A stretch of DNA of 64,000 bases, from NCBI RefSeq assembly GCF_019602855.1, contig NZ_CP080766.1, positions 372,001-436,000 on the forward strand. Reading direction: 5' to 3'. This document shows, one piece after another, positions 1-64,000 of this stretch. The translations under genes and the position numbers were made by a program. This DNA comes from Cupriavidus pinatubonensis. Lineage in GTDB: Bacteria; Pseudomonadota; Gammaproteobacteria; Burkholderiales; Burkholderiaceae. The notes beneath the pieces were generated by a model, which made no database searches, was not told the DNA's origin, and saw nothing but the letters and a program-made list of their open reading frames with translations. Position 1 is the first letter of the stretch. Each line of letters opens with the position of its first letter.

Positions 1-1019
1 TGCTGCTGGCCGCCAACGACACGCGCGTCGGTTTCCCGACTCCCCTGCCGGCCCTCCCTGTAGAAGGCCGGTTACCCGCCCTCGACGGCGCGGTGCAATG
101 GCTCAACTCGCCGCCGCTGTCGCGCGAGCAGCTGCAGGGCAAGGTCACGCTGGTCTACTTCTGGACCTATTCCTGCATCAACTGCATTCGTACCCTGCCC
201 TACCTTCGTGCGTGGGCGGACAAGTACAAGGATCAGGGCCTGACCGTCGTCGGTGTGCATACGCCCGAGTTCGCGTTCGAAAGATCGACGGATAACGTCC
301 GGCGCGCGGTGGCGGACTTCCGCATTGGCTTTCCCGTGGCCGTCGACAGCGACTACCGCCTCTGGCGCGCGTTCCACAACAGCTACTGGCCCGCCGCGTA
401 CTTTGTCGATGCGCGCGGCAATATCCGCCACCACCAGTTCGGCGAGGGCGATTACGCGAAATCCGAACGCGTCATCCAGACGCTGCTGACGGAAGCCGGT
501 AGCCGTACGGTGGCCGGCGATGTCGTCTCCCCCGATGCCGCCGGTGCACAGGCGGCGCCGGACCTGCACAACGTGCGCTCCGAAGAAACCTATATCGGCT
601 ACAGCCAGGCAACGAACTTCGCCTCGCCGGGCGAGGTGCGGCCCGACGCTTCTCGGCAGTACACCGTTGGCAAGCTGCTCCTGAACGAGTGGGGCTTGTC
701 GGGCCAATGGACGGTCGGCCCCGAGCAGGCGACGCTGGATCGGGCCGACGGCACCATCCGCTACCGCTTCCATGCACGCGACCTGCATCTGGTACTAGGG
801 CCGGCAGCCAATGGCCAGGCCGTCCGCTTCGTCGTGACGATCGACGGCAAGCCGCCGGGCAAGAGCCATGGTGCCGACACGGACGCCGGCGGCAATGGCG
901 CCGTCACGCAGACGCGGCTCTACCAGCTTGTGCGGCAGGCTGGCGAAGTCGGGGAGCATACGTTCGAGATCCGCTTCGTGGACGCTGGCGCGCAGGCCTA
1001 CGCCTTCACTTTCGGCTAG
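1..1019 (+). CDS. Thioredoxin-fold (redoxin/DipZ C-terminal-like) protein, 5' partial
   Basis: The frame is already open at base 3, so the gene starts upstream of the window and 338 residues are visible. An AlkyI hydroperoxide reductase/TlpA-like thioredoxin domain comes first, with the redox motif CINC (bases 174-185) inside a YSCINCIRTLPYLRAW context. A C-terminal beta-rich domain follows that resembles the extension found on DipZ-type proteins. The family reduces or oxidises extracytoplasmic disulfides, so a periplasmic or membrane-anchored role is likely, but the signal or membrane segment lies outside the window. It ends 155 bases before the DUF3348 gene and is not obviously co-transcribed with it. 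Substrate is unknown. Confidence 0.75.
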   Translation, partial: LLAANDTRVGFPTPLPALPVEGRLPALDGAVQWLNSPPLSREQLQGKVTLVYFWTYSCINCIRTLPYLRAWADKYKDQGLTVVGVHTPEFAFERSTDNVRRAVADFRIGFPVAVDSDYRLWRAFHNSYWPAAYFVDARGNIRHHQFGEGDYAKSERVIQTLLTEAGSRTVAGDVVSPDAAGAQAAPDLHNVRSEETYIGYSQATNFASPGEVRPDASRQYTVGKLLLNEWGLSGQWTVGPEQATLDRADGTIRYRFHARDLHLVLGPAANGQAVRFVVTIDGKPPGKSHGADTDAGGNGAVTQTRLYQLVRQAGEVGEHTFEIRFVDAGAQAYAFTFG

Positions 1020-1174
1020 CCGCCGGGCCGCTCAGCAGCTGATTCGCCAACGGAATCCACGCAATCCGCAGCCACGAATCGCCGCTTCGGTGCCGACCTG
1101 CAACGGTCTGGCCACGAAAGCGGCGAAATCGCACGCGCGGAAGTGTAAACTGCTGGATTTTTCGCTCTGGCGAC

Positions 1175-1906
1175 ATGCTTCAAGCACCACGGCGCGCAGG
1201 GTTCAGCGGTCCCACGCTGATCCGCCTGCTGGTTCGCCTGACCGGCGACGACGCCCCCGAATCCGGACAATCGCTTTCCGACCAGCTCGGCCAATGGCTT
1301 GGCTGGACGGACGCGATCGCCTTGTCCGCCGCGCTGAACGGCAACCCGCCGGCGGCGGCCGGCGCACGCGCGGGCGGCACCGAACAGGCTGACTGCGCCC
1401 GCATCAGGGCTGCCCTGACGGCAGCCATTGCGGACGACAAGGCGGGCAGCAACCGACAGCGCGGACGGCCGCGCCCGGCCGCGCCGGAGCCGGCGGAAGC
1501 CGTCGTGGACTATGCGGCGTTCCGCCAACGGTACGTCACATTGCAGCAGACCATGGAAACGGAAATCGGCAGCCTGCGCGGCCGCCTGCGGACAACGCTG
1601 GCGGCACGCGGCGCTGGCATGACGCGCCTGTCCATGGTCGATGCCGTCATGGAACGCGTGCTCGGCGCGCGCGAACAGGCGCTCCTGGCCACCGTGCCGG
1701 GGATGCTCGAAGCGCATTTCACGCGCCTGCGCCAGGCCGAGGAAGCCGCACTGGCGAATGCCCAGACGGCGGGCAAGCCGGCACCCGTGTCGTCCGGTGC
1801 CTGGCTGACCGTCTTTCAGAACGATATGCAAAGCGTGTTGCGCGCCGAGCTGGACATCCGCTTCCAGCCCGTCGAAGCATTGCTCGCGGCGCTGCGTGAC
1901 AGCTAA
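1175..1906 (+). CDS. DUF3348 family protein, first gene of motor-like cassette
   Basis: A soluble protein of 243 residues without signal peptide or membrane segment. It has an N-terminal helical part, a low-complexity Ala/Arg/Pro linker (about residues 85-110) and a helical C-terminal half. I recognise it as DUF3348, a family that in Burkholderiales stands directly upstream of a DUF802 gene. Its stop codon (1904-1906) lies 10 bases before the next ATG, so the two are co-transcribed and probably translationally coupled. Function is unknown. Context suggests a cytosolic accessory or assembly factor of the channel encoded downstream. The family name is recalled, not searched. Confidence 0.75.
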   Translation: MLQAPRRAGFSGPTLIRLLVRLTGDDAPESGQSLSDQLGQWLGWTDAIALSAALNGNPPAAAGARAGGTEQADCARIRAALTAAIADDKAGSNRQRGRPRPAAPEPAEAVVDYAAFRQRYVTLQQTMETEIGSLRGRLRTTLAARGAGMTRLSMVDAVMERVLGAREQALLATVPGMLEAHFTRLRQAEEAALANAQTAGKPAPVSSGAWLTVFQNDMQSVLRAELDIRFQPVEALLAALRDS

Positions 1907-1916
1907 CCCAACCATC

Positions 1917-4900
1917 ATGACCCGACCCATTACTCATATCGTCGTCTTCCTGGCAGGCCTGGCCGTCGTGGGCTGGATCGGTGCCGGCTACGCGGGCACT
2001 AATGCGCTGGCCCTGGCCGTCACGCTGCTGATCGGCGGCTTCTACCTTGCAGGGGCGTTCGAACTGAAGCGCTACCGTCAGGCCACGTCCTCGCTGGCGC
2101 AGGCCATCGCGGGGCTGACCGAGTCGCCCGCGGGCCTTGCCGGCTGGATTGAACCGCTGCATCCGAGCCTGCGCAATGCCGTGCGCCTGCGCGTCGAAGG
2201 CGAGCGCACGGCCCTGCCCGGCCCGGCGATGACGCCGTATCTGGTCGGCCTGCTGGTGCTGCTCGGCATGTTCGGCACGTTCCTGGGCATGGTGGCAACA
2301 CTGCGCGGCACCGGGATCGCGCTCGAAGGCGCCGCGGACCTCGACGCCATCCGTGCGTCGCTGGCCGCTCCGGTCAAGGGGCTGGGCTTCGCGTTCGGCA
2401 CGTCGGTCGCCGGCGTCGCCACCTCGGCCATGCTGGGCCTGCTTTCGGCGCTGTGCCGGCGCGAGCGCATCGAGACCGCGCAGGCGCTCGACGCTCGCAT
2501 CGCCACCACGCTGCGCCCGTTCTCGCGCGCGCACCAGCGCGACGAGGCGTTCCAGCTGCTGCAGCGGCAGGCCGACGTGATGCCCACGCTGGTCGACCGC
2601 CTGCAGGCCATGATGACCACCATGGAGCAGCAACACCAGGCCATGTCCGACCGGCTGGCCGCCAGCCAGGCTGCGTTCCATGACCGCACCGACGCGGCAT
2701 ACGGCCGGCTCGCCGACGCCGTGCAGCAGTCGCTGACGCAAAGCATCGCCGACAGCACGCGCACCGTCAGCGCGGCGATCCAGCCGGCTGTCGAGGCCAC
2801 CATGGCAGGCATCGCACGCGAAACCGCGGCGCTGCACACCACCGTCACGGACGCAGTGAAGCAGCAGCTCGATGGCCTGTCGACCCGTTTCGAGGCCACC
2901 ACGGCCACGGTCGCAGACCTTTGGCAACAGGCACTGGCCGGGCACCAGCGCACCAGCGAGGCACAGGCCAGCGACCTGCGCGCCACGCTCGATGGTTTCG
3001 CGCAGACGTTCGATCAGCGCTCGGCCGGCCTGCTCGAAAGCGTGGCCACGCGCCTGGATGCCACGGCGGCCAGTGCAGCTGGGGCCTGGAACGACGCGCT
3101 GGCGCGGCAGGCAAGCCTCGGCGAGAAGATGGCCGGCGACAACCGGCAGGCCGTGGCGAATGCCGCAGCCGCGTTCGAGCAGCAAGCGGCTTCGCTGGTG
3201 CAGGCCGTGGCCCGCACCCATGCGGACCTGAAGCAGGAACTGTCCGCGCAGGACGCCCAGCGCCTGCAGACGTGGGCAGACACGCTCGGCGCGGTTGCGG
3301 CGACCCTGCGCAGCGAACTGGAACAGGCCAGCGCCCGCAGCGCGAGCCACCAGCAGGAAACCGCCGCTACGCTGGCGCAAACCGCGCGAGATATCTCCGC
3401 CGAGGCTCGCACGCACGCCAGCAGCACCATTGCCGAGATCGACCGTCTAGTGCAGGCCGCAGAACATGCTCCGAAAGCCGCTGTCGCGCTGCAGGAAGAA
3501 CTGGCCTCTCGCGATCAGCAGCGCCTGACCGCGTGGACCGAGGCGCTGGCAGGCATGGCCGCGACGCTGCGCGCGCAGATGGAACAGGCCAACGCCAGTG
3601 CCGCTGGCCATCAGCAGCAGATCACGGAAACGCTGGCACAGACCGCGCGCGATATGTCGGCCGAAGCGCGTACGCACGCCAGCACCACCATTGCCGAGAT
3701 CGACCGCCTCGTGCAGGCTGCCGAACTGGCGCCAAAGGCCGCTGTCGCGCTGCAGGAAGAACTGGCCTCTCGCGATCAGCAGCGCCTGACCGCGTGGACC
3801 GAGGCGCTGGCCGCCATGGCCGCGACGCTGCGCACGCAGATGGAACAGGCAGGTACGAACGCCGCTGAGCAGCAGCAAAGGATCACCGAAACGCTGGCGC
3901 AGACCGCACGCGATATGTCGGCCGAGGCCCGCACGCACGCCAGCACTACCATCGCCGAGATCGACCGTCTAGTGCAGGCAGCAGAGCTGGCCCCGAAGGC
4001 CGCTGTCGCGCTGCAGGAAGAACTCGCCTCCCGCGACCAGCAGCGCTTCACCGCGTGGACCGAGGCGCTGGCCACCATGGCCGCGACGCTGCGCACGCAG
4101 ATGGAGCAAGCCGGCGAGCAATCGTCCGACCGCCACCAGGCCATCACCGAAGCGCTGGCACAGACTGCCCGCGATATCTCGAACGAAGCCCGCACGCACG
4201 CGAGCAGCACGATCGCCGAGATCGACCGCCTCGTGCAGGCAGCAGAACTGGCCCCGAAGGCCGCCGTCGCGTTGCAGGCCGAGATCGTTGCGCGCGAGGA
4301 GCAGCGGATGGCCGCCTGGACCGAAACGCTCAGCGCCATGGCATCGTCGCTGCGCCAGGAATGGGAGCAGACCACCGCGCAGACCGTCAGCCGCCAGCAG
4401 GACATCTGCGACACGCTGGCGCAGACCACGCGCGACATCTCCGCACAGACGCACGCACAAGCGAGCCACACCATCGCCGAAGTCTCCCGCTTGGTGCAGG
4501 CCGCCACCGAAGCGCCCAAGGCCGCGGCCGAAGTCATCGCCGAACTGCGCCAGAAGCTCACGGACAGCATGGCGCGCGACAACGCGATGCTGGAAGAGCG
4601 CAGCCGCCTGCTTGAAACCCTGGGCACGCTGCTCGACGCCGTGAACCATGCGTCCACGGAGCAACGCGTGGCGGTCGACTCGCTGGTCACCACCACGGCT
4701 GGCCTGCTGGACCGTGTCGGCACGCGCTTCCACGAGCAGGTCGAGTCCGAGACTGGCAAGCTGGCCACCGTTGCCGCACAGGTCACGGGCAGCGCAGTCG
4801 AAGTCGCAAGCCTCGGCGAAGCGCTCGGCGTTGCCGTTCAGGTGTTCAGCGAGTCCAATGACAAGCTCATGGCCCATCTGGAGCGCATCGAGACCGCGCT

Positions 4901-5054
4901 CGACAAGTCCATGACGCGCAGCGATGAACAGCTTGCCTACTACGTGGCACAGGCGCGTGAAGTCGTCGACCTGAGCATGCGGTCGCAGAAGCAGGTGCTT
5001 GAAGACCTGCAGCAACTCGCCGGGCAGCAGGCATCCAACGCAGAGGCCGCATGA
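1917..5054 (+). CDS. DUF802 protein: MotA/TolQ-like channel with long repetitive tail
   Basis: A protein of 1045 residues. Membrane segments are visible at about 7-25, 29-47, 107-128 and 155-178. The third contains LLGMFGTFLGMVATL, which matches the GLLGTVxGM signature of TolQ/ExbB/MotA. The fourth (PVKGLGFAFGTSVAGVATSA) matches their second conserved pore helix. After residue 190 there is an uninterrupted Ala/Gln/Glu-rich helical tail of about 850 residues containing five 87-residue repeats. That plan, a proton-channel subunit plus a giant cytosolic tail, is the plan of ZorA in Zorya systems. ATG 1917 is preferred; GTG 1896 (overlapping the previous stop) is an alternative. It overlaps the OmpA gene by 4 bases (ATGA). 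Function is unknown; a proton-driven motor is an inference. Confidence 0.8.
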   Translation: MTRPITHIVVFLAGLAVVGWIGAGYAGTNALALAVTLLIGGFYLAGAFELKRYRQATSSLAQAIAGLTESPAGLAGWIEPLHPSLRNAVRLRVEGERTALPGPAMTPYLVGLLVLLGMFGTFLGMVATLRGTGIALEGAADLDAIRASLAAPVKGLGFAFGTSVAGVATSAMLGLLSALCRRERIETAQALDARIATTLRPFSRAHQRDEAFQLLQRQADVMPTLVDRLQAMMTTMEQQHQAMSDRLAASQAAFHDRTDAAYGRLADAVQQSLTQSIADSTRTVSAAIQPAVEATMAGIARETAALHTTVTDAVKQQLDGLSTRFEATTATVADLWQQALAGHQRTSEAQASDLRATLDGFAQTFDQRSAGLLESVATRLDATAASAAGAWNDALARQASLGEKMAGDNRQAVANAAAAFEQQAASLVQAVARTHADLKQELSAQDAQRLQTWADTLGAVAATLRSELEQASARSASHQQETAATLAQTARDISAEARTHASSTIAEIDRLVQAAEHAPKAAVALQEELASRDQQRLTAWTEALAGMAATLRAQMEQANASAAGHQQQITETLAQTARDMSAEARTHASTTIAEIDRLVQAAELAPKAAVALQEELASRDQQRLTAWTEALAAMAATLRTQMEQAGTNAAEQQQRITETLAQTARDMSAEARTHASTTIAEIDRLVQAAELAPKAAVALQEELASRDQQRFTAWTEALATMAATLRTQMEQAGEQSSDRHQAITEALAQTARDISNEARTHASSTIAEIDRLVQAAELAPKAAVALQAEIVAREEQRMAAWTETLSAMASSLRQEWEQTTAQTVSRQQDICDTLAQTTRDISAQTHAQASHTIAEVSRLVQAATEAPKAAAEVIAELRQKLTDSMARDNAMLEERSRLLETLGTLLDAVNHASTEQRVAVDSLVTTTAGLLDRVGTRFHEQVESETGKLATVAAQVTGSAVEVASLGEALGVAVQVFSESNDKLMAHLERIETALDKSMTRSDEQLAYYVAQAREVVDLSMRSQKQVLEDLQQLAGQQASNAEAA
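3174..4478 (+). repeat. Five tandem 261-bp (87-codon) repeats inside the DUF802 gene
   Basis: The codons for the sequence AEIDRLVQAAE recur at 3435, 3696, 3957 and 4218, with a degenerate copy at 4479 (AEVSRLVQAAT). Every interval is exactly 261 bp, and the unit before 3435 is more diverged. Copies 2-4 are almost identical over long stretches at DNA level (the ALQEELASRDQQR segment), which implies recent duplication or gene conversion. An exact 87-residue period keeps helical phase and would lengthen a rod-like tail in fixed steps. Confidence 0.9.
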
Positions 5055-5698
5055 GAGACGACATCGACGCCGGCGTCGAGCCGTCGGTACCCGCATGGGC
5101 CGTATTTGGCGACCTGATGACGGTGGTGCTCGGCGCGTTCGTGCTGATTCTGCTTGGCGTCATCGGCGCCCAGATGGAACTGACGGCCCGGCTCGAGAAA
5201 GAGGCGAAGCAGCGCCAGGAAGAAATGCAGCGCCGCGAGAGCCTGGAAAAGGCGCTGGCGGCCCCGCTGGCCGCCGGCCGCGTGACGCTGGTGAACGGCC
5301 GCATCGGCATCAATGGCAGCGTGCTGTTTGCGATCAACTCGGACCAACTCCAGCCACAAGGCCGTGACGTGCTGAAAAGCCTGGCCGGCCCGCTGTCGGC
5401 CTATCTGCGCTCGCGCGACGAGATCCTGATGGTCAGCGGCTTTACCGACGACCAGCAGGTGCGCGAACGCAACCGCCGCTTTGCCGACAACTGGGAACTG
5501 TCCGCCCAGCGCGCTTTGACCGTGACTCGCGCGCTGATCGATGCCGGCATTCCGGCCGCTTCCGTGTTCTCGGCCGCGTTCGGCGCGGAGCAGCCAGTGA
5601 CATCGAATGCCGACGAAGCCGGCCGCGCCAGGAACCGGCGCGTGGAGATCGCCCCGGTGCCGCGCGTGTCGATGGGAACGGCCAAACCCCATGGCTGA
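5051..5698 (+). CDS. OmpA/MotB-like peptidoglycan-binding partner of the DUF802 channel
   Basis: A protein of 215 residues. One N-terminal membrane helix (about 15-36, PAWAVFGDLMTVVLGAFVLI) carries Asp21 at the place of the proton-accepting Asp32 of MotB (ADFMT there, GDLMT here). A short charged coiled coil (42-70) leads to an OmpA/MotB domain (about 80-205) with the peptidoglycan-binding pattern NWELSAQRA and a terminal NRRVEI. By family knowledge this is the stator partner that anchors to the wall and completes the ion path with the MotA-like subunit. It overlaps DUF802 by 4 bases and the next gene by 8, so stoichiometric co-translation is likely. Confidence 0.85.
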   Translation: MRDDIDAGVEPSVPAWAVFGDLMTVVLGAFVLILLGVIGAQMELTARLEKEAKQRQEEMQRRESLEKALAAPLAAGRVTLVNGRIGINGSVLFAINSDQLQPQGRDVLKSLAGPLSAYLRSRDEILMVSGFTDDQQVRERNRRFADNWELSAQRALTVTRALIDAGIPAASVFSAAFGAEQPVTSNADEAGRARNRRVEIAPVPRVSMGTAKPHG

Positions 5699-6341
5699 CG
5701 ACGCCATGCAGAACACCCTGATGGCTTGGCGCGAAAGCGGCGCAGACCGCGTCGACCCCGTACGGTTTCGCCTGATCGAAGCGATGGCACGGCGCGCGGC
5801 CGCGCACAGCGGCGACGCGCGCCGGCTGCTCGATGACAGGCTTGCCGAACTGGTCAGGGCTTACGGGGATGCAGTGGGGGACGCCGAATGCCCGAGCGAC
5901 ACCGCGAGCGGTGCGCCTCGAACACCCCTGCCCGTGCGCGGCGCGCTGGCCGACGTCGTCGACTACATCGCGAGCCGCGTGCAGGAGCCGGACGCCATGC
6001 CCGCCCGCAGCGCCGCGACGCCGCGCAACACACCACGTGTGGAACCCGGGCTGATCGATTACTTCCGCGACACCTGGACCCGCGTCAGCGCCGGCCAGCA
6101 GTTGCAGCAGTCGCTGGAGCGCGTCCCCGAGCATGCGGGACCGCTGAATTCCAGCCATCTCGTCCACCGTTCGCTGACGCTGATGCGCGAGATGTCGCCG
6201 GAGTACTTCGAGCAGTTCCTGTCGTACGTGGATGCGCTGACGTGGCTCGAACAGATGAGCAGCGGCGGTGCCGTGGCCAGCAAGGAAGCCCCGCGCGCCG
6301 GCGTCGTGAAGAAGGCCACCAGAGCCCGGACGCGCAAGTAA
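5691..6341 (+). CDS. DUF2894 family protein, last gene of motor-like cassette
   Basis: A soluble protein of 216 residues from ATG 5691, which overlaps the OmpA stop by 8 bases; ATG 5706 is a possible alternative. It begins with a helical region (ADRVDPVRFRLIEAMARRA), has a variable middle and a conserved-looking segment LIDYFRDTWTRVSAGQQLQQSL, and ends in a Lys/Arg-rich tail that could touch nucleic acid or membrane. I recognise DUF2894, which accompanies DUF802 and DUF3348. No enzymatic motif is visible. Tight coupling argues that it works with the channel complex on the cytosolic side. Confidence 0.75.
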   Translation: MADDAMQNTLMAWRESGADRVDPVRFRLIEAMARRAAAHSGDARRLLDDRLAELVRAYGDAVGDAECPSDTASGAPRTPLPVRGALADVVDYIASRVQEPDAMPARSAATPRNTPRVEPGLIDYFRDTWTRVSAGQQLQQSLERVPEHAGPLNSSHLVHRSLTLMREMSPEYFEQFLSYVDALTWLEQMSSGGAVASKEAPRAGVVKKATRARTRK

Positions 6342-6491
6342 GGCACCGGCACGCATGCCGTATCTGCCCTTGGTGGCAGGGAAGCCGATCTTCTAGGATA
6401 GATACGCTAGCGAAACGACCGTCCAGGCAGAGCGCCCCATATGACGCTGAAGAACCACGTGACGGTTACGAAGCCTCAGGAGGTAACAGCT

Positions 6492-6794
6492 ATGCCTGCC
6501 ACCAGGATCGAGATGTGCGACGGCGATGGCGACGGAGTCCTGGCCATCCGGGATGACGGCGCCGAATTCTCGGGCGTCGCACTGGACCTCTCCAATACGT
6601 TCGGTGAAGACGTCGTCGCGGATCTGGACAAGCATCAGTTGCTTGACTGGTGCGAGCGGGTCGCGGCGCACCTGCGGGCCCAGGGCGTTACGCCGAGCGC
6701 GGGCGCGGCGGGAAGCTACGTCAACAAAAGCAGCCAAAGCCATGCGAAGGAGCAGCCCGGCGTCGACGACCTTGTGCAGTCGGCGGCATCCTGA
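6492..6794 (+). CDS. Small protein of unknown function
   Basis: A protein of 100 residues starting MPATRIEMCDGDGDGV. The start is fixed by a full Shine-Dalgarno AGGAGGT at 6479-6485, six bases before ATG 6492; an in-frame ATG at 6441 lacks such a site. The sequence is acidic in its first two thirds and has no signal peptide, membrane helix or cysteine pair (single Cys residues at 8 and about 54). I do not recognise the family. A strong terminator follows immediately, so it forms its own short transcript and its strong ribosome site suggests appreciable expression. Confidence 0.6.
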   Translation: MPATRIEMCDGDGDGVLAIRDDGAEFSGVALDLSNTFGEDVVADLDKHQLLDWCERVAAHLRAQGVTPSAGAAGSYVNKSSQSHAKEQPGVDDLVQSAAS

Positions 6795-6802
6795 TCAAGA
6801 CA

Positions 6803-6838
6803 AAAAAAGACGCTCGGCAGACACCGAGCGTCTTTTTT
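6803..6838 (+). terminator. Rho-independent terminator, probably bidirectional
   Basis: A perfect 9-bp stem GACGCTCGG / CCGAGCGTC (6809-6817 and 6824-6832) closes a 6-base loop. It is flanked by A7 on the left and T6 on the right, so it can stop the small gene on plus and the keto acid cleavage gene arriving on minus. Confidence 0.9.
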
Positions 6839-6884
6839 GGGCTTATCGGCCAATGGGGGACAAGCCCCCGGAACAGCAGCCCGA

Positions 6885-7943
6885 TCAGGCAACCTTGCGC
6901 AGGAAGCCCTGCTGCCCGCCATTGCGATTGGGCGCGAAGCCGTTGGCCTGCAGCGTTTCGTCCACGGTGTCATAGAACTCACCGATCCGGCACATTTCGC
7001 GCGCTTGCCGGGCGGTTGCGATCGGGCGGCTCATCTCTTCCGAGATCCGCACCAGTTGCTCGATCTGCGCCACCGTGCCCATCTTCTTGGTACGCGTCTG
7101 GTTCCACAGCGTGTCTTCGGTGCCGCAACGGACATGCAGGCCCATCGCAATGCCCATCGTGTTCACCGGCAGCACGTTGCACACCGAGCTTTCCACCGTC
7201 AGCACGGCGCCATCGGGCACGGCGCGCACGAAGTTGGCCAGGCTGTAGACGCTCGGCGAGTCCATGCCCCCGCCAATCGCCACCCAGTTCAGGACCAGCG
7301 GGCCCTTGTAGATGCCGCGGCGCATCAGGCGCTCGACGGACTCGAAGCTGTTGAGGTTGTAGCACTGGAACGCGCTCTGGATGCCAGCCGCGGTCAGACG
7401 GCGCACGTGTTCCTCGACCCAGCCCGGCTGCGCCGGCACGGTCATTTCCTTGTAGGCATTGAAGACCTCCGGGTCCTCCATGGAGCTGCCGACGATGTCG
7501 CGATGATCGAACTGCTCAAGGATGTTCATCTGCGACGTATTGACGGTGACCGTCACCTGGTCAGGCGTGGGTTCCAGTTCAGCCAGCATATGGCGCGTGT
7601 CGTCCGAAAGCCACTTGGCGGCCGCGCCTTCCGATTCGGGCGCGAAGCTGATCGATCCGCCGACCTGGATGATCATCTCCGGAACGCGGGCACGGACACC
7701 GGCGATCAGTTCATTGAACTTGGACAGGCGCTTCGAGCCCTTGCCGTCGAGTTCGCGTACATGCAGGTGCAGTACGGTGGCACCTGCGTTGTAGCAATCC
7801 ACCGCTTTCTGGATCTGGTCTTCCATGGTGACCGCGATGTCCTCGGGGAAGTCCGAGGGCATCCATGAGGGCGCATAGGGTGCGGCCGTGATGATCAGCG
7901 GTTGCTGGTTTTCGGGGAACAGGTGTCCGTCAAGGAAGTTCAT
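6885..7943 (-). CDS. Beta-keto acid cleavage enzyme (BKACE/Kce family, DUF849)
   Basis: A protein of 352 residues, a normal length for the family though at the long end. Family members condense or cleave a beta-keto acid with acetyl-CoA to give a CoA thioester plus acetoacetate, using a zinc ion. The zinc motif HLHVR is present (His59 and His61), with an early ITAAPYAPS strand and the GGSISF segment typical of the TIM barrel. The substrate cannot be read off; the 3-keto-5-aminohexanoate enzyme of lysine fermentation is only one member. It is divergent from an AraC regulator that may control it. The shared 198-base region holds a candidate operator. Confidence 0.8.
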   Translation of the reverse strand: MNFLDGHLFPENQQPLIITAAPYAPSWMPSDFPEDIAVTMEDQIQKAVDCYNAGATVLHLHVRELDGKGSKRLSKFNELIAGVRARVPEMIIQVGGSISFAPESEGAAAKWLSDDTRHMLAELEPTPDQVTVTVNTSQMNILEQFDHRDIVGSSMEDPEVFNAYKEMTVPAQPGWVEEHVRRLTAAGIQSAFQCYNLNSFESVERLMRRGIYKGPLVLNWVAIGGGMDSPSVYSLANFVRAVPDGAVLTVESSVCNVLPVNTMGIAMGLHVRCGTEDTLWNQTRTKKMGTVAQIEQLVRISEEMSRPIATARQAREMCRIGEFYDTVDETLQANGFAPNRNGGQQGFLRKVA

Positions 7944-8041
7944 GGCAAGTCAGGAAAAGGATTTGGGAGGGGTTCCGGCACTCCCGAATCCAGGAAGGCC
8001 GACAAGGCTGTAGTCTAGGAATCCCGAGCCTTCCTATCTCT

Positions 8042-8083
8042 CTCATTTGACGACATAGGCATCTCATTTCATGACAAAATGAG
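8042..8083. promoter_or_regulatory. Candidate AraC-type operator: repeated CTCATTT sites
   Basis: CTCATTT occurs at 8042-8048 and again at 8063-8069, exactly 21 bp (two helical turns) apart, as AraC-family half-sites often are. The second copy also forms a perfect inverted repeat with AAATGAG at 8077-8083 (7-bp spacer). The block lies between the divergent cleavage enzyme and AraC regulator genes. Binding is inferred only. Confidence 0.4.
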
Positions 8084-8141
8084 TAGGACTACGGTTCTGC
8101 GCAGCGCGGAATCGGACCACACGCTGCATGGACGAGACGCG

Positions 8142-9179
8142 ATGGGCACGTTGATGCGTACCGGGACGCTGACCAACTTTCTCAAGGTTGCGCAGCAACT
8201 GGACTTTGACCCTCAGCCGCTGCTGCGCAAGCTGGGGTTGACCAAGGAAATGCTTGCCGACCCGGAATGCCTGATTCCCGGGAGTGCTTCCGTCACCTTG
8301 CTGAAAGAGTCGGCACGCCTGACCCAATGCCCGACCTTCGGACTGCGCGTGGCCGAGCGCTGGCAGCTGTCCGACCTCGGCGTCATCAGCGTGCTGCTCA
8401 CGCACCAGAGCACCCTGCGCGACGCCGTTGGCACCCTGATCCAGTATCGGCACCTGCTGAACGAGTTCCTGGTCATCCGCATGGAGGATGTCGGCAGGAA
8501 GGTGATCGTGCGCGAGGAACTCGTCGCGGATGAGGCCGGCACCTCCATACAGTCGACCGAACTGGTGCTGGGCTCGCTGTCACGCCTGTGCAGCACGCTG
8601 ATGGGCGCCACGTGGCACCCGCTGAGCGTCCATTTCGCCCACGATCCGCCACCTGACCTGCGGCTGCACCGCCGCGTGTTCGGCGGCAAGCTGGAATTCG
8701 CCAGCTCGTTCAATGGCATGATCTGCCGCGCGGCGGACATGGATTTCCCCAACCCCATCGCCGACCCCGTCATGGCACGCCACGCGCGGCGCTTGCTCGA
8801 GGGGCTGCCGGGTGCCAAAGAGCCGTCCATCGTGCTTGAAGTGCGAAAGGCCATCTATCTGTTGCTGCCCTTGGGGCGAGCGACCATCGAGCAGGTAGCG
8901 CAGGGCCTTGGCATGAACGTGCGAATGCTGCAGCGCCAGCTCGAAAGCGCGGGGATGGTGTTCTCGGACATGGTCAACGGCGTACGGCGCGATCTCGTCA
9001 TCCACTACATGGACAACAAGAGCTACACGCTGGGGCGCATTGCCCAGTCGCTCGGATACTCGGCCTATGGCTCCTTCGTACGCTGGTTTGCCGCGCAGTT
9101 CGGCATGACGCCGACACGGTGGCAGAGCCTGCGCCAGCAAAAGGAAGACGGCCGGAGTCCGATCCAGATCCACAGTTGA
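8142..9179 (+). CDS. AraC family transcriptional regulator (Arabinose_bd type)
   Basis: A protein of 345 residues from ATG 8142. The N-terminal ligand-binding half (about residues 1-190) has the layout of the OruR/ArgR-like AraC group. The C-terminal double helix-turn-helix (about 235-335) includes the typical IAQSLGYSAYGSFVRWF second helix and PTRWQ ending. ATG 8079 is in frame but lacks a ribosome site and sits inside a palindrome; MGTLMRTGTLTNF also resembles family N-termini, so 8142 is preferred. It probably controls the divergent beta-keto acid cleavage gene and/or the permease downstream. Effector is unknown. Confidence 0.8.
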   Translation: MGTLMRTGTLTNFLKVAQQLDFDPQPLLRKLGLTKEMLADPECLIPGSASVTLLKESARLTQCPTFGLRVAERWQLSDLGVISVLLTHQSTLRDAVGTLIQYRHLLNEFLVIRMEDVGRKVIVREELVADEAGTSIQSTELVLGSLSRLCSTLMGATWHPLSVHFAHDPPPDLRLHRRVFGGKLEFASSFNGMICRAADMDFPNPIADPVMARHARRLLEGLPGAKEPSIVLEVRKAIYLLLPLGRATIEQVAQGLGMNVRMLQRQLESAGMVFSDMVNGVRRDLVIHYMDNKSYTLGRIAQSLGYSAYGSFVRWFAAQFGMTPTRWQSLRQQKEDGRSPIQIHS

Positions 9180-9452
9180 CGCGACCCGCGCGTCTGGGTG
9201 ATGAATTCTATACATCACTTTTTGACGCCTTATAGGCTCCCCGCCCTCTCCGGCCCCGACAAAGCCTCTGCTTTCCATCGAAATATCTATACGGCCGCTA
9301 CAAAAGATTCACTTCTGCTTGCCGGGCACATCGCTCAGCATCTGTTTATCTCTGGTCACGTGGCCAGGCCAGAGCCTGCGCTTCGCAAGCGCCGCCCGGC
9401 GCAAGCCCCGGCTGCCTGTATCCACTGCGTCCCCCGTACGGAGATCCAGAGA

Positions 9453-10958
9453 ATGCTTGCTCAAATCGCTGCGATGTATCGCTACTTCATGTCGGTCGTA
9501 CCGTTCCGGCTGACGCCCGCCATCATCAGCACGGTCGTGCTGGTCACCTTGCTGCTCCTTCCGGCCCCCGAAGGCCTGAAGCCCGAGGCCTGGCATCTGG
9601 TCGCCATCTTCCTGACGACGATCGTGGCCATCATTCTCAAGGTGATGCCGATCGGTGTGATGGCGATGATGGCCATCGTCATCGTCTCGCTGGCGCAGGT
9701 GACGTCGAACTCCTCGAAAGGCGCCATTGCCGACGCGCTCAGCAGCTTCGACAACCCGCTGATCTGGCTCATCGTGGTCGCGATCCTGATCTCGCGCGGC
9801 CTGAAGAAGACCGGACTTGGCAGCCGCATCGGGCTGATCTTCATCTCGCTGCTCGGCAAGCGCACGGTGGGCATCGGCTACGGGCTTGCGATCTGCGAAC
9901 TGGTGCTGGCGCCGTTCACGCCCAGCAATACCGCGCGCGGCGGCGGCATCGTGCATCCGATCATGAAGTCCATCGCCGGCGCGTTCGACTCGGATCCGGC
10001 CAAGGACACGCAGGGCAAGGTCGGCACCTACCTGGCGCTGGTCAACTACCACGCGAACCCGATCACGTCGGCCATGTTCGTGACCGCCACCGCGCCGAAC
10101 CCGCTGGTGGTCGACTATGTCGCCAAGGCCAGTGGCGGTGCGCTGAATCTCAGCTGGACCACCTGGGCCCTGTGCATGCTGGTGCCAGGCCTGCTCTGTC
10201 TGCTGGTGATGCCGTTGATCATCTACGTGCTGCAACCACCCGAACTGAAGGCGACGCCCAACGCCATCGACTATGCGCGCGGCGAACTGGAGCGCATGGG
10301 CCCCCTGAGCGGACAGGAGCGCGTGATGATGGGTGTCTTCGCCGTGATGCTGGTGCTGTGGGCGAACCTGCCGGCGATGATTTTCGGCCCCGGCCTGACG
10401 CTTGATCCGACCGTGGTCGCCTTCCTCGGCCTGTTTGCGCTCATCATTACCGGCACGATCGACTGGGACGACGTGCTGTCGGAAAAAAGCGCCTGGGATA
10501 CGCTGATCTGGTTCGGCGCGCTGGTCATGCTCGCCGAGCAACTCAACAAACTCGGGGTCATCACCTGGTTCGCGGCGGACATGCGCGACGCCATTGAGGC
10601 CAGTGGCATGGGCTGGCTCGCAACCGCTGCCGTGCTGGTGCTTGCCTTTGTCTTTTCGCACTACCTGTTCGCGAGCACCACCGCCCACATCAGCGCCATG
10701 ATGCTGGCTTTCCTGACCGTGGGCGTGCACCTGATCCCGCAGCCCTACGTGCCCGTGTTCATGCTCATGATGACGGCCGGATCTGCGATCATGATGACGC
10801 TGACCCACTACGCCACGGGCACGTCCCCGATCATTTTCGGCAGCGGCTACGTAACGCTGGGACAGTGGTGGCGGGTCGGCGCCGTCATGTGCGTGTTCGA
10901 ACTGATCGTCTTCGCCGTGGTAGGCGGTATCTGGTGGAAGATCCTGGGATTCTGGTGA
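9453..10958 (+). CDS. DASS family anion permease (SLC13/CitT type)
   Basis: A protein of 501 residues with 11-13 hydrophobic segments. Signature pieces are visible: SNTARGGGIVHPIM in the first half and TTAHISAM plus TGTSPIIFGSGY in the second, the two repeats that form the carboxylate and cation sites in the divalent anion/sodium symporter family. It would import or exchange di- or tricarboxylates across the inner membrane. ATG 9453 follows GGAG at a good distance. An open frame extends upstream to 9198 but that part is not membrane-like. It is the only complete carboxylate transporter in the window, next to a TctC receptor on the other strand. Confidence 0.85.
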   Translation: MLAQIAAMYRYFMSVVPFRLTPAIISTVVLVTLLLLPAPEGLKPEAWHLVAIFLTTIVAIILKVMPIGVMAMMAIVIVSLAQVTSNSSKGAIADALSSFDNPLIWLIVVAILISRGLKKTGLGSRIGLIFISLLGKRTVGIGYGLAICELVLAPFTPSNTARGGGIVHPIMKSIAGAFDSDPAKDTQGKVGTYLALVNYHANPITSAMFVTATAPNPLVVDYVAKASGGALNLSWTTWALCMLVPGLLCLLVMPLIIYVLQPPELKATPNAIDYARGELERMGPLSGQERVMMGVFAVMLVLWANLPAMIFGPGLTLDPTVVAFLGLFALIITGTIDWDDVLSEKSAWDTLIWFGALVMLAEQLNKLGVITWFAADMRDAIEASGMGWLATAAVLVLAFVFSHYLFASTTAHISAMMLAFLTVGVHLIPQPYVPVFMLMMTAGSAIMMTLTHYATGTSPIIFGSGYVTLGQWWRVGAVMCVFELIVFAVVGGIWWKILGFW

Positions 10959-11018
10959 TCCTCACCCGATGCGCCGCCGCACAAGAGGGCTGATGCAGCG
11001 CGCGCATGGGGAATGGGT

Positions 11019-12044
11019 TCACTCCAGCGACACCCCCGTATCCGCCGTGAGCTTCAGTACCACCGGCAGATAGGCCTTGTAGGCGGCGACCGCTTCCCCA
11101 GGCAGATTGCCCAGCGGTTCCGCGCCCATGTCCTCGATCTTCTGGCTCACAGCCGGGGTCTTGACCAGCGCACTGACTTCGCGCCCCAGCCGCTCGACCG
11201 CCGCATCCGGCGTCTTCGCCGGCGCCAGCAGGCTGACCGGGCCAACCAGCGCAAAGGGCGTGTCCTTGTAGCCGGACTCGGCAAAGGTCGGCACGTCGGG
11301 CATCGCCCGCGCGCGGCTGGGGCCCACGACCGCCAGCGCCCGCAGGCGTCCGTCGGCAATATGCTGCTTGAGTGCCGTGATCGAGCCCACCGTCAGGTTC
11401 ACCTGCCCGCCGAGCAGGTCGGTGATCATCGGCCCCTCGCCGCGGTACGGCACGTGCAGCATGTCGATCCCGTACGTCTTGTCCATATACGCCTGGATCG
11501 TGTGCGGCTGCGTGCCAGGCCCCCACGACCCCATCACCAGCTTGCCCGGCTGCTTCTTCGCGTAGGCAATCAACTCGGCTACCGTCTTCACTGGCACCGA
11601 CGCATTGACCGCCATCACCGTGCGCGCGACAGCGACGTCGGAGATCGGCCGCAGGTCGGTGCGCGGATCGTACGGCAGCCGCTTGTAGAGCGCGATATTG
11701 GCCGTGAGCGGGCCCGGTATCGTCATCAGCAGCGTATAGCCGTCCGGCGCCGACTTTGCGACGTAATCCGTGCCGATTCCACCGCCTGCTCCCGCACGGT
11801 TCTCGACCACTACTGGCTGGCCCAGGCGGCGCGACAGGCCGTCGGCGACCGTGCGCGCCAGTGTGTCGGTCAGTCCGCCGGGCGGATACGGTACCACCAT
11901 GCGAACGGGCTTCACGGGGTAGGTCTCGGCGCTCTGACCGACGCCAGGCACCAGCGACAGCGCCAGTGCCGCGGCGCCCAGTGCGCGCATGGAAATCGAC
12001 AAGGTCCAGCGCCGTGCGGCGCGGACGGGACTGTGTACGGTCAT
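11019..12044 (-). CDS. TctC/Bug family periplasmic substrate-binding protein (1 of 7)
   Basis: A protein of 341 residues with an N-terminal basic patch and hydrophobic signal segment ending near GVGQSAETYP. Then comes the family hallmark YPVKPVRMVVPYPPGGLTD, followed by VVENRAGAGG and KSAPDGYTLL, the loops that hold a carboxylate ligand. Bug proteins capture organic acids in the periplasm for tripartite transport or signalling. No tctA or tctB lies near. ATG 12044 has GGAG ten bases upstream; the open frame runs further but without signal-like sequence. Divergent from the DUF1254 gene with palindromes between them. Confidence 0.88.
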   Translation of the reverse strand: MTVHSPVRAARRWTLSISMRALGAAALALSLVPGVGQSAETYPVKPVRMVVPYPPGGLTDTLARTVADGLSRRLGQPVVVENRAGAGGGIGTDYVAKSAPDGYTLLMTIPGPLTANIALYKRLPYDPRTDLRPISDVAVARTVMAVNASVPVKTVAELIAYAKKQPGKLVMGSWGPGTQPHTIQAYMDKTYGIDMLHVPYRGEGPMITDLLGGQVNLTVGSITALKQHIADGRLRALAVVGPSRARAMPDVPTFAESGYKDTPFALVGPVSLLAPAKTPDAAVERLGREVSALVKTPAVSQKIEDMGAEPLGNLPGEAVAAYKAYLPVVLKLTADTGVSLE

Positions 12045-12105
12045 GCTGTCTCCACATAGCCGGGCAGTGCCGCCCGCAGTGCATGCCATGGCGGGTCGCC
12101 CTGTT

Positions 12106-12122
12106 TTAATACACCGCATTAA
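12106..12122. promoter_or_regulatory. Inverted repeat TTAAT-N7-ATTAA in divergent promoter (site 1)
   Basis: A perfect 5-bp inverted repeat with a 7-base spacer, 62 bases upstream of the TctC start. It has the same arm type and spacing as the site at 12216, so the pair looks like two copies of one operator. The binding protein is unknown. Confidence 0.45.
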
Positions 12123-12215
12123 TTCAGACACAATGTAACAGAGGCCTGGCGCCGGCCGGCATGGTGGAAACCCCAATGCCCGCGCGCGTGGTCAGCGCCT
12201 ACCCTGTTTCCACGG

Positions 12216-12234
12216 TTTAATACGATGAATTAAA
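12216..12234. promoter_or_regulatory. Inverted repeat TTTAAT-N7-ATTAAA in divergent promoter (site 2)
   Basis: A perfect 6-bp inverted repeat with a 7-base spacer, 26 bases upstream of the DUF1254 start. Together with the site at 12106 it brackets the divergent promoter region. The arms fit the T-N11-A style of LysR regulators as well as other dyad-binding regulators. Confidence 0.45.
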
Positions 12235-12259
12235 AGACTACCGGAGACTGCAGATCGCC

Positions 12260-13588
12260 ATGAACGCTCCCCGCACCCCTGCTTCCGACCAAGCCGCGCT
12301 GCTGCGCGACGCCGTCGTCTACACCTATCCGCTGTATGAAATGGCGCGCATGCGCGCCGCCACGTGCCCGCGGCGCCGCACCGACGGAACCTTCGCTGGC
12401 GACACGCCCGACACCACGCTGCGCTGGGTCAACCAGCTGTTCCACTCGCGCGCGCTGCTCGGTCCGCAGCACCGACAGGTCGTCACGCCGAACAACGACA
12501 CGCTTTACACCAACGCCTGGCTTGATCTTTCGGAAGGACCGGTGTGCATCAGCGTGCCGGACACTGCGGGGCGCTACTACGTGCTCGGGCTGCTCGATGC
12601 CTACACCAACCCGTTCGGCGGGATCGGCAGCCGGACCACCGGCACTGGCGCCGGACGCTACCTGCTGCATGGCCCGCGCTGGCAAGGCGAGATTCCATCC
12701 GGCATGCAGGCGGTGCCGTGCCCGACCCATGCAATCTGGATGATCGGCCGCTGGCTCGTCGATGGCGAAGCCGACCTGCCGGCGGTGCATCGCTTGCAGG
12801 ACGCCGTCAGCCTGACCCGCCCCGACGGCACGCCAGCCGCGCACGCATTCGACGTCGGCATGCAGCCCGGTGAGCGCGCTGGCGACCCGGTACGCTTCGC
12901 CACCGTGGTCAACCGCATGTTGCGCGACAACCCCCCGCCTGCGGAACAGGCAGCACATGTCGCCCGATTTGCCGCTGTCGGCATTGGCGCAGATTGCGAT
13001 GCGGGGACGATGGACGATGCGCAGCGGAAAGCCCTGTCTGCCGCACTGGCAGCGCTCGATGCCGAACTCGCCGCACCGATCCCGTCGGACCTCGGCGGCG
13101 GCTGGTCCCTGCCGGTCGAGTTGCTGTCCACGTTCGGCGAACGCTATCTCGAGCGGGCGCTGGTGGCGCGCAACTACATTGGCGCGCTGGGCATGGAAGA
13201 GGCGATGTACCTGATCGCCGATTGCGATGGCGACGGGCAGCCCCTCGACGGCCGCGCCAGCTATGAACTGGTCTTTCCGGCAGACGGCCTGCCGCAGGTC
13301 GATGCGTTCTGGTCGCTCACGCTGTACCGAAAATCCGATTGCATGCTGGTGGAAAACCCGTTGTGCCGGTATTCGCTCGGGGACCGTTCACCGGCGCTGC
13401 AATATGAATCGGATGGCAGCCTGCGCCTGCTGCTGGGCTCGCGCGCACCGGCTGCTGCATCACTGCAAGGCAACTGGCTGCCTGCGCCCGATGAACCTTT
13501 CTATGTCGCATTGCGCCTGTACGTACCGCGCAAGGCTCATCTGGACAAGACCTTCGCGTATCCCCCCATCCGGCGCGTCAGTGCCTGA
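12260..13588 (+). CDS. DUF1254/DUF1214 domain protein
   Basis: A protein of 442 residues. The N-terminal half is DUF1254-like (YTYPLYEMARMR, then NNDTLYTNAWLDLSEGP and RYYVLGLLDAYTNPFGGIG). The C-terminal part is DUF1214-like (FWSLTLYRKSDCMLVENPLCRYSLGDRSP, then NWLPAP). These paired domains occur in many soil bacteria and their activity is not established. No signal peptide is visible, so this copy seems cytosolic, unlike many relatives. The start ATG follows CGGAGA with good spacing. It is divergent from a TctC receptor and convergent with a TetR regulator. Confidence 0.8.
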   Translation: MNAPRTPASDQAALLRDAVVYTYPLYEMARMRAATCPRRRTDGTFAGDTPDTTLRWVNQLFHSRALLGPQHRQVVTPNNDTLYTNAWLDLSEGPVCISVPDTAGRYYVLGLLDAYTNPFGGIGSRTTGTGAGRYLLHGPRWQGEIPSGMQAVPCPTHAIWMIGRWLVDGEADLPAVHRLQDAVSLTRPDGTPAAHAFDVGMQPGERAGDPVRFATVVNRMLRDNPPPAEQAAHVARFAAVGIGADCDAGTMDDAQRKALSAALAALDAELAAPIPSDLGGGWSLPVELLSTFGERYLERALVARNYIGALGMEEAMYLIADCDGDGQPLDGRASYELVFPADGLPQVDAFWSLTLYRKSDCMLVENPLCRYSLGDRSPALQYESDGSLRLLLGSRAPAAASLQGNWLPAPDEPFYVALRLYVPRKAHLDKTFAYPPIRRVSA

Positions 13589-13643
13589 GCGCGTAATCGC
13601 ATGAGCGCGTGACGTCATGCCGCTGCACGGGCAGCGGCAGCGC

Positions 13644-14390
13644 TCACCTCTTTCGCGCCTTGCCAGCGCGGCGCGGAGCGCTCGTGGTGCGCGTGACCGG
13701 TCCCGTGAGCCCTGCAGTGCAGTAGTCGGCCAGTTCGTCGACGGGCGGCGCGCCATGCTCGGCGCGCGTGCGCTGGTACCAGTCCGCCAGCGAAAAGACC
13801 GTGCCGTGGTTGAACCACATCAGGCGGTAGTCCATCACCTTCGCCGGCACGTCGGGCAGCGCGGCCATGACCATCCGACGCGTGCGCGCCAGCCCGGTCA
13901 TCGCATCCTTGTCGAGCAGTTCCGCGTTGAAGAGCGTCGGGCTGAACATCGTCTGCGCGGCCACTTGCAGATAGTTTCCACCCCATGCCGTGTCGACCAC
14001 GGTATCGGCCAGGGCACTGATCGATGCATGCACGATCGCGCGCACATCGCCTGCCTTGCCGGCGGCCTCGACTTCATCGAGATAGGCGTTGCGCAGCACG
14101 TTGACATGGGCCAGCCGCAAGTTCAGCAGATGGGCGACCAGCGCCTCGCGCGAACCGAAGTGGTAGTGCAAGGCCGAGCGGTTGCGCTGGCCCGCCTCGA
14201 CCACGATCTGCCGCAGCGGCACCTGCTCGATGCCATGCTCGGCGAACAGCCGCTCCGCGATTTCCAGCATGCGCATGGCGGTTTCGCTTTGCTGTGCGGC
14301 GGCGGGTGTTGCCGCCTCGGCCGGCGGGGGCCTGCCGGCGGGGTGGCTTGCCTCGGCGACGAGGGAACTTAGGGTGCGGATGCGGGGCAT
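13644..14390 (-). CDS. TetR/AcrR family transcriptional regulator
   Basis: A protein of 248 residues. After an Ala/Pro-rich N-terminal extension (about 1-36) the DNA-binding domain is clear: MRMLEIAERLFAEHGIEQVPLRQIVVEAG, then RSALHYHFGSREALVAHLL. The C-terminal ligand domain is helical and unassigned, and the end is Arg/Lys-rich. The gene converges on the DUF1254 gene. A perfect 12-bp palindrome lies 65 bases upstream of its start and may be an autoregulatory operator. Ligand is unknown. Confidence 0.82.
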   Translation of the reverse strand: MPRIRTLSSLVAEASHPAGRPPPAEAATPAAAQQSETAMRMLEIAERLFAEHGIEQVPLRQIVVEAGQRNRSALHYHFGSREALVAHLLNLRLAHVNVLRNAYLDEVEAAGKAGDVRAIVHASISALADTVVDTAWGGNYLQVAAQTMFSPTLFNAELLDKDAMTGLARTRRMVMAALPDVPAKVMDYRLMWFNHGTVFSLADWYQRTRAEHGAPPVDELADYCTAGLTGPVTRTTSAPRRAGKARKR

Positions 14391-14455
14391 TCCGGGAGTT
14401 TTTGATGGGAGGTTGGATGGATTATCAGAGCGCCGAGCCGTTCAGGCAATTGGAT

Positions 14456-14467
14456 TGGAACGTTCCA
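14456..14467. promoter_or_regulatory. Palindrome TGGAACGTTCCA upstream of the TetR gene
   Basis: A perfect 12-bp palindrome in the leader between the TetR regulator and the exonuclease gene. Position and symmetry suit a TetR-type dimer. Nothing else supports it. Confidence 0.3.
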
Positions 14468-14670
14468 GGAAGGGCAGCGGCAGGACGCCACATCGCGAGA
14501 GCACGTAGCCCCAGGGTTCCAAGGATCAAAACGCCGCAGGGGCCAGCGCGCTGTCAGACCCCACCGACACGCGAATCGGCCGCAACCGGCTCCACAACCC
14601 GTAAGCGCACGAAGTATGATGCTCGCGTCTTCATGGCGGCTTGCGGGCCGCAGTGCGTCAGGAGGCAAGC

Positions 14671-15777
14671 TTGGACCACCCACGGCCGCCCACATCCGAA
14701 TCCCGCCACGCCCACGACCTTATCATCGCCCGCCCCGAGGGCCTTTACTGCCCGCCCGGTGACTTCTACATCGACCCGTGGCGCCCGGTAGATCGCGCCG
14801 TCATTACCCACGCCCATTCCGACCACGCCCGTTTCGGCCACGCGCACTACCTGTGCGCCGAACCCGGTCGCGGCGTGCTGCTGGCACGGCTGCCTGGCAT
14901 TCAGCTCGACACCCTGCCGTACGGCCAGCGCATCACGCACCACGGCGTCACGCTGAGCCTGCATCCGGCCGGCCACGTGCTTGGCTCCGCGCAGGTGCGA
15001 CTCGAATTCGGCGGCCAGGTATGGGTGGCCTCCGGCGACTACAAGCTGGAATCCGATGGCACCTGCGACCCGTTCGAGCCGGTGCCGTGCGACACCTTCA
15101 TCACCGAAAGCACCTTCGGCCTGCCGATCTACCGCTGGCCGCCGCAGGCGGCACTAATGGCGGAGGTTTTCCACTGGTGGCAGGCCAACGCGCAGGCAGG
15201 ACGCGCCAGCATCGTTTACGCCTACACCTTCGGCAAGGCACAGCGCATCCTGCACGGCCTGCTGCGCCATGCCGGCGATGACGGCCTGCCAGGGCCAGTC
15301 ATCGCACACGGCGCGCTGACCACGCTCAACGGCGCCTATGCCGAAGCCGGCGTGGCGCTGCCGCCGATGATGCTCGCCACCGAACTGCCGCCACGCAGCC
15401 CGCTGCTGCGGCAGGCACTGGTGGTAGCGCCGCCGTCGGCGCAGCGCTCGCCTTGGCTGCGCCGCTTTGGCGATGCGTCCGATGCGTTCGCCAGCGGCTG
15501 GATGCAGTTGCGCGGCACGCGCAGGCGCCGCGGCGTGGACCGCGGCTTCGCGCTGTCCGATCATGCCGACTGGCCCGGGCTGCTGAAAGCGATCGAAGCG
15601 ACGGGCGCCGGCCGCGTGATCGTGACGCACGGCAATGTGCCGGTGATGGTGCGCTACCTGAGCGAGCGCGGCTGGCAGGCGCAGGCGTTCGATACCGAAT
15701 ACGGCGACGACGACGAATCCGCACGCGCCGATGAGCAGGCTGAGCCAGCCGCCGCCAGTGAGGATACGGCGCCATGA
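14671..15777 (+). CDS. Ligase-associated DNA exonuclease (metallo-beta-lactamase fold)
   Basis: A protein of 368 residues with the metallo-beta-lactamase/CPSF signature THAHSDHARFG and later HPAGHVLGSAQ, SGDYKLE and the terminal beta-CASP-like VIVTHGN. These groups coordinate two metal ions in nucleases of the SNM1/CPSF type. The family sits beside an ATP-dependent ligase and usually a Lhr-type helicase in a bacterial DNA-repair operon. A TTG start at 14671 is chosen because AGGAGG lies five bases upstream. The stop overlaps the ligase start (ATGA), so the two are coupled. The acidic Ala/Glu tail is not conserved in style. Confidence 0.85.
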   Translation: MDHPRPPTSESRHAHDLIIARPEGLYCPPGDFYIDPWRPVDRAVITHAHSDHARFGHAHYLCAEPGRGVLLARLPGIQLDTLPYGQRITHHGVTLSLHPAGHVLGSAQVRLEFGGQVWVASGDYKLESDGTCDPFEPVPCDTFITESTFGLPIYRWPPQAALMAEVFHWWQANAQAGRASIVYAYTFGKAQRILHGLLRHAGDDGLPGPVIAHGALTTLNGAYAEAGVALPPMMLATELPPRSPLLRQALVVAPPSAQRSPWLRRFGDASDAFASGWMQLRGTRRRRGVDRGFALSDHADWPGLLKAIEATGAGRVIVTHGNVPVMVRYLSERGWQAQAFDTEYGDDDESARADEQAEPAAASEDTAP

Positions 15778-17429
15778 AGGCCTTTGCCGATCTCTACGCC
15801 GCGCTCGACGGCACCACCTCCACCAAGGCGCGGCTGGCCGCGCTGGTGGATTACCTGCGCGCGGCGCCGCCGCAGGACGCCGCCTGGGCCGTGTATTTCC
15901 TCGCGGGCGGCAAGCCACGCCAGATCGTGCCGGTGGCCCTGCTGCGCGACATGGCACGTCAGGCCGCCGACCTGCCGGACTGGCTGTTCGAGGAAAGCTA
16001 CCAGGCCGTGGGCGACCTGGCGGAGACCATCGCACTGTTGCTGCCGGACCCCATGGATGCCGATCATGCCGGCCTGGCCGAATGGGTCGAGCAGCGCCTG
16101 CTGCCGCTGCGCGGCCTGCCGCCCGACGAACTGATGCCGCGCCTCGATGCGCTGTGGCGGCCGCTCGACGCGCACGGCCGGCTGGTGCTGTTCAAGCTGA
16201 TCACCGGCGCCTTTCGCGTGGGCGTATCGCGGCTGCTGGTGACGCGAGCGCTGGGTGAAGTCGCCGGCATTGACCCCAAACGCGTGGCCGAGCGCATGGT
16301 CGGCTACACCGACCTGTCCGCGCGGCCCGACGCAACGCGATTCCAGGCACTGCTCGCACCCGAAAGCGAGGACGACCGCGAACTGCGCGCCAACGGCCAG
16401 CCCTTCCCGTTCTTCCTCGCGCATCCGCTGCAGGTTCCGCTGGAGCAGTTCGATGCCGTGCTGGGCGACCCGGACAACTGGCAGGTCGAATGGAAGTGGG
16501 ACGGCATCCGCGCGCAGCTCGTCTGCCGCGGCAATCAGACCTGGCTGTGGTCGCGCGGCGAGGAACTGATTACCGAACGCTTTCCCGAGATCGTCGAGGC
16601 CGCCGCGGCACTGCCTGACGGCACCGTACTCGACGGCGAGATCGTGATCTGGCAACAGGGCCGCGTGCAGCCCTTCGCGCTGCTGCAGCAACGCATCGGC
16701 CGGAAGACGCTGAACGCGAAGCTGCTGCGCGACGCGCCGGCCATCCTGATGGCCTATGACCTGCTCGAATGGCGGGGAGAGGACTGGCGCACGCGGCCGC
16801 AAGCCGAGCGCCGCACCCGGCTGGAACAGCTTGTCGCCAGTCACGTGCACCCGGCACTCGAACTGAGTCCGCTGGTGCAGGCCGGCGACTGGGCGCACTT
16901 CGCCAGGCTGCGCGAGGCGTCGCGCGAGATGGGCGTGGAAGGCTTCATGTTGAAGGCCGCAAGCGCAGCCTATGGCGCGGGCCGCACCAAGGACGTCGGT
17001 ATCTGGTGGAAATGGAAGATCGACCCATTCTCGGTCGATGCGGTGCTGGTCTACGCGCAGCGCGGCCACGGCCGCCGCGCGAGCCTCTATACCGACTTCA
17101 CGTTCGCGGTCTGGAACGCGCCGCCAGGCACGCCCAATCGCGCCCTGGTGCCGTTCGCCAAGGCCTATTCCGGCCTGACCGATGAGGAAATGCGCGCAGT
17201 CGATGCCATCGTTCGGCGAACCACGGTGGAGAAGTTCGGCCCGGTGCGCAGCGTCGAGCCAACGCAGGTATTCGAGCTGGGCTTTGAAGGCATCGCCCGC
17301 AGCGGCCGGCACAAAAGCGGCATTGCGGTGCGCTTTCCGCGCATGTTGCGCTGGCGCACCGACAAGCCGATCGACGAGGCCGATACGCTAGCCACGCTGG
17401 AGGCGATGCTCCCCGTCAGTCCAGCGTAA
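15774..17429 (+). CDS. ATP-dependent DNA ligase (repair-operon type)
   Basis: A protein of 551 residues. An alpha-helical DNA-binding domain (1-200) is followed by the nucleotidyltransferase core. Its adenylated lysine is Lys241 in EWKWDGIRAQ, and further motifs are LDGEIVIWQ and the MLK of the EGFMLK segment near 385. An OB-fold domain with WWKWKIDPFSVDAVLVYAQ completes it. The enzyme joins nicks using ATP. It has neither polymerase nor phosphoesterase domains, so it is not LigD. It lies 4 bases inside the exonuclease gene. The helicase and phosphoesterase that usually complete this operon are absent downstream, where the gene instead converges and overlaps 14 bases with a TctC gene. Confidence 0.88.
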   Translation: MKAFADLYAALDGTTSTKARLAALVDYLRAAPPQDAAWAVYFLAGGKPRQIVPVALLRDMARQAADLPDWLFEESYQAVGDLAETIALLLPDPMDADHAGLAEWVEQRLLPLRGLPPDELMPRLDALWRPLDAHGRLVLFKLITGAFRVGVSRLLVTRALGEVAGIDPKRVAERMVGYTDLSARPDATRFQALLAPESEDDRELRANGQPFPFFLAHPLQVPLEQFDAVLGDPDNWQVEWKWDGIRAQLVCRGNQTWLWSRGEELITERFPEIVEAAAALPDGTVLDGEIVIWQQGRVQPFALLQQRIGRKTLNAKLLRDAPAILMAYDLLEWRGEDWRTRPQAERRTRLEQLVASHVHPALELSPLVQAGDWAHFARLREASREMGVEGFMLKAASAAYGAGRTKDVGIWWKWKIDPFSVDAVLVYAQRGHGRRASLYTDFTFAVWNAPPGTPNRALVPFAKAYSGLTDEEMRAVDAIVRRTTVEKFGPVRSVEPTQVFELGFEGIARSGRHKSGIAVRFPRMLRWRTDKPIDEADTLATLEAMLPVSPA

Positions 17430-18399
17430 TCCCTTCCCGCTGGATCACCGCGCCCCAGGCCGCATCTTCCTTCTCGATGCGTTTGGCGAAGGTGGCCGAA
17501 TCGATCATCACCACATCGCCCTGCTGCCCCAGCGCCGCCTTCGCCTTGCTGTCCTCCAGCAAGCCGCGCGTGATCGCGTTGAGCCTCTGGACGATCTGCG
17601 GCGGCGTGCCGGCCGGTGCGAGCATGCCGATCCAGAAGGTCACGTTGAATGGCGTGATGCCGAGTTCTTCCAGCGTGGGCACGTCAGGCAGCTGCGTCAT
17701 GCGCTTGGACGAGCTGACGGCCAGCGGCTTCAGTTTTCCGACCTTGATCTGCGGCAGCGCGGTCCACGGGTCGAACGCGGCTTCGAGTTCTCCGCTCATC
17801 ACGGCCAGCTCGGCCTGCGCAGCCGACTTGTACGGGATATGCGTGGTCTGGATCTTCGTCCGGTTGTTCAGCATGGCGAAGCTCAGGTGCGCGATATTGC
17901 CGGGGCCCGCCGAACCATAACTGATCTTGCCCGGATTCTGCGCGGCAAACTTCACGAGATCCGGCACCGAGCCGACCGCATGCTTCTGCGACCACTCCGG
18001 GTTCGTGACGAGGATGAACGGCGCCTCGAGCACCAGCGTGACCGGCGCGAAGTCCTTCGGCTTGTAGTTGCTCTTCTTGTAGACCTGGTGGTTGATGGTG
18101 ATGCTGCTCGAGTTCGTGAGCAGCAGCGTGTAGCCATCAGGCGCGGCACGGGCCGCCTCGCCCACGCCGATCAGCCCGTTGGCGCCGCCCTTGTTGTCGA
18201 CGATCACCGGCTGGCCCAGCGATTTGCTGAGCTGCTCCGACACGACGCGCGCCACGGTATCGGTGAACGAGCCCGCCGGGAACGGCACGATCATACGGAT
18301 CGGCTTGTTCGGCCAGCTGCCGCTCTCGGCGACGGCCGGGCCGGCGACGGTGCAAGCCAGGGCGATCAGTGCGGCACCGGCCATGTTGAATTTCTGCAT
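17416..18399 (-). CDS. TctC/Bug family periplasmic substrate-binding protein (2 of 7)
   Basis: A protein of 327 residues with signal peptide MQKFNMAGAALIALACTVAG to about AVAES. The family start WPNKPIRMIVPFPAGSFTDTVARVV and the loops VIVDNKGGANG and ARAAPDGYTLLL are present. It is last in the minus-strand carboxylase operon, 47 bases after the CoA-transferase. It would catch the acid that the transferase and carboxylase then process. ATG 18399 has GGAGA upstream. PAGS replaces the common PPGG in the ligand loop, a mild deviation. Confidence 0.88.
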   Translation of the reverse strand: MQKFNMAGAALIALACTVAGPAVAESGSWPNKPIRMIVPFPAGSFTDTVARVVSEQLSKSLGQPVIVDNKGGANGLIGVGEAARAAPDGYTLLLTNSSSITINHQVYKKSNYKPKDFAPVTLVLEAPFILVTNPEWSQKHAVGSVPDLVKFAAQNPGKISYGSAGPGNIAHLSFAMLNNRTKIQTTHIPYKSAAQAELAVMSGELEAAFDPWTALPQIKVGKLKPLAVSSSKRMTQLPDVPTLEELGITPFNVTFWIGMLAPAGTPPQIVQRLNAITRGLLEDSKAKAALGQQGDVVMIDSATFAKRIEKEDAAWGAVIQREGITLD

Positions 18400-18446
18400 G
18401 CTTGTCTCCTGTTGCTGCTCTGTGTTTTTTTGATGTCTCGCTGACC

Positions 18447-20909
18447 TTACGCGGCCTTGCCAGATGCCTTCGGCTTGGCAGCCTTGCCCGTGATGCCTAG
18501 CCGTTCGAGCTCCGCCAGCCGCTGCGCGCTCAGTCCGAGCACACGGGTCAGGACCTCGTCGGTGTGCTCGCCCAGGGTCGGCGACGCATGGCGGACAGGC
18601 ACGGGTTCGATACCGGTACGGCACCAGGCAGTGCTGGCCGTGTAGGGACCGCTGTGCGCACGATCTACGCGCTGCCAGAACCCGCGCGCGTGCAGATGCT
18701 TGTCCTGCAGCACCTGTGACATGGGACGGACCACGCCAGCGGCAACCCCGGCCTGTTGCAGCGACCGCATGGCCGTCTCGGGATCACAGCCCGCACTCCA
18801 TGCCGTAATGGCCGCATCGATCCTGTCCTGCTGCGTACGCCGCCCGGCCGCATGTGCAAGCTGCACGTCTGCTGCAAGGTCTTCCCTGCCGATTGCGCGG
18901 CACAGCGCAGGCCAGTGCGCGTCAGGGACAGTCAGGACCACCCACGCGTCGTCGCCAGCGCAGCGGAAGCAGCCGTGCGGCACATTCACCGGATGGCGAT
19001 TGCCCTGCCGTGGCGCGACGGTTCCGCTGACCGATTGCTCGATGATGAACGGCGCCGCCATCGGCAACATCGCTTCGACCTGCGACAGGTTCAGGTGCCG
19101 CCCCTTGCCAGTCGCCTGCTGGGCGAACAGCGCCAACAGCATCGCTGCTCCGGCATTGAATCCGCCGACCGGATCGCCGTACGCGTACGATGTCATCGCG
19201 GGCGGACCATCCGGATGGCCCGTATGCAGCGGCAGGCCGCTTGCCTGCTCCAGCGTGCCGCCATACGCGCGGGTGTTGCTCCACGCGTTGCCGAGGCCGA
19301 ATGCGGGCATCGACACCATGACCAGCCGCTCGTTCACGGCGCGCAGTGCCTCGTAGTCGAGACCAAGCTTCGGCAGGACCTCGGCCGAGTAGTTCTCTAT
19401 CACCGCATCGGCGCGCGCCACAAGATCGAGCAGCAACTGCTTGCCTTCGGGCTGCGTCAGGTCCAGCGTGATGCCGAGCTTGTTGCGGTTCATCAGGTGG
19501 AAGTTGGTGTTCTTCTCGTATAACCGCTCCCGATAGAACTCCTCGGTGAAATTCGCGCCACGCCACCAGTCGGGATAGCCAGTGCTTTCGACCTTGATGA
19601 TCTCCGCGCCGAAATCGGCCAGCGTCCGCGACGCCAGCGGCCCGGCCCATCCCATCGTCAGGTCGACGACGCGAATGCCCTGCAGCGGCAGTTGCGGCGA
19701 AGCGGTTTGCCGAAGTTGCCGGCGCGGGTGGTGATCAAGGCCCGCAGCGCGATAGAAGGCGTCGTGCGCGCCCTTTGCCGGAGCGGGTCCGCCAAGCAGT
19801 GGCCCGGCCGCATCGAGCCGCAGCGGCACGACCGGGCCTTCAAACGCCACGCCACCGATTTCCACCGGCACGAACGCATTGCGCTGCCGATGCACGTCCT
19901 GGCGCAGCAACTGCTCCATCGTCGGCACGATCACCGCCGGATGCTTCTTGTCGCAAAGGATGTCGAACCACTCCTGCGCGGTCCGCGTGCGCAAGGCGGG
20001 AATGAGCAGATCGTCGATCTCGTCCGCGCGGGCCATGCGCTCCTGGCCATTCGCATAGCGCGGATCATTGCCCAGCTCCGGACGACCGATCGCCTCGCAC
20101 AGCGCCTTCCATTGCGGCAGCGTGTGCGTGAAGATGCCGATCCAGCCTTGGGCGGTCTCGAAGATGCCGGCCGGATGCGTGCCGCAGAAGCGGTTGACGC
20201 CAAGGCGCCGCAGCGGGTGTCGCTTGTCGGGCACCATGCCCGCTTCCATCTCGACCACGCCGAAGACGGCTTCGTGCGCGCTCAGCACGTAGCGGCGGCT
20301 GCCTTGCCCGCTGCCGATCAACGCCGCAACGGCGGCCGAGAACACCTGCAGGCCGACGGCGATTGCGGTCTGCACATCGTGGGGCATGTGCGGCGGGCCC
20401 GCTACGGGACCGCTTCCGTGAATCGCACCCGCAAGACCCCGGCAGACGGACTCCGCACCTGCGTATTCACTGTACGGCCCGCTTTCGCCAAACCATGTGA
20501 GCGCCACTTCGATCGGCTCGTGCGGCGGCTGCGCAGCGCCCGACCAGACGGAACTGGCAAGCACGCCGGGACCCTCCGTCAATGCGCGCGCATCCAGCAC
20601 GACATCGCAAGTCCGCGCAAGCTGAGCGATCCATGCAATGTCTTCGGCATTGTCGGCATTTGCCGTGACGCTGCGCTTGTTCGTGTTCAGCCATGCGAAC
20701 AACGCGCTTTCCGGTTCGGCGCCGGGAACATCGACCATTGGCGGCATCTGCCGCCAGGCATCGCCCTCAGGACTTTCGACCTTGATGACTTCGGCGCCGA
20801 AATCGGCGCACAACTTGCCCGCGTACGCCAGCGCCGGACCGGTGCCGATCTCGAGTACGCGCAGCCCGCGCAGCGCAAGCTGCGCCGGGTCAGGACCATT
20901 CCTGATCAT
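18447..20909 (-). CDS. Tandem-domain family III CoA-transferase (CaiB/BaiF)
   Basis: A protein of 820 residues made of two CaiB/BaiF units (about 1-395 and 405-790); single-domain relatives have about 400. The second unit has all usual marks: VVDLTMGWAGPLASRTLADFGAEIIKVES, NRNKLGITLDL, and YGDPVGGFNAG, where the Asp fits the catalytic position. The first unit keeps the GTGPALAYAGKLCADFGAEVIKVE start and an Asp in MPHDVQTAIA but is otherwise more diverged. Such enzymes move CoA between carboxylates. AGGAGG precedes ATG 20909. It is 43 bases downstream of the fused carboxylase and likely in the same transcript. The C-terminal Lys/Ala tail is unusual. Confidence 0.85.
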   Translation of the reverse strand: MIRNGPDPAQLALRGLRVLEIGTGPALAYAGKLCADFGAEVIKVESPEGDAWRQMPPMVDVPGAEPESALFAWLNTNKRSVTANADNAEDIAWIAQLARTCDVVLDARALTEGPGVLASSVWSGAAQPPHEPIEVALTWFGESGPYSEYAGAESVCRGLAGAIHGSGPVAGPPHMPHDVQTAIAVGLQVFSAAVAALIGSGQGSRRYVLSAHEAVFGVVEMEAGMVPDKRHPLRRLGVNRFCGTHPAGIFETAQGWIGIFTHTLPQWKALCEAIGRPELGNDPRYANGQERMARADEIDDLLIPALRTRTAQEWFDILCDKKHPAVIVPTMEQLLRQDVHRQRNAFVPVEIGGVAFEGPVVPLRLDAAGPLLGGPAPAKGAHDAFYRAAGLDHHPRRQLRQTASPQLPLQGIRVVDLTMGWAGPLASRTLADFGAEIIKVESTGYPDWWRGANFTEEFYRERLYEKNTNFHLMNRNKLGITLDLTQPEGKQLLLDLVARADAVIENYSAEVLPKLGLDYEALRAVNERLVMVSMPAFGLGNAWSNTRAYGGTLEQASGLPLHTGHPDGPPAMTSYAYGDPVGGFNAGAAMLLALFAQQATGKGRHLNLSQVEAMLPMAAPFIIEQSVSGTVAPRQGNRHPVNVPHGCFRCAGDDAWVVLTVPDAHWPALCRAIGREDLAADVQLAHAAGRRTQQDRIDAAITAWSAGCDPETAMRSLQQAGVAAGVVRPMSQVLQDKHLHARGFWQRVDRAHSGPYTASTAWCRTGIEPVPVRHASPTLGEHTDEVLTRVLGLSAQRLAELERLGITGKAAKPKASGKAA

Positions 20910-20952
20910 GCAAACCTCCTGGCTGTTGTGGATGGAATCGCTGCGGTCGCGT

Positions 20953-23900
20953 TCACCATGCATCGACGAAGCCGCGGCGCGCGCGGCGGCTGCGCACCTC
21001 GGCGGAGGCGATGCCCTGCGCGATCCATTTCCGGGTCTGCGCCGGGTCGATCACGGCATCGATCTCCACGGCCGCTGCCGTATTGATCGCATGCCCGCGC
21101 TCATAGGACTGCCCGACGAGCTGGTCGAACAGCGCCTTGCGCTCGGGGCCATCCGGCACTGCTTCGAGTTCCTTCTTGAAGCCCAGTCTCACGGCACCTT
21201 CCAGACCCATCGGTCCGAACTCGCCGGTGGGCCACGAGACAGTGAAGCTCGCGGAGCGGAAGCCACCGCCCGCCATCGCCATGGCGCCAAGCCCATAGCC
21301 CTTGCGCAGCGTCACGGCCAGCAGCGCGACGCGCAGCTTCGCGGCTGTGAGGAACATGCGCGATACGTGCCGCACCTGCGCTTGCGCTTCGCACTCCGGC
21401 CCGACCATGAATCCCGGCGTGTCGATCAGCGAGACGATCGGCAGCCCATGCGCATCGCACAGCTGCATGAAGCGCGATGCCTTGTCGGCCGCATCGGCGT
21501 CGATGGCGCCGCCGAGGTGGTAGGGGTTGTTGGCCATGATGCCAACCGCCTGCCCTTCCACGCGCGCCAGCGCGGTGTGGATGCCCGCGCCAAACCCGCC
21601 GCGCAGCATCAGCACGCTGCCGGCATCGGCAATGCCTTCTATGGCCTTGCGCGTGTCGTACACGCGCAGACGGTTTTCAGGAACGACATGGCGCAGCGCC
21701 AGCGGGTCCGGCGCACTCCAGTGCTCGACGCGTCCCTGGAACATGGACAGGTAGTGCTTCGCGACCTGCACGGCTTCCGCCTCGTTCTCTACCAGCACGT
21801 CGATCACGCCATTGGCGAACTGCACGGGCGCGGGACCGACCTCTTCGGGGCGGTAGATGCCGAGACCGCCCCCTTCGATCATCGCGGGCCCTGCCATGCC
21901 GATGTTGGCCGACTTGTCGGCGATGATCACGTCGCAGCAGCCGAGGAAAGCCGCATTGCCCGCAAAGCAGCGGCCCGACACGATGCCGACCACCGGCACC
22001 TCGCCGCTCAGTTCCGCGAACGCGGCAAAGGACGGCTGGTAGAGGCCTGACACAGACGGGAAATCGACATCTCCGGGCCGGCCGCCACCGCCTTCGGCGA
22101 ACAGCACCAGCGGCAGTTCATCGCGCAACGCCACTTCGACGATACGGTCGGTCTTGATATGGTTGCGCTTGCCTTGCGTCCCGGCGAGCACCGTCGCGTC
22201 GTAGGCCATGACCGCGCTGCGCGCACGGTCCTTGCCGACCAGTGCGCCGTTGATGTTGCCGATGCCGGTGATCAGCCCGTCCGCGGGCGTGTTGACGATG
22301 AGATCGTCCTTCGTACGGCGAGACGACTGCGCCGCAAGGGCCAGCCCGCCATATTCCACGAAGGTATCGGCATCGCACAGGTAGGCCAGATTCTCGCGCG
22401 CCGTGCGCTGGCCACGCGAACGGCGCCGCGCGACGGCGTCGGGACGCGCGGCGTCATCGAGAAACGCGTGCCGGTCCAGCACGCGCTGCAGATCCGCGCG
22501 GATGGCGTTCGGGTCGGCCTTCTGCGCCGCATCCACCGCCACGCCCTCCGCCTCAACCTGCTCCACCACGATCAGGATCTGGCCTTCCGCTGCCAGCGCA
22601 CCCTTCTCCAGCCGCAGGTCGACCACGCGGCCACCGCATTCGGCGGTGATCGCGTGTTCCATCTTCATGGCATCGAGCACGGCAACGGTCTGTCCGGGCT
22701 TGACGATCTCGTCAAGACCAACGGCAATCTCCACGACGCGGCCGGTCAGCGGGGCACGGATTGCCACGAGGCCGTCCTCGACTTCTTCCTCGGCTTCATG
22801 CGATCTGGACGCGTGTGCAGCGGGCGAGCGAGAGGCATCGCCGAGCAGCGCCTCCTGCGCGCGGCCGGCTTCCGCGACCGCCTCTGCCGAAGCCGCCAGC
22901 GCCGGCAGGATCGCCTCGAAGTGGCGGGTATGGACATCCTGCGTGAGGAAGTCGTCGCGCTGCACCAGCGCGCGCAGCAGGTTGATGTTGGTCGGCACGC
23001 CGACGATGCGGAACTCCGCCAGGCTGCGCTGCAGGCGCCGCACGGCGGCCTCGAACTTTGGTGCGGCGCTGCTGACGATCAGCTTGGCGAGCAGCGTGTC
23101 GAAGTTGGGCGACGGCTCATAGCCGGTGTAGCCGTGGGAATCGACGCGGACGTCGGGACCGGACGGCGGATCGAAGCGTTCGAGCCGGCCATACGCGGGA
23201 CGCGCAAGCCCCTGTGCATCGGTACTTTCCGCGTTGATGCGCACCTGGATCGCAAAGCCCTTGGGTTGCGGCGGCGACGCCGGGTCCAGCCCGAGATCGG
23301 CAAGCGTGCGCCCTGCCGCGAGGCCGATCTGCAGCGCGACAAGGTCGACACCGGTGACCTGCTCGGTGATGGTGTGTTCGACCTGCAGGCGCGGGTTGGC
23401 TTCGATAAAGACGAAGTCCTTCTGCTCGCCCGATTCCGTTTCCTCGACCAGGAATTCGAACGTGCCAAGGCTGCGGTAATTCACACAGCGCGCAAGCCTC
23501 AGGGCGGACTTGATGATCTCGTCGCGCAGCTGGGGCCGCAGCACGGGGCTCGGCGCGATCTCCACGAGTTTCTGGAAGCGGCGCTGCAAGGTGCAGTCAC
23601 GCTCGCCCAGCGCGACGACATGGGTGCCGTCGCCGGCGATCTGCACTTCGATATGGCGCGCGCGGCTCACTAGCCGTTCGGCGTACAGCGCATCGACGCC
23701 GAACGCGGAAGCTGCCTCCGACCGGCAGCGCGCATACGCTTCGGCCAGGTCTTCGCGCCGCCTGACCACGCGCATGCCGCGGCCACCGCCGCCGCCAACG
23801 GCCTTGATCACCACGCCGGCATCGCCCTGCTTGTCGAAGAAGCTCGTGATGTCTTCGAGCGAAGCACCGCCGCGCGTGGCGGGCATGACGCGCACATCGC

Positions 23901-24270
23901 TTTCCATCGCCAGCTCAAGCGCCCTTCCCTTGTCGCCAAACAACGCAAGCTGTTCGACCGTCGGCCCGATGAACCGGATGCCGGCGTCGGCGCACGCCTG
24001 CGCAAAATCAGCGCGCTCGCTCAGGAAGCCATAGCCCGGGTGGATCGCATCGCAACCGGATGCCTTCGCGGCGGTGATGATTCCCGCAATGTCGATATAG
24101 GCGGCCGGCCCTGAGCCGTCGAGGGCAATCGCCTCGTCAGCCAGCATGCGATGCCGCGAGCTGGCGTCGTCCTGCGAATACACGGCCACCGTGGTGATAT
24201 CCAGGTCGCGTGCCGCGCGCAGCACGCGCAAGGCAATCTCGCCCCGATTGGCGATCAACAGCTTGTTCAA
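20953..24270 (-). CDS. Single-chain biotin-dependent acyl-CoA carboxylase (BC-BCCP-CT)
   Basis: A protein of 1105 residues. It has a biotin carboxylase (1-450: KLLIANRGEIALRVLRAAR, the ATP loop GGGGGRGM at 159-166, IEANPRLQVEHT), a biotinyl domain (about 495-570) with Lys536 in DAMKMEH, and a carboxyltransferase (about 600-1105) with GGARP-like GGGRPGDVDFP and VGPECEAQAQVRH. Most bacterial acyl-CoA carboxylases split these into two chains. TTG 24270 is the start because NKLLIANRGE is the normal N-terminus and GGAGA stands upstream. It carboxylates an acyl-CoA; the acyl group cannot be told. It lies 73 bases after a separate carboxyltransferase gene. Confidence 0.88.
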   Translation of the reverse strand: MNKLLIANRGEIALRVLRAARDLDITTVAVYSQDDASSRHRMLADEAIALDGSGPAAYIDIAGIITAAKASGCDAIHPGYGFLSERADFAQACADAGIRFIGPTVEQLALFGDKGRALELAMESDVRVMPATRGGASLEDITSFFDKQGDAGVVIKAVGGGGGRGMRVVRRREDLAEAYARCRSEAASAFGVDALYAERLVSRARHIEVQIAGDGTHVVALGERDCTLQRRFQKLVEIAPSPVLRPQLRDEIIKSALRLARCVNYRSLGTFEFLVEETESGEQKDFVFIEANPRLQVEHTITEQVTGVDLVALQIGLAAGRTLADLGLDPASPPQPKGFAIQVRINAESTDAQGLARPAYGRLERFDPPSGPDVRVDSHGYTGYEPSPNFDTLLAKLIVSSAAPKFEAAVRRLQRSLAEFRIVGVPTNINLLRALVQRDDFLTQDVHTRHFEAILPALAASAEAVAEAGRAQEALLGDASRSPAAHASRSHEAEEEVEDGLVAIRAPLTGRVVEIAVGLDEIVKPGQTVAVLDAMKMEHAITAECGGRVVDLRLEKGALAAEGQILIVVEQVEAEGVAVDAAQKADPNAIRADLQRVLDRHAFLDDAARPDAVARRRSRGQRTARENLAYLCDADTFVEYGGLALAAQSSRRTKDDLIVNTPADGLITGIGNINGALVGKDRARSAVMAYDATVLAGTQGKRNHIKTDRIVEVALRDELPLVLFAEGGGGRPGDVDFPSVSGLYQPSFAAFAELSGEVPVVGIVSGRCFAGNAAFLGCCDVIIADKSANIGMAGPAMIEGGGLGIYRPEEVGPAPVQFANGVIDVLVENEAEAVQVAKHYLSMFQGRVEHWSAPDPLALRHVVPENRLRVYDTRKAIEGIADAGSVLMLRGGFGAGIHTALARVEGQAVGIMANNPYHLGGAIDADAADKASRFMQLCDAHGLPIVSLIDTPGFMVGPECEAQAQVRHVSRMFLTAAKLRVALLAVTLRKGYGLGAMAMAGGGFRSASFTVSWPTGEFGPMGLEGAVRLGFKKELEAVPDGPERKALFDQLVGQSYERGHAINTAAAVEIDAVIDPAQTRKWIAQGIASAEVRSRRARRGFVDAW

Positions 24271-24343
24271 TTTTGTCTCCTCGTTCAGATTGCGGCTTCT
24301 GCGGCCAGTGACTGGTATTGCGTGCTTGTTGCGTGCGGCCCGC

Positions 24344-25891
24344 TCAGGGACGGATGCCGAAGCGGCTGATGCCCGCTTCGCGCAGCGGCGCCGCCAGGTT
24401 GGCAAATTCGCACAGCAGCGTGCGGGTCTCGCGCGGGTCGATGATGTCTTCGATGACGAAGGCTTCGGCGCTGCGGAATGGCGAGGTCAGGCTGCGCACG
24501 CGCTGTTCGATCTCGGCGCGCTTCTGCACCGGATCATCCGCGCCTTCGATCTCGGCCTTGTAGGCGACTTCGAGCCCGCCTTCAATCGGCATCGCGCCCC
24601 AGTTCGCCGAAGGCCATGCATAGCGGCAATTGAAGCGGCCCATATGCTGGTGCGCGGCCGCGGACATGCCATACGCGCGGCGCAGGATGACCGAGCACCA
24701 CGGCACGGTCGCCTGGTAGACCGCTGCGAGCGCGCGCACGCCGTGGCGCATGGTCGCGGCCTGCTCGGCCTCCTGGCCGATCAGGAAGCCAGCCGTGTCG
24801 ACGAGATTGACCACGGGCAGGTGGAAGGTCTGCGCCAGGTCGACGAAGCGCGTGAATTTCTCGGCGGTCGCGCTGTCCCAGCCACCCCCGTGGAAGTACG
24901 GGTCGCTCGCGATCACGGCCACAGGCCAGCCATCGAGCCGGGCCAGCCCGGTGACGATGGCGCAACCCCATTGCCGGCCGATCTCGAAGAACGAACCGTC
25001 GTCCACGAGCGCCTGCACGATCGGGCGGATCTTGTAGACCGCGCGGCTGTCACGCGGAATCGCAGAGAGCAGCCATTCGTCGCGGCGGGTGGGATCATCG
25101 GACGGCTCGGTGCGCGGCGGGAGTTCGTGGACCGACGCCGGCAAGTAGGACAGGAAGCGGCGGGCATGCTCGAACGCGTCCTGCTCCGTGGCGACTTCGT
25201 CGTCGACCACGCCATTGCGCGTGTGGATGTGGCTGCCACCCAGTTCGTTCTTGCTCAGTTGCTGGCCGATGTGCGCGACCACGGGCGGGCCTTCGGTGAA
25301 CAGTTGCGAGGTTTCCTTGACCATCACCGAGTAATGGCTGGCTGCCACGCGTGCAGCGCCCATGCCCGCGACGGACCCGAGCGCCAGCGACACCACGGGC
25401 ACCACCGACATGTTCTCGACCACGTGCTGCCAGACCTTCATGGTGGGAATCAGCGTGTGGCCCTTGATCTCGATATTGCGCACCGAACCACCACCGCCGG
25501 TGCCGTCGACAAGCCGCACCATCGGCAGGCGCAGATCGTGCGCCATCTTCTCGGCGTGGACGAGCTTGTCGCCAACCGCGCCATCGTTGGCGCCGCCACG
25601 CACCGTGAAATCGTCGCCCACCAGCACCACGGGCCGCCCGCCCATCTTCGCGCGGCCCATCACGAGGTTCGACGGCACCAGGTCCACCAGCCGGCCATTG
25701 CTGTCATAGCGGCCGCTGCCGCTCAGGCCACCGACCTCGCGGAACGATCCCGAGTCGGCAATGCCGGCGACGCGATCGCGCACGGTCAGCTTGCCGGCCT
25801 CGCGGTGGCGCGCCACTTTCTCTTCGCCGCCCATGCGCTCGGCCAGGCGGCGGCGGTAGGCGAGTTCGTCAATTTCGGGCTGCCAGGTCAC
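24344..25891 (-). CDS. Acyl-CoA carboxylase beta subunit (carboxyltransferase)
   Basis: A protein of 515 residues, a usual length for PccB/MccB-like subunits. Visible parts are LAERMGGEEKVARHREAGKLTVRDRVAGI at the start, the two crotonase-like halves with VDGTGGGGSVRN and ALGSVAGMGAARVAASHY, and in the C-half VDTAGFLIGQEAEQAATMRHG and AYGMSAAA. It transfers carboxyl from carboxybiotin to an acyl-CoA and must borrow biotin from the fused enzyme next door. A GTG start at 25891 is chosen because GGAG precedes it and the sigma-54 promoter would start RNA near 25923; ATG 25921 would then be leaderless. First gene of the operon. Confidence 0.85.
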   Translation of the reverse strand: MTWQPEIDELAYRRRLAERMGGEEKVARHREAGKLTVRDRVAGIADSGSFREVGGLSGSGRYDSNGRLVDLVPSNLVMGRAKMGGRPVVLVGDDFTVRGGANDGAVGDKLVHAEKMAHDLRLPMVRLVDGTGGGGSVRNIEIKGHTLIPTMKVWQHVVENMSVVPVVSLALGSVAGMGAARVAASHYSVMVKETSQLFTEGPPVVAHIGQQLSKNELGGSHIHTRNGVVDDEVATEQDAFEHARRFLSYLPASVHELPPRTEPSDDPTRRDEWLLSAIPRDSRAVYKIRPIVQALVDDGSFFEIGRQWGCAIVTGLARLDGWPVAVIASDPYFHGGGWDSATAEKFTRFVDLAQTFHLPVVNLVDTAGFLIGQEAEQAATMRHGVRALAAVYQATVPWCSVILRRAYGMSAAAHQHMGRFNCRYAWPSANWGAMPIEGGLEVAYKAEIEGADDPVQKRAEIEQRVRSLTSPFRSAEAFVIEDIIDPRETRTLLCEFANLAAPLREAGISRFGIRP

Positions 25892-25934
25892 GGTGTGTCT
25901 CCGGAGTTCTCGTTCGTGCATCGGATCCAGTACC

Positions 25935-25950
25935 GCACAAGCCATGCCAA
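25935..25950 (-). promoter_or_regulatory. Sigma-54 promoter of the carboxylase operon
   Basis: Read on the minus strand, TTGGCATGGCTTGTGC has the invariant GG and GC of the -24/-12 elements exactly 10 bases apart and matches most of the consensus between. RNA would begin near 25923, about 32 bases before the GTG start of the first gene. A sigma-54 activator gene is divergent from it. Confidence 0.8.
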
Positions 25951-26029
25951 CCCGGCGACACCCCGCGAGCCGTTGATTTCATTGAGGATTCTTTTTTGCG
26001 CAGCTATGATGTCCGCGATAACGACAGGA

Positions 26030-26050
26030 TGTGTCCGCACAGAGGACACA
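26030..26050. promoter_or_regulatory. Candidate enhancer (UAS) for the sigma-54 activator
   Basis: A perfect 7-bp inverted repeat TGTGTCC-N7-GGACACA. Its centre lies about 117 bp upstream of the predicted start of the carboxylase transcript, a normal enhancer distance, and just before the activator's own start codon, so it could also serve autorepression. A further TGTCC copy is at 26010. Confidence 0.65.
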
Positions 26051-26064
26051 CACGGAGACAGACG

Positions 26065-27798
26065 GTGTCCTCATCGACAACACAAGGGCCGACCCCGCCC
26101 GCCCTCGGCGCGGTAATCCGGTCACGCGAAGGGAAGCGGCTATCGGCGATAGGGGTCTGTGCTGACCCCAGCACTGCGGAAGCGGCGGAAGCTGCTTGTG
26201 CCGGAGCGGCGGATCGCACGGCGGGTAGGCGGCTGTTTCCCGTGGAGGCTGGCGGTCACCGCTACGTCGGCCTGTGTCTCGAGGACGCAGCGCAGCAGAT
26301 CATCCTGCTGCACCGCGCCGATACGCACACCGTACTGTTCGACTTCCTGGGCACGGTGCCCTTTGCCAGCGCCATCCTCAACCATTTCCTGACCGACCCG
26401 TACCAGGCCATCACCGTGGCTGACCGGCAAGGCCGCATGCGGTTCATGAGCCCCGTCCACGAAAAATTCCTGGGCCTCGATACCGGCGAAGGCATCGGTC
26501 GCCCGGCCGCCGACGTCATCCCGAATTCGCGGCTGGCGCAGGTAGTGGCCAGCGGCAAGGCCGAGATCGGGCAGCTTCAGCCGATGAATGGCGTGACGCG
26601 CGTGGTCAACCGCATTCCGATCCGCCAGGACGGCGAGGTAGTGGGCGCCATCGGCCAGATCATGTTCAAGGGCCCGGAAGACATGGTCCGGAGGCACGAT
26701 GAACTGTCCGAACTGCGCTCGCAGGTCGCGCGCTACCAGCGCGAACTGGACGGCCTGCGCGAGGGCCAGCCGCCGCTCGGGTTGATCGGCGACAGCGCGC
26801 CGATGCAGCGCCTGCGCCGCGAAATCCAGACTGTTGCGCGGCTCGACGTGCCGGTGCTGATCCTCGGGGAAAGCGGCACCGGCAAGGAACTGGTTGCCAA
26901 CGCCATCCACCACGCGGGGCGCGAGCCCGTCAGCGAGCGGCCGCTGCTCAGCCTGAACCTGGCCGCGCTGCCCGCCACGCTCATCGAGTCCGAACTGTTC
27001 GGCCATGCGCCCGGCGCGTTCACGGGCAGCCAGCGGCATGGGCGGGCCGGCAAGCTTGAGCTCGCAGCTGGCGGCACCGTGTTCCTCGACGAGGTCGCCG
27101 ACATCCCGATGGAGATGCAGGTCAAGTTGTTGCGCGTGTTGGAGGACCACATGGTCGAACGACTCGGCAGCCGCCGGGCGCAGCACGTGGACTTCCGGCT
27201 GATCTCCGCGACCAATCGCGACATTCCGGCGCTGATCGATGCGGGTCGCTTCAGGCTGGACCTGTACTACCGCCTCAGCGGCGTGGTGCTGCGCATTCCG
27301 GCGCTGCGACAGCGGCGCGAGGATATTCCCGCGCTGCTGCAGCACTTCGTCAATGCGTTCTGTGCGCGCAACGGCGTGCCGGTGCCGAAGGTCGACCATG
27401 ACGTCGCGCGGCACCTTGCGGGCCAGCCGTGGCCCGGCAATGTGCGCCAGTTGCGCCAGCGTATCGAGGAAGCGCTGGTGTTCTGCGATGGCCGCATGCT
27501 CAGGGCTACCGACTTTGCGCGTGGCGAATCGGCGCGTGGGCTCGTGGGCCTGGAAAGCGAGCCGGTCGTGCATCCACTGGCGCGGGCGTATTCGCATGAA
27601 GAGGTTGAAACGGACAGCAGGGCATCGAATGCGGCATTGCCGGTTAGTGAGCCTGCGGCGGGGATGAGCGAGCTTGCCTATGCGGCAGTGGTCGACGCGA
27701 TTGCGCGTCATGGCGGCAACAAGAAGCGCGCCGCAGAACAACTGCGGATTTCGCGTTCGCATCTGTACAAGATATTGGAGCGCGGGCCCGGCGGGTGA
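26065..27798 (+). CDS. Sigma-54-dependent activator with PAS domain
   Basis: A protein of 577 residues from GTG 26065 (GGAG eight bases upstream; TTG 25996 and ATG 26029 are in frame but poorer). An N-terminal variable region and PAS-like domain (about 110-205, [23 protein letters not shown]) are followed by the AAA+ domain. That domain has Walker A GESGTGKE (268-275), a GAFTGS loop (317-322, consensus GAFTGA, contacts sigma-54), [10 protein letters not shown], and a C-terminal Fis-type helix-turn-helix ([17 protein letters not shown]). It most likely turns on the divergent carboxylase operon in response to a small molecule sensed by the PAS region. No receiver domain is present. Confidence 0.88.
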
Positions 27799-27902
27799 GT
27801 CTGAACGGCGTGCGGAGACAGCAGCGCCGAGAGTTTCATCCCGCAAAATTTTTTCGCGTCGCAGGATGACGGGCATTCTCTGATGGCCTATAACCGCTCC
27901 TA

Positions 27903-27926
27903 CAGGTTTCAAGCGACGAAAACCTG
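27903..27926. promoter_or_regulatory. Candidate IclR operator CAGGTTT-N10-AAACCTG
   Basis: A perfect 7-bp inverted repeat with 10-base spacer, ending 17 bases before the IclR start. Position suits autorepression and control of the whole downstream operon. Confidence 0.5.
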
Positions 27927-27943
27927 ACAAGGAGACAACCGGC

Positions 27944-28762
27944 GTGACCACTCCGAGCACCTCGCTGCAGAAGGCCTGCCGCCTGCTGCGCGCGCTGACC
28001 GATGCCCGCAACAGCCGCCTGACCGACCTCGCCAACGCCGCCGGGGTCGACAAAGCGTCGGCGCTGCGCCTGCTCGAAACGCTGGTGGCAGAAGGGATGG
28101 TGCAACGCGACGCGGCGACTAAGGCGTTCATGCCCGGCCCGGAGTGGCTGACCCTGCACGCCACCACCGTGCATCGCACCGACTTGCGCCCGCTGGTCCG
28201 CCCCGCGCTGATCCGGCTGGCCAATGCGTTCCAGGACAGCGCCATCCTGTCCGTGCCCAGCGGCTGCGAGTCGGTCTGTATCGAATTGCGCCTGGGCACG
28301 TTCCCGATCCGCGCGAACTACCTGGACATCGGCAGCCGCCGGCCGCTCGGCATCGGCGCGGGCAGCCTGGCGCTGCTCTCCGCGCTGCCCGACGCGGAGG
28401 TAGAGGCCGTGATCGAAGGCATTGCCCCGGCCATGCGCCGCTATCCACGCTTCAGCAAATCCATGCTGCTCGGCCACGTGCAAGCCACGCGCGAGCGCGG
28501 CTACGCAGTGCTGCTGGACGTGGTGGTCGAGCGCATGGGCGGCATCGCCATCGCGTTGCCCGGCCCGGACGGCTACCCGCTAGGTGCGATCAGCATCGCC
28601 GCGCTCAACGAACGCATCACCGAGCGCGAAGCCGCAATGGCGCGTGCGCTGCGGCGCGAGGCCGATGCCATCTGCCAGAACTGGCGCCCGCGCAGCGGCG
28701 CCACCCCCGACACCGAACAAGAACGGCCGGCGGCCCGGCCACGCACGCGAGAGGAGGCATGA
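27944..28762 (+). CDS. IclR family transcriptional regulator
   Basis: A protein of 272 residues. The winged helix is at 7-70 (KACRLLRALTDARNSRLTDLANAAGVDKASALRLLETLVAEG) and the IclR ligand domain follows, with RPLGIGAGSLALLSALPD and MGGIAIALPGP. A GTG start at 27944 follows AAGGAGA. It stands at the head of a plus-strand set: cyclase, ABC-type receptor, thiolase, DUF35, TctC and acyl-CoA ligase. It probably represses these until its effector appears. The stop is one base from the cyclase start, so regulator and operon are in one transcript. Confidence 0.85.
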   Translation: MTTPSTSLQKACRLLRALTDARNSRLTDLANAAGVDKASALRLLETLVAEGMVQRDAATKAFMPGPEWLTLHATTVHRTDLRPLVRPALIRLANAFQDSAILSVPSGCESVCIELRLGTFPIRANYLDIGSRRPLGIGAGSLALLSALPDAEVEAVIEGIAPAMRRYPRFSKSMLLGHVQATRERGYAVLLDVVVERMGGIAIALPGPDGYPLGAISIAALNERITEREAAMARALRREADAICQNWRPRSGATPDTEQERPAARPRTREEA

Positions 28763-28763
28763 C

Positions 28764-29825
28764 ATGCGCTGGAAGCAACGTCCGCAGGGTTCCAACTGGG
28801 GCGATTTCGGGCCCGACGACCAGCTCGGCCGCATCAACCTGATCGGCCCCGAGCAGGTCGTGAAAGGCGCGCGCGAGGTGCAGGCCGGCCTGAGCTTCTG
28901 CCTGTCGCTGCCGCTCGACTACCCCGGTGGCAACAAGCTCAACCCGCGCCGCCATCCGCCGATACTGCGCCCGACGTTCCGCGACGATGTCCCGTACGTG
29001 AACTTCCCGTTGGCCAAGGTCGATCCGGCCGCGACCGACGTGATCAGCGACGACCAGGTGCTGATGTGCCTGCAGTACAGCACGCAATGGGATTCGCTCG
29101 CGCACGTGGGCGCGTTGTTCGATGCCGATGGCGACGGCAAGCCCGAGCGCGTCTACTACAACGGCTATCGCGCCAACGAGCATATCGTCGGCCCCGTGGA
29201 CTATGCCGAGGACGACCACTTCGCCGCCCACCCCTGCGACCATGGCCACGACCACAGCGCCGCGCAGGCGCTGGGCATCGAGAATTTCGCGGTCAGGGGC
29301 ATGCAGGGTCGCGGCGTGCTGGTGGATCTGGCGCACACGTTCGGCATGGATTTCCGCAACGTCGGCTATGACGACCTGATGCGCGCCATGGACGCCACCC
29401 AGGCCGAAGCCGAGCCCGGCGACATGCTGCTGCTGCGCACGGGCTTTGCCGAGGTGGTGCTGTCGATGCAGCGGGAGCCCGACGAAGCGGTGCTGCACCA
29501 CAGCTGCTGCGCGCTCGACGGGCGCGACGACAAGCTGCTGCAATGGATCACCGATGCCGGCATTGCCGCACTGATCGCCGACAACTACGCCGTCGAGCGC
29601 TACCCTGCCCGCCCCGCGCCCGATGGCGACAAGCACCATCCGCTGCTGCCGCTGCACCACCACTGCCTGTTCAAGCTGGGCCTGCCGCTTGGCGAGTTGT
29701 GGTACCTGCGCGAACTGGCCGACTGGCTACGCGCCAATGGCCGCACGCGCTTCCAGCTCACCGCGCCGCCCCTGCGCCTGCCGGGCGCAGTCGGCTCGCC
29801 GGTGACACCGATCGCCACGGTCTGA
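28764..29825 (+). CDS. Cyclase family protein (putative hydrolase, PF04199-like)
   Basis: A protein of 353 residues. The family covers kynurenine formamidase-type metal hydrolases, and its metal-binding HxGTHxDxPxH is here in the variant form of a long subfamily: QYSTQWDSLAHVGALF, followed by YNGY. Further His-rich stretches (CDHGHDHSAAQALG) and GRGVLVDLAH plus GDMLLLRTGFAE match the cyclase core. It probably opens or hydrolyses a cyclic or amide-type intermediate in the pathway of this operon; the substrate is not evident. ATG follows GAGGAGG of the previous gene's end. Confidence 0.8.
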   Translation: MRWKQRPQGSNWGDFGPDDQLGRINLIGPEQVVKGAREVQAGLSFCLSLPLDYPGGNKLNPRRHPPILRPTFRDDVPYVNFPLAKVDPAATDVISDDQVLMCLQYSTQWDSLAHVGALFDADGDGKPERVYYNGYRANEHIVGPVDYAEDDHFAAHPCDHGHDHSAAQALGIENFAVRGMQGRGVLVDLAHTFGMDFRNVGYDDLMRAMDATQAEAEPGDMLLLRTGFAEVVLSMQREPDEAVLHHSCCALDGRDDKLLQWITDAGIAALIADNYAVERYPARPAPDGDKHHPLLPLHHHCLFKLGLPLGELWYLRELADWLRANGRTRFQLTAPPLRLPGAVGSPVTPIATV

Positions 29826-29885
29826 CCACACCACACAGCAACACACGACAGCACACAACAGCACACAACAAGCCACGGAGACGAC

Positions 29886-31148
29886 ATGAAGCGACACCAT
29901 TCGATGTTCCGCAAGGCCGCCGGCACGCTGGCCATGGCCGCCGGCACGCTGGCCATGGCCGCCGCGCTGGCCTGCGGCGCCGCGCACGCCCAGCCAGCGG
30001 CTGGCATCTCTGACGACATGGTCAAGATCGGCATGCTGCTCGACATGAGCGGCCTCTACGCCGATGTCACAGGCCGCGGCAGCGCCACGGCCGCGCAGAT
30101 GGCCATCGACGATTTCGGCGGCAAGGTACTGGGCAAGAAGATCGAACTGGTGGTGGTCGATCACCAGAACAAGGCGGACATTGCCGCCAACAAGGCACGC
30201 GAATGGTTCGACACGGGACATGTCGATGCCATCCTCGACGTGGCGGCCTCCGCGCCGGCGCTGGCCGTGCTGGACGTGGCCAAGCAGAAGAACCACATCG
30301 TGGTGTTCTCGGGCCCGGGCAGCGAGCGCATTACCAACGACCTGTGCACGCCGGTGTCGGTGCACTACGCGTACGACACCTATGCGCTCGCCAATACGAC
30401 CGCACGCGCCATGGTGCAGCGTGGTGGCAAGACCTGGTTCTTCCTGACCGCGGACTACGCGTTCGGCCATACGCTGCAGGACTCGGCCACCGCGGTGATC
30501 AACGAAGCCGGCGGCAAGGTGCTGGGCGCCGCGCGCCATCCGATCGGCGCGAGCGACTTTGCGTCCTACCTGCTGCAGGCGCAGGCCAGCAAGGCGCAGG
30601 TCGTAGGGCTCGCCAATGCGGGCGGGGACACCGTCAACGCGATCAAGGCCGCGTCGGAGTTCGGCCTGACGCGCAACGGCGCGCAGCGCATGGCCGGCCT
30701 GCTGCTGTACATCAACGACATCCACGCGATCGGTCTGAAGACGGCGAGCGGGCTGGTGCTGACCGAGGCCTTCTACTGGGACATGAACGACGCCACGCGT
30801 GCGTGGTCGCGGCGCTACTTCGAGAAGGTCAAGAAGATGCCGAACATGAGCCAGGCTGGCGCCTACTCGTCGGTCATGCATTACCTGAAAGCCGTGCAGG
30901 CCGCGGGCACCGACGAAACCGCCGCGGTGATGAAGAAGATGAAGTCCATGCCCATCAACGACTTCTTCGCCAAGAACGGCCGCATCCGCGAAGACGGCCG
31001 CATGATCCACGACATGTACCTGTTCGAAGTGAAGAGCCCGGCCGAGTCCAAGTATCCGTGGGACTACTACAAGGTACTGGCAACGGTGCCGGGCGACCAG
31101 GCTTTCATGCCCGCGTCAAAGTCGCAATGCCCGCTGCTCAAGCGCTGA
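29886..31148 (+). CDS. ABC-type (branched-chain amino acid-like) substrate-binding protein
   Basis: A protein of 420 residues with a long signal peptide ending near AHAQPAAG. The mature part begins ISDDMVKIGMLLDMSGLYADVTGRGSATAAQMAIDDFGGKVLGKKIELVVVDHQNKADIA, the typical Peripla_BP_6 opening of Liv-type receptors for amides, aromatic acids and amino acids. No permease or ATPase gene is near, so it must use a transporter elsewhere or act as a sensor. Downstream it overlaps the thiolase start by one base. A 21-bp tandem duplication lengthens its signal peptide. Confidence 0.87.
   Translation: MKRHHSMFRKAAGTLAMAAGTLAMAAALACGAAHAQPAAGISDDMVKIGMLLDMSGLYADVTGRGSATAAQMAIDDFGGKVLGKKIELVVVDHQNKADIAANKAREWFDTGHVDAILDVAASAPALAVLDVAKQKNHIVVFSGPGSERITNDLCTPVSVHYAYDTYALANTTARAMVQRGGKTWFFLTADYAFGHTLQDSATAVINEAGGKVLGAARHPIGASDFASYLLQAQASKAQVVGLANAGGDTVNAIKAASEFGLTRNGAQRMAGLLLYINDIHAIGLKTASGLVLTEAFYWDMNDATRAWSRRYFEKVKKMPNMSQAGAYSSVMHYLKAVQAAGTDETAAVMKKMKSMPINDFFAKNGRIREDGRMIHDMYLFEVKSPAESKYPWDYYKVLATVPGDQAFMPASKSQCPLLKR
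29916..29957 (+). repeat. Perfect 21-bp tandem duplication in the signal peptide region
   Basis: Two identical 21-base units (29916-29936 and 29937-29957) each encode AAGTLAM. They double part of the hydrophobic core of the signal sequence. Perfect identity suggests a recent slippage event. Confidence 0.95.
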
Positions 31149-32293
31149 TGACACGCACAAGCTACATACGCGGCACCGGCAACACGCGCTTCGGCCGCCT
31201 GGAGGGCAGCACGCCGTTGACGCTGATGGCGCAGGCCGCCGATGCCGCACTGGTCGACAGCGGACTGGCGCGCGCGGACATCGACGGCGTGCTGTGCGGC
31301 TACGCCACCACGCTGCCGCACCTGATGCTGGCCGACCGCTTCTGCGAGTACGCGTCGCTCAAGCCGGCCTATGCGCACGGTGTTGCCGCGGGCGGCGCTA
31401 CCGGCGGCGTGATGGCAATGCTCGCGCACGAACTGGTGCGCGCCGGCCGCTGCCGCCATGTGCTGGTCGTGGCCGGCGAAAACCGCCTTAGCGGCCAGAG
31501 CCGCGACCAATCGATCCAGACGCTGGCGCAGGTCGGCGAACCGCATGCCGAGGTGCCGAACGGCGCTTCGGTGCCGGCCTACTACGCGCTGCTGGCCTCG
31601 CGCTACCTGCATGAAGCCGGCATGGATGCCGATGCGCTGTCGGGCTTTGCCGTGCTGATGCGCGAGCACGCGGCGAGCCATCCCGATGCACATTTGCGCG
31701 AGCCGCTGTCACTGGCTGATGCGCGTGCCGCACGGGCCATCGCGACGCCGCTGCGGCTGTCGGATTGCTGCCCGATCTCCGATGGCGCAGTTGCCGTGGT
31801 CGTGTCCGCCGAGCCTGGCGTCGGCACGCCGGTGCGCATCGCGGGCGCAGGACAGGCGCATCGGCACCAGCACCTGAGCGCGATCGACGACGTCATGCAG
31901 ACCGGCGCCGCCGACGCCGCGCGGCGCGCGTTTGCCGAAGCTGGCGGCGGCGCGGAAAGCATCGATTACCTGGCCATCTACGACTCGTTCACGATCACGC
32001 TGGTCATGCTGCTGGAAGAACTCGGACTTGCCGAACGCGGTCGGGCGCAGGCACGGATGCGCGCGGGCGATTTCGGACGCAACGGCCCGTTGGCACTCAA
32101 TACGCATGGCGGCTTGCTGGCCTTCGGGCATTCGGGCGTGGCCGGCGGCCTGATGCACCTGGCCGAAGCCGCGCGCCAGCTCGGCGGCCGCGCCGGTGAA
32201 CGCCAGGCCGGCACGCGCCTGCGCGCGCTGTTCCATGCCGACGGCGGCGTGCTGTCATCCCACGTCAGCCTGGTGCTGGAGGCCATGCCATGA
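31148..32293 (+). CDS. Thiolase-like protein (SCP-x/lipid-transfer group) lacking the catalytic Cys
   Basis: A protein of 381 residues. The thiolase fold is recognisable (TPLTLMAQAADAALVDSGL, HVLVVAGENRL, NGPLALNTHGGLLAFGHSGVAGG). At the place of the nucleophilic Cys (usually CASG or CATG) the sequence reads AAGGATGG around residues 80-87, so Gly stands in for Cys. The second Cys near the C-terminus is also missing (FHADGGVLSS). It is coupled by a 4-base overlap to a DUF35 protein, the standard partner of this thiolase group. It may bind acyl-CoA, work by a different chemistry or be a structural subunit. Confidence 0.82.
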   Translation: MTRTSYIRGTGNTRFGRLEGSTPLTLMAQAADAALVDSGLARADIDGVLCGYATTLPHLMLADRFCEYASLKPAYAHGVAAGGATGGVMAMLAHELVRAGRCRHVLVVAGENRLSGQSRDQSIQTLAQVGEPHAEVPNGASVPAYYALLASRYLHEAGMDADALSGFAVLMREHAASHPDAHLREPLSLADARAARAIATPLRLSDCCPISDGAVAVVVSAEPGVGTPVRIAGAGQAHRHQHLSAIDDVMQTGAADAARRAFAEAGGGAESIDYLAIYDSFTITLVMLLEELGLAERGRAQARMRAGDFGRNGPLALNTHGGLLAFGHSGVAGGLMHLAEAARQLGGRAGERQAGTRLRALFHADGGVLSSHVSLVLEAMP

Positions 32294-32643
32294 CCCATCC
32301 CTATACCGACGGCTTGGACGTCGGCGTGGTGCGCTACCAGTGCTGCGACGACTGCGGCGCCTGGCAGCCGATGGAGCGCCATGCCTGCCGTCGCTGCGGC
32401 GGCCTGCAGCTGCGCTGGCGCGATGCAGGCGGACTCGCCACCGTCCACGCCGTCACCGAGATCAGCCGCGCGCCCGATGAAGCGTTCCGCGCGCTCGCCC
32501 CATACACGCTGGTGCTCGCTACGCTCGACGAAGGCCCGCGCGTGATGGGGCATGCCGAGCCCGGCGTCGCCATCGGCGACCGCGTGCGTGCGGGCTTCCT
32601 GCGCTTCGGCGAACGCACGCTGCTGCGTTTCCAGCGCGAATAG
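32290..32643 (+). CDS. DUF35 zinc-ribbon/OB-fold protein, thiolase partner
   Basis: A protein of 117 residues. The N-terminal rubredoxin-like zinc ribbon has two Cys pairs (CCDDCG at about 18-23 and CRRCGG at about 33-38). A small OB-fold follows (GLATVHAVTEISRAP ... LVLATLDEGPRVMGH). DUF35 proteins form complexes with thiolases and HMG-CoA synthases and shape or shuttle the acyl-CoA. The start overlaps the thiolase stop (ATGA), supporting a one-to-one complex. Confidence 0.87.
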   Translation: MTHPYTDGLDVGVVRYQCCDDCGAWQPMERHACRRCGGLQLRWRDAGGLATVHAVTEISRAPDEAFRALAPYTLVLATLDEGPRVMGHAEPGVAIGDRVRAGFLRFGERTLLRFQRE

Positions 32644-32712
32644 CGCCGCCTCTGGCGCCCTGCCGGCAAGCGCCTCCCCGTCCCGGCCGGCATTCACAAC
32701 CGGAGTAACCAC

Positions 32713-33699
32713 TTGGCACCGAATCGATCCCGGCGGCACGCGCTCGCCCTGATTTCCTGTGTAGTCCTGTCCGCGACTGCCCTCTCGGTCGCGCAGGCAC
32801 AGTCGTTCCCGAACAAACCGATCCGCGTCGTGGTGCCGTACCCGCCCGGCGGCCCGACCGATATCGTTGCCCGCGTGGTCGGGCAGAAGCTGTCCGAAAA
32901 GCTAGGCCAGCCGCTGGTCGTGGAGAACCGCCCGGGTGCCGGCGGCAATATCGGCGCCGAAGCCGTGGCCAAGTCCGCACCGGACGGCTACACGCTGCTG
33001 GTCGCCACCACCGCGCACGCCATCAACATGACGCTGTTCAGCAAACCTGGCTACGACACGCGCAAGGACTTCGCACCGGTCAGCATGCTCACGCGTGGCC
33101 CGCTGGTACTCGTGACCGCTCCCGCCACGCCGGCCAGCAATGTGGCCGAGCTGATCGCACTGGCCAAGGCCAAACCGGGACAGGTCACCTTTGCGAGTTC
33201 GGGCAACGGCCAGTCCACGCACCTCGCCGCGGAACTGTTCAACAGCATGGCGGGCATCCACATGACGCATGTGCCGTACAAAGGCAGCGCGCCCGCGCTG
33301 ACCGACGTCATGGGCGGCCAGGCCACGGTGATGTTCGACACCATGCTGTCGGCCATGCCGTTCGTGCGCGACGGCAAGCTCAAGGCGCTCGCGATCACGG
33401 GGGCCACCCGCTCGCCCGCCGCGCCGGACACACCGACCATCGCGCAGGCCGGCCTGCCCGGCTACGAGGCCAGCGCCTGGAATGCGCTGCTGGCCCCGGC
33501 CGGCACGCCGCCGGCGATCCTCAATACGCTCAACGGCGCGCTCAAGGCTGTCCTGCAGGACCCTGACGTGCGCGCGCGCTTTGCCTCGCAGGGCTTCGCC
33601 GCCGAATGGACCGAGCCCGCCGCCACCGCCCGCATCATCGGGCAGGAAATCGACAAGTGGGCCAGGGTCGTCAAGACCTCTGGGGCCACCATCGACTGA
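32713..33699 (+). CDS. TctC/Bug family periplasmic substrate-binding protein (3 of 7)
   Basis: A protein of 328 residues. The signal peptide runs to about AQAQS. It is followed by FPNKPIRVVVPYPPGGPTDIVARVVGQ, VVENRPGAGGNIG and KSAPDGYTLL. The start is TTG 32713 with GGAG nine bases upstream; no better in-frame start exists. It sits between the DUF35 gene and the ADP-forming ligase in the same direction, so this operon carries two different types of periplasmic receptor (this one and the Liv-type one). Confidence 0.88.
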   Translation: MAPNRSRRHALALISCVVLSATALSVAQAQSFPNKPIRVVVPYPPGGPTDIVARVVGQKLSEKLGQPLVVENRPGAGGNIGAEAVAKSAPDGYTLLVATTAHAINMTLFSKPGYDTRKDFAPVSMLTRGPLVLVTAPATPASNVAELIALAKAKPGQVTFASSGNGQSTHLAAELFNSMAGIHMTHVPYKGSAPALTDVMGGQATVMFDTMLSAMPFVRDGKLKALAITGATRSPAAPDTPTIAQAGLPGYEASAWNALLAPAGTPPAILNTLNGALKAVLQDPDVRARFASQGFAAEWTEPAATARIIGQEIDKWARVVKTSGATID

Positions 33700-33736
33700 C
33701 CCACTCACCATCCGCCTACCCGATCAAGCCTTGCTC

Positions 33737-35830
33737 ATGACCGCCCCACTCCAGCCCCTGCTCTCCCCGCGCTCGATTGCCGTGATCGGTGCTTCCGACA
33801 ACATCCACAAGATCGGCGGCCGGCCCATCCATTACATGAAGGCGCACGGCTATGCCGGCACGCTCTATCCCGTTAATCCGCAGCGCGACACCATCCAGGG
33901 GCTGCGCGCCTATCCCACGCTGGACGCGCTGCCGGAAGTGCCTGAGCTGGCCATCATCATCGTAGCCGGCGAAGCTGCGGTGCAGGCCGTGCACGACTGT
34001 GCGCGGCTCGGCGTGGCGGCGGCTATCGTGATCGCCTCAGGCTTTGGTGAAGCGGGCGCCGAAGGCCGCCGCCAGCAGGACGAGATGGTGCGCGCCGCGC
34101 GCGCCACCGGCCTGCGGCTGGTTGGCCCGAACAGCCAGGGGCTGGCCAACTTCGGCAGCGGTGCGATCGCGAGTTTCTCCACGATGTTCATCGAGGTGCC
34201 ACCCCAGGACGGACCGGTGGCAGTGGTCAGCCAGAGCGGCGGCGTGGCGGCAATGGTCTACGGGTTGCTGCGCGGACAGGGCATCGGCGTGCGCCATATG
34301 CACGCCACGGGCAACCAGGCCGACATCACGGTCAGCGACTTGGCGCTGGCCGTCGCGCATGATCCCGGCGTGCGGCTGGTGCTGCTGTATCTGGAGAGCC
34401 TGTCCGATCCCGAGGTGCTGGCCGAAGCCGCACGCGTCGCACGTGCTCGCAATGTGCCGATCGTGGCCGTCAAGGCTGGCCGCTCGCAGGACGGGCAGCG
34501 CGCCGCGGCCTCGCACACCGGCGCCATCGCCAACGAAGACCGCGCTGTCGACGCGTTCCTGGCCCGCCATGGCATCTGGCGCGTCGACGATGCCCACGCG
34601 CTGGCACGCTGCGCGCCGATGTACCTGCGCGGCTGGAACGCCAGCGGGCGCCGGCTGGTGGTGGTAAGCAACTCGGGCGCCAGCTGCGTCATGGCGGCCG
34701 ACGCGGCCCAGTCGTTCGGATTGACGCTTGCGCCGCTATCCGACGCCACCCAGGCAGCGCTCGCTGAACGCCTGCCAGGCTTTGCCGCAACGGCGAACCC
34801 GGTAGATGTCACGGCCGCGCTGCTCACCAACAGCGCGTTATTCGGCGAGGTGCTGCCCGTGGTCGGGCAGGATCCTTCCGCCGACTTGTTCCTGCTCGAT
34901 ATCCCAGTCTCCGGCATGGGCTACGACGTGCCGCGATTTGCCCGCGACGCCGCCGCGTTTGCCGACACCGCGGGCAAGCCCATCGCCGTCGCCGTCTGGC
35001 AGCAGCCGGTGGCCGACGCATTCCGTCAGGCCGGCGTGCCGACCTACGCCAATGCAGCCGAAGCGCTGTCCGCCTTCTCGCAGGTGGTCTCTCATCAGGA
35101 GCGCCTGCGGCAGATCGAAGCCGAAGGCGAGCCGCCGGTGCCGGCTCGCCCCGCGCTGCCGGTGACTGCAGGCGCGACGCTAAGTGAAGCCGCCAGCCTT
35201 GGCCGTCTCGCGGCCGCCGGCATGCCGGTGGTCGAGCACTACGTGTGCCGCCACGTCGATGCAGCAGTCGCCGCATGGCAACGCATCGGCGCGCCGGTCG
35301 CAGTCAAGGCCAGCTCGCCACAGGTGCCGCACAAGAGCGAATACGGGCTGGTGGCTTTGAACTGCAACGATCCGGAATCGGTTGCCAGCGCCTTTGCTGC
35401 CCAGACCCGCACGCTGGAAAAGATGGGCGCGACGTGCGAAGGCGTCGTGGTCGCCCGCATGTCTCGCGCCCAGCGCGAATGCATGATCGGCGCGCACTGG
35501 GATCCGGTGTTCGGCGCTGTACTGGTGGTCGGGGACGGGGGCAAGTATGTCGAGGTGCTGCGCGACACGGCTGTACTGCTGGCGCCTTGTCGGGAGGCTG
35601 ACGTAGCCCGCGCGCTCGAAGTACTCCGCATCGCGCCTTTGCTGTATGGCGTGCGCGGCGAACTGGCGGTGGATCTCGCGGCACTGTGCCGGCTGGCGGT
35701 TCAGGTCGGCGATATGGTGCACGCAGCTGGCGGGGAGATCCGGTCGGTGGATCTCAATCCGGTGATGGTGAACGCCGGTGGTGTCGTGGTTGTGGATGCG
35801 CTGGTGGAGATCGCAGGAGGTTCGCTTTAG
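33737..35830 (+). CDS. ADP-forming acyl-CoA synthetase (acetate-CoA ligase family)
   Basis: A protein of 697 residues. A CoA-binding Rossmann domain comes first (SIAVIGASDNIHKIGGRPI), then the succinyl-CoA synthetase alpha-like part with the phosphorylated histidine, here His260 in AASHTGAIAN. The ATP-grasp domain is at the C-terminus (VAVKASSPQVPHKSEYGLVAL, then SVDLNPVMV). It makes an acyl-CoA from a free acid with ATP giving ADP and phosphate. Last gene of the IclR-headed operon, it likely activates the acid handled by it. A second, diverged member is at 52305. Confidence 0.86.
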   Translation: MTAPLQPLLSPRSIAVIGASDNIHKIGGRPIHYMKAHGYAGTLYPVNPQRDTIQGLRAYPTLDALPEVPELAIIIVAGEAAVQAVHDCARLGVAAAIVIASGFGEAGAEGRRQQDEMVRAARATGLRLVGPNSQGLANFGSGAIASFSTMFIEVPPQDGPVAVVSQSGGVAAMVYGLLRGQGIGVRHMHATGNQADITVSDLALAVAHDPGVRLVLLYLESLSDPEVLAEAARVARARNVPIVAVKAGRSQDGQRAAASHTGAIANEDRAVDAFLARHGIWRVDDAHALARCAPMYLRGWNASGRRLVVVSNSGASCVMAADAAQSFGLTLAPLSDATQAALAERLPGFAATANPVDVTAALLTNSALFGEVLPVVGQDPSADLFLLDIPVSGMGYDVPRFARDAAAFADTAGKPIAVAVWQQPVADAFRQAGVPTYANAAEALSAFSQVVSHQERLRQIEAEGEPPVPARPALPVTAGATLSEAASLGRLAAAGMPVVEHYVCRHVDAAVAAWQRIGAPVAVKASSPQVPHKSEYGLVALNCNDPESVASAFAAQTRTLEKMGATCEGVVVARMSRAQRECMIGAHWDPVFGAVLVVGDGGKYVEVLRDTAVLLAPCREADVARALEVLRIAPLLYGVRGELAVDLAALCRLAVQVGDMVHAAGGEIRSVDLNPVMVNAGGVVVVDALVEIAGGSL

Positions 35831-35835
35831 ACAAA

Positions 35836-36024
35836 GTGCTGTCCCTGCGCTCGAGCCCCGGAATCGGACCCTTGGTGGCTTCCTGTTTCTCCGCCAGGCG
35901 CCGCGCCCTGGCGGAGAAGCCGGTCCCCGATGTGGTCTTCGAATGCGTCGGCGTGCCTGGCCTGATTCAACAGATCATGCGTGCAATGCCGCCGCGCTCC
36001 CGGGTAACCGTCGCGCTCGCATGA
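35836..36024 (+). pseudogene. Relic of a zinc-type alcohol dehydrogenase
   Basis: Directly after the ligase stop, an open stretch without a start encodes GPLVASCFSARRRALAEK followed by PDVVFECVGVPGLIQQIMRA and then a stop. These are two separated strands of the NAD-binding domain of zinc alcohol dehydrogenases (usually VASDFSxARRALA ... GAD ... DVVFECVG), with about 30 residues between them deleted and both ends of the gene missing. It has no role as a protein. Confidence 0.6.
35887..35918. terminator. Perfect 12-bp hairpin between convergent operons
   Basis: TTCTCCGCCAGG and its exact complement CCTGGCGGAGAA enclose an 8-base loop. It lies inside the alcohol dehydrogenase relic between two converging operons. 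No T-run follows, so termination would be rho-assisted or weak. Confidence 0.4.
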
Positions 36025-36025
36025 A

Positions 36026-37213
36026 TCAGTCCCCCACAGGCTCCGCGGCGATACCCAGAGCCTCGGTCCGCGCAGCAAGAGTGCGGCGGGCGATATTGAG
36101 CTGGTGGATCTGCGTCGTGCCTTCATACAAACGGAACACGCGGACGTCGCGATAGAACCGCTCCGCCACGGTGCGGGCCATGTAGCCACTGCCGCCAAAT
36201 ACTTGCACCGCGCGGTCGGCCACACGGCCGGCCATCTCGGAGGCAAACATCTTGCACATCGACGCTTCCATCGTGACATCCTCGCCATTGTCGCGGCGGC
36301 GCGCCGTTTCCAGCACCAACGCACGCGCCGCATGCAGTTCGGTGTTACTGTCGGCGATCATCTGCTGCACGAGCTGGTAGTCGGCAATCGGCTTGCCGAA
36401 CTGACTGCGCCGTGTCGCGTAGCGAACCATTTCGTCGACCAGGCGTACGGCCGGACCGATGCAGAGCCCCGCCAGGTTGATCCGTTGCTTGTTGAGCGCC
36501 TTCATTGCAGTCTTGAAACCGGTGCCTGGCTTGCCGCCGACGATGGCGCTGGCAGGCACGCGGCAATTCTCAAGGTAGATGTCGCCCACTGGCGAGCCGT
36601 GCTGCCCCATCTTGCGCTCGGCCGGGCCAGTGGTCAGACCGGGAGTGCCGCGCTCGATCAGGAACGCGCTGATGCCGGGCGCGCCGGCGACGCCAGGCTC
36701 GCTACGCGCGAAGACCGTGAACAGATCGGCAATCGGCGCATTGGTGATGAAGCACTTGGTGCCGTCGAGTACATAGTGGTCGCCCTCGCGCCGTGCGTTG
36801 GTACGCAGTGACGTGGCGTCGGAACCGGCATCCGGCTCGGTCAGCGCGAAGCAGCCGGTGAGTTCCCCGGAGGCAAGGCGGGGCAGGTAGCGATCTTTCT
36901 GGGCCTCGGTACCGTCCACCACCAGCGACTCCGACGCAATGCCGGTATTGCCACCGAAGCGTGCACGAAACGTCGTAGCAGCTTGCGAGACTTCGATATT
37001 GACCAGCGTAAGCTCTTCCGAAGTCAGTCCGGCACCTCCGAAGGCTTCCGGGATGCTATGACCGAACAGGCCAAGTCTTCGCATGGCATCGACGACGTCT
37101 GCCGGGATGGCATCGTCAGCATCGATGGAGGCCTCCAGCGGGATGCAGGTTTCGGCAACGAACCGGCGGATGTCAGCCAGTATTTTCTCGAGGCGAGCGG
37201 CGTCACGGATCAT
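36026..37213 (-). CDS. Acyl-CoA dehydrogenase
   Basis: A protein of 395 residues, a normal length. It shows the substrate and FAD signatures CFALTEPDAGSDATSLRT and KMGQHGSPVGDIYLENCRVP. The C-terminal RLYEGTTQIHQLNIARR contains the Glu of the catalytic base position. It introduces a trans-2,3 double bond in an acyl-CoA, passing electrons to electron-transfer flavoprotein. It is the third gene of a minus-strand set (IclR, TctC, this gene). The open frame runs far upstream, but only ATG 37213 gives the family N-terminus. It may have taken the place of the decayed dehydrogenase at 40663. Confidence 0.88.
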   Translation of the reverse strand: MIRDAARLEKILADIRRFVAETCIPLEASIDADDAIPADVVDAMRRLGLFGHSIPEAFGGAGLTSEELTLVNIEVSQAATTFRARFGGNTGIASESLVVDGTEAQKDRYLPRLASGELTGCFALTEPDAGSDATSLRTNARREGDHYVLDGTKCFITNAPIADLFTVFARSEPGVAGAPGISAFLIERGTPGLTTGPAERKMGQHGSPVGDIYLENCRVPASAIVGGKPGTGFKTAMKALNKQRINLAGLCIGPAVRLVDEMVRYATRRSQFGKPIADYQLVQQMIADSNTELHAARALVLETARRRDNGEDVTMEASMCKMFASEMAGRVADRAVQVFGGSGYMARTVAERFYRDVRVFRLYEGTTQIHQLNIARRTLAARTEALGIAAEPVGD

Positions 37214-37290
37214 GGTGTATCTGTTTCCTGTCGATAAAGATAACTTGGGCGAGGCGCCGGCGAGCCGGCGCGGTACAACACATCCGGGGC

Positions 37291-38310
37291 TCAGCTTCCG
37301 CCCATGCCCGCGTTGCGCAGAACGCCGGACCACTTGCGCGTCTCTGCGGCGATGCGCGCATCGAACTGTTGTGCGGAAAGGGGCGCTACGTCCATGCCGA
37401 GCTCGGCCAGGCGCTTCACGACTGCAGGGTCGGCGAGCGCCTTCGTCACGCTCTTCTGCAGCCGGTGTACCGCGGCGTCGGGCGTCTTGCGCGGCGCCAC
37501 CAGGCCGAACCAGGCGCTCACCTCGAAACCAGGCAGGTGTGCCGACTCGGCCACGGTCGGCAACGACGGGAAGGCGGCGGAACGGCGCGCCGCGGTGGTG
37601 GCCAGAGCCACCAGCTTGCCGCTCTGCACCTGCGGCCGGGCGATGGCCACGGTCAGCGCCATCATCGAAATACGGTTGCCGAGCAGGTCGGTGAGAGCCT
37701 CGGGCTGCCCCTTGTAAGGCACGTTGGTAAGCTTCACGCCGGCCGACTGCGCAAGCAGTTCCGCGGACAAATGATTCGAAGTGCCAGGGCCGGGGCTCGC
37801 GTAAGTGAGCGACCCTGGCGCCGTGCGCGCGGCGGCCAGCAACGACGGCAGGTCGCGCAGCGGCGAGGCGGCCGGCACCACGATCAGGTTCGGGATATCG
37901 CCAATGCCGGCGATGGCCCTGAAATCCCGCTCGGCGTTCCATTTCACCGCCGCATTCAGCATAGGACCGACAACATGGCTCGGGCTGACGGCCAGCAACG
38001 TGTAGCCGTCAGCAGGCGCCTTGGCGACATAGTCGGTGCCGATCGCGCCGCCCGCGCCGGCGCGGTTCTCGACGATCACCGGTTGATGCAGGTCGTTTGC
38101 CATGTACTCGGCCGTAATACGCGCCACCGAATCCACCACGCCTCCCGCCGAGAAAGGCACGATGACGCGGATGGATTTCTCCGGGAAGGTCGCCGCCGCG
38201 TCCGCGGCCATCGCCGCACCTGCCGGCATGCCGCCTGTCCCAAGCATTGCCATCGCGGCGATCGCTGCCAGGGGGTACCGCCGGATTGTCTGGTTGTCGT
38301 GTCGTGCCAT
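37291..38310 (-). CDS. TctC/Bug family periplasmic substrate-binding protein (4 of 7)
   Basis: A protein of 339 residues with a Tat-less, Ala/Met-rich signal (RYPLAAIAAMAMLGTGG) ending about MAADA. FPEKSIRVIVPFSAGGVVDSVARI replaces the usual PPGG by SAGG. VIVENRAGAGGAIGTDYVAK and PADGYTLL follow. ATG 38310 has GGAGA at proper distance. It lies between an IclR regulator (87 bases upstream) and an acyl-CoA dehydrogenase (77 bases downstream) on the same strand. Confidence 0.88.
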   Translation of the reverse strand: MARHDNQTIRRYPLAAIAAMAMLGTGGMPAGAAMAADAAATFPEKSIRVIVPFSAGGVVDSVARITAEYMANDLHQPVIVENRAGAGGAIGTDYVAKAPADGYTLLAVSPSHVVGPMLNAAVKWNAERDFRAIAGIGDIPNLIVVPAASPLRDLPSLLAAARTAPGSLTYASPGPGTSNHLSAELLAQSAGVKLTNVPYKGQPEALTDLLGNRISMMALTVAIARPQVQSGKLVALATTAARRSAAFPSLPTVAESAHLPGFEVSAWFGLVAPRKTPDAAVHRLQKSVTKALADPAVVKRLAELGMDVAPLSAQQFDARIAAETRKWSGVLRNAGMGGS

Positions 38311-38396
38311 GCGAGTCTCCTGTTTTGGAATGCGAACCGCTGCGGGCCGCTTTGAAAATCACTGCCCGCGCCGGTCTGCGATGCGGGCACGGCGTG

Positions 38397-39203
38397 CTAT
38401 CGTGCACACGCCAATTCGATCTGTTTCACACACGCGACCAGTCGCGGCGCTACGTCCCGTTCCAGGTACCCGCCGGTGTTGCGCATTGCGGAGACCGTGC
38501 AGTTCAGCGCGAACGGATCGTTGTGCAAACCCTGCCGGATCGGTGCCGCGATTGCATGAATCTCTGTACGCCACTCGCCGCGGCTGATGCAGTAGCCGTG
38601 CGCGGCGAAGTGCTTCTGGTCGGCTATCCACATCACCTTCTCGGCGGCGAAGCGCTCGGCATCGCCGACGCTCAACCGGTTCAGCACGGCGGTGCGCTCC
38701 TTCGCGTCGCATGCGAGCAGAATGGCTCGTCCGATCGAGCTGCCGAGCAGCGGACGCGTGCTGCCTATGTCGGGCTGATAGATGTTGGCGGTATCGACGC
38801 GGCAACTATCGACGTACACCACAGACAGGCGCTCACGCATGCCCAGGTTGACCGTGCAACCTGTCTGCTGGGCGATGGCTTCCATATATGGCCGTGCGAT
38901 CTGCCGAATCGTGAGGCCGGCGAGCATGGGATAGGCGAGCGACAGCACCCCGGCACCGAGCCGGTATTTCTGGCTATTGGGCACGCGGCTCAGGAAACCG
39001 AGCAGCGAGAGCGTATAGGTGAGCCGCGAGACGGTTGCCTTCGGCAGCCCGGTCTGGGCCACGATATCCTGGTTGCCCAGCACCGGCCGCGCCGGCGTGA
39101 ACGCCCGGAGCACATCGAGGCCGCGGGCCAGGTTGATGGCGAACTGGCGATCTGTCGCCAGTTCGTCGGAACTGGCAAGTCCGGGCAGTGGATTCGAGGT
39201 CAT
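38397..39203 (-). CDS. IclR family transcriptional regulator
   Basis: A protein of 268 residues. The winged helix at about 20-90 (LARGLDVLRAFTPARPVLGNQDIVAQTGLPKATVSRLTYTLSLLGFL) is followed by the effector domain (RPLLGSSIGRAILLA, GYCISRGEWRTEIHAIAAPI). ATG 39203 follows AGGA; an in-frame ATG at 39236 is possible. Divergent from a CoA-transferase gene, it probably controls both that operon and its own (TctC, acyl-CoA dehydrogenase). Confidence 0.85.
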   Translation of the reverse strand: MTSNPLPGLASSDELATDRQFAINLARGLDVLRAFTPARPVLGNQDIVAQTGLPKATVSRLTYTLSLLGFLSRVPNSQKYRLGAGVLSLAYPMLAGLTIRQIARPYMEAIAQQTGCTVNLGMRERLSVVYVDSCRVDTANIYQPDIGSTRPLLGSSIGRAILLACDAKERTAVLNRLSVGDAERFAAEKVMWIADQKHFAAHGYCISRGEWRTEIHAIAAPIRQGLHNDPFALNCTVSAMRNTGGYLERDVAPRLVACVKQIELACAR

Positions 39204-39266
39204 GGAGGGATCCTGCAACATTGGGGCGATGCTCATTTGGCAGACGGTTGAAGTCAATATCAGGGC

Positions 39267-39276
39267 GAACCGGTTC
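39267..39276. promoter_or_regulatory. Palindrome GAACCGGTTC in divergent IclR/CoA-transferase promoter
   Basis: A perfect 10-bp palindrome lies near the middle of the 155-base region between the divergent starts. It is the best operator candidate for the adjacent IclR protein. Support is position and symmetry only. Confidence 0.35.
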
Positions 39277-39358
39277 CGCTGTGCGAAACCAGGATTGTCC
39301 GCGATGCGCAGGTCTGCCACTGTCGAAGCCGTTCCGACTGACCCGTAGCGGCACCGAC

Positions 39359-40600
39359 ATGACACCTCCCCTTGCACAGACCACCTTCTCCAGGAATGCC
39401 CCGCAAGATCGCGGCCCGCTTGCGGGCGTGCGTATCCTCGACATGGCGACCGTCGTCGCCGGCCCGTTCTCCGCCACGCTGTGCGGCGATATGGGAGCCG
39501 AAGTCGTCAAGCTGGAGCTGCCCGACGGCAGCGATCCGCTGCGCAGCCTCGCGCCGGTCAAGGACGACGTCCCGCTGTACTGGAAGGTCACCAACCGAGG
39601 TAAGCGCGGCATCACTCTCGACGTACGCACGGAGGCGGGCCGTGAGTTGTTCCTGCGCATGCTCGGCGAGTTCGACGTGCTCGTGGAGAACTTCCGTACT
39701 GGCACGCTCGCGCGCTGGGGCCTCGATCTCGCCACACTGCACGCGGCAAATCCGCGTCTGATCGTATTGCGCCTGACCGGCTTCGGCCAGACCGGGCCCT
39801 ATGCGGCACGCCCCGGCTTCGCACGCATTTTCGAGGCAATGAGCGGGCTGACAAATCTCGCCGGCACCGAGGAGAGTGGCCCGATGCACATGAACTTCCC
39901 CATCGGCGACATGATTGCTGGTCTGTTCGGCGCGTTCGCCATATCGACAGCCATCGCCGAGCGGCGCGCCAACCCGGAATTGCGCGGCCGCGAGATCGAC
40001 CTCGCCGCCACCGAGGCACTGTTTCGCCTGCTCGAACCGCTCGCCGTCGAGCACGAGCAACTTGGCGTGGTGCGCCAGCGGGCCGGCAACCGCGCGACCT
40101 ATACTGCGCCCTCGAACATGTACCGCACTGCAGACGGCGTGTGGATGACGCTGGTGGCCTCGTCCGACGCCACATTCCGGCGCCTGGCGGAAGCGATGGA
40201 CCAGCCGCAACTGCCGCTGTCCCCCGATTTCGCGGTGAACGCTGCGCGCATCCGTAACCTGGAGCGGCTCGATGCGCTGATCGCCGCATGGTTCGCGGCG
40301 CGCGATGCCGATGCGGTGTCCGCGGCGCTCGAACGCTGCGACGTACCGTTCAGCAAAGTATTCACGATTGCCGACGTCATGGCCGACGCGCAAATGCAGG
40401 CACGCAGCGCCGTGATTCGCATGCCTGATCCGGACGTCGGCTCCGTGCCTGCGCCGTGCGTGGTGCCACGCTTTGGGGGGTATCAGCCGCCCGCACCCCG
40501 CACCGGTCCCGCCACTGGCGAACACAACGACGAGTTCTACACCGAACTGGGTCTTGGCAAGGACGACCTCGCGCGGCTCGCGCGGGACGGCGTCATCTGA
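39359..40600 (+). CDS. Family III CoA-transferase (CaiB/BaiF)
   Basis: A protein of 413 residues. It opens GPLAGVRILDMATVVAGPFSATLCGDMGAEVVKLE, continues NRGKRGITLDV and LRLTGFGQTGPY, and carries the probable catalytic Asp184 in FPIGDMIAG. It attaches CoA to a carboxylic acid using another acyl-CoA as donor. ATG 39359 is the start that gives a normal N-terminus. It is first in a plus-strand set that once included an acyl-CoA dehydrogenase and now continues with a reductase and a racemase. Confidence 0.86.
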   Translation: MTPPLAQTTFSRNAPQDRGPLAGVRILDMATVVAGPFSATLCGDMGAEVVKLELPDGSDPLRSLAPVKDDVPLYWKVTNRGKRGITLDVRTEAGRELFLRMLGEFDVLVENFRTGTLARWGLDLATLHAANPRLIVLRLTGFGQTGPYAARPGFARIFEAMSGLTNLAGTEESGPMHMNFPIGDMIAGLFGAFAISTAIAERRANPELRGREIDLAATEALFRLLEPLAVEHEQLGVVRQRAGNRATYTAPSNMYRTADGVWMTLVASSDATFRRLAEAMDQPQLPLSPDFAVNAARIRNLERLDALIAAWFAARDADAVSAALERCDVPFSKVFTIADVMADAQMQARSAVIRMPDPDVGSVPAPCVVPRFGGYQPPAPRTGPATGEHNDEFYTELGLGKDDLARLARDGVI

Positions 40601-40662
40601 GTGCAGGCAGGAGCCGGTTTCCGTTGATCACCGTTGAATTGACGCTACAACAAGGAGACTCC

Positions 40663-40974
40663 TTGGGCACCCTGACCGAGTTCCGCCAAGCGGCTCGCAC
40701 CTGGATCGAGGCGAACTGCCCGTCCGAGATGCGCGAGCCGATGCACAGCGATGCCGACCTTTGCCGGGGCGGCACCAGATTCCACTTTCAGTCCGATGCC
40801 TGCCAGACCGTGCTTGCTGGTCTGGCAGTGCCCGCATGCTGCCCCCGCAGCACGCTCCTTTACAACGAGTCAGCCCTGGGTCCCGAGACCCGGCAGGCTT
40901 CCCCCTGTTCATCCCGCCGCCGCGCTGCGACCGGCGCCCGCTGGCCATGGCCACGCAATAGGAGGCCGTCATGA
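40663..40974 (+). pseudogene. Truncated acyl-CoA dehydrogenase (N-terminal relic)
   Basis: A TTG start with AAGGAG seven to twelve bases upstream opens a frame whose first 45 codons read like the N-terminus of a CoA-pathway acyl-CoA dehydrogenase (TEFRQAARTWIEANCPSEMRE, later GGTRFHFQSDA). After base 40798 the likeness stops. The remaining codons to the stop at 40974 are Arg/Pro-rich with no match, and the usual 340 further residues are absent. The switch point coincides with a perfect hairpin. The intact ribosome site and the 4-base overlap with the next gene suggest the remnant may still be translated and couple expression of the reductase. Confidence 0.65.
40800..40828. repeat. Perfect 10-bp inverted repeat at the relic's break point
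   Basis: CTGCCAGACC and GGTCTGGCAG enclose a 9-base loop exactly where acyl-CoA dehydrogenase similarity ends. It may mark a deletion end or act as an intra-operon hairpin. No T-run follows. Confidence 0.6.
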
Positions 40975-41990
40975 ACCGCTTTCTTGCCTATCGCCTGCAT
41001 GACGACGGCCCGGACGGGCGCGTCGCAGGACGCTTCACGGAGCTTCGCTTCGACAATCTGCCGCCTGGCGATGTGCTGATCCGCGTGGCCTATTCCGGCA
41101 TCAACTACAAGGACGCGCTCGCGGCGGCCGGCCGCAATGCCATCGTGCGGCAATATCCGCGCACGGGCGGCATCGACCTGAGTGGTCACGTGGCGGCGTC
41201 CGATGACCCGCGCTTTCGCGAAGGTGACGCGGTGGTCGTGCATGGCTTCGGCATCGGCGTCGACCACGACGGTGGCCACGCGCAATATGCCCGCGTGCGC
41301 GGCGATTGGGTGATGCGGCTGCCTGAGGGCCTCTCACCGCTGGAGGCCAGCACCATCGGCGTGGCGGGCTACACCGCCGCGCTGGCGCTGCACTGGATGG
41401 AGCACAACGCGATGAGCCCGGAGCAAGGGCCGGTGGTGGTAAGCGGCGCGACCGGCGGCGTCGGCAGCATGGCGGTCGATATTCTTTCGGCGCGCGGCTA
41501 CATGGTGCACGCGATGTCCGGCAAGAGCGCGGAACATGTCTATTTGCGCTCGCTTGGCGCCGGCGAGATCGTTTCGCCAGAGGTGGCCTCGCAGCCCGGC
41601 AAGGCACTGGAAAAGGCCCGATGGGCAGGCGCGATCGATACCGTCGGTGGCCCGGTGCTGGCCTGGATGATGCGCACCATGCAGCCCAACGGCGTCATCG
41701 CCAGCGTGGGCAACGCCGGGGGCCCGCAACTGGACACCACGGTGCTGCCTCTTATCCTGCGCGGCGTACGCCTGCTCGGCATCAACGCCAACAGCCCGAT
41801 GGCGCTGCGCGAGGCCGTATGGGCAAAGCTGGCTGCCGACTATCGGCCCCGCCGCCTTGCCACCATTGGCCAGGTCATCGACTTCGACGCACTCCCCGAC
41901 GCCATGGACCGCATGCTGTCACGCGCCACGCGCGGACGTCTGGTGGTGCGCATCGATAACGGTTCGCCCGACCTTGAGCGGGGATTGTAG
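40971..41990 (+). CDS. YhdH/AcuI-type quinone oxidoreductase (acrylyl-CoA reductase family)
   Basis: A protein of 339 residues of the zinc-free medium-chain reductase family. It shows SGINYKDALAAAGRNAIVRQYPRTGGIDLSG, the nucleotide-binding VVVSGATGGVGSMAVDIL and GAIDTVGGPVLAWMM. YhdH/AcuI members reduce acrylyl-CoA or similar 2-enoyl-CoAs with NADPH. In this operon it could reduce an enoyl-CoA or remove a toxic one. ATG 40971 follows AGGAGG and overlaps the previous remnant's stop. Confidence 0.84.
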   Translation: MNRFLAYRLHDDGPDGRVAGRFTELRFDNLPPGDVLIRVAYSGINYKDALAAAGRNAIVRQYPRTGGIDLSGHVAASDDPRFREGDAVVVHGFGIGVDHDGGHAQYARVRGDWVMRLPEGLSPLEASTIGVAGYTAALALHWMEHNAMSPEQGPVVVSGATGGVGSMAVDILSARGYMVHAMSGKSAEHVYLRSLGAGEIVSPEVASQPGKALEKARWAGAIDTVGGPVLAWMMRTMQPNGVIASVGNAGGPQLDTTVLPLILRGVRLLGINANSPMALREAVWAKLAADYRPRRLATIGQVIDFDALPDAMDRMLSRATRGRLVVRIDNGSPDLERGL

Positions 41991-42145
41991 TGTGAAGCGC
42001 CACGCCGAATCGGCGACAGGCTGATCGGACAGCAAGCCTTTATCGAAGAACAGTATGCGCCGCCGCGATCCCGCGGCCGTTGGCGGCAAGGCAATGGTGA
42101 ATGGCAAGCCGCCAGACCCGAATCGAAAAAATGGAGATACGAACC

Positions 42146-43291
42146 ATGGGACCTCTTGCCGGTATGAGGATCGTTGAACTGGCCGGCATCGGCCCCGGCC
42201 CCATGTCTGCCATGCTTCTGGCCGACATGGGGGCCACCGTGCTGCGTGTGGAGCGCCGTGACGCGGCCGACCTGGGCGTGAAGCGTCCGATCCAGTACAA
42301 CCTGCTGCTGCGCAATCGAAGGGCCATCGCGCTCGACCTCAAGGACCCCGCCGCCGTCGAACTGGTGCTGGATCTGGTGGAAAACGCCGACGCGCTGATC
42401 GAGGGCTTTCGTCCCGGCGTGACCGAGCGGCTCGGCCTCGGCCCGGATGTCTGCCTGAAGCGCAATCCGCGTCTCGTCTACGGCCGCATGACCGGTTGGG
42501 GCCAGACCGGACCGCTGGCGAGCGCCGCCGGGCACGACATCAATTACATCTCCCTGACCGGGACGCTGAACGCGATTGGTCGCCACGGTCAGCCGCCCAG
42601 CGTGCCGCTGGCATTGGTGGGAGACTTCGGAGGCGGCGCCATGTTCCTGGTCATGGGCCTGCTGGCCGCGATCATCGAAGCGCGCGGCAGCGGCAAGGGA
42701 CAGGTGGTGGACGCCGCGATCGTCGACGGTGCGCTGGCACTGAGCACGGCGATCTACGGCATGCATGCAGGAGGCCTGTGGCACCCCGAACGTGGCAGCA
42801 ACGTGCTCGACTCGGGGGCGCCGTACTACGACGTCTACGCTTGCAAGGACGGCAAATACATCTCGATCGGTCCGATCGAGGCACGCTTCTACTCGGACCT
42901 TCTCCAGCGCCTGGATCTCGACGCGGCGGAACTGGGGAACCAGAACGACACCGCCGCCTGGCCTCGCGCGAAGGAGGCCTTCGCACGCGCCTTTCTCGGG
43001 CGGACGCGCGATGAATGGTGCGCCGAACTGGAAGGCACCGATGTCTGTTTCGCCCCCGTGCTGTCCTTCGACGAAGCGCCGCAGCACCCTCATATGCAGG
43101 CACGCGGCAGCTTTGTCGAGGTCGACGGAGTTACCCAGCCCGCGCCGGCACCGCGATTCAGCCGCACCCAGCCAGCCGTACCCACCGCGCCGCAGGCAGC
43201 GTGCGATGCCACGGTATTCCAGGCACTCTCCGGCTGGATGGACCCGGCTACGGTGGGCAGGTGGCAGGAAAGAGGGGTCTTGGGCGGTTAA
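42146..43291 (+). CDS. Alpha-methylacyl-CoA racemase-type CoA-transferase family protein
   Basis: A protein of 381 residues of family III but of the racemase branch. The diagnostic GHDINYISLTG (His130) and the Asp in VGDFGGG (Asp160) correspond to the catalytic His and Asp of AMACR enzymes. It opens GPLAGMRIVELAGIGPGPMSAMLLADMGATVLRVE. The likely reaction is epimerisation of a 2-methyl-branched acyl-CoA, which suggests branched acids are degraded by this module. ATG 42146 has GGAG nine bases before it; ATG 42131 and 42101 are in frame. Confidence 0.86.
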   Translation: MGPLAGMRIVELAGIGPGPMSAMLLADMGATVLRVERRDAADLGVKRPIQYNLLLRNRRAIALDLKDPAAVELVLDLVENADALIEGFRPGVTERLGLGPDVCLKRNPRLVYGRMTGWGQTGPLASAAGHDINYISLTGTLNAIGRHGQPPSVPLALVGDFGGGAMFLVMGLLAAIIEARGSGKGQVVDAAIVDGALALSTAIYGMHAGGLWHPERGSNVLDSGAPYYDVYACKDGKYISIGPIEARFYSDLLQRLDLDAAELGNQNDTAAWPRAKEAFARAFLGRTRDEWCAELEGTDVCFAPVLSFDEAPQHPHMQARGSFVEVDGVTQPAPAPRFSRTQPAVPTAPQAACDATVFQALSGWMDPATVGRWQERGVLGG

Positions 43292-43390
43292 GGAAACCCG
43301 TCATGCCGAGGTCAGGTTGATGGCTGAACGCAGCCACATCGCTTTGGGACCCTGGCCTCTTTGAGCTTCAGAGCCGGCCTCACCGGCCCC

Positions 43391-44392
43391 TTACTCGACC
43401 GCAATCCCCTTATCCCGAATCACCTTGCCCCACTTCGCGTAATCCTGGCGGATACGCTGGCTTTCTTGCGCAGGCGTCTGGTAGTTCGCAATCGCGCCAG
43501 CCTTGAGCACCTTGTCCTGGACATCCTTGTCGGCCAGGATCTTGCCGACTTCGGTGGAGACACGGTCGACGATGTCCTTCGGCGTTCCCGGGGGCGCCAG
43601 CAGGCCGCCCCACGACACGGCGTCGTAGCCCTTGAAGCCTTGCTCTGCAATGGTCTTGACGTCCGGCAGCATGCTCACGCGCTGCGGCGAGCCGATGGCG
43701 ATGGCGCGCAGCTTGCCGGCCTGGATATGCGGCAGCGCGGCGACGAGATCGGCGTACATGATCGGTACCTGGCCGCCAATGGTGTCGCTGATCGCGGGCA
43801 CGCCGCCCTTGTACGGCACGTGCTGCATCTCGAAGCCGCCCATCTGCTTGAGCAGTTCCATGCTCAGGTGGCCGAAGCTGCCTGCGCCCGAGCTGGTGTA
43901 GTTGAGCTTGCCGGGCTGGGCCTTGGCCTGCGCGATCAGCTTCGGCAGATCGGTCACGGTCGGCAACAGCGCCGGGTTGACCACCACGACGATCGGCAGG
44001 TCATAGACCGTGGCGACCGGCGTGAAGTCCTTGGTCGTGTCGTAGCCGGCCTTCTTGTACAGGTACGGGGCGAGCAGCGTCGGCGTGGCCAGCATCATGA
44101 AGGTGTAGCCGTCCGGTGCGCTCTTGGCGACCTGCGCGGCGGCGATGGAGCCCGATGCACCGGCGCGGTTCTCCACGATCACGGGTTGCTTGAGCGCTTC
44201 GCCCAGCTTCTGGCCGACGATGCGCGATACGGTATCCGTAGGACCGCCCGGCGGGAACGGCACGACAAGCTTGATCGGCTTGGTCGGCCAGGCTTGCGCA
44301 AACGCGCTGCTGATCAGCATCGGCGCGGCGGCCAGCGCCAGGATGGCACGGCGGCGGGAGTGGACCATACGGGTGAAATTTCGAATACGCAC
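43391..44392 (-). CDS. TctC/Bug family periplasmic substrate-binding protein (5 of 7)
   Basis: A protein of 333 residues with an Arg-rich N-terminus and signal RRAILALAAAPMLISSAFA. WPTKPIKLVVPFPPGGPTDTVSRIVGQ, VIVENRAGASGSI and KSAPDGYTFMML follow. The GTG start at 44392 has GGAA seven bases upstream; ATG 44368 is the alternative but lacks a ribosome site. It is 96 bases downstream of a CoA-transferase on the same strand, and probably in one operon with it and the bifunctional hydratase/dehydrogenase. Confidence 0.87.
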   Translation of the reverse strand: MRIRNFTRMVHSRRRAILALAAAPMLISSAFAQAWPTKPIKLVVPFPPGGPTDTVSRIVGQKLGEALKQPVIVENRAGASGSIAAAQVAKSAPDGYTFMMLATPTLLAPYLYKKAGYDTTKDFTPVATVYDLPIVVVVNPALLPTVTDLPKLIAQAKAQPGKLNYTSSGAGSFGHLSMELLKQMGGFEMQHVPYKGGVPAISDTIGGQVPIMYADLVAALPHIQAGKLRAIAIGSPQRVSMLPDVKTIAEQGFKGYDAVSWGGLLAPPGTPKDIVDRVSTEVGKILADKDVQDKVLKAGAIANYQTPAQESQRIRQDYAKWGKVIRDKGIAVE

Positions 44393-44488
44393 TTTTAGTT
44401 CCGGTTTGAGTCAGTGCAAGGTCTCCATGGGGCCCCCTTGCCGGGCCTGGCCGCGCGCACACTCATGGCGTTCGCGCGGCGCGAATGC

Positions 44489-45739
44489 TCAGGCGTTGCC
44501 CGGTGTCTCCGGCAGCGTCAGTACGCCGCGCGCCTGCAGGTCCCGCAGTTGCTCGTCGCTCATGTCCAGCAGGTTCTGCAGCACGGCCCGCGTGCCTTCG
44601 CCCAGCGTGGGGGGCGCGCTTCGGATCGGCAGGCGCTGGCCATCCAGGCGGTACGGCGGCGCGAACACGTGCGTGCTGCCTGCCACCGGATGCGGCATTT
44701 CGCGCAGCAGGCCGCCCTGGCGGGTCCGCTCGCTGGTCAGCGCCTCATGCAGGCCGGCCACCTTGCCACACGGAATGCCGCAGGCCGTCATGCGTTCCAG
44801 CAGCAGGTCGCGCTTGAAGCTGCGGATCAGGCCGGTGATCAGCGGGGTCAGCGTCTCGCGGTGCTTCGCGCGTTCCACATTGGTCGCATAGAGCGGATTC
44901 TCGACAATGTCCGGACGCTCGATGACCTGGCGGCAAAACTTGTCGAACTGGCTGTTGTTGCCCACGGCGATGATCAGCGGACCATCGGCGGACTCAAACA
45001 TGCCGTAAGGCACGATCGACGGGTGGGCGTTGCCGTAGCGTGCCGGATCATGGCCGAGCAGCATGGCGTCCAGGCCGTAGTAGCCGGTGACCATCACGCC
45101 GCAGTCGTACAGCGCCATCTCGATCAACTGGCCCTTGCCCTTACGCTCGCGGCGGAACAGCGCGGCCAGCACGGCCTGCGCGGCATACATGCCGGTCATC
45201 AGGTCGACCACGGCCACGCCGAACTTCAGCGGCGGCGTGTTCGCTTCGCCGTTGAGCGCCATCAGACCAGCCTCGCCCTGGATCACCAGGTCGTAGCCAG
45301 GCCGCTTGGCCTCGGGCCCGCTGGTGTTGTAGCCCGACACCGCGCAGTAGATCAGGTCCGGCTTGATGGCCTTGAGCTGCTCGTAGCCGAGGCCCAGCTT
45401 TTCGGCGCCGCCGGTCTTGAAGTTGTGGATGACCACGTCGAACTGCGGCAGCAGGTCATAGACGATCTGCACGCCTTCCTTGCTCTGCAGGTCGAGCGTG
45501 ATGGACCGCTTGTTGCGGTTCATGCTGTTGAAGTACGTGGTCTCGGTCTTGCCGATGCGCATGCCCCAGTCACGGGTGTCGTCGCCGCGGCCGGGGTGTT
45601 CCACCTTGACCACGTCGGCGCCGAAGTCGGCCAGGACCTGGCCGCACAGCGGCCCCGCGAACACACGCGACAGGTCCAGCACACGCACGCCCTCCAGCGG
45701 GAAGTCGACGTCCTGGGATGGTTCGGTTGTTGTTTGCAT
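44489..45739 (-). CDS. Family III CoA-transferase (CaiB/BaiF)
   Basis: A protein of 416 residues: PLEGVRVLDLSRVFAGPLCGQVLADFGADVVKVEHPGRGDDTR, FNSMNRNKRSITLDL, YCAVSGYNTSGP and the probable catalytic Asp179 in VAVVDLMTGMYA. This is close in style to succinyl-CoA-dependent transferases of aromatic and dicarboxylic acid degradation. ATG 45739 follows GGAGA. It lies between the bifunctional hydratase/dehydrogenase and TctC genes on the minus strand. Confidence 0.87.
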   Translation of the reverse strand: MQTTTEPSQDVDFPLEGVRVLDLSRVFAGPLCGQVLADFGADVVKVEHPGRGDDTRDWGMRIGKTETTYFNSMNRNKRSITLDLQSKEGVQIVYDLLPQFDVVIHNFKTGGAEKLGLGYEQLKAIKPDLIYCAVSGYNTSGPEAKRPGYDLVIQGEAGLMALNGEANTPPLKFGVAVVDLMTGMYAAQAVLAALFRRERKGKGQLIEMALYDCGVMVTGYYGLDAMLLGHDPARYGNAHPSIVPYGMFESADGPLIIAVGNNSQFDKFCRQVIERPDIVENPLYATNVERAKHRETLTPLITGLIRSFKRDLLLERMTACGIPCGKVAGLHEALTSERTRQGGLLREMPHPVAGSTHVFAPPYRLDGQRLPIRSAPPTLGEGTRAVLQNLLDMSDEQLRDLQARGVLTLPETPGNA

Positions 45740-45835
45740 TGCTTGTCTCCATGCGCTGCAGCGAGGCATGTGCCGCCTCGCTGCAATGAATTGTTCTGGC
45801 CACACTGGCGTCGCGCACTGCGCGACGCCGGCATG

Positions 45836-47950
45836 TCAGCGGCCGGCCTGGTTCAGGCTGGCAAAGTCCTTGCCTTCCGCCACCAGCTTCTCGAGCAGCG
45901 GTGCCGGCTTCCAGAATAGCGGGTCTTCCTTGGCAAAGGTGCGGATATCTTCGAGGATCTTCGGCAGGCCGACCATATCGGCATACTTCATCGGGCCGCC
46001 GCGGAAGCGCGGGAAGCCGTAGCCCGACAGGAACGTCACATCGACATCGAGCGGACGCAGCGCGATGCCTTCTTCCACCACCTTGGCGCCCTCATTGACC
46101 ATCGCGGCCATATAGCGGCGCATGATCTCCTCGGCCGTGAACTTGCGCGGTGCGATGCCCTTCTTCTGGCGTTCGGCCTCGACAATGGCGAGCACTTCCG
46201 GGTCGGGCTGGCCGATGCGTGCGCCTTGCGGGTACAGGTAGAAGCCACGGCCCGTCTTCTGGCCGAACCAGCCGCGTTCGCAGATGCGGTCGGCGACTTC
46301 GACATAGCGCGCCTTTGGATCGCGCGTGGCAGCGCGGCGCTTGCGCGTGGCCCAGCCGATGTCGCCGCCGGCGAGGTCGGTCACCTGGAACGGGCCCATC
46401 GGATAGCCGAAACCGCGCACGGCCTCGTCGATCTCGTAAGGGCTGGCGCCGTCTTCCATGATGTAGTCGGCGGCCTGCTTGTAGACGGCCAGGATGCGGT
46501 TGCCGATAAAGCCGTCGCACACGCCTGCGCGCACCGGGATCTTCTTCATGCGCTTGGCCAGTTCGAACGCGGTCACGACCACGTCCGGGCTGACCTTGGC
46601 CGGCACCACGATCTCCAGCAGCTTCATGATGTTGGCCGGGCTGAAGAAGTGCAGGCCGATCACGTCCTGCGGACGCGAGATGCTGCCAGCGATCGCGTCG
46701 ATATCAAGATACGACGTATTGGTCGCCAGCACGGCGCCCGGCTTGCACACGCGGTCCAGTTGCTGGAACACGGCCTTCTTGACTTCGATGTCTTCGAACA
46801 CGGCTTCGATCACGAGGTCCACGTCGGCAATCGATTCATACGACGTGCTCGGCGTGTAGCGCGCCATGATCGCGGCCTTGCCTTCCGGCGTCATGCGGCC
46901 CTTCGCGATCAGGCCGTCGTAGACCTTCTCGACATTGGCCTGGCCACGCGCGATGGATTCGGCATCGCGCTCGATCATCACCACCGGCAGTCCGGTATCG
47001 AGCGCGGCCACGGTGATGCCCGCGCCCATGGTGCCACCGCCGATCACGGCGATGCGGTTGAGCGCGCGCGGGGCGGCGCCTTGTGCCTCGGGCACCTTGG
47101 CGGTTTCGCGCTCGGCAAAGAACGCATGGACCAGGCCGGCGCGCTGCGGGCTGTTCAGGCATTCGACGAACAGCGCGCGCTCTTTGGCCAGGCCTTCGTC
47201 GAACGGCAGTTCGACCGCGGCACGCACGCATTCCACAATCTTCTGCGGCGAGAACAGGCCGCGCGTCTTCTTGGCAGTCTCGGCCTGCAACGTGTCGAGT
47301 TCGGCCAGTGCTGCGGCCTTGTCGGCAATGGCGAGGTCGCGCGTGCGGCGCAGCGGCGCGCCTTGCTCCAGCAATTCGTTGACGTAGGCGAGGCCAGCGG
47401 CCACAGGGTCGTCGCCTTCAGCCAGGCGATCAACGAGACCAGCGGCCTGCGCGGCCTTGGCCGACAGGTGCTTGCCGCTGAGCATCAGATCGGCAGCGGC
47501 CTTCACGCCCATCAGGCGCGGCGCGCGTTGCGTACCGCCAGCGCCGGGCAGCAGGCCCAGGTTGACTTCAGGCAGACCCAGCTTGGCGGCCGGCAGCGCG
47601 AGGCGATAGTGGGCCGACATGGCGACTTCCAGGCCGCCCCCAAGGGCCGGACCATGGATCGCGGCGACAACGAGCTTGTTGCTGGCTTCGATCTGGTTGC
47701 AGACTTCCGGCAGCGACGGCGGCATCGGCGGCTTGCCGAATTCGCGGATATCGGCGCCGGCGATGAAGGCCTTGCCTTCTCCCACGACCAGCACGGCGCG
47801 CACGCCGGCATCGGCTTCGGCCTGTTCGATGGCCTGCTTCAGGCCCTGGCGAACGGCAACGCCGAGGGCATTGACCGGCGGATTGCAGATGGTGATCACC
47901 TGCACGTCGCCGTGGCGGGCTGTGCGAACGACGGAAGCTTCGTTGGTCAT
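45836..47950 (-). CDS. Bifunctional enoyl-CoA hydratase / 3-hydroxyacyl-CoA dehydrogenase
   Basis: A protein of 704 residues, the usual length for FadB/FadJ-like and peroxisomal-type enzymes. The crotonase domain (1-190) keeps both catalytic Glu residues, Glu108 in GGGLEVAM and Glu128 in LPEVNLGL. The NAD domain begins at about 298 with IAVIGGGTMGAGI (loop 303-308) and is followed by two C-terminal dehydrogenase halves. It hydrates a 2-enoyl-CoA and oxidises the product to 3-ketoacyl-CoA. No partner thiolase with a Cys lies in the operon. ATG 47950 follows GGAGA. A strong palindrome lies 60 bases upstream. Confidence 0.9.
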   Translation of the reverse strand: MTNEASVVRTARHGDVQVITICNPPVNALGVAVRQGLKQAIEQAEADAGVRAVLVVGEGKAFIAGADIREFGKPPMPPSLPEVCNQIEASNKLVVAAIHGPALGGGLEVAMSAHYRLALPAAKLGLPEVNLGLLPGAGGTQRAPRLMGVKAAADLMLSGKHLSAKAAQAAGLVDRLAEGDDPVAAGLAYVNELLEQGAPLRRTRDLAIADKAAALAELDTLQAETAKKTRGLFSPQKIVECVRAAVELPFDEGLAKERALFVECLNSPQRAGLVHAFFAERETAKVPEAQGAAPRALNRIAVIGGGTMGAGITVAALDTGLPVVMIERDAESIARGQANVEKVYDGLIAKGRMTPEGKAAIMARYTPSTSYESIADVDLVIEAVFEDIEVKKAVFQQLDRVCKPGAVLATNTSYLDIDAIAGSISRPQDVIGLHFFSPANIMKLLEIVVPAKVSPDVVVTAFELAKRMKKIPVRAGVCDGFIGNRILAVYKQAADYIMEDGASPYEIDEAVRGFGYPMGPFQVTDLAGGDIGWATRKRRAATRDPKARYVEVADRICERGWFGQKTGRGFYLYPQGARIGQPDPEVLAIVEAERQKKGIAPRKFTAEEIMRRYMAAMVNEGAKVVEEGIALRPLDVDVTFLSGYGFPRFRGGPMKYADMVGLPKILEDIRTFAKEDPLFWKPAPLLEKLVAEGKDFASLNQAGR

Positions 47951-48009
47951 GGGGTTGTCTCCAGTTACTGACGGTCAGTCCGGCATTCTTGCCCTGATAA
48001 ATTGACTAT

Positions 48010-48026
48010 ACAATCACAATGATTGT
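48010..48026. promoter_or_regulatory. Inverted repeat ACAATCA-CAA-TGATTGT upstream of the hydratase/dehydrogenase
   Basis: A perfect 7-bp inverted repeat with a 3-base spacer in an AT-rich leader, 60 bases before the start of the bifunctional enzyme. It is likely an operator of this minus-strand operon. The regulator is not obvious. Confidence 0.5.
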
Positions 48027-48060
48027 TGACATAACGTTAAAGAGAATTTGACGATCGGTC

Positions 48061-48765
48061 GTGGGGGTCTTCTGGGAGGGGGTTGTCGTGCTTGGCAGGC
48101 GCCGCTGTTTCGCCGGCGTAGCCGACGAGTCACTTTCTGTCCGAGCGACAGAAAGTAACCAAAGAACGCGTCGCCTGGCGGCTGGCCATCAACGGTACGC
48201 TTCTTGTTATCAAGCGGCTTGGGTCTCGCGAGACGTGGTCATCGTTCAGGCCTGCTAACGCTATGTGAGTCAGAACCTGTGCCTGGCGCGGTACGACTTT
48301 TGAACGATCCCCAAGTTGGACTCGGGTACAGCGTTCCAATACGGTCAGTGGTGGGACGCCTTCGGCTGCGCTGCGCGCACGTCGTCGTCTGGACGCAAGC
48401 TCATCAACGTCGCTGGCGTACGAGGTCCGCTTTCTTCTCGCTCTCTATTTCGCGCATGCAATAGGGAGCCTCGTCACCGCAGCGCGGTTTGCCCTGGGCC
48501 CACGTGCTCAGACTTGAGCTCTGCGCGTAGCGCAGCCGAAGGCGATCACCCGATATCGCCAGCAGCAGGGTCCACGGACAGTTTCGGGGCTCGTTCAATC
48601 AGCGCTGTAATTCTGACCACGGTGGTGCCCCACGCGGCAGGCAGCGTGAAAAACCTCTGAAGCCCATACCCGTACACGCTCGGACAAAAGGAGGTCGCCG
48701 GCTACGCCGGCGAAACAGCAGCGCCAGCCAAGGCCGAGAACCCGTCTCAACCAGCACCCGCCCAC
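48061..48765. repeat. Non-coding element with nested long inverted repeats
   Basis: The left arm (48061-48147, core CTGTTTCGCCGGCGTAGCC) recurs inverted at 48677-48765, including the GTCCGAGCG part. Inside, GCCTTCGGCTGCGCTGCGCGCA (48358-48379) recurs inverted at 48522-48543 with one change. The left arm also contains the hairpin TTTCTGTC-N5-GACAGAAA and the AAAGTAACCAAAGAACGCG stretch that I associate with dispersed intergenic repeats in related genomes. No convincing protein is encoded across the 1053 bases between the flanking genes. It could be a non-autonomous mobile or REP-like composite. Confidence 0.6.
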
Positions 48766-48953
48766 TAGGCCGGACACAACAGCGGCGCCCCGCCTGTTCC
48801 ATACCTGCCGAGACAAAAGCTATCAAGAAGCGCTGCACTAGCCACAAAAGGCGCCAACTGCGTGGTTGCAGACCGGTTCAACTCGACAATCCGAGGAACC
48901 GTAGATAAATACACCCCCTCGAAATATAGATTGCCTTGGCCTTCGACAGGTCG

Positions 48954-48980
48954 TACATTATTTCCAAGTATCGTAAATAC
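48954..48980. promoter_or_regulatory. Candidate IclR operator upstream of first paired regulator
   Basis: TACATTATTTCCAA (48954-48967) resembles the palindromes TACGAAATTTCGTA and TACGTTATTTCGTA found near the second regulator and at 59920. It is followed by GTATCGTAAATAC. It lies 24-50 bases before the regulator start. Confidence 0.4.
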
Positions 48981-49003
48981 ATACGGCATTTCGGAGATAG
49001 AGC

Positions 49004-49744
49004 TTGCCCGTCCAGATCCCAGCAGCCAGCCGCGCCATGGCCGTATTCGAGGTCTTTGCGCGCGAAAAGCGCGACCTGTCCAATTCCGAGATGGCGAAGC
49101 TGCTTGCCGTGGCCGACAGCAGTTGCTCCGACCTGCTGCATACCCTGCATTCGCTCGGCTACCTGATGCGCACCACGCGCACGCGGCGCTTTTACCCGAC
49201 TGGCCGCCTGTTTGAGACCGCGCGCCAGATCGCGGAAAACGACCCGCTGACCCGGCTTGCGCAGGAAGCGGTGCAGCGCCTGACCGATGCCACCAACGAG
49301 AGCGCGTTCTTCGGCGTGCTGGAACCCCAGGCCGTGCGCGTTGCCGCTGTGGCGCAGAGCCGGCTGCCGCTGCGCTACATCCTTGATGTCGGCGAGCGTG
49401 TCGCGCTGCACGCCTCCGCGCTGGGCAAGGCCCTGCTGGGCGTGCTGCCGGAGGGCGAGGCACGCAGCAGGCTGGAAGCCATCCGCAGACCGGCCGTCAC
49501 GCGCAGCACGGTGGTGGATATCGAGCCGCTGATGGCCCAACTCGCGCGTGGCCGCGAGCAAGGCTGGTACGAAGCCCATGACGAAGGCACCGCGGGTGTG
49601 ATGGCACTGGCGGTGCCGGCGCGTCTGGACGAGCGCCCGGTGGCGATCTCGCTGGCCGGGCCCATCGAACGTATCGAAAAAAATCGCGAATCCTATCTGG
49701 CGGCCCTGCGCGATGTGCGCGATGGACTGCTGGCCGACCAGTGA
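49004..49744 (+). CDS. IclR family regulator, paralogue A of a bracketing pair
   Basis: A protein of 246 residues. The winged helix (9-75) reads RAMAVFEVFAREKRDLSNSEMAKLLAVADSSCSDLLHTLHSLGYLMRTTRTRRFYPTGRL. The effector domain contains LHASALGKALLGVLPEG and GVMALAVPARLDE. The TTG start at 49004 follows CGGAGA. It is clearly paralogous to the regulator at 55343 over its whole length, with near identity in the DNA-binding part (SLGYLMRTTRTRRFYPTGRL is the same in both). It heads the SDR to citryl-CoA-lyase operon. Confidence 0.86.
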   Translation: MPVQIPAASRAMAVFEVFAREKRDLSNSEMAKLLAVADSSCSDLLHTLHSLGYLMRTTRTRRFYPTGRLFETARQIAENDPLTRLAQEAVQRLTDATNESAFFGVLEPQAVRVAAVAQSRLPLRYILDVGERVALHASALGKALLGVLPEGEARSRLEAIRRPAVTRSTVVDIEPLMAQLARGREQGWYEAHDEGTAGVMALAVPARLDERPVAISLAGPIERIEKNRESYLAALRDVRDGLLADQ

Positions 49745-49796
49745 TTTGCAAACCCGACTCTGCAAACCCCGACTCTGCAACCCATAAGGAGGAGAA

Positions 49797-50546
49797 ATGG
49801 ATCTTGGACTGAATGGCCGCGTGGCGATCGTCACCGGCTCGGCGCGCGGCATCGGCGCGGAAACCGCCCGCATGCTGGCGAAGGAAGGCGCAGCCGTGGT
49901 GATCACGGACCTGGACCTGGAGGCCGCGCGCGAAACCGCGAGCGGCATCGAGCAGGCCGGCGGCAAGGCCATTGCCGTGCAGTGCGATGTGCGCCATGAA
50001 GAACAGGTGCGCAATATGGTTGGTGCCGGCAAGGAAGCGTTCGGCAGCATCGACGTGCTCGTCAACAACGCCGGCCTGGTCAAGGACCGCACCATCCTCA
50101 AGATGGACGAAGCCGACTGGGACCTCGTGCTTGACGTGACGCTCAAGGGTTCGTTCCACACGTGCCGCGCGGCGCTGCCGTTCATGCATGAAAAGGGCTG
50201 GGGCCGCATCATCAACATCAGCTCGCGCGCGCTGTTCGGCAACCCGGGCCAGGCCAACTACTCGACCGCCAAGGCCGGCATCATCGGCTTCACGCGCGCG
50301 CTGTCGCTGGAGCAGGCACGCAAGGGCGTGACCGTCAACGCGATCGCCCCGGGCTATATCGAGACCGAGTACATCAAGAGCCTGCCGAACTACGACACCA
50401 TTCTCGCCAACGTCATGGCCAAGAACGCGGTGACCTTCCCGGGCCAGACCAGCGATATCGCCGGCGCCGTGGCCTTCATGGCATCGGAGCATGCCCGCTA
50501 TATCACCGGCACCACCCTGTTCGTGACCGGAGGCCGCTATGGTTGA
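49797..50546 (+). CDS. SDR family oxidoreductase (3-oxoacyl/3-hydroxyacyl type)
   Basis: A protein of 249 residues. The cofactor loop is TGSARGIG (13-20), NNAG is at 90-93, and the catalytic set is Ser142/143, Tyr155 and Lys159 in SSRALFGNPGQANYSTAK. FabG-like enzymes interconvert 3-oxo- and 3-hydroxyacyl thioesters with NAD(P)H. In this operon a 3-hydroxyacyl-CoA made by the MaoC hydratase is the natural candidate. ATG follows AAGGAGGAG. The stop overlaps the acyl-CoA dehydrogenase gene by 8 bases. Confidence 0.86.
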   Translation: MDLGLNGRVAIVTGSARGIGAETARMLAKEGAAVVITDLDLEAARETASGIEQAGGKAIAVQCDVRHEEQVRNMVGAGKEAFGSIDVLVNNAGLVKDRTILKMDEADWDLVLDVTLKGSFHTCRAALPFMHEKGWGRIINISSRALFGNPGQANYSTAKAGIIGFTRALSLEQARKGVTVNAIAPGYIETEYIKSLPNYDTILANVMAKNAVTFPGQTSDIAGAVAFMASEHARYITGTTLFVTGGRYG

Positions 50547-51702
50547 TTCCAGCATTGACGTCGACGGCCTCGATGCCGAGCAGCGGCTGCTGCGCGACAA
50601 CATCCGCCGCTACCTGAAGGAAACCTTCACCCCGCACATCCGCCAGGCCGAGCGCGACAAGCGCTTTCCGCACGAACTGATGACGGGCCTGATCGACTTC
50701 GGCTACTTCGGCGGCGTCCTGCCAGAGGCCGATGGCGGCCTGGGCCTGGACTACCTGACGTGGGCCGTGATGATGGAAGAAGCCGGTTACTGCTGGCTGT
50801 CGCTGCGCATCCTGATCAACGGCCTGAACATCGTCTCCGGCATCATCAACGCCTACGGCACCGAAGTGCAAAAGGAACGCTTCGTACGCCCGCTGCTGCG
50901 CAACGAGCGCAAGCCATTCGTGTCGATCTCGGAACCGGACGTCGGCTCCAACGTGGCCGAGGTGAAGACCCGTGCCGACAAGAAGGGCGACCGCTACGTG
51001 CTCAACGGCAGCAAGCTGTGGGTCACCAACGGCATGTTCGCCGACTTCGGCATCGTGGTCGCGCGCACCTACAGCGAGACCTGCAACGGCGAGCTGTCGC
51101 TGTTCCTGGTCGAGCGCGATGTGACCAAATACACGGCCGAACCGGTGGACGTCATGTTCACGCGCAGCACTGGCACAGCGGCCTTTACGTTCGAGAACGC
51201 CGAGATTCCCGCCGCCAACCTGATCGGCGTGGAAGGCCAGGGCCTGCGCCAGATCCTGATCGGCCTGAACTTCGGCCGCCTGAACGTGGCCATGGGTGCG
51301 GTCGGCGCGGCCCAGTGCGCGCTCGACCTGTCGGTCGACTACGCGCTGCAACGCAAGCAGTTTGGCCGCCAGATCGGTTCATTCCAGCTGATCCAGAAGC
51401 ACATTGTCGACATGACGATGCGCGTGCAAGCCTCGCGCTCGCTCGGCTACCGCGCCGCCCGCTCGATGCAGAACGGCACCTCGCGCACGGAATGCTCGAT
51501 CGCCAAGCTATACGCGACGGAAGCCGCGTTCGAAGTATCGAACCTCGCGCTGCAGGTGCATGGCGGCATCGGTTATGCCACTGAGTACCCGATCGAACGC
51601 ATCTTCCGCGACACGCGCGGCGGGATGATCCCCGAGGGCACCACGGAGATCCAGACGCTGATTATCGCGCGCGAGATTCTGGGGATCAGTGCGCTGTCCT
51701 GA
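50539..51702 (+). CDS. Acyl-CoA dehydrogenase
   Basis: A protein of 387 residues. It shows FVSISEPDVGSNVAEVKTRA and KLWVTNG in the middle domain, and the C-terminal RDTRGGMIPEGTTEIQTLIIAREILG with the Glu of the EGT motif. The usual Tyr before it is Pro (IPEGT), a small deviation close to the active site. It oxidises an acyl-CoA to the 2-enoyl-CoA that the MaoC protein can hydrate. The start overlaps the SDR gene. Confidence 0.87.
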   Translation: MVDSSIDVDGLDAEQRLLRDNIRRYLKETFTPHIRQAERDKRFPHELMTGLIDFGYFGGVLPEADGGLGLDYLTWAVMMEEAGYCWLSLRILINGLNIVSGIINAYGTEVQKERFVRPLLRNERKPFVSISEPDVGSNVAEVKTRADKKGDRYVLNGSKLWVTNGMFADFGIVVARTYSETCNGELSLFLVERDVTKYTAEPVDVMFTRSTGTAAFTFENAEIPAANLIGVEGQGLRQILIGLNFGRLNVAMGAVGAAQCALDLSVDYALQRKQFGRQIGSFQLIQKHIVDMTMRVQASRSLGYRAARSMQNGTSRTECSIAKLYATEAAFEVSNLALQVHGGIGYATEYPIERIFRDTRGGMIPEGTTEIQTLIIAREILGISALS

Positions 51703-51734
51703 GCGTCGCCAACGTCGACACCACTTGAAGAAGG

Positions 51735-51764
51735 CTCCTCTCTCCTGCTTGCGGGAGAGGGGAG
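51735..51764. repeat. Imperfect GC-rich hairpin (CTCTCC...GGAGAG type)
   Basis: CTCCTCTCTCC faces GGGAGAGGGGAG across a TGCTTGC loop in the 105-base gap between the dehydrogenase and MaoC genes. It looks like a short dispersed palindromic repeat and could also attenuate read-through. Confidence 0.5.
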
Positions 51765-51807
51765 AAACCCTGAAAAGCCACAGAAGCACCGAACACCGAG
51801 ACACACA

Positions 51808-52308
51808 ATGACCCAACCCGCCATCCTCGAACAAGTCGCCAACACCACGCTCTTCTGGGAAGACCTGACGCCCGGCCTGACCTACAGCACCTCGTCGCGC
51901 ACCATCACCGAAGCCGATGTGGCCGCGTTTGCCGCGCTGACCGGCGATTTCAACAAGGTGCACGTCGATGCCGAGTACGCCAAGGGCACGATCTTCGGCC
52001 AGCGCATCGCGCACGGCATGCTGGTGGCAGCATTCATGGCCGGCCTGACCTCGCGCTCGATCCCGAACCAGTTCTTCGAAGGCTCGCTGTTCAGCGTGCT
52101 GGAAAACCGCCTGAAGTTCCCGAAGCCGACGTTCATCGGCGACACCATCCGCGTGGACATCGAAGTGGTCGAGCAGAAGACCACGAGCCGCCCGGACCGC
52201 GGCATCATTGCCTTCATGCGCAAGGCCGTGAACCAGCGTGGCGAAGTCGTGGCGGAAATGGCCGCTACCTGCCTGTTCAAGCGCCGCCCGACGGGAGAAG
52301 CGCAATGA
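51808..52308 (+). CDS. MaoC-like enoyl-CoA hydratase (hot-dog fold)
   Basis: A protein of 166 residues. The hydratase 2 motif is clear, with Asp47 and His52 in ALTGDFNKVHVDAEYAKGTIFGQRIAHGML forming the catalytic dyad (Lys replaces the usual Pro after Asn). These enzymes add water to 2-enoyl-CoAs, usually giving R-3-hydroxyacyl-CoA. It lies between an acyl-CoA dehydrogenase and an ADP-forming ligase and overlaps the latter by 4 bases. Confidence 0.87.
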   Translation: MTQPAILEQVANTTLFWEDLTPGLTYSTSSRTITEADVAAFAALTGDFNKVHVDAEYAKGTIFGQRIAHGMLVAAFMAGLTSRSIPNQFFEGSLFSVLENRLKFPKPTFIGDTIRVDIEVVEQKTTSRPDRGIIAFMRKAVNQRGEVVAEMAATCLFKRRPTGEAQ

Positions 52309-54440
52309 GCAACCAGGGCATCTGGTTCAGCGACCTCTCGCGGCTGGTCAATCCGAACTCGATCGTGCTGGTCGGTGCGTCCGAAAAGCCGGACAGCATC
52401 GGCGGCCGCACGCTCGAGAACCTGACCACGTTCTCCGAATTCAAGGGCGAACTGCTGCTGGTCAACCCGGGCCGCACCGAGATTCACGGCCGTCCGTGCG
52501 TGGCATCGGTCAAGGACCTGAAGGAAGCGCCGGACCTGGCCATCCTGGCCGTGCGCGCCGACATGGTCATCCAGACGCTGCGCGACTGCGGCGAGATGGG
52601 CATCAAGTTCGCGATCGTGTTCACGTCGGGCTTTGGTGAAACCGGCGAAGACGGCCGCGCGGTGGAAGCCGAGATGCGCGAGATCGTCGCCAGCACCGGC
52701 ATGCGCATCTATGGTCCGAACTGCCCCGGCCTGAACAATATGAACGCGCGCCTGGGCCTGACATTCTCGCCGGCTTGGCGCATCGACCGCCGTCCGGGCC
52801 CGATCGGCGTGGCCACGCAGGGCGGCGGCCTGGGCCGTTCGTTCATCCAGGCGATGGACCGTGGCGTGGGTGTGGGCCTGTGGTGCTCGGGCGGCAATGA
52901 AGTCGACCTCGAGGTCAGCGACTACATCCACTACATGGCCGACGCCCCCGATATCGAGGTGATCGTCACCACGCTCGAAGGCGTGCGCAATGGCCCGCGC
53001 TTCATGGCGGCCGCACTGCATGCGGCCCGACGCGGCAAGCCCATCGTCGCGATCAAGGTCGGCAAGTCGGAATACGGCGCCAAGGCGGCGCAGTCGCACA
53101 CGGCCGCCATCGCTGGCTCGGCCGAGATCAACAGCGCGGTATTCAGCCAACTCGGGATCATCGAAGTCGACGATATCGATGAACTGATCGACGTGGCATC
53201 GTTGCTCGCGCGCCGCAAGCCGACCGGCAAGGAACAGCTTGCCGTGTACAGCTTCTCGGGCGGCACCGCCGCGCTGGCGTCCGACATGGTCGGCCTGGCC
53301 GGCCTCAAGCTGTCCGAGTTCGCGCCGCACACGATCGAAGCGCTCCGGAATGCCCTGCCCGGCTTCGCCGCGTTCACCAATCCGGTCGACGTGACGGCCG
53401 AAGTACTGGTCAATACCGAAGTCAGCTACGCCACGCTCAAGGCCACTGCCGCCGACCCGAATACCGACCTGGTGCTCGTGCCGATCCCGGTCGAGTACGG
53501 CAAGACCACGGCCATGCTGGCCGACAGCATGGTGCACGTGCAGCAGGAAGAAACCAACACGCCGATCGTGCCGGTCTGGATGAGCGACCGCACCGGCGAA
53601 GGCCATCGCAAGATGATCGACGGCGGGCTGATGCCGATGCGCGCCGTTGGCAACGCCGTGCTGGCTGTCCAGCGCTTCATTGAATACGGCCGCTGGAAAG
53701 CGAAGTTCGAGCGCGAATGGTGTCCTCTGGCTGACGTGAGCACCGCCGAGACCACTGCCAACCTGTCCGAAGCGAAGACCAAGGCGCTGCTGGAACAGGC
53801 CGGCGTCCCGACGCCGCAGGGCGTGGTGGCACGCTCGCCGGCTGAGGCCGCGCAGGCGTTCCGCAATGTCGGCAATGGCAAAGCGGTCATGAAAATCGTG
53901 AGCGCGGCCATCACGCACAAGACCGATATCGGTGGCGTGCGGCTGGGCATTGCATCCGAAGGTGCGGCCATGGCCGCGTATGAGGAAATCCACGCCAACG
54001 GCGTGAAAGCCTGCGACGCCGCGCAGATCGACGGCGTGCTGGTGGAGCCGATGCTGCCCTCCCCGTTCGTGGAAGCCGTGGTGGGCATCCACCGCGATCC
54101 GGTGTTCGGCCACGTGTGTACGTTCGGGCTGGGCGGCGTCAGCATCGAGCTGTTCAAGGATGTGAGCCGCCGCCTGCTGCCGCTCACGCCGGCCTCGGCG
54201 CGCGAGATGATCACCGAGACGCGCTGCTATGAACTGCTCAAGGGCTATCGCGGCCAGCCGGCGTTCGATATCGACGCGCTCGTCGACATGCTGGTGAAGC
54301 TGTCCGACTTCGTGGGCAAGCATGCCGCGCGCATCGAAGAGCTGGAGATCAACCCCCTCGCGGTGCGTCCGCAGGGTCAGGGAGTGGCTGCGCTGGACGC
54401 CGTCCTCTCGTTTCAGGGCATGGAGCCTTCAACATGGTAA
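52305..54440 (+). CDS. ADP-forming acyl-CoA synthetase (citryl-CoA-synthetase-like partner)
   Basis: A protein of 711 residues. The CoA-binding domain begins NSIVLVGASEKPDSIGGRTL, the phosphorylated His is His265 in AAQSHTAAIAG, and a C-terminal ATP-grasp part includes KAVMKIVSAAITHKTDIGGVRLG and EELEINPLAV. It resembles the gene at 33737 in plan but is well diverged. It overlaps by 7 bases a gene for a citryl-CoA-lyase-like protein. The pairing of a SucCD-type ligase with such a lyase repeats the two halves of ATP-citrate lyase, so the substrate may be a citrate-like tertiary hydroxy acid. Confidence 0.85.
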   Translation: MSNQGIWFSDLSRLVNPNSIVLVGASEKPDSIGGRTLENLTTFSEFKGELLLVNPGRTEIHGRPCVASVKDLKEAPDLAILAVRADMVIQTLRDCGEMGIKFAIVFTSGFGETGEDGRAVEAEMREIVASTGMRIYGPNCPGLNNMNARLGLTFSPAWRIDRRPGPIGVATQGGGLGRSFIQAMDRGVGVGLWCSGGNEVDLEVSDYIHYMADAPDIEVIVTTLEGVRNGPRFMAAALHAARRGKPIVAIKVGKSEYGAKAAQSHTAAIAGSAEINSAVFSQLGIIEVDDIDELIDVASLLARRKPTGKEQLAVYSFSGGTAALASDMVGLAGLKLSEFAPHTIEALRNALPGFAAFTNPVDVTAEVLVNTEVSYATLKATAADPNTDLVLVPIPVEYGKTTAMLADSMVHVQQEETNTPIVPVWMSDRTGEGHRKMIDGGLMPMRAVGNAVLAVQRFIEYGRWKAKFEREWCPLADVSTAETTANLSEAKTKALLEQAGVPTPQGVVARSPAEAAQAFRNVGNGKAVMKIVSAAITHKTDIGGVRLGIASEGAAMAAYEEIHANGVKACDAAQIDGVLVEPMLPSPFVEAVVGIHRDPVFGHVCTFGLGGVSIELFKDVSRRLLPLTPASAREMITETRCYELLKGYRGQPAFDIDALVDMLVKLSDFVGKHAARIEELEINPLAVRPQGQGVAALDAVLSFQGMEPSTW

Positions 54441-55213
54441 CGACTGTCAAGACTGAAATCGGCTACACCACCACCGACACGATCATGGTGCGTGGCCTGA
54501 ACCTCGCCACGGAGATCATCGGCAAGTTCGATTTTGTCGACATGATCTTCTTCACCACGCTGTCGCGCCTGCCCACGCCGCGCGAGAAGGTCATGGTCAA
54601 CGCCTTGCTGGTGACCACGGCCGACCACGGCATCACGCCGAGTTCGCTGTCGGCCCGCCTGACCTACATCGGCGCGCCGGAAGCGCTGCAGGGCGCGGTG
54701 GCCACCGGCCTGCTCGGCGCGGGCAGCGTATTCCTCGGCCCGATGCAGAATGCGACCGAGATGCTCAACGAAGGCACGCGCGAACTCAGCGATGACGCCA
54801 CCGATGAGCAGCTGCTGGAAACCGCCCGCGCGCTGATCAAGCGCTACAAGGAAAGCCGCCAGCAGGTCTACGGCGTGGGCCATCCGATCCACGTCGACGG
54901 CGACCCGCGCGTGCCGGCGCTGCGCGAGCTGTCGCGCCAGAATGGCTACTACGGCCTGCACTGGCGCCTGATGGAGGCGATCGTCGAGGTGCTGATCAAA
55001 GAGCAAAAGCGCAAGCTGCCGATGAACGTGGTCGGCGCGATCGGCGCCATCGTCGCCGCGATGGGCCTGGACCCGCTGATCGCGCGCGGCCTGGCGCTGG
55101 TGGGCCGCTCGGCAGGCCTGCTCGCCCACGTACTCGAGGAAAAGCAGGATCCGATGGCGCGCGAAGCGTGGCAGCTCGTCCTGAAGGCAGATCCGCGCAA
55201 CGTGCTGCCCTGA
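54434..55213 (+). CDS. Citryl-CoA-lyase-like protein (citrate synthase superfamily)
   Basis: A protein of 259 residues with the layout of the lyase domain of ATP-citrate lyase. TTADHGITPSSLSAR holds His65 at the position of the first catalytic His, and QQVYGVGHPIHVDGDPRVPAL holds His150 at the second. In the third motif (LNVDG in ATP-citrate lyase) the sequence is MNVVG, so Val200 stands where the catalytic Asp is expected. The ending GRSAGLLAHVLEEKQDPMAREAW is typical. Cleavage or condensation at an acyl-CoA carbon next to a carbonyl is the likely reaction type, but the missing Asp makes even that uncertain. Confidence 0.78.
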   Translation: MVTTVKTEIGYTTTDTIMVRGLNLATEIIGKFDFVDMIFFTTLSRLPTPREKVMVNALLVTTADHGITPSSLSARLTYIGAPEALQGAVATGLLGAGSVFLGPMQNATEMLNEGTRELSDDATDEQLLETARALIKRYKESRQQVYGVGHPIHVDGDPRVPALRELSRQNGYYGLHWRLMEAIVEVLIKEQKRKLPMNVVGAIGAIVAAMGLDPLIARGLALVGRSAGLLAHVLEEKQDPMAREAWQLVLKADPRNVLP

Positions 55214-55289
55214 GGAGACGGGCGCCTATGACGCCGCTGCACGGCGGCGCCTTAGGCGCGTGGGCGGATGACGCGGGCTTTCCGAGCTG

Positions 55290-55303
55290 TACGAAATTTC
55301 GTA
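55290..55303. promoter_or_regulatory. Perfect palindrome TACGAAATTTCGTA upstream of paralogue B
   Basis: A 14-bp perfect palindrome, 39 bases before the second IclR start. Relatives stand at 48954, 59920 and 59940. It is likely the operator of one or both paired regulators. Confidence 0.6.
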
Positions 55304-55342
55304 TAGTTCCACTGTCCGCTGAATCCACCACCTCTGCCAAGC

Positions 55343-56083
55343 ATGCCCACAATGATTCCTGCCGCCAGCCGAGCCATGGCGGTGTTCGAAGTGTTCGCGC
55401 GCGAAAAGCGCGAACTGTCCAACTCCGACATGGCACGCCTGCTGTCATTGCCGGAAAGCAGCACCTCCGACCTGTTGCACACCCTGCATTCGCTGGGCTA
55501 TCTGATGCGCACGACGCGCACTCGGCGCTTCTATCCCACGGGTCGCCTTTCTGAAATCGCACGGCAGATCGCCGAGAACGACCCGCTGACCACCGTGGCG
55601 CAGGAAGCCATCGAGCAGGTCAGCGCCAGGACCAACGAGAGCGTCTTCTTCGGCGTGCTAGACGGGACCGCGGTCAAGGTCATGGCCGTCCAGGCCAGCC
55701 GCCTGCCCCTGCGCTACATCATCGAAGTCGGCTACCGCGCCGCCCTGCACGCGTCTGCGCTCGGCAAGGGGCTGCTGGGCCTGCTGCCCCCCGAAGAGGC
55801 CCGCGAGACACTCGCCAAAAGCAGCCTGCGCGCCGTCACCCCGCATACGGTCGTCGACATCGACACGCTGATGGCCCAGGTCGCCAAAGGCCGCAAACGC
55901 GGATGGTACGAGGCGCACGAAGAAGGCAGCGAGGGCGTCCACGGTCTGGCGGTGACGGGCTGGCTGGGTGGCCAGGCTGCCGGCATCTCGCTGGCGGGGC
56001 CTGCCGAGCGCATGAAGAAGAACCACGACGCGTATCTGGCGGCGCTGATCGAGGTGCGGGATGCGTTGATGAGCGAGGAGTGA
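55343..56083 (+). CDS. IclR family regulator, paralogue B of a bracketing pair
   Basis: A protein of 246 residues, the same length as paralogue A at 49004. The N-terminal IPAASRAMAVFEVFAREKRELSNSDMARLLSLPESSTSDLLHTLHSLGYLMRTTRTRRFYPTGRL differs from A in only a few places, while the ligand domain is more diverged (LHASALGKGLLGLLPPEEA, GVHGLAVTGWLGG). Shared DNA-reading residues with different ligand pockets suggest both act on the same operators in response to different acids. It lies 129 bases after the lyase-like gene with a palindrome between. Confidence 0.86.
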   Translation: MPTMIPAASRAMAVFEVFAREKRELSNSDMARLLSLPESSTSDLLHTLHSLGYLMRTTRTRRFYPTGRLSEIARQIAENDPLTTVAQEAIEQVSARTNESVFFGVLDGTAVKVMAVQASRLPLRYIIEVGYRAALHASALGKGLLGLLPPEEARETLAKSSLRAVTPHTVVDIDTLMAQVAKGRKRGWYEAHEEGSEGVHGLAVTGWLGGQAAGISLAGPAERMKKNHDAYLAALIEVRDALMSEE

Positions 56084-56216
56084 GGGGTGAAGGGTGAAGG
56101 GTGACGAGTGATACCGGGCCGTCCCTTTGCTTGTCACGAAGCCTTCCAGGCCATGCAATGCCGGCACGCTATACGCGGTCCGACCGAGCCATGGCGGCCC
56201 GGCACTCGACCACGCC

Positions 56217-56960
56217 TTACTGCATGTGCTGCCCGCCATTGATGGCGATATTGGACCCGGTCACATAGGCCGCGTCCTCCGAACACAGGTAAGCAATCAA
56301 CGCAGCCACTTCTTCCGGCTTGCCGACGCGGCCAACCGGAATCTGCGGCAGGATCTTGGTATCCATGATTTCCTTGGGCACGGCGTTGACCATTTTGGTA
56401 GCAAGGTAGCCCGGAGAAACCGTGTTGACCGTCACGCCCTTTCTTGCCACTTCCAGCGCCAGCGACTTGGTGAAGCCGTGCATGCCGGCCTTGGCGGCGG
56501 CATAGTTGGTCTGGCCGAAGGCGCCCTTGGACCCGTTGACCGAAGAGATGTTGATGATGCGTCCCCAGCCGCGTTCGACCATGCCTTCGCACAGCGGCTT
56601 GGTGAGATTGAAAACCGAGTCGAGATTGGTCCGCATCACGGCATCCCAGTTCGGCTTGTCCATCTTCTTGAAGGCCATGTCGCGGGTAATGCCGGCGTTG
56701 TTCACGAGGATGTCCACGCGGCCAACGTCAGCGATGATCTTCGCGGCGCAGGCCTGGCAGGCATCGTAGTCGGATACGTCGACCTCGTACGCACGCATCT
56801 CGCGGCCGGCGGCGGCCATCTCGGCAAGCCAGTTCTGTGCGTTCGCATTGCCCGGCGAATGCGTCACCACCACGGCGTGGCCTGCGTCGTGCAATTTGAT
56901 GCTGATGGCTTCTCCCAGCCCGCCCATGCCACCCGTTACCAGTGCGATTTTCTTGGTCAT
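56217..56960 (-). CDS. phaB: Acetoacetyl-CoA reductase (PhaB-like SDR)
   Basis: A protein of 247 residues, very like PhaB of polyhydroxybutyrate producers: KKIALVTGGMGGLGEAI, NNAGITRDMAFKKM, GWGRIINISSVNGSKGAFGQTNYAAAKAGMHGF and VTVNTVSPGYLATKMV. The catalytic set is Ser140, Tyr153 and Lys157. It reduces acetoacetyl-CoA to R-3-hydroxybutyryl-CoA with NADPH. No phaC or phaA is near, so this is an extra copy, but a phasin gene lies just upstream on the same strand, separated by a terminator. ATG 56960 gives the family N-terminus. Confidence 0.85.
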   Translation of the reverse strand: MTKKIALVTGGMGGLGEAISIKLHDAGHAVVVTHSPGNANAQNWLAEMAAAGREMRAYEVDVSDYDACQACAAKIIADVGRVDILVNNAGITRDMAFKKMDKPNWDAVMRTNLDSVFNLTKPLCEGMVERGWGRIINISSVNGSKGAFGQTNYAAAKAGMHGFTKSLALEVARKGVTVNTVSPGYLATKMVNAVPKEIMDTKILPQIPVGRVGKPEEVAALIAYLCSEDAAYVTGSNIAINGGQHMQ

Positions 56961-57064
56961 CCTGCCTGCTTCATTCTCGTAAAGTTGAAAAACCCCTGGA
57001 TTGCCGATTAAGGCGTTCCCCTGGTCGTCCCGATCAAGTTCCCGTTGCATGCGCGCAAAACGGC

Positions 57065-57102
57065 AAAAAGCGGGTCGCCGGAATGATTCCGGTGCCGCTT
57101 TG
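57065..57102 (-). terminator. Terminator of the phasin transcript
   Basis: On the minus strand CAAAGCGG...CCGGAAT-C-ATTCCGG...CCGCTTTTTG forms a long stem with a small internal bulge, followed by a T5 run. It separates the phasin gene from the reductase gene. Confidence 0.7.
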
Positions 57103-57222
57103 TCTGCCGTTGCGGGAAGGTTGGTGTCGCGGTGCGGTAAGCCAGGGACACTGGGGTCCCTGCTCTGCCAGCCTGCGATCTCTGTTCGGCGCGCTGGCCT
57201 GCACGCCAGCGGCGCTACGCCG

Positions 57223-57780
57223 TTACTGCCGGGGCGCGCGGGCCCCCGCCTGCTGTGCCGCGCCCGAAGCCGCTAGGGCGGTCGTGACAAACCTGGCCCC
57301 GGCGGCTTCAGCCGTCTGCTTGGCTGCGCTCTGGATCGATTGATAGGTGCTGCTGGCGGCTGCTACGCTCGATTGCAGCAGCGCGGTGATCGCTTCAGAC
57401 CCGGCCGGCGCGTTCTTCACGAAGGTGTCCACGAAGGACTGCATATTGCGGCTGTGCTGTTCGTATCGGGCTTCGACCGCCTTAGTCAGTTCCGCCTGCG
57501 TGTTCGATGCGATTTCGTACACATTGCGTGCATAGGCAATGGCCTTCTCGGCGGCGGGCTGCGCCAGGTTGGCTTGCACGGCAAACACATCGCGCAGGTC
57601 CCTTCCGGCAAACAGGGCCCGGACATTGTCCTGACTGTCTGCAACCGTTGTCCTGGCGGTCTGCAGGTTCAGCTCGGTCAATCGCTGGAGGCCTTCAACC
57701 GCAATGTTCGTCAGCGTGAACCAGTAGCCCACGCTGGATTCTTGCGCTGCAACAACCTGATCTGGCGTAGAGGGGAACAT
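57223..57780 (-). CDS. Phasin family protein (polyhydroxyalkanoate granule protein)
   Basis: A protein of 185 residues, all-helical and Ala-rich without signal peptide. The N-terminal PDQVVAAQESSVGYWFTLTNIAVEGLQRLTELNLQTART is the phasin domain opening. These proteins coat polyhydroxyalkanoate granules and limit their coalescence. The tail is Ala/Gly-rich (ALAASGAAQQAGARAPRQ). ATG 57780 follows CGGAGA. An AT-rich leader upstream is unlike the surrounding DNA and may hold a regulated promoter. Confidence 0.82.
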   Translation of the reverse strand: MFPSTPDQVVAAQESSVGYWFTLTNIAVEGLQRLTELNLQTARTTVADSQDNVRALFAGRDLRDVFAVQANLAQPAAEKAIAYARNVYEIASNTQAELTKAVEARYEQHSRNMQSFVDTFVKNAPAGSEAITALLQSSVAAASSTYQSIQSAAKQTAEAAGARFVTTALAASGAAQQAGARAPRQ

Positions 57781-58264
57781 CCGTGATCTCCGGTGGATTT
57801 GAAATGGCGGATTTTGCGCAAACATGCAGCAAACGTTACTCACCAAGCGGTGTTTTCGGGATCGGCAGCGCCGTCAATCCCTACCTCGCACCATTCGAGT
57901 GCAAATCCTAGAGTAATTCCTCTAATTTTATCCGTAGGTATATACCCAAAAAGTATTGAAAAGATGACAATAAAAGTGCTTTAACATGCCCAAATGTTAC
58001 ATATATTTACGTGAAAATGTTGCAATGCATCGATAGGACTGCAGCGTCGTGTCTCAGGGGCCTAGCCCGGCCATGAGCACTGGCGGCCAAGCTGCCGCCA
58101 CCCCATACCTCCCACGGCGGAACATAGCGTTCCCGATGAAGCGGACCCTATAAAATCTGCCCGACCCACCGATTGCGGGGGGCGCTATCGTTGCCGCAAG
58201 GCTCTAAGGTGTAGGCATCAAAAAGGCCGATTTCAGCCGGCCATGCAACACCGGAGAGTTCTCC
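57781..58264. other. 484-base intergenic region with AT-rich block
   Basis: It separates divergent phasin and small-protein genes. Bases about 57905-58030 are strikingly AT-rich for this window and include the palindrome GGTATATACC (57937-57946) and several TTTAAC/TACATA-like words, suitable for promoters. No coding sequence is supported here. Confidence 0.5.
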
Positions 58265-58708
58265 ATGACCTGTCAGCCCGCCCCGGCACCCCGCAGCTTC
58301 CACGAAGACGCCCGCCAGTTCCTGGCCCACACCCTGCCCACGCTGCGCCGCTTCGATGCCCAGTTGCACGCGCTTGCCGGCAGCGCCCGCGCCGGCGGCA
58401 TGACGCTGGCGACGCGCCACGCATTCCTGCTGCGCCTGGCGGGCTATGAAGCCGATCTGAAGGCCATGGCCGGGATCGCACGGACGCTTGCCGCGACACA
58501 GCAGCACGACAGTCCCGCCGCACAGGCAATGGGGGCCATGCTCACGGCCCGCGGTGCCGACCTCCATCTTCAAATGGAAGATTTCCTGGCGCAGTCGCTC
58601 GGGGACTGCGGCATGGCGCAGGACCGGGCTGCGCGTGCGGCGCGTGCGGGCACCCGCGCGGCAATGCCAGCCCGTGATTCTGCGCGTGCTGTGACGGCAG
58701 GCGCGTAG
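58265..58708 (+). CDS. Small helical protein of unknown function
   Basis: A protein of 147 residues. ATG 58265 follows CGGAGAG at good distance. The first 115 residues look like a helical bundle (SFHEDARQFLAHTLPTLRRFDAQLHAL, RHAFLLRLAGYEADLKAMAGIARTL, ADLHLQMEDFLAQSL), followed by an Ala/Arg-rich tail. No signal peptide, membrane helix or known motif. Position beside the phasin gene makes a granule-related role imaginable but there is no direct evidence. Confidence 0.6.
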   Translation: MTCQPAPAPRSFHEDARQFLAHTLPTLRRFDAQLHALAGSARAGGMTLATRHAFLLRLAGYEADLKAMAGIARTLAATQQHDSPAAQAMGAMLTARGADLHLQMEDFLAQSLGDCGMAQDRAARAARAGTRAAMPARDSARAVTAGA

Positions 58709-58722
58709 CGCTTGAAATGCAA

Positions 58723-58743
58723 CCGGCGCCCTGGGAGCGCCGG
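58723..58743. terminator. Hairpin between convergent genes
   Basis: CCGGCGC and GCGCCGG enclose a 7-base loop in the 84-base gap between the small-protein gene and the TctC gene. Without a T-run it is only a candidate for bidirectional termination. Confidence 0.4.
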
Positions 58744-58792
58744 CATAGGCTTTCCATGCGCCGGCCGCCCGATCGGGGACCGGCCTGAATGA

Positions 58793-59812
58793 TCAGTCCA
58801 GCGTCGCGCCGGCGCGTTCGATCGTCCCCTTCCACTTGGTCCGCTCGCTCTGCACGAAGGCACGGAATGCCTCCCCGCTCAGCGGCAGCGGTACACCCCC
58901 CATCTTCTGCAGGGCTTCAACCGTGGCCGGTTCCTTGACCATGCGCCCGACGTCGGCTTCCCACTTCGCCACGACGGCGGCAGGCGTGCGTGCCGGGAAG
59001 AACAGGCCGATCCACGAGGTGGATTCCGCACCCGGATAGCCCGCCTCGGAAATCGTCGGCACCTGCGGCAGCGCGGGCAGCCGGCTCGTGCCGGTCACGG
59101 CCAGCGCGCGCAGCTTGCCGGCCTGGACCTGCGTCAGGGTCGACACAGGGTAGTCGAAGGTCAGGTCGACCTGACCGGCCAGCAAGTCATTGATCGACGG
59201 CGCGCTGCCCTTGTACGGCACGTGCACGAGCTTCACGCCGGCCAGCGTCTGGAACAACTCGGCTGCCAAATGGCTGCCCGTGCCGTTCCCGGCCGAAGAT
59301 ACCGTCAACTTGCCGGGGTGCGCCTTGGCATACGCCACCAACTCCCTGACCGACTGGTAAGGCAGCTTGCCGTTGACGACCAGCAGATTGGGAATCGACA
59401 CCAGCGCCTGTGCAGCGATGAAATCCTTTGCGGGATCGAAGCGCAGCGACTTGTACAGGAACTGGTTGCTGGCCATCGTGCCTTGCGTGCCGAGCAGTAC
59501 GGTATAGCCGTCAGGCTCCGCGCGCGCCGCGATCTCGGTGGCCAGGTTGCCGCCCGCACCGGGGCGGTTGTCGACGATCACGCGCATGCCGTAATCGCTG
59601 GTCATCTTGGCCGCGACCAGCCTCCCGATCTGGTCGGTAATCCCGCCGGGCGGCCCGGGCACGACCAGCGTGACAGGTTTGGCCGGATAGGCCGGTGCGG
59701 CGAGCGCAGCGGGCGCCAGCGCGGCCAGCGTGCCGCAGGTCAGCAGCAAGCCGCTGCCGGCCGCTGCCGCGTGGGCAAGCAAGGTTCGAAACTGGGTAAT
59801 TAGCGTGGTCAT
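58793..59812 (-). CDS. TctC/Bug family periplasmic substrate-binding protein (6 of 7)
   Basis: A protein of 339 residues. The long Ala-rich signal (HAAAAGSGLLLTCGTLAALAPAALAAP) precedes YPAKPVTLVVPGPPGGITDQIGRLV, with VIVDNRPGAGGNLA and RAEPDGYTVLL after it. PGPPGG is a variant of PFPPGG. It is a monocistronic gene with an AT-rich promoter that carries two sites resembling the IclR palindrome of the 49-56 kb operon, so it may be the receptor serving that operon. Confidence 0.88.
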   Translation of the reverse strand: MTTLITQFRTLLAHAAAAGSGLLLTCGTLAALAPAALAAPAYPAKPVTLVVPGPPGGITDQIGRLVAAKMTSDYGMRVIVDNRPGAGGNLATEIAARAEPDGYTVLLGTQGTMASNQFLYKSLRFDPAKDFIAAQALVSIPNLLVVNGKLPYQSVRELVAYAKAHPGKLTVSSAGNGTGSHLAAELFQTLAGVKLVHVPYKGSAPSINDLLAGQVDLTFDYPVSTLTQVQAGKLRALAVTGTSRLPALPQVPTISEAGYPGAESTSWIGLFFPARTPAAVVAKWEADVGRMVKEPATVEALQKMGGVPLPLSGEAFRAFVQSERTKWKGTIERAGATLD

Positions 59813-59919
59813 GGAATGCGTCTCCTGTAGGCCGGGATGCCGGCTATGCCTCTTGTGAAGCCATATGTGCTTCGGTTCACCGCGGAACGTATACCGGTCC
59901 CGGCGACGACGATTTATTC

Positions 59920-59953
59920 TACGTTATTTCGTACATATCTACTGTATATCGTA
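59920..59953. promoter_or_regulatory. Two IclR-like sites upstream of the sixth TctC gene
   Basis: TACGTTATTTCGTA (59920-59933) and TACTGTATATCGTA (59940-59953) lie 20 bp apart, 108-141 bases before the receptor start. The first differs from the perfect palindrome at 55290 at only two positions. Confidence 0.5.
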
Positions 59954-60103
59954 GATAGGAACATCCCCTAAGTGGGGCGGCAACCTGACCACCGTTTCGC
60001 AAAAAATGGGCCTTATCGCCACCGGGGTGGGCCGGTTCGCTGCATACCCCCCTTGGTCGAGTGGGGGCAATTTGTGCGTGCCGGCGTGAAACTGGTTTCC
60101 ACC

Positions 60104-60589
60104 ATGACGCGGGCAGCCCTTGCCCAATGCGCAGCCCTTTCAGAACGCGACACGATGCAGGCTCGACAAACAACATCCCAACCTCAAACCGCCCGCGGGC
60201 AAAGGCAGCCCGCCACCCGTGCCACCGCGCACGCCATCGCACCGATGGAGCGGCTCATGGATCTGCTTCAGGAGGTCCGCCAGTTCAGCCGCCAGTTGCA
60301 GCGCTGCGCGCGCGAATCCGCGCGTGCCACGAACACGCCGTCCTACGTGGATACGCTGCGCGCGCTGCTGGACAGCCGCATGCAATGCGACGACGCCCGC
60401 ATGCGCATCGTCTGCTACGCGTGCGCGGCCGAACTCGGATTGCCGATGGAACTGGAAGCGGAGCATTGCCGGCAAGTCATGAGCGGCAGTCTGGGTTTTC
60501 CGCTGCGCGTGCTGTTCTGGGCCGCGCACCGCCGCATGCAATCCGCGCGCCGCAGCCATGGCAGCACCTGGCTCATGCCCCACAACTGA
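60104..60589 (+). CDS. Protein of unknown function
   Basis: A protein of 161 residues from ATG 60104; ATG 60155 would give 144, and neither has a clear ribosome site. After a Gln/Thr/Ala-rich start there is a helical part (MERLMDLLQEVRQFSRQLQRCARESAR, then DTLRALLDSRMQCDDARMRIVCYACAAELGLPMELEAEHCRQVMSG) with five Cys residues. I do not recognise it. It is slightly like the small helical protein at 58265 in size and composition, but no real similarity is visible. Confidence 0.5.
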   Translation: MTRAALAQCAALSERDTMQARQTTSQPQTARGQRQPATRATAHAIAPMERLMDLLQEVRQFSRQLQRCARESARATNTPSYVDTLRALLDSRMQCDDARMRIVCYACAAELGLPMELEAEHCRQVMSGSLGFPLRVLFWAAHRRMQSARRSHGSTWLMPHN

Positions 60590-60985
60590 TCGCGGCTGTG
60601 GCGCCTACGCCACGGCTTTGCACTCCGGCTCCCAATCCCCCCGATCCCTGCGAGTTCCACTTCAGTTGCCACCAGGCGTGTTGCGCATGAAGCGGTATGG
60701 CATCTGTATCGATGGGGGGGGAGCCGCGCCATCCGCGCGCCGGCGCCAGCTACGCCGGAATGTCCGCCACAAGGGGTGGGTAACCGCTTGATGCGCAGAT
60801 GTCCCGTTCGGGTTGTTTCACTCCTGCCGAGGCAAAACACCACCCCGAGACGGGGAGCGGAGCACAGCGGCAACCATGCTTTCCTTGCAAATACGCACAA
60901 CCGGTGCGCGAAGAACTTTCCCCGGCCGGGGTACCACGGTGCACGGCACGGGCAGCACAAACAACGACGGAGGAGATGGCAGCAC
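60590..60985. other. 396-base intergenic region before the porin gene
   Basis: No coding sequence is supported. It contains a run of eight G (60714-60721) and presumably the porin promoter and leader; AGGAG stands before the porin start. No convincing hairpin or operator was found. Confidence 0.4.
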
Positions 60986-62140
60986 ATGAAACATAAACTG
61001 TGCGCAGTGGCGGTACTGGGAGCATTGTCGGCATGGAACGGCGCCGCGCACGCGGCGAACAACGTCACGCTCTACGGTGTGATCGACGCCCCGATCGAGT
61101 ATGTGAACCGCGTCGCCACATCCGCTGCAAGCCCGAATACGGGCGGGTCGCGTATCGGCATGCCGAGCATTGGCGGCCTGTCCGCGTCGCGCTGGGGCAT
61201 GCGCGGCACGGAAGATCTTGGCAGCGGCCTGCAGGCAACCTTTGTCCTGGAAGGCGCGTTCATGCCGGATACCGGTACCATGCCTTCCAGCGGGCTGTTC
61301 GGTCGCATCGCGACGGTGGGACTGAAAAAGAACGACCTGGGGCAAATCACCTTCGGTCGCCAGACCACCAGCTTGCTGGATGGCCTCGTGAACTTCTCGC
61401 CGCTGCGCTTTGCAGCCACGTATGAGCCGGGCATCTGGTGGATGGGCGTGAACTACCGCGAAAGCAACATGGCCAAGTACACCGGCCAGTTCGGCAATGT
61501 GCAGGCGGTGGCCCACTACTCGTTCGGTACCGGTGTACCGGCATTGTCGTCCGGCAACCTGCTCGCTAACGGCGGTGCGGGAGAAGATCCGGCGCATGGC
61601 AAGGACAACACCGCATACGGTGCGTCGGTCATGTACCTGGACGGCACGTTCGGCCTTGGCATCGGCTATGACCAATGGAACCCCGCGCTCACGCCCGGCC
61701 AGACCGCGAAGGTGCGCAAGGCTTCGATCGGCGGCAGCTATACCACGGGGCCGTTCAAGCTGTCGGCCGGCTACCGTTGGAACAAGGCCGACTTCCCGAA
61801 CGGCAATACCTTCCTGCGCGATGACTACTACTGGGCCGGCGTCAACTACCAGGTCACGCCAGCCCTCGGCCTGTCGCTGGCCTACTTCTACGCAGACGTC
61901 AAGAAGACCGCGGCCACGCCCACGGCCGCTTCCTCAAATCCGCCGAACATGCAGCAGTACACATTCCTGGCGGACTACAACTTCAGCAAGCGCACCGACG
62001 TCTATTTCTCCGTCGGCTACGCGCGCAATGGCAGCCTGAGCTTTGACAGTGCAGCGACGGCCTATGCGTTCAACTATCCGTCCATGGCGGGTCAGAAAGG
62101 CATGCTGGGGGTGATCACGGGGATTCGGCATATCTTCTGA
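60986..62140 (+). CDS. Outer-membrane porin (Gram-negative OmpC-like, Burkholderiales type)
   Basis: A protein of 384 residues. The signal peptide MKHKLCAVAVLGALSAWNGAAHA is followed by the standard mature start ANNVTLYGVIDAPIEYVNR. Then come SRWGMRGTEDLGSGLQATFVLEGAF, LGQITFGRQTTSLLDG and alternating beta-strands to the terminal IRHIF, whose final Phe is the usual outer-membrane sorting signal. It forms a trimeric general diffusion pore. AGGAG precedes the ATG and a strong terminator follows the gene. Confidence 0.9.
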   Translation: MKHKLCAVAVLGALSAWNGAAHAANNVTLYGVIDAPIEYVNRVATSAASPNTGGSRIGMPSIGGLSASRWGMRGTEDLGSGLQATFVLEGAFMPDTGTMPSSGLFGRIATVGLKKNDLGQITFGRQTTSLLDGLVNFSPLRFAATYEPGIWWMGVNYRESNMAKYTGQFGNVQAVAHYSFGTGVPALSSGNLLANGGAGEDPAHGKDNTAYGASVMYLDGTFGLGIGYDQWNPALTPGQTAKVRKASIGGSYTTGPFKLSAGYRWNKADFPNGNTFLRDDYYWAGVNYQVTPALGLSLAYFYADVKKTAATPTAASSNPPNMQQYTFLADYNFSKRTDVYFSVGYARNGSLSFDSAATAYAFNYPSMAGQKGMLGVITGIRHIF

Positions 62141-62214
62141 TGGGGGCTTGGCAGGGCAAATGAAGGCGTTCCGCGCGGCCGGTCCGGCTGCACGCGCTTC
62201 GTCTGGTGTGACGG

Positions 62215-62248
62215 ATGCCGCAGGCTTATGGCCTGCGGCATTTTTTTT
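62215..62248 (+). terminator. Rho-independent terminator of the porin gene
   Basis: A perfect 11-bp stem ATGCCGCAGGC / GCCTGCGGCAT with a TTATG loop is followed by eight T. It lies 75 bases after the porin stop. Confidence 0.92.
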
Positions 62249-62251
62249 GGT

Positions 62252-62390
62252 TCAACGAGGAATTCCGGAGAAGGCCGCCTTAATCTTCAGGAAGAAGTAC
62301 TCCTCGTCACGGTAGCCATAGGCTCGGCGCTTAATGACCTTGCTGAACGACGTGAAACGGTGGCGCACATCGCGCCCGCGAGAGCCGCTG
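62252..62390 (-). pseudogene. C-terminal relic of a transposase (ISL3-like)
   Basis: Reading the minus strand, the last codons before a stop at 62252 give KVIKRRAYGYRDEEYFFLKI and a short end AAFSGIPR. This is the ending I know from ISL3-type insertion sequence transposases. Upstream residues (about 62355-62390) become unrelated or out of frame. Only about 45 codons remain, with no recognisable end of the element. It marks a past insertion in the 533-base gap between porin and TctC genes. Confidence 0.6.
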
Positions 62391-62570
62391 AAGCCAGTAA
62401 GCGGCGTTTTGCCCCTTCAGTAAGCCCCGTTTTTCCTCCGTTTTTCCCGCGCTCTCCAAAACAGCCGCTTCATCCGAAACGGATACGTTCGCCCCTCCCC
62501 GTATTTCCGCCCTCGCCCACCCCCGTCGGGGTGTGCCGCTTTCGCACGCCAAAGCAATCATCCGGAAAAG

Positions 62571-62600
62571 CACAACCCCGCGCCTCGGCGCGGGGTTGTG
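62571..62600. repeat. Perfect 13-bp GC-rich hairpin upstream of TctC
   Basis: CACAACCCCGCGC and GCGCGGGGTTGTG enclose a CTCG tetraloop. It lies 75 bases before the seventh TctC start. No T-run follows, so it may be a leader structure, a repeat or a rho-assisted stop. The rest of 62391-62570 shows no feature. Confidence 0.6.
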
Positions 62601-62674
62601 CCCAAGGAGCAAGTGCCGGCACGACCGGGCCCTACCGCCCGGCAATTTCAAGACGACAAAAAAGGAGACTGACC

Positions 62675-63661
62675 ATGCTGATGTTCAAACGCCGCGCGCT
62701 GCGGCTGCTGTGCCCTGCCCTCGCCACGCTTGCCGCGCTCGCCATCGCCGCGCCTGTCAAGGCCGGCGATTACCCTGAGCGCCCCGTGAAGATCGTTTCG
62801 GTCACCAGTGCCGGGACCGGCATCGACGACTACACGCGCCTGCTGGCCAAGTACCTGTCCGACAAGCTCGGCCAAAGCTTCGTTGTCGAAAACCGGCCGG
62901 GTGGCAACATGGTCGTAGCCACCGACTATGTGTCCAAGGCTGCGCCGGACGGCTACACGCTGCTGCTGTCTGGCTCCGGCGCCATGGCTGCCAACCCATT
63001 CCTGTTCCGCAGGCTGCCGTATGACCCGATGAAGGACTTCGTCCCCGTGGCGCGCCTGTCGGTGCTGCCCATTGCCGTGATCGTGCCGGGCAACTCGCCC
63101 TACCACACCGCCGGCGAACTGATCGCGGCCGCGCGCGCGAATCCCGGCAAGCTGAACTTTGCTACGTCCAGCACGGGCTACCGCGTCATCCTGACCGCGT
63201 TCAACGATGCGGCAAAAATCCAGTCCGTGAGCGTGCCCTACAAGGCCGCCAGCGCGATGATGACCGATGTCATGGGCGGCATGGTCGACTACGGCGGCGT
63301 TGAAGTGTCGGCCATCATCCCGCACGTGCAGAGCGGCAAGCTGCGCGCGCTGGCCATTACCGGCCCGAACCGCCTGGCGCAGCTCAAGGATGTGCCGACG
63401 CTGCGCGAACTCGGCCTGGAGCGCTATTCGCTCAACACCTGGGTCGGCCTGTTCGCTCCGGCCGGCACGCCCAAGCCCATCGTCGACAAGCTGACCCGGC
63501 TTGCCTTGCAGTTCACGTCCACACCCGAGGCCATGGCGCACTACCAGGCACGCGGCAGCGCGGCCTATCCCGCCGATGGCGCCGAACTGCGCAAGAACAT
63601 CGTGGCCGACCAGCAGGGCTGGAAGCAGATGATCACGGTGGCCGGCATCCAGCCCGAATGA
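62675..63661 (+). CDS. TctC/Bug family periplasmic substrate-binding protein (7 of 7)
   Basis: A protein of 328 residues with signal RRALRLLCPALATLAALAIAAPVKAG. The family opening is changed: YPERPVKIVSVTSAGTGIDDYTRLLAKYLS in place of VVPFPPGGxxD, so the first ligand loop differs strongly, while VVENRPGGNMVVATDYV and KAAPDGYTLLL are normal. AAGGAGA precedes ATG 62675. It is followed after 61 bases by an aldehyde dehydrogenase gene, suggesting a receptor and catabolic pair. Confidence 0.88.
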   Translation: MLMFKRRALRLLCPALATLAALAIAAPVKAGDYPERPVKIVSVTSAGTGIDDYTRLLAKYLSDKLGQSFVVENRPGGNMVVATDYVSKAAPDGYTLLLSGSGAMAANPFLFRRLPYDPMKDFVPVARLSVLPIAVIVPGNSPYHTAGELIAAARANPGKLNFATSSTGYRVILTAFNDAAKIQSVSVPYKAASAMMTDVMGGMVDYGGVEVSAIIPHVQSGKLRALAITGPNRLAQLKDVPTLRELGLERYSLNTWVGLFAPAGTPKPIVDKLTRLALQFTSTPEAMAHYQARGSAAYPADGAELRKNIVADQQGWKQMITVAGIQPE

Positions 63662-63722
63662 ACAGGAACACCAATCAATCCTGGCCCCACAGGGCAACAA
63701 TGAATCGCCGGAGAACCGATAT

Positions 63723-64000
63723 ATGAAGACGCTGGACCGCTTCTACATCCAGGGAGAATGGGTGACGCCAGCTGCCGGCAGCACGCTGGTCGATGTGATC
63801 AACCCCGCCACCGAAGCGCCGGTCGCGCGGCTCGCCATGGGCACCACGGCAGACGCCGATCGCGCGGTCGCGGCCGCGCGCGATGCCTTTGGCACGTGGT
63901 CGCAGAGCACGCGCGAGGAACGCATCGCACTGCTTGAACGCATCGCCGAGCAATACCGCGCACGCGTGCCAGAGCTGGCCGAAGCCGTGCGGCTCGAAAT
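63723..64000 (+). CDS. Aldehyde dehydrogenase family protein, 3' partial
   Basis: The first 92 residues are visible: MKTLDRFYIQGEWVTPAAGS, then VDVINPATEAPVARLAMGTTADADRAVAAARDAFGTWS and REERIALLERIAEQYRAR. This is the standard N-terminus of NAD(P)-dependent aldehyde dehydrogenases. The catalytic Cys and Glu lie beyond the window. ATG 63723 follows GGAGA. It is probably co-transcribed with the TctC gene before it. Confidence 0.85.
   Translation, partial: MKTLDRFYIQGEWVTPAAGSTLVDVINPATEAPVARLAMGTTADADRAVAAARDAFGTWSQSTREERIALLERIAEQYRARVPELAEAVRLE

Follow-up and report, generated by a model that had tools for sequence, protein, structure and literature searches.

A near-core, single-copy operon assigned to Zorya type III in Burkholderiaceae, with a ZorA tail that varies in 87-residue steps

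The window analysed here, a stretch of 64,000 nucleotides of Cupriavidus pinatubonensis, sits on a contig of 2.73 Mb in a genome of 7.55 Mb and holds, at positions 1175-6341, four intact plus-strand open reading frames (ORFs) that overlap or adjoin one another. Their products would combine a membrane channel bearing a long cytosolic tail with a wall-binding partner and two soluble proteins, which raises the questions of which system this is and what a bacterium of this family keeps it for.

Gene set and identity of the operon

The first-pass annotation had described four overlapping or nearly overlapping genes for a DUF3348 protein, a channel with a tail, an OmpA-like subunit and a DUF2894 protein, and both the ORFs and the Pfam matches agree with this description (Table 1); the two remaining proteins matched DUF802 (ZorA, E 8e-30) and OmpA (ZorB, E 1.5e-18). 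The longest ORFs, all on the plus strand, run over 1175-1906, 1896-5054, 5051-5698 and 5607-6341. Because the PADLOC match of ZorA begins at ORF residue 8, zorA probably starts at ATG 1917 rather than at GTG 1896 of its longest ORF, and the DUF2894 gene probably starts at ATG 5691, not at 5607, with an overlap of 8 bases with the zorB stop. A 4-base overlap of zorA and zorB was present in 61 of 64 counted loci. In each of the 60 loci fetched for their DUF3348 gene, the three companion genes are present and the gene order is unchanged. The dN/dS ratios of six pairs, determined for three genes, were 0.03-0.12 for ZorB, 0.10-0.18 for ZorA and 0.16-0.27 for DUF3348, and these three proteins are under purifying selection. 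The order conserved in 60 of 60 loci and the dN/dS range of 0.03-0.27 show that the gene set did not come about by chance.

Table 1. Features of the operon, in window coordinates.
Feature	Coordinates	Strand	Evidence
DUF3348 protein, 243 aa	1175..1906	+	Pfam PF11828 E 6e-93; PADLOC ZorG3 E 4.7e-93
zorA3 (probable start): MotA/TolQ/ExbB-type membrane part and long coiled-coil cytosolic tail	1917..5054	+	PADLOC ZorA3, reported E 0
Five tandem 87-residue (261-base) tail units, the last diverged	3264..4568	+	Self-similarity, HMM, TRF
zorB3, 215 aa: transmembrane helix with Asp21 and OmpA/MotB-type peptidoglycan-binding domain	5051..5698	+	PADLOC ZorB3 E 1.3e-113
DUF2894 protein, 216 aa from ATG 5691 (probable start)	5691..6341	+	Pfam PF11445 E 5.7e-63; PADLOC ZorF3 E 6.1e-79

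Since the type-III-specific PADLOC models ZorA3, ZorB3, ZorF3 and ZorG3 match all four proteins (E 6e-79 to 0), we assign the set, on the strength of these profiles, to Zorya type III. The window operon is a clear member of an already known system, named in 2021: Zorya type III was described by Payne et al. 2021 as ZorA, ZorB, DUF3348 and DUF2894 at 6,401 loci, and when the set of Stenotrophomonas nitritireducens was cloned in E. coli BL21-AI, one phage or more formed fewer plaques (PMC8565338). The window operon has all four components and the type-specific profile matches in common with it. At the outset the locus had been called a cassette of unknown function and unstudied; the former is ruled out by the type-III-specific matches, and the latter was wrong, as one member of the type is anti-phage (PMC8565338). 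The nomenclature calls for care, as the text of Payne et al. 2021 uses ZorF for DUF3348 and ZorG for DUF2894 (PMC8565338), whereas PADLOC-DB (PDLC00652-00658) swaps the two names, with DUF3348 as ZorG and DUF2894 as ZorF. The same text also speaks of 'pairs of zorBC genes', where zorAB seems to be meant (PMC8565338).

The window system has a ZorAB motor plan like that of Zorya I (ZorABCD) and II (ZorABE), including the Asp of ZorB, the long tail and the peptidoglycan domain (PMC11890865). It differs from both in that none of the four proteins matched the PADLOC models of ZorC, ZorD or ZorE at E 0.001 and no nuclease was recognised; in the whole genome, searches for EH_Signature and for ZorE were likewise without a match. 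Neither the ZorC and ZorD of Zorya I nor the ZorE nickase of Zorya II was therefore found in the window operon, and two soluble proteins stand in the place of the ZorC/ZorD effectors, as the first-pass annotation had noted.

Predicted motor subunits, ZorA tail and soluble proteins

The proposed ZorA/ZorB plan is borne out by the PADLOC matches and by matches to the PDB entries 8vvn and 8qyd, both of which we take to be Zorya type I complexes. A channel profile built from 29 sequences matched a single PDB chain up to E 0.1, 8vvn_C (E 1e-6), which bears the PDB name MotA/TolQ/ExbB proton channel protein and is presumably the type I ZorA of Shewanella; no MotA, TolQ or ExbB chain was among the matches in that range. 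The PADLOC models ZorA1 and ZorA2 match the window ZorA weakly. Based on the PADLOC ZorA models and the match to 8vvn_C, the channel appears to belong with MotA/TolQ/ExbB, and its placement in this superfamily thus withstood the profile search, though the Pfam MotA/ExbB model missed the channel at E 0.001. The membrane part comprises approximately residues 1-200 with four transmembrane helices, as judged by eye from the sequence, and the DUF802 match (ORF residues 328-380) lies outside the channel, in the tail. T121 and S163 of ZorA are invariant (29/29) and, by their position, are candidate residues of the ring.

Searched against the PDB, a ZorB profile built from 28 sequences hits numerous OmpA/MotB domains. 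Among the 60 listed of its 77 PDB matches, only 8vvn_B (8-206) and 8qyd_F (9-200), presumably type I ZorB, span the membrane part too. OmpA is the sole Pfam match of ZorB at 0.001, which agrees with the peptidoglycan domain annotated initially, and no ExbD/TolR-type B subunit was recognised. Asp21, in the motif GDLM, is invariant (28/28), in keeping with the proton-accepting role that it had been given. The critical Asp of ZorB, which lies against a ring of Ser/Thr residues in ZorA, is D24 in Zorya I and D21 in Zorya II (PMC11890865).

The tail of the window ZorA contains five 87-residue units according to lag-87 self-similarity and an HMM count; the units are 61-87% identical in DNA, and TRF reports an array at 3300-4441 with a period of 261 and 4.4 copies. 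Among 36 proteins of the genus, tail length, counted from a fixed motif to the end, increases by 85 residues per unit (r 0.96). For all 56 proteins used, the increase is 75.8 residues per unit (r 0.90), a weaker fit that reflects long tails of unlike sequence in other genera; the regression leaves aside two unit-less proteins (G447 and G380) and seven of the other 63, in which the fixed motif was not found. As the unit model was built on the window's own units, diverged units elsewhere may be undercounted. Tails with two units measure 677 and 681 residues in the genus, those with three units 761-768 in five of seven (G003 and G007 are off at 890), those with four units exactly 852 in ten of 13 and 853-856 in the others, those with five units exactly 939 in nine of ten and 921 in the last, and the one with seven units 1114; the one-unit tails of the genus, with 525, 601 and 613 residues, are off this ladder. 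In tails with at least two units, ZorA length thus changes in steps of about 87 residues, mostly as whole repeat units, and the Zor tree implies at least 18 changes in unit number. Such steps are absent from the account of Payne et al. 2021 as far as its text is accessible (PMC8565338).

The hydrophobic periodicity of the window tail is 3.62 residues, above 500 of 500 shuffles, and tails with at most one unit (n = 17) have a mean peak of 3.66. At 3.625 residues per turn, 87 residues make 24 turns, so that the gain or loss of a whole unit would leave the register of the coil intact. Steps that preserve the register in this way may serve a function; simple slippage also changes the number of tandem repeats.

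The AlphaFold2 model of DUF3348 consists of helices only and forms a helical bundle (pLDDT 84.5, pTM 0.80), while that of DUF2894 is helical, its end being poorly predicted (pLDDT 76, pTM 0.40). Structure look-ups for both returned generic helical arrangements, and no effector enzyme was recognised among them. Judging from these models, neither soluble protein looks nuclease-like, though either may still have nuclease activity. DUF2894 has a basic C-terminal end: the net charge of its last 30 residues has a median of +5 over 97 proteins and reaches +4 or more in 87 of them.

Distribution, genomic context and inheritance

DUF3348 is present in 51 of 60 genomes of the genus (47 of the 54 of good quality) and, in one draw of 200 genomes of the family, in 133, spread over 11 of 25 genera; class-wide it is sparse (8 of 369 genomes, the genome studied here included). 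DUF2894 occurs in the identical genomes (51/60 in the genus, 8/369 in the class). The operon is single-copy in each genome, double matches being neighbouring fragments of a single gene or, in one case, a weak match below the cut-off. Among the 20 listed of the 67 family genomes without DUF3348, 14 are of 2.6 Mb or less. The marker EH_Signature, which we take to be the ZorC domain of Zorya I, was found in 13 of 200 genomes of the same family draw and adjoins a ZorA1 match in G034, G035 and G054. Near-full-length type I ZorA (E 1.3e-21 or better) occurs in five of 60 genus genomes; the ZorA1 search at E 0.001 matched 51 of 60, weakly in most, and only the five were counted as type I because the weak matches come through ZorA3 or coiled coils. 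ZorE gave just four weak partial matches in the 60 genus genomes. One genus member without Zorya III, G034, has a near-full-length type I ZorA with an adjoining EH_Signature gene.

Zorya III in Burkholderiaceae is thus near-core and single-copy, which is new with respect to the prior description; the patchy presence that would mark mobile defence-island cargo was not seen (51/60 in the genus, 133/200 in the family). Payne et al. 2021, in contrast, stress a patchy spread of defence systems at the genus level (PMC8565338). A Variovorax strain has been listed with Zorya type III (PMC11953036), and a Zorya system, with no type stated, has been predicted in C. necator H16 (PMC12645576).

A search with ZorB gave at least 80 loci. 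Among the 80 listed, all four genes were found in 27 of the 28 loci with at least 48% identity (at least two of these 28 are also in our set of genomes), the exception being L275, where the two soluble proteins had no matches; the remaining 52 were weaker, at no more than 47% identity. Judged by eye, the flanks are common within locus groups and differ across genera. A fixed genomic position is ruled out by this variation of the flanks between locus groups. Of 75 distinct immediate neighbours at most six match PADLOC at 1e-10, a raw count derived from six PADLOC families with one neighbour protein each; in the window it is none of nine. Among the 25 listed of 88 Pfam families, the neighbours are mainly metabolic, transport and regulatory proteins. 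A neighbourhood made up of other defence genes, which would point to mobile defence-island cargo, was not seen in these PADLOC counts. The window neighbours include a thioredoxin-like protein, BKACE, an AraC regulator, a symporter, TctC and a DNA ligase. The ATP-dependent ligase gene (15774-17429) lies about 9 kb downstream of the operon and has no PADLOC match; the 374-residue gene just before it (14653-15777) matches neither Pfam nor PADLOC. The first-pass annotation had offered defence islands and conserved positions as alternatives: the outcome is mixed, with a near-core presence and few defence-like neighbours but a position that varies.

In a plasmid collection, ZorB3 was found on 27 of 72,556 records, the smallest of 366 kb. 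A phage collection gave one match, to OmpA only, and viral contigs gave 20, none of which extended beyond the wall domain or exceeded 48% identity. Carriage on phages or on plasmids below 366 kb was thus not found in the plasmid, phage and viral-contig collections. In 19 of 20 operon-positive Cupriavidus assemblies of at most ten contigs, the operon and rpoB are on different contigs (hand count; G020 is too fragmented for certain contig placement). The exception is G046, with both on one contig, as is also the case in G008, and since these differ from the 19 of 20, the operon has probably moved between replicons in G046 and G008. In four of 87 scanned loci (L056, L057, L076 and L272) the operon is preceded by a tRNA gene at a distance of about 80-300 bases, the remaining tRNA calls being farther away or inside genes; no integrase was present among ten neighbours scanned near L056 and L076.

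The rpoB tree comprises 66 genomes; 40 of the 51 operon-positive genomes of the genus are represented in it and in the Zor tree. G051 and G151 were omitted because no whole rpoB was available for them, and the comparison with gyrB kept 56 of 59 genomes (G025, G046 and G199 dropped). Within the genus, the distance correlation with rpoB is 0.79 for Zor and 0.81 (DNA) or 0.85 (protein) for gyrB, while over all genera it is 0.69 for Zor versus 0.95 and 0.96 for gyrB. Over 56 genomes, Zor has 17 of 53 splits in common with rpoB and gyrB DNA 24 of 53. Strong splits contradicted strong rpoB splits in nine of 24 cases for Zor, six of 29 for gyrB DNA and three of 16 for gyrB protein; with gyrB as the yardstick, conflicting strong splits numbered 12 of 24 for Zor and nine of 29 for rpoB. 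G003 and G007 group with other genera, and G137 with G123 and G178 of another genus. Of the tRNA-adjoining loci, L056 (G007) and L057 (G003) are those of the clearly displaced genomes, and L076 belongs to G008, displaced with weak support only. Based on the distance correlations and the split conflicts relative to gyrB, Zor is, as measured by distance, inherited mainly vertically within the genus, with conflicts more frequent than for gyrB, and it has been transferred between genera. Seven of the 54 good genus genomes are without the operon, which requires five gains or losses on the rpoB tree (at least four by supported branches); since such gains and losses are forced, the operon is dispensable.

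A proposed ion-driven motor and its possible native role

We propose that the operon probably encodes a Zorya III ion-driven sensor-motor of the envelope that is kept as near-core immunity. A 5:2 ZorA:ZorB motor has been published for Zorya types I and II, and the following sequence of steps is proposed here: (i) ZorA and ZorB would form such an ion-driven 5:2 motor in the inner membrane; (ii) the ZorB dimer would be held, or become held, by the cell wall, and a disturbed wall, for instance upon entry of phage DNA, may engage it and start rotation; (iii) ion flow past ZorB Asp21 and the ZorA Ser/Thr ring would then turn the ZorA pentamer round the ZorB dimer; (iv) the five ZorA tails, bundled into a coiled coil that would reach up to about 125 nm into the cytosol if each tail were one straight helix, may pass the rotation on to the two soluble proteins, DUF3348 and DUF2894, which accompany the motor and would do the work that nucleases do in types I and II. 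The motor reading draws on the type-III-specific profile matches, the invariant residues of the ion path, the intact four-gene unit, the occurrence of DUF3348 and DUF2894 in identical genomes, the periodicity of the tail, the PDB matches and the published phage protection; defence would then be the native job of the operon. Against it stand a near-core, single-copy presence unusual for a defence system, the failure to recognise an effector enzyme, the channel's failure to match the Pfam MotA/ExbB model and a null result in B. cenocepacia K56-2. In that strain, only the first one to two genes of a predicted Zorya III changed upon Bcep176 infection, and knock-down of predicted defence systems left host fitness with Bcep176 unaltered, although the authors explain why a null knock-down could still be compatible with an active system (PMC12584637). 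The literature searched, mostly papers available without subscription, yielded no study of how type III works, of its near-core spread or of the tail units.

The native job is the only point in which the next reading departs from ours. The motor may be mainly a resident cell machine, for envelope upkeep or for carrying force and signals from wall to nucleoid via the tail and the basic DUF2894 terminus, with phage protection from plasmids as a side effect. This we consider unlikely, yet deserving of serious attention: the operon occurs in 133 of the 200 genomes of the family draw against 13 for the Zorya I marker, in one copy each and under purifying selection, DUF2894 has its basic end, the neighbours are seldom defence-like, distances within the genus follow rpoB about as well as those of gyrB (0.79 against 0.81-0.85), and knock-down was without effect on phage infection in one host (PMC12584637). 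A resident machine, however, fits poorly with an operon that is missing from seven of 54 good genomes through at least four gains or losses and so is dispensable, that varies in position and has been transferred between genera, and of which one member protects E. coli against phages (PMC8565338). A further, speculative and unlikely reading would make Zorya III in Burkholderiaceae a resident, near-core motor between wall and cytosol and no transient defence cassette; its tail would serve as a ruler in 87-residue steps (24 helical turns, about 13 nm) that keep the coil in register, and the helical DUF3348 and DUF2894 would work without a nuclease, perhaps by anchoring the rotating tail to the nucleoid with the basic DUF2894 terminus.

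We regard it as improbable that the set is a standard mobile defence cassette, now widespread in Burkholderiaceae. Flanks that differ between locus groups, the tRNA genes just upstream in four of 87 loci and the larger share of strong splits in conflict with rpoB (9/24 versus 6/29 for gyrB DNA) would suit such a cassette, but it was not found on phages, viral contigs or plasmids below 366 kb, and its single copies in 51 of 60 genus genomes differ from the five of 60 with type I ZorA and the four weak partial matches of ZorE. A variant of the flagellar stator or of Tol/Exb unrelated to Zorya is highly improbable. MotAB and Tol/Exb have the ion-channel plan in common with the window system, and MotB the OmpA-type wall domain as well; the very long coiled-coil tail and the two dedicated soluble partners set the window system apart, the type-III-specific models fit all four proteins, and OmpA is the one Pfam family matched by ZorB. 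The channel-profile match to 8vvn_C, presumably a ZorA and the sole one up to E 0.1, leads us to reject a stator or Tol/Exb identity.

The Zorya III sensor-motor that we favour would thus follow the motor plan of types I and II, which are reported to work via DNA-damaging soluble proteins, without a recognised nuclease, and two thirds of the sampled species of this large family retain it. Its near-core life style, stepped tail and missing nuclease make the system worth specialist time. Since a motor of this type without a recognised nuclease is so widely kept, laboratory strains of Cupriavidus are good native hosts for asking what it senses and how it acts, and their natural tails of one to seven units provide a ready experiment on the importance of tail length.
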